Virus record (IMG/VR): IMGVR_UViG_3300043786_000780
Location: 1 to 24,199 of that record
Direction: 5' to 3' (one strand)
Origin: a virus
DNA: 24,199 nucleotides
Shown here: positions 1 to 24,199 of the stretch, in pieces
Position numbering within the stretch: the stretch's first letter is position 1
Layout: every line of letters begins with the position of its first letter
Position numbers and translations under genes: made by a program
The notes under the pieces: model-generated
Seen by the model: the letters and a program-made list of their open reading frames with translations, nothing else
Database searches by the model: none
Told to the model about the DNA's origin: nothing

Positions 1-48
1 GGCCGCAGCGGCGAGACAAGAGGCGAGGGCGGTGCGGAATGTTGTCAT
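1..48 (-). CDS. Partial gene, start of a possibly exported protein
   Basis: Only the first 16 codons are in the window. The reading frame opens with ATG at 48-46, overlapping the TGA of the upstream gene (ATGA), the same junction type used through this operon. The visible residues are MTTFRTALASCLAAAA: an Arg followed by an Ala/Leu/Cys-rich stretch, which looks like the beginning of a signal peptide or lipoprotein signal. The function cannot be told. A lysis, tip or surface protein would fit a position after the tail-tip genes, but this is a guess. Confidence 0.5.
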   Translation of the reverse strand, partial: MTTFRTALASCLAAAA

Positions 49-2426
49 GGACTCAATACCCGCACCCTGACAGTGCGGTACACGGGATCACCGAATCGGC
101 TGTTGTTCATCCGCCCGACCAGCAAACCCTTAGTTACTTGGCCGCCGTTGGACAGCGACAACAAGTTGTCGCCGGTCAGCGGTATTTTGAAATCCTGCAC
201 TACCTCCGTGCACGCCACGTCGTTGCATGCGTGGACGCCTTTTTCTTCAACTTCTCCAGTGGCATCGTAGTAGTGGGCCATCACCACGGTGCCGCCGCCA
301 CCGGCCAAGCCACCGCCACCGCCGATGTTGACGCCAGGCTCGACTTTTTCGCGCACTCGGCGATAGCCCTTCACTTCCGTGATGCTCCACTTCAATCCCA
401 ATCGCACCCGCACGTTGATGGTGGCACCTACATTTGGGCTCCAAGCCGGCCACGGGTATATACCGCCGTCAGCACTGGCATTGCGGCGAGCATAAGCGTC
501 GTAGTTCTCGGTCGTCATGCCACTGTCGTCCAGCGGCACGTCGAGCGGCCCGTTAGCATTTCCCGATTCGTTGTAGGACGTGGTTGCCCATAACTGTGGG
601 TACGCCTGCACGGACCAGGCGATGCGGTAATCAGACTTGCGAAGCGGGCACGCGACTGCCTGGTGTTCCTCCCAAGCACTGTCAGTAAATAGCCCGACTC
701 GCTCCCCGTTTACAAAGCCAACGCCGCGTGCGAACTCAATATCCAGGTAGCTGGGTTGTTCGATGCTATTCGAGAACGTACGATGCGCTGACCCGTAATG
801 CTTGTGGTATGCGTTTGGGAATAGCGCACGATCTCCGACAAACGGCGTCAGTGTGTGCAGGCCAGCAGTTGAATTCCAGAACCACATATCGGGCGGCCGA
901 AACTCGTCTTCCGTGTCTATCCACAGATTGAAAGCATCTTCGTCAGACAGTACGTCAAAATAAAACCGTGGCCCCTCGCCGGCCAACGCAGCGAGACTAC
1001 CTGGGAACCCTTTATCACGCTGTCCTACCCACCAAGTTCTCATCGGAAATTCGTTCGGCGTGTTGGCAAATACACCTTGCCTGACAACTGGCCCGATGGG
1101 CGACGATGCCTCCACGAATTCTAGCTGCAAGTTATGCAGTGCCTGGCGGGTTGCCAGTAGCGAATCGCGCCTCACGAGGTGGGTCGCGTGCCATGCGTCG
1201 GCGTTGGCAACGGTGTTAGAAACGCGGCCAGTAAGGTCCGGTCGTCGAACAAAAAACGGGTCACTTTCAGTCACTGGTCCGCCACCGTTCCTCACTGCCG
1301 TGTAGGGCACGGTCGCCACGTCTTCGGACTCGTCAGGGTCCACGATCACGTTAGCGTGGTCGGCGGCGCAGGTGACGTGCAACGACATTCCGCCAACGCT
1401 TGGAGCAGTTGAGTCGCCGCTTTCCCAATAGGAAGATCCACTAATCGGCGGACTGAATCGTTTCGGGACAGTCACCGTCGTAGCGTCAGCGGCTGCACCG
1501 CAAAACCGGTGCAAGTCGAATGGCGGCGGCGTGGCTTCGGACGACTCGTCTACGAACAACCATCGCGGAACCTCAAACGGAAACGAGAAGTATCCAAAGG
1601 TCGAGGCGGTTGCGATGCGATCTTGACCAGGTATTGGCCCTGGTTCAGCGACCACCTCAAGCCCGCATCGTACAGTGGCGTTCTCGTCGGCATTGGCGTT
1701 GGCAATATCGTTCCAGTCGCACCCGATGCAGATCGTCGTGCGTGGAAACGATTTCGATAGCGTCGGTAAGAAATCAGTGCTGGATGTGCCGTATTGGTGC
1801 CTAAATCCATGCACGCTAGACGGCAGCATGAAACCTGCAATTTGCGTGTCCACGCCTTCATAGCGGTAGCCGCACGCAACAGTGAGACGGGAACCAATAA
1901 ACCTATTGTCTGCTATGTACCCAGTGCCAAATTCAACTCCATCATCCACGACGGCTGCCGTGTAATCAGACAGCGGCCAGGCTGCTGTTGTATAGGCATC
2001 GTTGTCTTGGGAATTGCGTGGCGTGAACACGAAACTGCCCGTGTTCGTCCCGAACGTCGGCGTGTACGTTGCCACGCGCTGCGTAGTGCCGTCTGAAAAA
2101 TGATTTTTGACCGTGAGGACCGGAAACTCCACATAGCCTTCTACTCTGACTTCGGCGTAGACGTATTTTGCAAAGTCACGAGTGCTTTCGACGAATGCTC
2201 GCACAGTGCCGTTTGCTGTGGTGAATTCGCTCGCACCGACGTGCATCAGTGCTTTCGTCGGCCGATGCGAGCACCAGTCAGCGTGGATGACGCACTCCAC
2301 CGGGCGAACGGAATCGAATTCTCCATTGATGTCGCCTCGCACCTGCGCGCGTGGGTCCGTCGAAACGGGGCTGACGCTGACCGAGAACGACTCGACGCCG
2401 CACTCGCACCCGCAGCAATCGCTCAC
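45..2426 (-). CDS. Large tail-tip or receptor-binding candidate (793 aa, unrecognised)
   Basis: I recognise no family. The start is chosen as GTG at 2426, which overlaps the TGA of the upstream gene as GTGA; a longer frame begins upstream with an implausible Arg-rich sequence. The protein opens with a cysteine cluster (MSDCCGCECG), is rich in aromatic and polar residues typical of beta-rich phage proteins, and has a Gly-rich stretch (GGGGGLAGGGG) near residue 702. After it comes a C-terminal segment of about 80 residues with two more Cys. It is the largest gene after the tape measure and the third after it, where siphophages encode central tip, hub or receptor-binding proteins. GC content is visibly lower than in the head genes, as often seen in host-range genes. 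Function is inferred from position only. Confidence 0.75.
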   Translation of the reverse strand: MSDCCGCECGVESFSVSVSPVSTDPRAQVRGDINGEFDSVRPVECVIHADWCSHRPTKALMHVGASEFTTANGTVRAFVESTRDFAKYVYAEVRVEGYVEFPVLTVKNHFSDGTTQRVATYTPTFGTNTGSFVFTPRNSQDNDAYTTAAWPLSDYTAAVVDDGVEFGTGYIADNRFIGSRLTVACGYRYEGVDTQIAGFMLPSSVHGFRHQYGTSSTDFLPTLSKSFPRTTICIGCDWNDIANANADENATVRCGLEVVAEPGPIPGQDRIATASTFGYFSFPFEVPRWLFVDESSEATPPPFDLHRFCGAAADATTVTVPKRFSPPISGSSYWESGDSTAPSVGGMSLHVTCAADHANVIVDPDESEDVATVPYTAVRNGGGPVTESDPFFVRRPDLTGRVSNTVANADAWHATHLVRRDSLLATRQALHNLQLEFVEASSPIGPVVRQGVFANTPNEFPMRTWWVGQRDKGFPGSLAALAGEGPRFYFDVLSDEDAFNLWIDTEDEFRPPDMWFWNSTAGLHTLTPFVGDRALFPNAYHKHYGSAHRTFSNSIEQPSYLDIEFARGVGFVNGERVGLFTDSAWEEHQAVACPLRKSDYRIAWSVQAYPQLWATTSYNESGNANGPLDVPLDDSGMTTENYDAYARRNASADGGIYPWPAWSPNVGATINVRVRLGLKWSITEVKGYRRVREKVEPGVNIGGGGGLAGGGGTVVMAHYYDATGEVEEKGVHACNDVACTEVVQDFKIPLTGDNLLSLSNGGQVTKGLLVGRMNNSRFGDPVYRTVRVRVLSP

Positions 2427-3034
2427 AGCAGCACCGCCGCAAACTGCACGACATCGGAGCCTGGCACGTTGCCAAGGTAGTAGATAATCCTCTGGCTCCC
2501 GCAGGTGCACGACTCAGCCGCACCAACCAAGTCGTCGGCGTCGTCGTCGCCTCTGACGACCGGGCCTTGCAGGAACACCCCCGCCCTGGACCGCACCCGC
2601 GCCACGCACAAGCCGGAAATGCACACCTGCACAATGCGACTCGCCTGCGGCGTAGGCATCGTCACGCCACCCACGATTACGCCGAGTTGCACTTTTGCAT
2701 TGGGGTAGTTGTCGAGCGACACCGCCTCAATGACTTCGCCTTGCAACGAGCTGACGCGGGCCATAGCTGTGGGCGCTAGCGAAGTTGGCACACGGGTCAC
2801 ACCTGAAGACGTGATTTTGACGACGTGGCCAACGCTCACGTCAGGTGCAGATGTGGACACAAGACATGGCACAACTAAAGCGGATGGGCCAGCGACAGCG
2901 CCAGTGCCTTCCTTGAGTCCATACCGCTGCCCCAGCACAATGTCTGCCGCATCCTGAGCGCGGTTCCACGCCCGGGCCGAGATCGCTGACTTTAGCGACT
3001 GCCCTTGCTCAATACGGCCGTCTTGGCGAGGCAT
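2423..3034 (-). CDS. Tail-region protein of unknown function (203 aa)
   Basis: The start ATG at 3034 overlaps the upstream stop (TAATG) and the stop overlaps the next start (GTGA), so the gene is embedded in the coupled tail operon. The N-terminal 30 residues (MPRQDGRIEQGQSLKSAISA, then an ARAWNRAQDAAD stretch) are helical and charged. The rest is beta-rich with many Val, Thr and Ser, and near residue 180 it has a CTCG motif. No catalytic motif or membrane segment is seen. The N-terminal motif resembles, from memory, hypothetical proteins of planctomycete prophages; I cannot confirm this. A minor tail or tip-adaptor role is inferred from its place between a 314-aa tail protein and the large candidate tip protein. 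Confidence 0.75.
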   Translation of the reverse strand: MPRQDGRIEQGQSLKSAISARAWNRAQDAADIVLGQRYGLKEGTGAVAGPSALVVPCLVSTSAPDVSVGHVVKITSSGVTRVPTSLAPTAMARVSSLQGEVIEAVSLDNYPNAKVQLGVIVGGVTMPTPQASRIVQVCISGLCVARVRSRAGVFLQGPVVRGDDDADDLVGAAESCTCGSQRIIYYLGNVPGSDVVQFAAVLL

Positions 3035-3978
3035 TAGCCACCGACTCCAGTGCCAATGCCGAGGTCGGCGAAGTCGGCGTCACGGTACACCCGATTCACG
3101 TAGACGTGCTTTGGCACCTTGACGAGCGTGGAGTCGGAGACGTCGTCCTCGTACCGCACCCACAGGTACTCGTGGCCCTCTTTTTCCACTCCAGAAATAT
3201 TGCCCACAGTAAGACTGGGAAGCGTCTGCCCACCGCCTGCATTTGGGCTGGCAAGAAACTTGTAAGTGAGGCTCCACGGGCCGTCGCCCTTTTCCGCATC
3301 CCACTCGTGCGATCCCGACGCACCAAGGAACAACACCTCGCCAGCCGGGAACGTACGAAACGGTTTGCTGTTGACAGTGCCAGTCACCCGAGAAAGCGAT
3401 TTGATGTAGGACGTCGTAACGTACCGGGCAGGTACGTCATAATTCTCGGTCCATTGCAGCGACGGGACAACAATATCAACGCCTTGAACTGAATTGCCAT
3501 CCACGCCAATGGTGCCTGACATAGACGGGGCAGCGTTTTGCCCGGCAAACGGGTAGCGGCGCTCCCCAGTATCTGGCGGAACGGCGATCGCCTGCGTCAT
3601 GTGCGACGTCTGGCCGCTGGTGTCAAACGACCGGCTGCGGCGGAACCCGTTGCCGCTGCCGTCACCACCGCCGCCACCGTCGCTACTGGGATCCTCGGCA
3701 CCTTCCTTGATGTAGGTGGCCTCGAGCTGCCACGCCTCGTCACCGAGATATTCCAGCGTGTAGTGGTCGAGGTGCAGCTGGTTCTCGGGCTGGCCAGGGT
3801 ATTCCCAGAACAGGTACTCCGACCACAGCGTCCGGTCGATGTCGGAGTGGATGGCCAAGTCGTCGGACGAGCCGAAGATCTTCCACGACTTTTTGTAGTT
3901 GGACGTCGCCTTGCGTCCCTTGCGGACGATGGATGCGGACCGACTCGACTGGTCTTCGACCCAAGTGAAGGTAGGCAT
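3034..3978 (-). CDS. Minor tail protein, unrecognised (314 aa)
   Basis: First gene after the tape measure, starting in a TAATG overlap with it and ending in a TAATG overlap with the next gene. The first part (about residues 1-98) and second part (about 115-314) look like two beta-rich domains separated by a Gly/Asp/Ser linker (DGGGGGDGSGNG, around residue 100). The N-terminus is rich in Lys, Arg and Trp. In siphophages this position holds the distal tail protein or a minor tail protein that caps the tube, and a two-domain beta protein would suit that, but no Dit signature can be recognised by eye. Confidence 0.75.
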   Translation of the reverse strand: MPTFTWVEDQSSRSASIVRKGRKATSNYKKSWKIFGSSDDLAIHSDIDRTLWSEYLFWEYPGQPENQLHLDHYTLEYLGDEAWQLEATYIKEGAEDPSSDGGGGGDGSGNGFRRSRSFDTSGQTSHMTQAIAVPPDTGERRYPFAGQNAAPSMSGTIGVDGNSVQGVDIVVPSLQWTENYDVPARYVTTSYIKSLSRVTGTVNSKPFRTFPAGEVLFLGASGSHEWDAEKGDGPWSLTYKFLASPNAGGGQTLPSLTVGNISGVEKEGHEYLWVRYEDDVSDSTLVKVPKHVYVNRVYRDADFADLGIGTGVGG

Positions 3979-6344
3979 TAGGCGGCCACGGCTCCGTCGT
4001 CGTTTAGTTTCTTGACCTCTTCGCGAATACCCTTGAGCTCTTCTAGCTGCTTCTGCTGCAGCGACGAACCAAAACCCATGCCGCCAACGGCGTCGGCCGA
4101 AAACGTTCCGGCCACTTCGGCTTGGCTTGCGGCGGCGGCCATGGCCGCTCGCTGCAGGGCGGCCGGATCTGGCGGCGGTGGCGGTGGCGGAACGCCGGGA
4201 CCGCCGGCTGGCGTTCCTGCGTCCACAACAGGCGACCCACGGTCGTTGAGTCGTTCCGTGGCGGCGTCCACAGCGTCGGCATACTTCTGCTGCTGTTCAG
4301 CAGCCAGCCGGCCGGTTTCCTTGAGCGTGAAGAACTCGTCGGCCAAATCAGTTAACTGCTGCATTGAGCCAGCGTTGCCAACGCTAGTGATCACGCCATC
4401 CGCCTGGCCACGCAGCGTGCGAGTCAGGTCCGCATCTCGGGTCATGTTCCGCAGGTCGTTCTCCGCGTCTACCGCCTTGGCATCACGCGACAGTTGGTCG
4501 GCCGTGACTTGATTGAGCCGCGCGTCCTGCCGACGCTGCAACGCCCGACGATCGGCGACAATTTCCGGGCTTTGGATCGCATCAAAGGCAATGAGCGGAT
4601 TGCTGGCAATCGTCGCTGCGGCGTCAGCACTGTTTTTGATGAACGCAAAGAACCCGTCGATCTTGCCTTGCAGGGCGCTCGTACCACGGATCCACGCCGC
4701 CAGCAGGCCCTTGAGCGCGATGGCCATGGCCCCCTCGAGGTCGCCGGCCACGATAGAGTCGTAAACGCCCTGCATCGTCGTTTTAGCCACACGGCCCAGG
4801 TCAGATAGCACCACAGACGCATCGGTCGCTGCCGATGCCACGCCCTGGCGAATGCTGGCAGACAAGCCATCAAACCCGCCCACAAGGTTGAACGCCGCCA
4901 CGCCCAGAGCGGCGATAAGCCCAAGAAGGATGGCGAGCGGCGCGTGAGCCGCTACCCATGCCGCACCACTGGCCGCTGCCGCCGCGATCGAGGTGGCCGA
5001 ATACGCCAGTATGCCAGCCACTGCGGCGGCGAACGACATGATCATCGACGACACGGTGGCCACGATGGCAAACAACGGCGCGACGACGGCCTTGGATGCC
5101 ATGAGCAGCGTTCCAAACACAGACGCCACCATGCTCACGACGTGGCCCATCGCCAACATGGCTACGCCTGCGGCGGCGAAGCCGGCCACGCCGCTGGCCA
5201 CGCTGACGACTAGCTCCTGGTGGCGTTTGACGAACGACGTGATGGCCGTGGAAGTCTGCTCAGCAAACTTGGCGGCTTGCTGTAGCGACGGGGCCAACGC
5301 ATCGCCAATCGCCAGAGCGGTGCCCTCAATCGCGGACAGCAGGATCCTCATTGACCCGCCGAGGCCAGCGTCCATTTCCTTGGCCGTACGAGCGGCGGTG
5401 CCGCCGGCTGCCCGCAATTGATCGGCAAGGCCGCGAACGCCTTCAGCCGACGACGACAGCACATTGGCCGAGGTGATGCCGAGCAGCCCAAACGCCTCGG
5501 CCATCCGTCTGGTGCGTTCGGCAACCGGCATCCCGGCCGTGACCTTGTTGATCTCGTCCAAGATGTCAACAAGCGGCTTCAGGTTGCCGGCCGCATCCGT
5601 GTTGCTGACGCCAAACAGCTTCTGCAATTCTTCGCCAGCACCGGCCGAGATGACCGACAATCGCCGCAGGGCCGTGCCGGCCTCGCTGCCCTGAATGCCG
5701 ACGTTTCCGAGCACGCCAAGGATGGCTGCCGTGTCCTCAAGGCTCATGCCAAGAGACTTGGCGACCGGTCCGGCGTATTTCAGCGATTCACCCAGGCCCT
5801 CGACGGTGTTGAACGTGGAATTTGCCGCAGCCGTCAGCACGTCGGCAGCCCGGGTGGCATCGGTCGCCCCCAAGCCGAACTGCCGCAAGGTCGCAGCCAT
5901 GATTCCAGCCGAAAGTGCAGCGTCGGTGCCGGTAGCCCTCGCCAAGTCGAGCACCGCACCAGTCATGGCGTTGATCTCGTCGGGCTTGAAGCCAGCCCGG
6001 CCGAGCTCGCCCATGAGCGTGGCCACCTGAATGGCCGTAAACGAAGTGGTGGCACCGAGCTCGCGGGCCCGGTCGTTCAGCATTTGCAAGTCGGCCCCAG
6101 TCGCACCGCTGACAGCGCCCGTGAGCCGGATGGCGTCGTCGAATCCGGCAAACTGGCGAGCAGCCAAAGCGATGGGCGCACCGATGGCCGCCCCGATGCC
6201 GGCCATGCGTGAGCCCATCGAGGTCATCGCCTGTCCGACCCGGGCCACCTCCTTCTGCACCTTGTTCAGCGCAGCGAAGAACTGCCGGGCATCCGCCCCG
6301 ATCTCGACAAATACACCGCCTTGGCGAATCCGACCGGCACTCAC
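3978..6344 (-). CDS. Tail tape measure protein (788 aa)
   Basis: Sets tail length and is packed inside the tail tube, released at DNA injection. Residues of about 35-330 match the TP901-type tape measure core by pattern, with segments such as ATTSFTAIQVATLMGELGRA and GNVGIQGSEAGTALRRLSV. A long hydrophobic block with several predicted membrane-spanning stretches follows (about 375-495). A Lys/Asp-rich helical region comes next, then a polyproline run (seven Pro near 719-725) and an Ala-rich helical C-terminus. The start is GTG at 6344, overlapping the stop of the GT frame (GTGA). By the family rule of roughly 0.15 nm per residue the tail would be near 120 nm. It follows the tail chaperones directly, the classic order. 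Confidence 0.93.
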   Translation of the reverse strand: MSAGRIRQGGVFVEIGADARQFFAALNKVQKEVARVGQAMTSMGSRMAGIGAAIGAPIALAARQFAGFDDAIRLTGAVSGATGADLQMLNDRARELGATTSFTAIQVATLMGELGRAGFKPDEINAMTGAVLDLARATGTDAALSAGIMAATLRQFGLGATDATRAADVLTAAANSTFNTVEGLGESLKYAGPVAKSLGMSLEDTAAILGVLGNVGIQGSEAGTALRRLSVISAGAGEELQKLFGVSNTDAAGNLKPLVDILDEINKVTAGMPVAERTRRMAEAFGLLGITSANVLSSSAEGVRGLADQLRAAGGTAARTAKEMDAGLGGSMRILLSAIEGTALAIGDALAPSLQQAAKFAEQTSTAITSFVKRHQELVVSVASGVAGFAAAGVAMLAMGHVVSMVASVFGTLLMASKAVVAPLFAIVATVSSMIMSFAAAVAGILAYSATSIAAAAASGAAWVAAHAPLAILLGLIAALGVAAFNLVGGFDGLSASIRQGVASAATDASVVLSDLGRVAKTTMQGVYDSIVAGDLEGAMAIALKGLLAAWIRGTSALQGKIDGFFAFIKNSADAAATIASNPLIAFDAIQSPEIVADRRALQRRQDARLNQVTADQLSRDAKAVDAENDLRNMTRDADLTRTLRGQADGVITSVGNAGSMQQLTDLADEFFTLKETGRLAAEQQQKYADAVDAATERLNDRGSPVVDAGTPAGGPGVPPPPPPPDPAALQRAAMAAAASQAEVAGTFSADAVGGMGFGSSLQQKQLEELKGIREEVKKLNDDGAVAA

Positions 6345-7089
6345 GTTTTCACCTCATGCCAGTTGGGTCCGAGCAGCTTGGCGATTTCTTCAGGCGTGGC
6401 CTGGCGGGCGGGCTTCTTCTTGGCGAACGGATGGAACTTCGACGGCTCTTGGGCGGGCTTGTTCTTGTCTCGGTGCAGGTTGGCGAGCGTGCAGATCAGG
6501 TTTGCCGTGTGCCACCAGTCGTGCTCTAAGCGGCTTTGGCGGGCGGCGATGAGTTGTCGGAGAGTCCACTTTCCGGGGTGGACTCCGAGGATTCCGGCGG
6601 CTTCCCAGATGGCATCCCAGGTAGATCCGCCGCCGTGATCCCCGCCAGCCCGGCCTCGGCCCTGTCCATCAGTTCGACGGACATTTCGTCCATCTTGGCT
6701 GCGAGCAGGCCGACCATCTTTCGCAGCCGCAGGGGGAAAAAATCGACGAGCTCCTGCTCCAAGGCCCGGGCCGCCGCATCAAGCGCGTCGCCTCGCAGCC
6801 CTTCGAGGAACTCTTCCTTCGTCAGCTTCTTCTCTTCTACCTGCTTGATCAGCATGGCGTAGAGAATTTCGCCAATCTTGGCGAACTGGCCACGCAACAC
6901 CTGAAACGTCTGGCTGATCGTGCCGACGTTGACCAGGTCGAACGGCTCGCTCCTGCGGCGGCCGGTGGTCTCGCCGTTGTCGTCGAGCTCGTCCGTCTCG
7001 ACGGTCACCATGTCCCGCACTCGGATGGCCGAGGCCACCGTCAGTGCCAGCCGCCACGGGCGGCCTTCGTCGTCCTTGAACTCTTTCAT
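6341..7089 (-). CDS. Tail assembly chaperone GT fusion, made by -1 frameshift (249 aa)
   Basis: A lambda gpGT-type product. Translation starts with gene G, slips back one base on T TTT TTC (6742-6736) at residues 117-118, and continues in the -1 frame to TGA at 6343-6341. The -1 frame is open for 131 codons with no ATG, GTG or TTG before its conserved part, so it cannot be translated on its own. The extension has a Gly/Arg-rich linker, then STWDAIWEAAGILGVHPGKW and a helical segment with LRQLIAARQSRLEHDWWHTA. This pattern (WxxAGxxGVxPGxxTLRxL) is the usual T domain of siphophage chaperones, and it ends with a Lys/Pro-rich tail. GT is expected to bind the tape measure and recruit tube subunits, and is absent from the virion. 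Its stop overlaps the tape measure start (GTGA). Confidence 0.88.
6526..7089 (-). CDS. Tail assembly chaperone G (187 aa)
   Basis: The zero-frame product of the G/GT pair. It starts with MKEFKDDEGRPWRLALTVAS at an ATGA overlap with the last tube-like gene. It is mostly helical and charged (EEKKLTKEEFLEGLRGD near residues 88-104), with a Ser/Pro/Glu-rich tail, like many phage G proteins. The frameshift site lies at residues 117-118, well before the stop, so about 70 residues of G are unique to the unshifted form and overlap the GT extension in another frame. Position between tube proteins and the tape measure, plus the frameshift, give the identification; sequence alone would be weak. Confidence 0.85.
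   Translation of the reverse strand: MKEFKDDEGRPWRLALTVASAIRVRDMVTVETDELDDNGETTGRRRSEPFDLVNVGTISQTFQVLRGQFAKIGEILYAMLIKQVEEKKLTKEEFLEGLRGDALDAAARALEQELVDFFPLRLRKMVGLLAAKMDEMSVELMDRAEAGLAGITAADLPGMPSGKPPESSESTPESGLSDNSSPPAKAA
6697..6742 (-). promoter_or_regulatory. Programmed -1 ribosomal frameshift signal
   Basis: Read on the minus strand, the heptamer T TTT TTC (6742-6736) is in the right phase with G codons TTT TTC. A 7-nt spacer follows (6735-6729), then a perfect 8-bp stem GGCTGCGA (6728-6721) with TCGCAGCC (6704-6697), closing a 16-nt loop. Slippery site, 5-9 nt spacer and stem-loop are the classical -1 frameshift layout. The -1 frame downstream is open to the tape measure start and encodes the T domain. 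Confidence 0.88.
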
Positions 7090-7442
7090 CGCAGCCCCCC
7101 TCGGGTTCGCCGCGCTTCCACCGTGAATGTAGCCACGCCGTCAATCGAATCGTTTTCCGACACGCCTGTCACGACAGCCGGGAACGACCAGCCAGCGGCA
7201 CCGCCCGAGACGGTGATCTGCGTGCCTTCCTCCAGAGCCGTGATAAGGCCAGTGGCGTCGGCTGAATCGTTGAACTCGATCGACACCGACTGCTCGTAGC
7301 CGGTCGTGTAGACCGTCGAGTAACGGCTGCCGAACTCCTCGACCTCAATCGTGCGGGCCGAAGAGGAGAACGTGACGTTCCGCGCACTGGCGACGTTTCC
7401 GCCGGCCGAGACGGTGCAGTCTTTGCCGAGGGTGATCGCCAC
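7086..7442 (-). CDS. Tail tube-like protein, paralogue 3 (118 aa)
   Basis: Starts with GTG and reads MAITLGKDCTVSAGG. It shares with the next two upstream genes the MAI(T/A)LGKD start, a central IEVEEF-type strand and a C-terminal (A)IDG-VxTFTV-R pattern, so the three are tandem paralogues. The length and all-beta Thr/Val/Ser-rich composition fit a single-domain tail tube subunit, and it lies immediately before tail chaperone G, where the major tail protein gene is usually found. I cannot tell which of the three forms the tube. Its stop overlaps the start of G (ATGA). Confidence 0.75.
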   Translation of the reverse strand: MAITLGKDCTVSAGGNVASARNVTFSSSARTIEVEEFGSRYSTVYTTGYEQSVSIEFNDSADATGLITALEEGTQITVSGGAAGWSFPAVVTGVSENDSIDGVATFTVEARRTRGGLR

Positions 7443-7446
7443 GGGA

Positions 7447-7767
7447 TCAGCCCCGCCGGCAGGTGACGGTGTACGTGACCGCTCCGTCGATGGCAGCGTT
7501 CTCCACGACGTTCATCACGAGGAAGCTGTTGGTCGGCGTGTTGCTCTCCAAGGCCGTGATCAGCCCCGAGGCGTCGTGGCACTCGATCTCCCACGTCTGC
7601 GACTTGAATCCAGCGTCGAACGCCCGGTAGCCCGGGCTGCCGGTTGAGCCGCTGGCGTTGGTGCGGTTGGTGACGTCGATGACCTCCACCTCCTCGGTGA
7701 ACGTCGCCGAGATGATGTCGGTGCCGAACGGAGGAGCGGATGCGTCCTTGCCGAGAGCAATGGCCAT
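7447..7767 (-). CDS. Tail tube-like protein, paralogue 2 (106 aa)
   Basis: Reads MAIALGKDASAPPFG, then VEVIDVTNRTNASG and ends with NAAIDGAVTYTVTCRRG. It shares with paralogue 3 the segment (A)SGLITALE (D/ATGLITALEEG there), the clearest sign of common origin. An AAGGA Shine-Dalgarno sequence lies about 10 nt before the ATG. All-beta composition and location in the tube position of the operon support a tail tube or tube-related role. Whether it joins the tube, forms a tube initiator or terminator, or is a decoration cannot be told. Confidence 0.75.
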   Translation of the reverse strand: MAIALGKDASAPPFGTDIISATFTEEVEVIDVTNRTNASGSTGSPGYRAFDAGFKSQTWEIECHDASGLITALESNTPTNSFLVMNVVENAAIDGAVTYTVTCRRG

Positions 7768-7785
7768 GGATCGTGGTTCCTTTCG

Positions 7786-8124
7786 TCAGGTCTGAGTCTT
7801 GAAGCGGGACGCCGACACCGTGAACGTCTGGATGCCGTCGATCGGCTCGCCGCGGGCAATGTTGGTCACGACGTACTCGACCCCGTTGTTGGTGGCGAGT
7901 CCCGTGTCGGTCAGCGTGAACGAGGCCCCGATACTGACGCCCGGGGAATCGACGCACTCCACCTCGATCGTCTGCTCGATGAGGGCCTTCTTGAACTTGC
8001 GAAAGCCGGCCGAGCCGTCTGCAAACGAGGTCACGTCGATCTCGTTGGCGGTGTTGTTGAGCGTGATCGTGCGGGCACCGGTGAGCCCGGTGATCGTGAC
8101 GTCTTTGCCCAGCGTGATGGCCAT
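7786..8124 (-). CDS. Tail tube-like protein, paralogue 1 (112 aa)
   Basis: Reads MAITLGKDVTITGLTG, then NEIDVTSFADGSAGFRKF and EQTIEVECVDSPG, ending in IDGIQTFTVSASRFKTQT. The EIDVTSF and QTIEVE segments resemble strands of phage tail tube subunits, and this copy looks most like a typical one. A strong Shine-Dalgarno (GGAGAGG) precedes the ATG, consistent with high expression. It follows a 78-bp gap, one of the few untranslated gaps in the operon, so the tube genes may have their own translational or transcriptional control. Confidence 0.78.
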   Translation of the reverse strand: MAITLGKDVTITGLTGARTITLNNTANEIDVTSFADGSAGFRKFKKALIEQTIEVECVDSPGVSIGASFTLTDTGLATNNGVEYVVTNIARGEPIDGIQTFTVSASRFKTQT

Positions 8125-8180
8125 GAGCCTCTCCGAGTGTGCGGGGGTGTGCTGCCGAGAATAGGACGCTTGGCAGGGCG

Positions 8181-8200
8181 ACCGCAGGGGGTGTGGCCCG
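8181..8200. repeat. 20-bp intergenic direct repeat, copy 1
   Basis: ACCGCAGGGGGTGTGGCCCG on the plus strand, identical to 21666-21685. On the coding strand it lies 2 nt after the TAG of the gp10-like gene and opens the 78-bp gap before the tube genes. A related CACACCCCC sits about 40 nt further downstream in the same gap. Confidence 0.85.
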
Positions 8201-8202
8201 GG

Positions 8203-8952
8203 CTAGCCGGCCTTGCGGAGCGTGTTGCGGAACCGCTCACGGATGCGGGCCACGACCTTCTGGACGCCGGCGGCCCCCTGCATGTAGGGCCGGGCCGGGT
8301 AGCGAGCCACTTTCGTGATCGAGGTGGCTTCCCAGTTGCGTTTGCTCTTGAGCGGCTTGTTGGACCAGATCAGGGCACCGTATTCGTACTGGTTGCCACG
8401 GGCCACGTTGGAGGTGAACCGGCCACGCTCGTCACGGCCTTGGCCACGGAACCCCCGTCGCCGCAGGTAGGCATTGCGGGCGGCCCCGACGCCGATGCGG
8501 TACGCCCGGAGCACGAGCGACCCGCCGAACTCGTGGAGCCGCGCCAGCCAATGGGCATTCTCCGCACCGATCACGATGCTTTTGCGGCCGTCGTCCCAGA
8601 TATCACGGATGTCACGGTAGGCAAACCGCTTGGGTGCCCACGACTTGATTGGCTTGCCAGCCGGCCGTGGCTTGCCACTGCCCATCATGGTCAGGTCTTG
8701 GTAGAGACCGCCGACGAACTCCACGATGGCACCTGCCTTGACCGCCTTGCGCCCGGCTTTTGTTCGTGCCGGTGCCACCTGCCCGATGCCACGCTTGGCA
8801 GCTTCTTTGACGTCCAATCCAGCCTTTCGCAATGCTTCGTAGTTGGCACGGGCCAGTTGCTTCCGCACTCTGGCCGTGTCGAAGTATTGCCGTTTCATCC
8901 TGGCCTTCAGCACCAGGCGAGCCTGCGTCTCAGCCGACCGTGGTCGTGCCAT
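8203..8952 (-). CDS. HK97 gp10-like head-tail or tail completion protein (249 aa)
   Basis: A basic protein (many Arg and Lys, especially in the first 70 residues) with the segments HEFGG (140-144) and YPARPYMQGA (218-227). These are the hallmark patterns of the HK97 gp10/gpG-like family, which acts at the head-tail interface or tail top in siphophages. A Gly/Arg-rich insert (about 158-185) makes it longer than the usual 120-180 residues. The start overlaps the upstream stop (TGATG). It sits just after the tail completion candidate and before the tube genes, matching the family's usual gene order. Confidence 0.8.
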   Translation of the reverse strand: MARPRSAETQARLVLKARMKRQYFDTARVRKQLARANYEALRKAGLDVKEAAKRGIGQVAPARTKAGRKAVKAGAIVEFVGGLYQDLTMMGSGKPRPAGKPIKSWAPKRFAYRDIRDIWDDGRKSIVIGAENAHWLARLHEFGGSLVLRAYRIGVGAARNAYLRRRGFRGQGRDERGRFTSNVARGNQYEYGALIWSNKPLKSKRNWEATSITKVARYPARPYMQGAAGVQKVVARIRERFRNTLRKAG

Positions 8953-9395
8953 CAGCGGAACGTCCGGTAGGTGACCGTGATGACCGCCCGCCAGACGTTG
9001 CGTTCTTGGAGGGCCTCGTCTGGGTTGATGTCGATCGTGATGGCCTGCGGGCTCGTCACGCCCGTGGGGAACTGCACCGCGCCCCAGGAGTGGGCGAGGA
9101 TCGTGTCTACGATCTCCTCGGCGAGCTCGAGCATTTCGTCGGCCAGGGCGTCCGTCGGCGCGTGGCGGCCGACGAACACGTTGACCGTGTAGTCGTGCTG
9201 GTGCTGGGTGCGATCCACCCGCTCGATCGTGTCGGAGCCAGGCGTCACGGCCACGACCGGGTCGGCCATGTCCTCAACGTCGTAGCTCGGCCAGTTGACC
9301 CGCTGCACGGTGGGCTGAGTATCGACGCTGGAATACTCGGCGTCGGCCAGGCCGTCAGCCAGAGCGTCGGCGAGATCCTTGAGCATCGAACTCAT
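8952..9395 (-). CDS. Tail completion or terminator protein candidate (147 aa)
   Basis: Small acidic alpha/beta protein. The N-terminal helix (MSSMLKDLADALADGLADA) is followed by strands, then a segment reading HQHDYTVNVFVGRHAP, a second acidic helix (ALADEMLELAEEIVDTI) and a final strand pair ending in RAVITVTYRTF. This helix-strand pattern, the length, and the place directly before a gp10-like gene and tube genes agree with tail terminator or completion proteins of siphophages (gpU-like or HK97 gp11-like roles). The start is in an ATGA overlap with the glycosyltransferase gene upstream. Confidence 0.7.
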   Translation of the reverse strand: MSSMLKDLADALADGLADAEYSSVDTQPTVQRVNWPSYDVEDMADPVVAVTPGSDTIERVDRTQHQHDYTVNVFVGRHAPTDALADEMLELAEEIVDTILAHSWGAVQFPTGVTSPQAITIDINPDEALQERNVWRAVITVTYRTFR

Positions 9396-10441
9396 GCCGC
9401 CACCTCTAGGATCCGCTCCATGTTCGTGACATTCGCCACGAGTCGCGGGTCGTCAGGACATGATGCCAACGCTTGCCGGGCCAGGGTGAGGGCCTCGGGC
9501 CTGTTTCCGAGGTTCCAGGCGGCCACCGCCGCCAGGTCGTACGCCTTGCCTTTGGCCAGCGGATCCGTTGCGTGGGTGCTCGGCCACTCGGATGCGATGG
9601 CTTGCTGGGCAAACCCGTAGCACTGTTCCCACTCCTGCCGGCGGTAGTGGCACAGGGCGAGCTGCTGCCAGGCGTCGGGTTCGCCGATGGCCGCCTTAGC
9701 GGCAGCGTGCAGGTGCTGCTCCTCGCCCGTCAGCCGGTGCATGGCCCGGTAGGCATAGGCCCGTTCGGTCGCCTGCCCGTGGGGCATGGCGAGGTAGGCC
9801 GCAAACGTGGCCGCAGCCTCCGGGCAGCCGGCCCACTCCTCCTCCCGGGCCAGATACCAGAGCGGGCGCGGGTCGTGTGGAGCCTCACGCACCGCCACCC
9901 GCAGGAGCTCGAGGTCCGTCTTGTGTTTCTTGCCCGTGTCACGGTGGTGGTGGATCTCCAGTCCCTCGGCGAACACCGCCACCTTTTCGCCGGCCCAGCA
10001 CGTCAGGCCCTCGTGGGTCGCCTGGGACCAGCGGAACCCGTGTCGAGCGTGAACTCGGTCGGAGTGAAACCACAGGCCAGGCACGCCAGGAGCCTGCCAC
10101 GACCAGACGTAGCGGTAGTGGAGGTTGTTGGTACCGCCCGTCCACGCCCGCTCAATCGCTTGCCGCCAGCCAGGCTGAATCCGCTCGTCGAGGTCGAGGC
10201 GGACGCACACGTCCACGTCGGCCGGCAGGTGGTAGAGCGACAGGTTGTGAGCGTCGTCCCACCGCCACGGCACGACGTTGCCACGGGCCACGGTCACGCC
10301 GGCCGCCTCCAGGGCCTCCACCGTGCCGTCGGTGCTGCCGGTGTCGGTGACCACCCGCACGTCGGCCTCCTGGCACGAGGCCGCCCAGTCGGCGACGTGC
10401 TTCGCCTCGTTGCGAGCCAAGGCGTAGACGCCGATCTTCAC
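9392..10441 (-). CDS. GT2 glycosyltransferase with C-terminal TPR repeats (349 aa)
   Basis: Residues 1-170 are a GT-A domain of family 2. The start MKIGVYALARNEAKHVADW carries the typical (A)RNEA motif, then DTGSTDGT (33-40) binds the nucleotide part, DLDER (83-87) is the DxD-type metal site, and HEGL (143-146) and HHHRD (164-168) resemble acceptor-side and C-terminal motifs of TPR-linked GT2 enzymes. Residues of about 175-349 form helical repeats (TPR-like), often found in enzymes acting on protein or cell-surface acceptors. It is predicted to transfer a sugar from a nucleotide sugar; donor and acceptor are unknown. It is cytoplasmic, lacking signal or membrane segments. It ends the glycan block and overlaps both neighbours (ATGA on each side). 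Confidence 0.88.
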   Translation of the reverse strand: MKIGVYALARNEAKHVADWAASCQEADVRVVTDTGSTDGTVEALEAAGVTVARGNVVPWRWDDAHNLSLYHLPADVDVCVRLDLDERIQPGWRQAIERAWTGGTNNLHYRYVWSWQAPGVPGLWFHSDRVHARHGFRWSQATHEGLTCWAGEKVAVFAEGLEIHHHRDTGKKHKTDLELLRVAVREAPHDPRPLWYLAREEEWAGCPEAAATFAAYLAMPHGQATERAYAYRAMHRLTGEEQHLHAAAKAAIGEPDAWQQLALCHYRRQEWEQCYGFAQQAIASEWPSTHATDPLAKGKAYDLAAVAAWNLGNRPEALTLARQALASCPDDPRLVANVTNMERILEVAA

Positions 10442-11064
10442 GGCAGCCTCTCAAACACGATGAGCGTTTCGCCGGCCGCGCCACCGCAGAACCGGCACGC
10501 CGGGTGGCACCGCGCCTTGCCGATGCCCACGCCGCATGCGACCGGCCGCCAGGCGAAACCGGGCGGCATCTGAATCCGGGCCGCGAGCAGCTCGGGCCGG
10601 CAGTCGATCTCAATGTCTTCGATGACAAACGCCCCGCTGGGGGCCACGAACGGAAGCAGCGTTTCCGCCGTCACGATCTGGTGCCAGTCCTCGTGTGACC
10701 CGTCGTCGATGATGAGGTCGAACGGGCCGCCGCCTGCGTCCTCCACGGCGGCCAGGAGCGACGCACCGCTGCCCTGATCGGCGTAGTGACACTGGATCCG
10801 CCCGGCCGTGAACAGCACCTCGCGGCGGATGTCGAGCCCGACGATCGTGGCGAACGGGAAGTATTCCTCCCACATTCGGAGCGAGCATCCGGCGTTAACG
10901 CCGACCTCGAGCACCCTTCGCACGGCGTTGCGCCGGTTGCCGAACATCTCGTCGTAGGCCGGCGTGTAGTTGTGGCAGGTGTCGCCAGCAACGCCGCCGT
11001 AGGTCGTCGAGCGGCCACCCTTGTCAGTCTGGTGCTTGTCGGCCAGGTCACAGAGCAGCGTCAT
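10438..11064 (-). CDS. Class I SAM-dependent methyltransferase (208 aa)
   Basis: Start chosen at ATG 11064, in a TGATG overlap with the upstream gene (ATG at 11070 is possible). The opening LADKHQTDKG and HNYTPAYDEMF resemble sugar or natural-product O-methyltransferases of the MycE/cephalosporin hydroxylase-like group. SAM motif I is LEVGVNAG (52-59), followed by GLDI. IIDDGSH (118-124) and the EDIE segment (149-152) carry the acidic and His residues that bind metal in that group. The C-terminus has an unusual CX3CX2C cluster (Cys 186, 190, 193). In this context it probably methylates a sugar made by its neighbours, perhaps capping a glycan, but a small molecule or protein substrate cannot be excluded. 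Confidence 0.85.
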   Translation of the reverse strand: MTLLCDLADKHQTDKGGRSTTYGGVAGDTCHNYTPAYDEMFGNRRNAVRRVLEVGVNAGCSLRMWEEYFPFATIVGLDIRREVLFTAGRIQCHYADQGSGASLLAAVEDAGGGPFDLIIDDGSHEDWHQIVTAETLLPFVAPSGAFVIEDIEIDCRPELLAARIQMPPGFAWRPVACGVGIGKARCHPACRFCGGAAGETLIVFERLP

Positions 11065-11753
11065 CACCATCTCCCGTAGTGCGTGAATTGCGTTTCGTCG
11101 TGGCCCGCCGGATACCAGCGCACCGGCAGCACGTCGAGCAGCTCGACGTAGGCCATCGTGTTCATGTCCCACGACAGGCGGCCCGTGAGCCTGGTCCGCA
11201 GGCTGGCCACCGTCTCGACCGCATCGAACACCGACCCAATCAGGTGCCGTGGGCACACCCAGCACGAGCCCACGAAACGCCAGTGAGCGTCAGCGTCGTT
11301 AATTACGCCTTTGGGCCAGCAGCCCGGCAGCGTGACCGAGTCGCACGGGTGCTGCTCCAGGGCGTCCATGAACGACCGCAGCACGTCGGGTGTGACGTTT
11401 CGCTGCTTGAGAACCGTGTATTCGACCCAGGCAAACACATCGACGTCCGGGTAGAGTTCGGCCGCCCGTCGCATCCACTCGTACCGCTGCAACAGCACGA
11501 CGTTGCTTTTGGTCATGTCGGCCGGCTCGTGGAACCGGTCGGCCGGCGGGCTGGCACACGACGGCATGAGCGCGGGGTTTTCCCTGAGCAGCCGGTGAGC
11601 CCAGCAGTCCTCGAGGCGGGCTGCCTGGAACGTGTGCAGGCGGACGCCGAGGGCGTCCCGCAGCCGGCCGCCCAGGTCGGCACACTGGCCCTGGGTCAGA
11701 TGCCGGGCCGGGAACGGGTTGTGTACGAAGCCGGTGACGGCCATGGCTTTCAT
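11064..11753 (-). CDS. HtrL/YibB-like glycan-related protein, second tandem copy (229 aa)
   Basis: Starts MKAMAVTGFVHN in an ATGA overlap with the first copy, which shows the true start. Pattern resemblance to the HtrL/YibB family rests on a VTGFV start, an acidic strand motif (VDVFAWVEYTVLK, about 104-116), SWDMNT (194-199) and a final GHDETQFTHY (217-226). The same four landmarks occur in the neighbouring gene, though the middle parts differ greatly. Members of this family occur in polysaccharide clusters and are thought to be glycosyltransferases, with little direct biochemistry that I can name. A Cys/Trp-rich middle (CWVCPRH near 164) is peculiar to this copy. Probable cytoplasmic glycan enzyme; exact reaction unknown. 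Confidence 0.7.
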   Translation of the reverse strand: MKAMAVTGFVHNPFPARHLTQGQCADLGGRLRDALGVRLHTFQAARLEDCWAHRLLRENPALMPSCASPPADRFHEPADMTKSNVVLLQRYEWMRRAAELYPDVDVFAWVEYTVLKQRNVTPDVLRSFMDALEQHPCDSVTLPGCWPKGVINDADAHWRFVGSCWVCPRHLIGSVFDAVETVASLRTRLTGRLSWDMNTMAYVELLDVLPVRWYPAGHDETQFTHYGRW

Positions 11754-12454
11754 GGCGTGTACCCGCTGAAGATCGTCTCGTCGTGGTTGGCCTGGTAGAA
11801 GGCAAACCGGTTGCGGTTGTCCCGGGCAATGGCCGCCCAGGTGTTGACCTCCCACGTCGCCCGGCCCGTGCTCTCAAGTTGCAGCGTGGCGTACTGGACG
11901 CACTTGTCGTGGAACCAGCCCGACAGCACCGTGGGCATGACCATGACGCCGCCGAGCAGATACCACGCCGGCTTCGACCAGTCGATGAGCGGGCGACCGG
12001 TGAGCGGCCACGCCTGCGGGGCGGTGATCTTGTCCCGTGGTGCCGTGTCGTTGATCACGTCGAGGTAATCCATGACCAGGTCGTCCGTCACCTGCGGCAG
12101 ATGGAAGATGCCGAAGTCGATCCAGACCAGCAGGTCCGAATCGACAATTGCGGCGGCATCGGCCAGCCACTGCGACTTCTGGTGCTGCACCACGCAATAG
12201 GCGACCGTGTCTTTGACCGGGTCGCCGTGCGGCGGCTGGGCCCCGACGGCCGGGCCGTGCAGCCAGCAGCGTTTAAGCGAAGTCGGCCGCACCTTGGTCG
12301 TGATGCACGACACGAGGTCTTTTTCGGGCCCGTCGTAATAGGCGACGCCGGGCTGCCCGAGGCCCAGGAGCCGGCGGCCGAGTTTGGCGTAGCGGTCGTG
12401 CGGCCGGTGGACACTGTCGAGCCTCACGTAGCCGGTGACGAGAGTAGCTGCCAT
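11750..12454 (-). CDS. HtrL/YibB-like glycan-related protein, first tandem copy (234 aa)
   Basis: Start chosen at ATG 12454 (MAATLVTGYVRLDS), inside the end of the propeller gene with a 31-nt overlap; a start 30 nt further upstream gives an unconvincing Arg-rich leader. Landmarks are LVTGYVRL, YAKLGRRLL, VDSDLLVWIDFG (105-116, with acidic residues as in GT-A metal sites), WYLLGGVMVMP (164-174), WEVNTWA (201-207) and NHDETIFSGY (223-232). These agree with the HtrL/YibB-like family found in polysaccharide loci. It is a paralogue of the following gene. A glycosyltransferase function is inferred; the substrate is unknown. Confidence 0.75.
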   Translation of the reverse strand: MAATLVTGYVRLDSVHRPHDRYAKLGRRLLGLGQPGVAYYDGPEKDLVSCITTKVRPTSLKRCWLHGPAVGAQPPHGDPVKDTVAYCVVQHQKSQWLADAAAIVDSDLLVWIDFGIFHLPQVTDDLVMDYLDVINDTAPRDKITAPQAWPLTGRPLIDWSKPAWYLLGGVMVMPTVLSGWFHDKCVQYATLQLESTGRATWEVNTWAAIARDNRNRFAFYQANHDETIFSGYTP

Positions 12455-13494
12455 ACGTCGTCGGCCCTCAGTTCCGCCAGCCATGCCTCGGCGTCACGCA
12501 CGCCATACGACGCGATCACACGGTCGCCGTCGGCTACCAGCCCGGCTGCAAACTCGATCGCTCGGTGGACCTGGAACGTGAACGGCGGCGACACCCGCGC
12601 GAGCCGCAGCCAATTGTCAAACCACACGAACCGGTGTTCGTAGGCTCTGTGGCCTGCATCGACGATCGCCACCTCGTGAATCAAGCACAGCCAGCCATCA
12701 CGGAACGGCACAAGCTGCGAGCCGCCGCGGAAGCCACGCGCGAGGACGGGCGACGGCGACCGGCGGCAGAGTTGCCATGCGCCCGGCAGCGTCGGGTCGT
12801 CGTCCACCGTGACGACGTGGCCGTTGATGTGGCTGCCGTAGAGCCAGCCGCCACGGCCCTCGATCGGCATCCAGTTCTTCTCGTCGCCCGGCGTGGCCAG
12901 GCTGTCGAGCACCCTGAGGTTTGCCAGCGTCGCCGTGTCCACGTCCAGGTCGGCCGCTGCAATCCGGCAACGCCCGTCCGTAAACGGTGCCACGTCTCGC
13001 ACGGTGGCCGACACGCCTATACCCGTTTGGGTATGCCGCAGCCGGCAGTCCTCGAGGCCAGTGACGACGTAGCCGCTCCTGGGATAGTCCGGGTCCGTGA
13101 TCGTGCGGCAATCCACAACGCCGAGCTCGCCGGTGAATCGCACGAGCTGGTTCCGGGTGCGGATCTGCCCGCCGTCGGCCGCCGGCATCTGGTACTGGCC
13201 ATTGACGATCTGGTAGTTGCTCGACCGCACGATCGCCAGCAGCTGCCCGGCGTGGCGGATCAGCGTCGGATTAAACGTGGACCAGCCGGGCTCGGCCGGC
13301 GGCACGTCGATCCGCACCGGCAGGACGGGCACGAGGGTGTCCAGTGTCGGCGTGTACCAGGTGCGATTGGACCGCACGAGGTGCTCGGTGGCCTCGGGCA
13401 GCGGCGACGACAGCAGTCGCTCGCAGGCCCTGCGGCCCGTGTCGAGCTCGCCGGCGTAGTAGGCGTGGATGGATAGCGCGAAGTCGTGCTCCAT
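12424..13494 (-). CDS. GH130/GT108-like beta-propeller glycan enzyme candidate (356 aa)
   Basis: The first 55 residues form a helical TPR-like lead (YYAGELDTGRRACERLLSSP) ending in RSNRTWY. The rest is beta-rich with regularly spaced motifs: FNPTLI (74-79), GLEDCRL (146-152), EKNWMP (205-210), GSQLV (258-262), HRFVWFD (287-293), IEFAAGL (313-319) and SYGVRDAEAW (329-338). This order resembles five-bladed propellers of the GH130 phosphorylases and related mannosyltransferases (EDxR, KNxxP, and a late G-x-D-A motif), though the residues are divergent. It may therefore add or phosphorolyse a sugar. It lacks signal and membrane segments. First gene of the glycan block, 31 nt after the beta-helix gene, without a strong ribosome-binding site. 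Confidence 0.7.
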   Translation of the reverse strand: MEHDFALSIHAYYAGELDTGRRACERLLSSPLPEATEHLVRSNRTWYTPTLDTLVPVLPVRIDVPPAEPGWSTFNPTLIRHAGQLLAIVRSSNYQIVNGQYQMPAADGGQIRTRNQLVRFTGELGVVDCRTITDPDYPRSGYVVTGLEDCRLRHTQTGIGVSATVRDVAPFTDGRCRIAAADLDVDTATLANLRVLDSLATPGDEKNWMPIEGRGGWLYGSHINGHVVTVDDDPTLPGAWQLCRRSPSPVLARGFRGGSQLVPFRDGWLCLIHEVAIVDAGHRAYEHRFVWFDNWLRLARVSPPFTFQVHRAIEFAAGLVADGDRVIASYGVRDAEAWLAELRADDVWQLLSSPAT

Positions 13495-13525
13495 GGCATG
13501 ACGCTAACCAGTGCGTCAACCGCCA

Positions 13526-14752
13526 TCACTGGCTCAACGCATCCGCGATTTGCTGCCCGGTACTCGCCACAGTGGCGACGTTCGCCAGCCTGCCCGACGA
13601 GAACGCCGACAGCGCCGCCGCACAGCCGGCCTCGATGTCTGCGGAACCCACGGCCGCCGTGCCGACAGTTGCGTCTACGGCCACGCCGACCAGCACGCTC
13701 GCGGCCCCTGGCACGGCACAGGTGCCGGTGGAATTGCCGCCGTTGTAGACCACGCCGCTGCGGACATTGTTCGCGGCGGGCATCACGTTGCTGGCGTTCG
13801 CATCGACAAGCGTTTTCTTCGCCGCTGACGGAACGTAGATCAGGGCGACGTTGCTGGTGTTCGCTGTAAACCGGATCGCGCCGCTGGTTGGCGAAGCGCC
13901 GAGGTCACCCCACTCGACCTCTTGGACGCTGACGACGCCGTTGCCGGCCTGCGCCACGCCCACTCCGCTCGTTGACGATGCGCCGCCCTTGGCCCTGGTA
14001 ACGGTGTTTGCGCCGGTGCCGGATGTGGTAACACTAAAGCCTGGATTTGCGCCTCCGACAGCGGTGCCCGCCAGCGTCACGGCAGCAGACCCGTTGACTA
14101 CGATACATGGTGCGCCGCCGCCGGTTGCAATGCCCGTCACGTTTGCCGTTCCGCTGCTAACCCGCAATGCCTCGGACTCGCCAGCAGACCCGGCAACGCA
14201 ATTCCCTGTGATCGTAATTGGGCCGCTGCCACCAAACACTCCTCTTGCAAATGTGGCAGAACCGCCAGTTACATTTCCCGTAATAACAACCGCTCCCGAC
14301 GAGGTGGCGTTGATCCCGTGTGAAGTCGAACTTGCACCGCCCGTCACGTTGCCCGTGACAGTCAGCGTTCCCGTGCCGCTGTGGGTCAGTCCGTGCGAAG
14401 ACGACCCGCCAGAAGGCCCGCCCGTGATGTTGCCAACAATCGTCGCACTCGCCGTGCTGGCAAGTGTCGCACACGCCGTACTCGCGGCCGTGCCGCTGAT
14501 GATGCTTGCCGTCAGCGTGACGCCGTTACTCAACGAGAACGATCCACCGTTTGTCGCGCCCCCCGTGGTGTCGTTACGCACCTCGCCTGTCGCGCCCAGG
14601 TCGGTGGTCACGTTGACGGTGACGGTGAACGAATTGGCGACCAGCACATCGCCGCTCGCAAATGTCACCGCACCCGCCGCGCCGCTAGGCGTCGTCGCCC
14701 AAACGTCGTTCGCGTCGATATTGCCCGCCTTGCGGGCGTAGTAGGTAGCCAT
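13526..14752 (-). CDS. Beta-helix-like repeat protein, probable fibre (408 aa)
   Basis: Starts MATYYARKAGNIDANDVWAT. Residues of about 60-260 are almost only Gly, Ser, Thr, Ala and Val and hold a repeat around (G)N(I/V)TGG: GNITGG 107, GNVTGG 134, GNVTGG 159, GNCVAG 183, GIATGG 207, GTAVGG 229. The spacing of 22-27 residues per unit is that of a right-handed beta-helix or beta-solenoid as in phage fibres. A different C-terminal part (about 280-408) follows. No catalytic motif is visible. With the collagen-like and LamG genes it forms the fibre block; it could be a side fibre, neck appendage or head decoration. The Ser/Thr-rich surface would offer many O-glycosylation sites. Confidence 0.8.
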   Translation of the reverse strand: MATYYARKAGNIDANDVWATTPSGAAGAVTFASGDVLVANSFTVTVNVTTDLGATGEVRNDTTGGATNGGSFSLSNGVTLTASIISGTAASTACATLASTASATIVGNITGGPSGGSSSHGLTHSGTGTLTVTGNVTGGASSTSHGINATSSGAVVITGNVTGGSATFARGVFGGSGPITITGNCVAGSAGESEALRVSSGTANVTGIATGGGAPCIVVNGSAAVTLAGTAVGGANPGFSVTTSGTGANTVTRAKGGASSTSGVGVAQAGNGVVSVQEVEWGDLGASPTSGAIRFTANTSNVALIYVPSAAKKTLVDANASNVMPAANNVRSGVVYNGGNSTGTCAVPGAASVLVGVAVDATVGTAAVGSADIEAGCAAALSAFSSGRLANVATVASTGQQIADALSQ

Positions 14753-14755
14753 CTC

Positions 14756-15043
14756 TCACAGCCCCCTGGCGACGAGGTAGCCCACCACTGCCTGCTGCAC
14801 GGCTGCAAACGCCGCCTGCTCCACGGGGTCGCTGATCTCTGTCTCGCTGCCCCGCAGCACCGTCACCGCTGCCGAGTCCAGCGTCGATACCGTGCCGTCG
14901 TCCGCGACGCGGGACGGCACGCATCGCAGCGCGAACGAGATCGGCTGCGAGCCATCGGCCCGCAGCGTCTGCGAGATGGCGAGCGAAATCTGCCACACCG
15001 GGTAGGTCTGGCCGTTGATGGTCACGGGCGTGGTGGCGTTCAT
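14756..15043 (-). CDS. Small fibre-block protein of unknown function (95 aa)
   Basis: Starts MNATTPVTINGQTYPVW with a GAGG ribosome-binding site about 6 nt upstream and ends 3 nt before the next gene's ATG. The first half is beta-like (VTINGQ, FALRCVPSRV); the second is a helix (EQAAFAAVQQAVVGYLVARG). No family is recognised. It lies between a collagen-like and a beta-helix protein, so it may be an adaptor or assembly factor for these appendages; this is position-based only. Confidence 0.7.
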   Translation of the reverse strand: MNATTPVTINGQTYPVWQISLAISQTLRADGSQPISFALRCVPSRVADDGTVSTLDSAAVTVLRGSETEISDPVEQAAFAAVQQAVVGYLVARGL

Positions 15044-15050
15044 CTGATCC

Positions 15051-15542
15051 TCAACTGTAGGAAGTGGTAAGTCGGTCGTCCCATTTGACGTTGGTGGCGG
15101 TCGCCGTCGTCACCGTACCAGCGGCGGCAACTGTGGTTCGGCGGATCGTCCACACGCTCGCGCTCGTCGCGCTGCCAGGCAGGGCGCGACCGAGATACGA
15201 GACGTTCGACACCGTGTCGCTGCGGACGGCACCGCCGCCAGCCGCGCCGGTCGGCCCCGTGCTACCGGCGGCCCCAGCAGATCCCGCCGCACCCGTTGGC
15301 CCGGTACTGCCTACGCCAGCCGCGCCGGCAGGACCAGTGACGCCGACGCCTGCGGACCCCGTGGGCCCGGTGCTACCGACGCCAGCCGCACCAGTGGGGC
15401 CAGTCACGCCAGCTGCTGAAAAAAATCCCGCAAGCGTCGTCAGTGTGACGCGCTTCGTCGCCCCGTCCGAGACGATCGGCACCACGTCCGGTCCCGTGAC
15501 GGCGGTGTCGAGCGGCAGCTGCGTGATACGTCGGAGGGCCAT
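15051..15542 (-). CDS. Collagen-like fibre protein with phage adaptor N-terminus (163 aa)
   Basis: The N-terminus (MALRRITQLPLDTAVTGPDV, then VPIVSDGATKRVTLTTL) matches the common phage fibre adaptor pattern ITxLP...VPIVxDGxTxRVTLxxL that anchors appendages to the virion. Residues of about 45-104 are Gly-X-Y-like repeats of the GPTGAAG, GVGSTGPTG type, expected to form a trimeric collagen-like rod. The C-terminal 59 residues are a short beta-like cap rich in Thr and Val. No enzyme motif is visible. The upstream junction is 9 nt without a strong ribosome-binding site. It is the second collagen-like gene in this block. Confidence 0.85.
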   Translation of the reverse strand: MALRRITQLPLDTAVTGPDVVPIVSDGATKRVTLTTLAGFFSAAGVTGPTGAAGVGSTGPTGSAGVGVTGPAGAAGVGSTGPTGAAGSAGAAGSTGPTGAAGGGAVRSDTVSNVSYLGRALPGSATSASVWTIRRTTVAAAGTVTTATATNVKWDDRLTTSYS

Positions 15543-15551
15543 GGTGATGCG

Positions 15552-16253
15552 TTAGGTGTAGGCCACCGTCGGTGGCGTGAAGTTGCCGGTGAAGATCGCC
15601 TTGCCCTTGACGATGCGAAACTCATCGATGTAGCCGGCGAAATGTGCGGCACCCGCCCCGTTTTCAACAAGTTTGCCAACGGCCGTAATGTCTGCCGACG
15701 GAATGTTTAGGTCAGCGTTTGTGACAGAAGGTGTATCCTCGACCCCATCAACAAACAGACGCAGACTGCCATTGCTGCGAGTCACTGCGACGTGAACCCA
15801 CTGATCAGTCGGAACCTCCGCGCCAACGCACTGGAGCGTCCACTGGTTTTGCCCGGCATTTTCAGCGAGAAACGATAGAGTTTCGTCGCCAGCAACATAA
15901 AACAGCCATTTTGCAAACGGCGTCGGGGTCGGCGCTAGGTCGTAGGCAGAGGCAATCGGCCGCGTACCAGAAGACTCAGAATCCACAAACACCCACGCCT
16001 CAATTGTGAAGTCGCCACTGCCGAGTTCGATTGGTGCAGTCGTGGACACATAATCGCCGTCGCCATCAAGGGCGAGGCTCGCGCCGCCAAACTTGCTTTC
16101 GGCCGTGCTGATCACGGCATTGCCCGATGCCGTCAGCGACAAGCTGTCTGGCGAAGAGTCAGTGATCGACGTGGAATTATTGCTGCCGTCGAAATGCAGC
16201 AACAGCGCATGGCTGGTTACAAATCGGGAAAACATTCCAGCCTTGCACCTCAT
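15552..16253 (-). CDS. LamG/concanavalin-like lectin-domain protein (233 aa)
   Basis: Start chosen at ATG 16253 ([11 protein letters not shown]), in an ATGA overlap with the collagen-like fibre gene. Residues of about 15-225 are one LamG-type jelly roll. Its landmarks are [12 protein letters not shown] and [15 protein letters not shown], then [49 protein letters not shown] and [13 protein letters not shown]. This is the Laminin_G_3 pattern seen in many phage appendage proteins, where it may bind glycans on the host surface or support fibre assembly. GC content is visibly lower (near one half) than in flanking genes, suggesting separate acquisition. It could equally bind glycan made by the neighbouring sugar-modifying genes. 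Confidence 0.88.
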
Positions 16254-17191
16254 GACAAGTCTCCGACGACGAGCCATGTGTCGCCCTGGTACAAAATTGC
16301 AGTGCCGGCTGAATACTTGGCCCGCAGTGACGCACCAGGAGTCGCATTGACCGTTACGCCTGTCGCTCCGGTGACCGAGACGGCCGCGTCGCCCAGCCTG
16401 GCAATGTCAACATGCGTGCCAGTCGGGAACGCCACGGAGGCTGCGGCCGGTATCACAACTTGCAGCGTGCCAGTGGTGTCGTTGAGCGTGACGAGCTTGC
16501 CGGCGTCCGACAGAGCCAGCGTGTAGCCGGTCGTCTGGGCGTTGATTGCCTGGGCGTCAGCAAACCCTCCAACGCTGCCCGTAGGACCGGTCACGGTAGA
16601 GGCAGGGCCCGTGGGGCCGCCCGATGGGCCTGTTGGCCCTGTGACGGTTGACTCTGCGCCAGTCGGGCCCGTCAAAGAGGCACCCGTTGGACCCGTCACT
16701 GTAGACGCAGCGCCCGTCGGTCCAGTTACGGATGACCCTGTTGGCCCAGTCGATGCAGCCCCGGTGGGTCCAGTAACGGTCGAGGCCGGGCCCGTAGGGC
16801 CAGTGACCGAGGCACCAGTTGGCCCGGTCACCGTCGATGCTGAGCCAGTGCTTCCCGTAGGTCCGGTTGGCCCGGTTACGGAAGGGCCAGTTGGGCCGGT
16901 GACGGAGGTGCCCGTTGGACCCGTCACTGTGGACGCAGACCCGGTTGGCCCGGTCACGGTGGACGCAGCCCCGGTGGGCCCAGTCACGGTGGATGCGGGG
17001 CCGGTGCTGCCCGTGGGCCCATTGCTCAAATCCACCGGCCCGCTCGGCCAGCCGGAAAGTTCCTTCGGCCCATAGAGGTATCGGCCCGTCTTGTCGATGA
17101 ACACGTCACCGACATTGCCCAGCGAGCCCGTGGGGGCTCCGCTGCCGGCCAGCACTGGCGAACCGCCCGTCGGTAGCGAGAAGAATGGCAT
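16250..17191 (-). CDS. Collagen-like, Thr-rich fibre protein (313 aa)
   Basis: Three parts. The N-terminal 57 residues include [19 protein letters not shown], a usual adaptor in phage collagen-like proteins. Residues 58-207 are GPTG-based repeats with STVT interruptions (units such as [10 protein letters not shown]), so the collagen register is broken regularly. The C-terminal 106 residues ([35 protein letters not shown], and a final TWLVVGDLS) match a widespread C-terminal trimerisation or head domain of phage fibres. It probably forms a thin trimeric whisker or fibre on the head, neck or tail. Every third residue in many units is Thr, as in bacterial collagen-like proteins whose GPT repeats are O-glycosylated. 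It begins 2 nt after the head-tail joiner gene. Confidence 0.9.
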
Positions 17192-17193
17192 GG

Positions 17194-17601
17194 CTAGGCG
17201 ATCAGCAGGTCGCCGTCCTCGGTGGTGATGTACGTCACGCCGCTGTCGCTTTGGACGGTGTGAATCCGGGCCGTGCGCCGAAACGCATCGCCGTACCGCC
17301 AGAGCGGCATACCGCGAGGCGTGCTGACGTCATAGGTGATAGCGATGCCGTCAATCGTCTCGACCACCTTGTCGCCACGTTGCGGCTCGCCAAACGGCAG
17401 ATCCGCTACGTCGATGATGAAGTCCCGACTCTCAAACTGCTCGAGCACGCCGTTTTGGTCGGCTGCCTGGAACGAGCTCATGCCGACCGTGGCCGACACT
17501 TCAATGGCAGAGCTGCCACGGACAAAGATCACCGGCCGGGAGGCGACAGCCTTGAGCTGCCCCGCCAGCCACGACGCACCGTCTGCCAGGATGTCGGGCA
17601 C
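17194..17601 (-). CDS. Head-tail joining protein, FII-like candidate (135 aa)
   Basis: GTG start preceded by a strong GGAGG ribosome-binding site. The sequence runs from a helical N-terminus ([20 protein letters not shown]) through [33 protein letters not shown] and [13 protein letters not shown] to a beta C-terminus. The ESRDFIID...[10 protein letters not shown] pattern is typical of the small phage head-tail joining family next to DUF2190 and portal_2 modules, related in role to lambda gpFII. It sits after capsid and cement genes and ends the head module. Expected to sit under the portal and accept the tail. Confidence 0.8.
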
Positions 17602-17630
17602 GGGTTACCTCCACGGCCCCGCCCACAACG

Positions 17631-17670
17631 CCCCCGCGACGCGCAGGAAGCGATGGCGCGTCAGCGGGGG
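17631..17670 (-). terminator. Imperfect GC-rich hairpin between cement and joiner genes
   Basis: Left arm 17631-17644 pairs with 17656-17670 over 14 bp, with one bulged A at 17663 and an 11-nt loop (17645-17655). It lies in the 98-bp gap after the cement gene. No T-run follows on the minus strand, so an intrinsic terminator is not shown; attenuation, RNA stabilisation or a processing site fits as well. Confidence 0.5.
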
Positions 17671-17699
17671 GTTGCGGAGGGAGCGAGCCTGGACAGCGA

Positions 17700-18017
17700 T
17701 CAGCGGTCGAGCAGCACGAGCACGGAGGTGTCGGCAGCCGCCCGAGCCTTGGCGAGATAGCCGGCCGCGGTGCCGGTCGAGGCATGCGCCACGCCCGAGG
17801 TCGCGTACCAGCTGATCGCCGAGCCCTGGGCACCGGTCGCACCGGTCGCACACGGCATCTCGACGATGCCCTCGATCGACACGACGCCGGTCTTGCCGGC
17901 GGCGATCGGCCGAGGAGCAACGCCCACGATCGAGCCCATGACCACCACGTCGCCAGCAGCCACGGCCGAGGCCGGCGTGTGGTCGAGGTAGTCACCTTGA
18001 GAAACGGTCGAAGCCAT
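17700..18017 (-). CDS. DUF2190 capsid cement/decoration protein (105 aa)
   Basis: Reads MASTVSQGDYLDHTPASAVA, then AGDVVVMGSIVGVAPRPIAAG and GVVSIEGIVEMP, ending with LAKARAAADTSVLVLLDR. This is the DUF2190 pattern (GDxIDYTP, Val-rich strands, LGKALEAAxA....VRL ending), a family of small trimeric proteins that decorate and stabilise phage capsids. The usual place, directly after the major capsid gene, agrees. An AAAGG ribosome-binding site precedes the ATG. Hairpins lie on both sides, which may allow separate dosage of this abundant protein. Confidence 0.9.
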   Translation of the reverse strand: MASTVSQGDYLDHTPASAVAAGDVVVMGSIVGVAPRPIAAGKTGVVSIEGIVEMPCATGATGAQGSAISWYATSGVAHASTGTAAGYLAKARAAADTSVLVLLDR

Positions 18018-18055
18018 GTCAGAAACCTTTCGATCAGGAGTTGGTTGGGAGGAAT

Positions 18056-18086
18056 CCGGCGGGCGGGCACGACTCCCGCCCGCCGG
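18056..18086 (-). terminator. Perfect 12-bp hairpin after the capsid gene
   Basis: CCGGCGGGCGGG (18056-18067) and its exact reverse complement (18075-18086) enclose a 7-nt loop. The structure lies 18-48 nt after the capsid stop in an 86-bp gap. On the minus strand no T-run follows, so it is more likely an attenuator, processing site or 3'-end stabiliser than a full terminator, since essential genes lie downstream. Confidence 0.55.
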
Positions 18087-18103
18087 TCACGATGTCATCA
18101 GGC

Positions 18104-19954
18104 TCACGCCGCCGAGTCGCACTTCACGCCGGCGAGGTACTCCGCCTTCGCACAGCCGAAGTCGAAATAGCCACGCATCTGCACGCCGAGCGTGTTGAAG
18201 TCGGCCTCGGCCGTCTCCACCACCGGGCTCTGCTGCCCGTTGAGGAACGCCACCTCCATGACCGGCAGGTCCGCCGGGGAGGCAAGCAGGTAGTAGTCGG
18301 TCGTGTTGGTGAGGTACACCGAGGACACGACGTCGTACCGACCGGCCATCACGTTCCGCTCCGGCACGCCGCCGGCAGCCGCCGTGGCGCTGTGGAGCAG
18401 CGTGCTGCCCATGATCTCGGCGGCCGTCAGCTCGAGGTCCGGCGGCACGAGCAGGATCCGGGGCTCGACCGCGACGGGGTTGCCGTCGGGATCCTTGAGC
18501 TTCCGGTAGCTCGTGGCCAGGGCCTTGAGGTTGGCCACGCTCAGGGCGTGCGAACCAGCCCGCAGGTTGTTCCGGCCGCTCGTGAAGAACGAACCGTCGT
18601 CCACGAACTCGGCCCAGAACACGTCGTTGAGCTTCAGGGCACCGCCGCGGCCGATCCGCTGCGGAACCGCCGTGAGCGCCCCGAGGTCGTCGTTGATCAG
18701 GTCCGTACGGGTGACCGAGGTCATGATCCCGTAGGTGGAAGCACTGATCTCACGCTTCTCGTCGTTCGCGGCGGCGTTCTTGAGCTCGCCACCGTTGGAC
18801 ACGGCGTCGAACTTGAACGACCCGTTGAGCCGGTAGCTCGTGACGGTCTTGAAGTCGTTCACGCTCCGCACGGCCGAGATCCGCCGCCAGGCCGACTCGA
18901 CCGAGTCGAAGCCCGCCAGGAGGAACTTGTTGACCGTGCTCGACAGGATGTCGGCGATCGAGTGAGTCGCCCACGCCGCGGCCAGGATCGGCCGGAGGGT
19001 GGAAGACGTCACACGCCGGGGCCCGTCGTAGCCGTTCGCAGCCGCCGCCTGAAGCAGCACCTCGCTGATCGAGATCTCGCGGCGGGCCTTGTGGGCCGCC
19101 TCGAGCACCTCGGGCCGGTACTTCTTCTCGACGCCGGGCAGGCCACCCTGCAGAGCGAACGACGCCTCGATCACCTCGGACGACGGTGCCGAGTCCTTGA
19201 CGACGTGGACCGCCGGGGCGGCGGGACGCTCGTCACGGGCGGCGATCAGCTTTTCCATGTTCTCGACTTTCTTCGTGAAGGCGTCGATCTTCGCCGACAG
19301 CTCGTCGCTGGCGGTGATCTCCACCGTGCTCTTGATCTCCACGGCGTCCTTCGCCGTGGCTTCCACGACCGGGGCCTGAGCCTCGTCCGCGGGCGTCTTG
19401 TTGGCGTCAGCCGCCATGGTGGGTAGCTCCTCCGCTGCTTCCGCAGCGATGGCGACGCTTGTCTCTGCATCAGCGCCGAGGGTCACGAAAGAAACCTCCC
19501 GCAGAGCGGAGGCTTTGACGATGCGGACCGGACCCATATGGGTCTGCCCGTTGACGGTGGTGACGGCGTCGGCGTCAACCTTCTGGTGGCGACGCACGTC
19601 GGCCCCGACGCTCGCCTGCCAGGCATAGCCGCGTTCGGCCAGCTGCAGCACCTGGCGGGCGACGTCAGAGTCGGCCAGGATCTCGCCCTCGACGATCAGC
19701 TTCCCAGCTTCCACGCGGACCGAATCGGTCTGCCCCAGGATGCTGCCGAGGGTGTAGTCATGGCCGAGCACGATGGGCAGACGCTGCTTGAACTGCATGC
19801 CGGCCAGGTCGATGACGACCGGCTCCCGGGACCAGCCCTGGCGAATCTGGGATCCCGTGTACGCCTCGATCGTGAACCGGCGTGGCGACGCTGCAGCCTC
19901 GCCTTCGGCGGCCTGGAGAAACGTCACGGACGTGTCGAGCTTGATCGTGTTCAC
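18104..19954 (-). CDS. Prohead protease-major capsid protein fusion (616 aa)
   Basis: One polypeptide with two functions. Residues of about 1-175 are a prohead protease: LPIVLGHDYTLG gives the catalytic His65, WQASVGAD the catalytic Ser115, and ALREVSFVTLGADAETSVAI is the family's closing motif. Residues of about 175-250 are Ala/Glu/Lys-rich with a coiled-coil-like stretch (DELSAKIDAFTKKVENMEKL), resembling a scaffold or delta domain. Residues of about 258-616 resemble a Mu gpT-like or HK97-fold major capsid protein (SAWRRISAVRSVNDFKTVTS, SRTDLINDDLGA-type segment, LVPPDLE). Self-cleavage probably frees the capsid part during maturation. GTG start in a GTGA overlap with a micro-ORF. A separate protease gene is absent. 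Confidence 0.9.
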   Translation of the reverse strand: MNTIKLDTSVTFLQAAEGEAAASPRRFTIEAYTGSQIRQGWSREPVVIDLAGMQFKQRLPIVLGHDYTLGSILGQTDSVRVEAGKLIVEGEILADSDVARQVLQLAERGYAWQASVGADVRRHQKVDADAVTTVNGQTHMGPVRIVKASALREVSFVTLGADAETSVAIAAEAAEELPTMAADANKTPADEAQAPVVEATAKDAVEIKSTVEITASDELSAKIDAFTKKVENMEKLIAARDERPAAPAVHVVKDSAPSSEVIEASFALQGGLPGVEKKYRPEVLEAAHKARREISISEVLLQAAAANGYDGPRRVTSSTLRPILAAAWATHSIADILSSTVNKFLLAGFDSVESAWRRISAVRSVNDFKTVTSYRLNGSFKFDAVSNGGELKNAAANDEKREISASTYGIMTSVTRTDLINDDLGALTAVPQRIGRGGALKLNDVFWAEFVDDGSFFTSGRNNLRAGSHALSVANLKALATSYRKLKDPDGNPVAVEPRILLVPPDLELTAAEIMGSTLLHSATAAAGGVPERNVMAGRYDVVSSVYLTNTTDYYLLASPADLPVMEVAFLNGQQSPVVETAEADFNTLGVQMRGYFDFGCAKAEYLAGVKCDSAA

Positions 19955-20004
19955 AGGAACTCCACCAGTTCGTGGTCGTCGTCGTCCCAGTCGAAGTCGC
20001 TCAT
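19951..20004 (-). CDS. 17-codon acidic micro-ORF between portal and capsid genes
   Basis: ATG at 20004-20002 overlaps the portal stop (ATGA), and the TGA at 19953-19951 overlaps the GTG of the capsid fusion gene (GTGA). The product would be MSDFDWDDDDHELVEFL, with nine acidic residues of seventeen. Both junctions are the coupling type used across this operon, and the start and stop fill the gap exactly, so translation is likely. The role is unknown: coupling between portal and capsid translation, or a very small head-assembly peptide. Conservation in related phages would decide. Confidence 0.6.
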   Translation of the reverse strand: MSDFDWDDDDHELVEFL

Positions 20005-21428
20005 GCGTCCACCTCGTCGAGAGGCTGCATGGGCTGCGACCCGGGCTGCTGGATCTCCAGCCCCAGTTCCCGCATCAGCCCGCGCTCGGCGGCGATCTGC
20101 CGAAGCTCGACGTCCCACTGCTTGCCGGCCTTGGCGTACTCAGCAGCCAGCGTGGTCGTCAGCGTGCGGAGCCGCGTCTCGGTGGCGTTGGCTTCCTTGG
20201 CCGGATCGACGTGGTCCTTGCCGTCCCAGACCCAAGCCCAGTTCCACTCGCTGAACGGCGGCAGGGCCTCGGGCAGCACGCCGGCAAGCGACGCTTCGTT
20301 CACCCAGGCCGACAGCACCCGGTCGAGCATCACCCGCTCGAGCTGGTCCCGCTCCACCCGCTGCGTCATCGCATAGACCTGGTGGTCCATGCGGCCCGAA
20401 GCGTAGTTGTAAGACGACGAATCCAGGGCGGCGACGTTGTATGGCAGTTGCAGGCAGCGTGAGATCTCGTTGACGATCTCCCGCTTGAACATCGCGTAGG
20501 TGCTGGTCGGCTGCTCGGCCTTGAGCTGCGACACGTTCCAGCCCTCGGGCAGCGTCACGAGCGACCGCTTCTCGATCTCCATCTCGGCGAACGCCTCGAC
20601 CTCGTCCACCTCGGCCGCCGGGCTGTTGCTGTGGATGAACGCTGCGAAGTCCGCCGCCGTCTCGGCTGCCGCAATAACGGCCTCCGTGTACCGCCGCAGT
20701 TGGCCGAACAGCCGCAGAGCCGGGGCCACCTCGCTCACGCCGCGGTGCTGCCCGGCCCGGGAGGCCGAGAACCAATGCACGACGGCCGCCGCCGGCACAC
20801 GCTGGAACTCGAGGTTGTTGATCTTGAAGTTGGAGCCCGGGTGGTAGTTCAGCACCTGGTACGCCACGACGTTGCCAATGGCGTCGAATTCCAGACCATC
20901 GACGGTGTTGCCCTCGGGCGTCACCGTTTGGCTCATGAGCTCGGTCGGCGTGGCGACCATCTCGGCTTCGACGAGCCGCAGGTCGAGCTGCACGCCCGAA
21001 AGCCTCGGGTTGTTGATCATCAAGGCGAACGACTCGCCGTCGATGACCCGGGCCTCGGACATGGTGCGCAACTTGCCGGGAAGATCGACCGTCCAGCCCC
21101 AGTCGAAGAACAGCCGCTCCACAAGCCGGGAGTCTTCCGGGTCGCCGATGTCGAGCTGGAGACGAGGGCCGGTGCCAATGAGGTCACGAGCAATCGTCTG
21201 CACCATGCCGGCCAGGTACGAGTTGTTCGCCCGTTCGTAGCGGGCCCGGTTGCGGATCGTCCGCCGCACGGTCGGCGACAGGGCCGCATCGGCCGCAAAC
21301 GCATCGGCGTTCGACCAGTGCCGGCGATCCTCGTTGCTCTCGGCCGCGTCGTACTTGGCACGCACCCGCACTGGCACCGGCGATGGGCCGGGCTTGGGCT
21401 TGCCCAACAGACGGGTGAAGATTCCCAC
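20001..21428 (-). CDS. Portal protein, lambda-type (475 aa)
   Basis: Forms the dodecameric ring at one capsid vertex through which DNA is packaged and ejected. It belongs to the lambda gpB-type portal family (Phage_portal_2). The pattern includes YDAAESNEDRRHWSNADAF (26-44), RNRARYERANNSYLAGM (59-75), GTGPRLQ (85-91), HWFSASRAGQHRGVS (218-232) and SSYNYASGRMDHQVY (338-352). The C-terminal 60 residues are a Glu/Ala-rich helical segment and a Gln/Pro tail. Length is normal for the family. Start is GTG at 21428, sharing one base with the stop of the gpW-like gene. Confidence 0.95.
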   Translation of the reverse strand: MGIFTRLLGKPKPGPSPVPVRVRAKYDAAESNEDRRHWSNADAFAADAALSPTVRRTIRNRARYERANNSYLAGMVQTIARDLIGTGPRLQLDIGDPEDSRLVERLFFDWGWTVDLPGKLRTMSEARVIDGESFALMINNPRLSGVQLDLRLVEAEMVATPTELMSQTVTPEGNTVDGLEFDAIGNVVAYQVLNYHPGSNFKINNLEFQRVPAAAVVHWFSASRAGQHRGVSEVAPALRLFGQLRRYTEAVIAAAETAADFAAFIHSNSPAAEVDEVEAFAEMEIEKRSLVTLPEGWNVSQLKAEQPTSTYAMFKREIVNEISRCLQLPYNVAALDSSSYNYASGRMDHQVYAMTQRVERDQLERVMLDRVLSAWVNEASLAGVLPEALPPFSEWNWAWVWDGKDHVDPAKEANATETRLRTLTTTLAAEYAKAGKQWDVELRQIAAERGLMRELGLEIQQPGSQPMQPLDEVDA

Positions 21429-21634
21429 TACAGCGACCCCGGCGGCACGAGCTTGTTGAACCGCAGTCCACGCCGCGTGTTGCCCGACGAAGTCACCGCA
21501 GCCTTGCCGGCCAGGTACTTGTCGGCGGCGATCATCGACTCCAGGTCCTGAGCCTCGACCTCACCGGCATCGGTGCGGACGCGCTTCGGACCTTGGGCCG
21601 TGCTAGAGATCTTGTCGCTGAGTTCGTCGCTCAT
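21428..21634 (-). CDS. gpW-like head-tail joining protein (68 aa)
   Basis: A small basic protein between terminase and portal genes, the position of lambda W. The sequence has DLESMIAADKYLAGKAA followed by RRGLRFNKLVPPGSL, matching the gpW-like pattern (DLxxLIAADRYLAxKAA...K.V.PG). It is expected to join the portal ring and the tail. An N-terminal Ser/Glu/Lys-rich tail of about 25 residues is extra. No clear ribosome-binding site lies before the ATG, and TGGCG/CGCCA can pair directly ahead of the start, so translation may depend on the upstream gene. Confidence 0.75.
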   Translation of the reverse strand: MSDELSDKISSTAQGPKRVRTDAGEVEAQDLESMIAADKYLAGKAAVTSSGNTRRGLRFNKLVPPGSL

Positions 21635-21665
21635 GCTGGCGACGGTACGCCACCAGCACGGTCAA

Positions 21666-21685
21666 ACCGCAGGGGGTGTGGCCCG
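21666..21685. repeat. 20-bp intergenic direct repeat, copy 2
   Basis: ACCGCAGGGGGTGTGGCCCG on the plus strand, identical to 8181-8200. On the coding strand it follows the TAG of the 47-aa membrane protein immediately and occupies the start of the 51-bp gap before the gpW-like gene. Confidence 0.85.
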
Positions 21686-21829
21686 CTATTTCGCCGCCAT
21701 GGCCAGGCCCACGTTCGCCAACGCATAGCCGAACCAGGCGATGGCCATGCCCGGCGACCCTTGACGGAATTGGTCAACGGCCACGACGAGGTAAACGACG
21801 CCCACGATCAGGATCAGCGGTGCGCTCAT
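21686..21829 (-). CDS. Small two-helix membrane protein (47 aa)
   Basis: ATG at 21829 overlaps the terminase stop (ATGA), so this start is preferred over a longer frame with an implausible Gly/Arg-rich leader. The sequence has two hydrophobic stretches (APLILIVGVVYLVVAV, residues 3-18, and IAWFGYALANVGLAMAA, about 30-46) joined by DQFRQGSPGM. It would span the membrane twice as a small hairpin. Holin-like size is suggestive, but no lysis gene is nearby and no family is recognised. The position between terminase and gpW-like genes is unusual for a holin. Function unknown. Confidence 0.7.
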   Translation of the reverse strand: MSAPLILIVGVVYLVVAVDQFRQGSPGMAIAWFGYALANVGLAMAAK

Positions 21830-23931
21830 GTGCCCAGCCTCTTGACCACGATTCTCTTGCGGCCCATCCCGCCGGCCGTCGGCATCTCGACCTTGCGACG
21901 TCGCCGGCCACCGGCCTCGGCCGCCGTCGGCTGCAGACCCGTGATGCTCGCCGCCACCGCCGAGCCCACCAGGCAGTCCCACCAGTGATTTTCCCGGCTG
22001 CCGGCCTTCCACTCGTCCACCACCCGGCCCCGGGCCTCGGTCCGCACCGGGTACTCGCTAGTCAGGTGCTCGAGCAGCAGGTCGTGGTCACCCTTGTGGA
22101 GCGTGATCGCCTCCGGGTCGCCGATGGCCATGCGGAGCCGCGCCGCCGTAAACGTCTTCCACCAGTTCGTGTCGTAGAGCACCGACCGCTGCTTGGCGTC
22201 GCCGATGTTGCCGATCCGCCAGTTGAGCCCCATCTTGTCGCCACGGTGCCGGCCGGCGTCGGTGATCGGCTGCGAGCTCGCACCCACGCCCTTGCCGTGC
22301 GACGGGTAGATCTGGCCGGCGAACGGTGACTGCCGGGCGAACGTCCGCACGACCGGCGTGCTGTTGCCCCAGTTGGCGTCCACCATCATCTGAGATACCC
22401 GCAAAGCCACGCCGTCCTCGCGCTTCCAATCCGATCCGAGGATCAGCCGGGCCACCTCGTCGAGCCCAGCCCGCCACGCCCCGTCATCGGTCGCACCCTT
22501 GGCCGCTGACTGCATCGTCCGCTTGGCGTGGGCCGCCTCAAAGAAACTCGATGCTTGGTCCGGGTAGGTGCCGTAGGCCACGACGTGCCCGCCGTAGGAA
22601 TCCGACCACGACGAGACGAGCCAGTAGAGGAGCTTCTGCTGCACGTCCACGAACGCCGTCAGCGTGTTGTGCCCGGCCGGCACGATGGCTCTCGGCGTGT
22701 TCGTCGCCCGCAACGCCAGGGCCCGTTTGTCGAGCTTGTCGCTGGCGATGTCGTCCGCCATCGGCTGGTTCTGGTACTCGGCAAAGAACGCCGATTCGCC
22801 CCGGTCGATTCGGAGGTTCCACGCATGCTGGATGGCGCTCACCTCGTCCGGGTTCTTTCGCTCTGGCCACGCCACCCGTCCGCCGGCGTCCATCTCGGCC
22901 TGGTGCTGCCGGTAGAACTCGTCGGCCTCGGTGGTGCCACGCCCGTCCCGCTGCCCCTGCCGCCGCATCTCGGCGTACTGCCCCCACATCTCGTCGGCCG
23001 GCGGCCAGTCGTAGACGAGCTTCGTCCGCTCGCCTTGCCACGACGGATGCTTCGCACGGTCGAGCAGTCGGTCCGCCAGGTCGTCGGGCCGGATGACGGT
23101 GATGGTGCAGAGCCCGGCAATCTTCGCGCCCGGGCCGGCGAGGCCAAGGATTGCACCGCTGAGGATCTTTTCCCGTGTCGCCACCTGCGACGGGCTGGCC
23201 GCCGATTCGTCCGTCTGCGGGTCGTCGATGAGCACCAGCGACGGTCGCACGGTCGAGCCGTCTGGCCTCGTGTGACGAAGACCACGGATGCGGCCCGTGA
23301 TGCCGGCCACCCGCACGGCAGCCCCAGACGACTTGGCCTTGCCGATCCACGGCAGCGTGATCTGGTCGGCGGTCCACTCAATGTGCGTGGGCTCGCCCTC
23401 GCACGTCTGCCCCTGGGCCCGGCGGGTGATGCCTTCCATGGCTCGAATCGGGAAGCACGCCGCCGGGAAGTCCTCGAGGAGCAGGTCGTTTTGCTCCAGG
23501 TTGGTTTTGATGCTGTCGAGCATCTGGCAGGCGATGGCCTGGTCGGAGCCGATGAGCATGACGAACTGGCGATGCCCGTAGAGCAGCGACCAGATGCAGG
23601 CCCACTCAGCCAGCGTGGTCTTGCCGGATCCACGCGGCATGGCAAAGGCGAAGAGCTCGCCCCGCAGCACTGCGGCCTCGATCATCTCGATCGCCCGCAG
23701 GTGGTCCGGCGACCACGCCAGTGGGAACGCCTCTCGGCCGTACGTCTCGCAGAACGCCCGAAACGACTCCCGGCACGAGGCCAGCCGCTTGGGATTCTTG
23801 GGAGGCGGAACCGAGCCGATGTCACGGCCGGCGGCAGACAGGCGACGCGACCAGTTGCCGCCTTGCTCCTTCTGCTTGTCGTAGGCAGCCTTGGCTTTGT
23901 CGAGTCGTTTTTTCTGGTCAGAGCGAACGGC
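21826..23931 (-). CDS. Terminase large subunit (701 aa)
   Basis: The ATP-driven DNA packaging motor and nuclease. The N-terminal ATPase has Walker A MPRGSGKTT (98-106) and Walker B SLVLIDD (231-237). The C-terminal RNase H-like nuclease shows three spaced acidic sites: FVDVQQ (Asp429), MMVDANWG (Asp518) and HWWDC (Asp652). The C-terminus is Arg/Lys-rich. Length is within the range of GpA-like large terminases. GTG at 23931 is chosen because GAAGGG lies 10 nt before it; a TTG at 23949 would add six residues but lies inside that Shine-Dalgarno sequence. It is the first gene of the operon. No small terminase gene is present in the window. Confidence 0.95.
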   Translation of the reverse strand, partial: AVRSDQKKRLDKAKAAYDKQKEQGGNWSRRLSAAGRDIGSVPPPKNPKRLASCRESFRAFCETYGREAFPLAWSPDHLRAIEMIEAAVLRGELFAFAMPRGSGKTTLAEWACIWSLLYGHRQFVMLIGSDQAIACQMLDSIKTNLEQNDLLLEDFPAACFPIRAMEGITRRAQGQTCEGEPTHIEWTADQITLPWIGKAKSSGAAVRVAGITGRIRGLRHTRPDGSTVRPSLVLIDDPQTDESAASPSQVATREKILSGAILGLAGPGAKIAGLCTITVIRPDDLADRLLDRAKHPSWQGERTKLVYDWPPADEMWGQYAEMRRQGQRDGRGTTEADEFYRQHQAEMDAGGRVAWPERKNPDEVSAIQHAWNLRIDRGESAFFAEYQNQPMADDIASDKLDKRALALRATNTPRAIVPAGHNTLTAFVDVQQKLLYWLVSSWSDSYGGHVVAYGTYPDQASSFFEAAHAKRTMQSAAKGATDDGAWRAGLDEVARLILGSDWKREDGVALRVSQMMVDANWGNSTPVVRTFARQSPFAGQIYPSHGKGVGASSQPITDAGRHRGDKMGLNWRIGNIGDAKQRSVLYDTNWWKTFTAARLRMAIGDPEAITLHKGDHDLLLEHLTSEYPVRTEARGRVVDEWKAGSRENHWWDCLVGSAVAASITGLQPTAAEAGGRRRRKVEMPTAGGMGRKRIVVKRLGT

Positions 23932-24053
23932 CACGTTTGGACCCTTCAAAACACGTCATTTTGCGTAGGCTCGCCGCAAGGGCTCGGGCTGAAAGTCGAG
24001 GGAAGAACCTACCCCCCCAAGGTGGGTGTAGCATTTTGCAACAGTGCGTTTTT

Positions 24054-24069
24054 GCCTTGTTTTGTAGGC
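24054..24069. repeat. 16-bp palindromic repeat, operator-like copy A
   Basis: GCCTTGTTTTGTAGGC with arms GCCT/AGGC around eight bases. It is one base different from copy B, 41 bp away (close to four helical turns). Paired dyads before an operon suggest binding of a dimeric regulator; no protein can be named. Confidence 0.5.
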
Positions 24070-24094
24070 TTTTTTGCATGTCGCAGCGCAAAAC

Positions 24095-24110
24095 GCCTTG
24101 TTTTCTAGGC
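24095..24110. repeat. 16-bp palindromic repeat, operator-like copy B
   Basis: GCCTTGTTTTCTAGGC, the partner of copy A, with the same GCCT/AGGC arms and only the twelfth base changed. A weaker half-copy (TTTTGCGTAGGC) ends at 23970, nearer the terminase start. Confidence 0.5.
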
Positions 24111-24199
24111 ATTTTCGCGCGTTTCATTGTTTGCCAGTGATTTGATGATTTCGCGTGCCAAATGCACAAGATTTTTTGTCTCAACGATGACAACGCTTG

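Follow-up and report, generated by a model that had tools for sequence, protein, structure and literature searches.

The 17-codon micro-ORF that bridges the portal and capsid genes of an environmental virus probably encodes a real, tiny and overlooked phage protein, because relatives of the virus keep the character of the peptide even where the ORF has moved or where the peptide appears to be fused to the portal. The window analyzed here is the whole of an IMG/VR virus record of 24,199 bp, and the genes described below lie on its minus strand. The micro-ORF extends from 20004 to 19951, with an ATG start codon at 20004-20002 and a TGA stop codon at 19953-19951, and specifies the peptide MSDFDWDDDDHELVEFL, in which eight of the 17 residues are acidic. 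It is preceded by a lambda-family portal gene (21428..20001; PF05136, E 2.8e-59; phrog_21), whose TGA stop codon (20003-20001) forms an ATGA overlap with the micro-ORF start at 20004-20001, and is followed by a gene (19954..18104) for a fusion of prohead protease, linker and major capsid protein (PF04586 and PF25209; phrog_4523, “major head and protease protein”), whose GTG start codon forms a GTGA overlap with the micro-ORF stop at 19954-19951. The gap between these two neighbors is 46 nt. A preliminary description of this DNA had proposed a very acidic, exact-fit ORF with overlaps on both sides, and its coordinates, overlaps and acidity all proved correct, with the strand, which it did not give, now added. 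Of the two essential neighbors that it named, the portal stands, and the “capsid” gene encodes the protease-capsid fusion instead of a plain capsid protein.

The remainder of the neighborhood is that of a phage head module. Along the minus strand come the gene for the terminase large subunit (23949..21826), then a 68-aa ORF (21634..21428) directly before the portal, the portal gene, the micro-ORF, the protease-capsid fusion gene, a head decoration or cement protein (17700..18017; PF09956, phrog_122), and more structural genes. The 68-aa ORF, for which a family search of Pfam and PHROGs returned no match, occupies the place that gpW has in lambda. Between the terminase and the 68-aa gene, a 108-aa ORF has a hydrophobic end (MSAPLILIVGVVYLVVAVDQF...) at 21686 to about 21830; this ORF likewise had no match in Pfam or PHROGs, and may be another overlooked small membrane protein. 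Further along, collagen-like proteins with many TGPTG repeats are encoded at 16250..17191 and 15051..15542, and the structural gene block also holds a run of ORFs at 9392..13494, which we take to resemble glycosyltransferases or related enzymes.

Gene callers usually omit ORFs this short, and in one sequence the exact fit of such an ORF is weak evidence of function. When the inner 46 nt were subjected to 5000 dinucleotide shuffles with both overlaps held fixed, the frame stayed open in 54% of them, as would be expected if the ORF were a chance open frame without function. The acidity is another matter, since an open frame with at least eight acidic residues arose in just 0.02% of the shuffles. 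Likewise, among the 13 gaps of a hand-picked list of window genes (the micro-ORF's included), two others hold an ORF of at least eight codons (18 and 41), and neither of these is acidic. As far as the sequences go, evidence beyond chance comes from the comparison with relatives, and the conservation statistics and position control given below contradict the chance explanation, which we consider extremely improbable.

Relatives were gathered from IMG/VR and MAG contigs. Loci numbered up to L477 came mostly from eight viral scans (seven with a portal query and one with the fusion protein) and two genome scans, to which the window's own copy (L081) and named phages (L273-L277) were added from outside the scans. 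The viral-scan loci are the matches listed, a non-exhaustive sample in which many contigs were recovered repeatedly. After identical junctions had been collapsed, and L081, L273-L277 and loci lacking a portal hit excluded, 161 junctions that contained a portal stop as well as a hit to the fusion gene were kept among the matches listed; entries whose portal end was open (13) or that lacked a fusion hit (10), neither group deduplicated, were set aside. An exact fit was defined as an ORF of 8-45 codons that starts from -12 to +40 of the portal stop and ends from -12 to +14 of the fusion start. Acidity was no criterion, but the acidic candidate was preferred where several ORFs fitted.

By this definition, 94 of the 161 distinct junctions among the matches listed contain an exact-fit micro-ORF, located within the head module directly after the portal, which is the place searched by construction. 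These ORFs are 15-27 codons in length and encode 59 distinct peptides, in all of which D+E exceeds K+R by 4 to 10. Two further positives (L396 and L393) were found by eye, one locus (L098) carries an acidic tail on its portal in place of a separate micro-ORF, and two copies are broken, one by an in-frame amber codon at codon 3 (L072) and the other by loss of both its stop and the capsid start codon (L035). Relatives of the broken loci have intact copies, and the breaks represent either decay or sequencing error. The remaining 62 junctions have no micro-ORF; a direct overlap of portal stop and capsid start is present in 51 of them.

The pair-wise pattern of substitution argues that the peptide itself is maintained. 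In 21 independent pairs drawn from 69 distinct sequences, there were 100 changed codons, 38 of them synonymous, versus 21.4 of 114.9 in simulations, with none of 1000 simulations as high, and the differences were distributed over the three codon positions as 30/32/74, so that the third position accounted for 74 of 136. An earlier set of 19 pairs from 62 sequences, chosen on nucleotide identity, gave 32 synonymous among 92 changed codons versus 19.1 of 105.4 simulated (p 0.0005), and the acid state was retained in 77 of the 92 versus 71.3 of 105.4. The synonymous excess persists when the last five codons, which hold a Shine-Dalgarno (SD) site, are removed (18/62, p 0.0055). It is also specific to the frame; the +1 and +2 frames of the same 19 pairs gave 19/89 and 13/90 versus 32/92 in frame. 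Moreover, D and E make up 39% of residues in the micro-ORF frame versus 1% and 7% in the other two, which hold stops in 61 and 31 of the 62 sequences. Judged by these patterns, the coding frame of the micro-ORF is under purifying selection, and the peptide sequence is highly variable among relatives.

Two features recur amid this variability. A hydrophobic-[D/E]-[F/W] motif, defined after the alignment had been seen, occurs within the last nine residues of 46 of the 62 peptides (shuffled mean 11.2, maximum 21 in 2000 shuffles), and most of the 16 peptides that lack it have a related hydrophobic-aromatic end such as VIFL, VIYL, ITFG or EIWL. Near the other end, an acid-(x)-aromatic pattern is found in residues 2-11 of 56 of the 62 (shuffled mean 41.7, maximum 54 in 1000 shuffles). 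Such peptides are also tied to their location. In a position control covering 1.04 Mb on both strands of the 161 loci listed, which are stretches around the portal and not whole genomes, ORFs of 15-27 codons that contain the motif and reach 30% D+E numbered 34 at the junction and 0 elsewhere; the count of 34 falls short of 94 because the longest ORF per stop alone was taken.

The arrangement of the micro-ORF relative to its neighbors is variable. Measured from the end of the portal stop, the 94 copies start at -4 (76), +1 (13), -8 (2), -1, -11 and +18, and relative to the fusion start they end at +4 (64), +1 (18), 0 (5), -1 (5) and -3 (2), with both 4-nt overlaps present in 48 copies. All three relative frames thus occur on both sides, indicating an independent cistron and ruling out a conserved frameshift fusion to either the portal or the capsid protein.

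A sister clade with portals about 50% identical provides a more distant comparison. Specifically, the micro-ORFs of L393 (MWDFEDEGDEDCACDIEIEWFG), L400 (MGLDDFWFEEEEEGDESLVEFLDL) and L402 (MPQFIAAEEYEDDDECDPFIEFL) begin 4-9 nt past the stop codon of the portal gene and terminate 88, 50 and 65 nt ahead of the fusion start, respectively. Their SD-like sites have energies, in the same order, of -7.3, -10.9 and -13.0, and the motif is kept as IEWF, VEFL and IEFL. In a further version, that of L399, the ORF begins 2 nt beyond the stop codon of the portal and has 44 codons with VEF in mid-peptide. The capsid-start overlap is missing in four sister-clade junctions, and the motif in this clade is not placed to act as the SD of the capsid gene. 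Together with relatives that have their SD elsewhere, the sister clade leaves an SD constraint unsupported as the sole source of the C-terminal motif. The fusion-protein scan that covers this clade yielded at least 57 distinct junctions, after 12 loci with no portal or fusion hit had been set aside. Its filter positives were L398 (from the same contig as L393), L400 and L402, and L399 was recognized by eye; the other 53 of the 57 junctions listed gave no candidate, the portal or capsid having been misplaced by the script in some (L425, L446 and L466, for example). Separately, stretches resembling TTGTCA-N17-TACAC lie just before the fusion ATG, with no clear SD, in L399 (2465-2503) and L400 (from 2430). 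Among 484 loci of the matches listed, L399, L400 and L401 alone contain the TTGTCANATTTGAGAC part, and the element is possibly a promoter of the capsid gene's own, giving a leaderless mRNA.

The translation signals around the micro-ORF suit coupled translation. In the window, a strong SD-like site, ACGAGGTGG, lies upstream of the micro-ORF in the final codons of the portal gene (20009..20017; duplex -10.6 kcal/mol, spacer 4 nt), and a weaker one for the fusion gene, AACTGGTGG, lies in the final codons of the micro-ORF (19962..19970; -6.2 kcal/mol, spacer 7 nt); both energies were computed on L001, which has the window sequence at ACGAGGTGG. Mean SD-like energies, which rest on a generic 16S tail, are -10.1 at the micro-ORF in 85 junctions versus -4.9 at random places, and at the fusion gene they are -6.7 after a micro-ORF versus -9.3 in 31 direct junctions. 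RNA folding around the capsid start is also weaker after a micro-ORF (-10.9) than in direct junctions (-14.3) or the background (-20.0).

These signals are what would be expected if the micro-ORF were a relay and nothing else, that is, a natural “bicistronic design” in which a short cistron with a strong SD opens the mRNA and passes ribosomes to the capsid gene, its peptide being inert. What defines a synthetic bicistronic design is a leader that contains a second SD and whose stop overlaps the next start, and capsid protein is required in far more copies than portal; moreover, 82 of the 94 exact-fit copies overlap the capsid start. Frame-specific conservation of amino acids is not predicted by this explanation, however, for the sequence of the peptide evidently matters. 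Nor does it account for the motif's persistence in the sister clade with the capsid start 50-88 nt away, for the tail carried by the L098 portal, or for the many relatives that manage without a micro-ORF. A relay with an inert peptide therefore seems unlikely. The preliminary description had offered a translational relay as one of two roles; the overlaps allow it as a possible second effect, and coupling may well be a second benefit of the micro-ORF, whereas peptide conservation and the sister clade speak against it as the whole explanation.

A different cis-acting role is suggested by the acidic residues near the N-terminus: all 62 peptides have at least three within positions 2-12, and 56 have at least four. 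As a nascent-chain leader of the MgtL/MgtQ type, the micro-ORF would destabilize the ribosome through these early residues, and so tune capsid synthesis to the ion or ribosome state of the cell. There are precedents in the available portions of two reports, one of mgtQ, an 8-aa ORF between Salmonella mgtC and mgtB in which Asp2 and Glu5 promote mgtB translation (PMC8092293), and the other of acidic-residue pausing that is relieved by EttA (PMC11282234). Nevertheless, abortion of translation at such residues would precede the conserved C-terminal motif, the capsid start lacks strong RNA structure and is distant in the sister clade, and in L098 the acid stretch comes at the end of a 604-aa protein. 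A leader of this kind is, on balance, doubtful.

L098, which is represented by three contigs with one distinct junction, merits closer description. Its portal has an extra domain, ends in ...NSVWERLQATWDFDDFDDVEDEEVILP and overlaps the fusion gene directly, and its C-terminal extension bears the tail ATWDFDDFDDVEDEEVILP, to which the nearest separate peptide, by eye and among the matches listed, is MTWDFSDEDEIEGLIEFGRKA of L064. Other portals with the L098-type domain stop before the tail and are followed either by a separate micro-ORF (L087, L090, L091 and L240) or by the capsid gene (L138, L140, L270 and L271). From this resemblance, seen by eye in one junction, the L098 tail looks like a fused version of the acidic micro-peptide. 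An AlphaFold model of the L098 portal has a mean pLDDT of 63 and falls below 50 for tail residues 589-604; with no predicted structure, the tail indicates no docking site. The tail also matches phrog_15760 over 38 positions, but at E 0.2 this match cannot be relied on.

Extended portals are found more widely in these viruses. About 115 extra C-terminal residues of the GLEWRREYGRGGTAVGVARARD...GGDAGRRWA type are present in L098, L087, L090, L091, L240, L138, L140, L270, L271, L391 and L393, and the L098 copy matches phrog_2859, a family of unknown function. A second extension, of about 160 residues with the P-loop GAPASGKSTYV, occurs in L046, L078, L079, L115, L210 and L211; Pfam AAA_33 scored above cut-off in L079 and L115, the two that were scanned, suggesting an ATPase- or kinase-like domain fused to the portal. 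Among distant relatives, many portals with no micro-ORF (L406-L476 and others) have a strongly acidic tail, such as GKEAGDDEDE. The mean acid fraction of the last 15 portal residues is 0.34 in the distant relatives (60 tails, L393's included), as compared to 0.24 in the 94 positives, 0.26 in the 37 in-clade negatives and 0.12 in the 16 intermediate negatives. Given these acidic stretches at the portal end, the micro-peptide may replace such a tail.

The micro-ORF has a patchy distribution, and so is not universal in head modules. Among the 131 junctions whose portals are at least 70% identical to that of the window, 90 are script-positive, one is positive by inspection, one is fused, two are broken and 37 have no micro-ORF; 36 of these 37 have no gap at all among the matches listed. 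At lower portal identities, again among the matches listed, the positives are 4 of 4 (62-70%), 0 of 16 (56-62%) and 1 of 10 (below 56%; L393). The preliminary description had proposed comparing the same gap in related phages, and the outcome is mixed: acidity is kept wherever the ORF is present, but with 37 of 131 close junctions lacking one, the micro-ORF is, by this sequence measure, dispensable. Even within one cluster of portals more than 92% identical, L022 has the micro-ORF and L023 has a direct overlap in its place. A quick 118-row portal tree requires six changes between presence and absence (with L098 scored as absent), and a 172-row tree including the sister clade and ten distant rows requires seven (with fused and broken copies scored as present). 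The root is unsure, given that the chosen outgroup does not form a single clade and that some of the rows are long; one old gain followed by several losses, or two gains, would fit. Cultured-phage records gave 86 portal and 111 fusion-protein matches, every one below 60% identity. A first scan of genome contigs for close relatives found none, and an alignment scan of genome contigs returned four loci: the junction of L161, micro-ORF included, is the same as that of L090, and L162-L164 have no micro-ORF.

Patchy presence and fast sequence change might also be expected of a peptide that is made but has a role outside of assembly, on a host or defense protein, for example, and is simply carried along with the head genes. 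Acidic peptides can bind basic proteins, and position by itself is no proof of function. Against this, such peptides numbered 0 away from the portal junction in the 161 short loci listed, and the L098 tail is fused to the portal itself, which makes a role outside of head building look improbable.

Taken as a whole, the evidence leans slightly toward a true head-module micro-gene whose acidic peptide is produced by coupled translation and acts in trans in head building. Ribosomes finishing the portal gene would reinitiate at the micro-ORF by means of the strong SD at the end of the portal gene and would, in most relatives, continue to the protease-capsid fusion gene through the second overlap. 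The product would be a short acidic peptide (15-27 aa in most relatives), presumably lacking a fixed fold, with an acid-aromatic N-terminal part and the hydrophobic-[D/E]-[F/W] motif near its C-terminus, and would most likely serve during head building as a short linear motif that docks on either the portal or the protease-capsid fusion; position and one fusion-like tail point to these two proteins as candidate targets. For the preliminary description's real assembly peptide, then, “peptide” draws on conservation, variable frame and spacing, the sister clade and the portal fusion, whereas “assembly” draws on position and that one fusion.

It is tempting to go further and to view the micro-gene as a portal tail that has come loose and is translated on its own, a minimal acidic C-terminal “adapter” that would recruit the protease-capsid fusion, or time its arrival, at procapsid nucleation. 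Such an adapter could exist as a separate cistron or form part of the portal (L098), and could disappear in viruses whose portal and capsid genes are directly coupled. This extension is tentative; if true, few known assembly factors would be as small. The idea that the peptide mimics the N-terminus of the fusion protein, both of which contain V-[ET]-F-L, was rejected: when 8-residue windows were compared, the best match lay at that N-terminus for just 4 of 54 peptides (median shuffle p 0.5). An alignment of fusion proteins from 21 of 24 named representatives, six of them lacking the micro-ORF (three were left out as incomplete or duplicate), revealed by eye no compensating segment in relatives without a micro-ORF over its first 360 columns; the L023 fusion protein has a longer linker. 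If the peptide does work with the portal, it would offer a very small handle on how portal and protease-capsid fusion are joined in procapsid assembly.

As a conserved gene of 15-27 codons in the head module of many environmental phages, the micro-ORF would mean that even well-mapped operons still conceal protein parts. The 17-residue peptide of the window is under the 20-residue limit of the family search, and three sister-clade peptides of 22-24 aa had no match in Pfam or PHROGs. A literature search, in which few subscription-journal papers were covered, returned no description of the micro-ORF or its setting, and the accessible text of a review of phage small proteins (PMC11323111) contains nothing on it. 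Papers on halovirus “acidic peptides” were set aside; in the text available, the words occur just in a reference title.

In comparison with known systems, the micro-ORF belongs with the phage small proteins, and short acidic ORFs within operons are already known in cis regulation (mgtQ). Its two neighbors, and their order, are those of lambda-family portal/protease-capsid fusion modules (PF05136, PF04586, PF25209; phrog_4523). Five cultured phages with distant portals have no annotated gene separating the portal gene from the head gene that follows it, and the 50-nt gap of PY223, read as sequence, has no acidic ORF by eye. As described in part of the mgtQ report (PMC8092293), that ORF is likewise very short and acidic, with a strong SD, and lies between two genes of one operon; it differs in having a 219-nt gap with alternative stem-loops and in acting in cis, whereas the micro-ORF has a 46-nt gap, direct coupling and a conserved C-terminal hydrophobic motif. 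Finally, the synthetic bicistronic design, going by the portion of PMC5995908 consulted, shares with the micro-ORF a short first cistron placed before an expressed gene, but the micro-ORF is natural, its peptide is conserved, and its sister-clade copy does not adjoin the second start.
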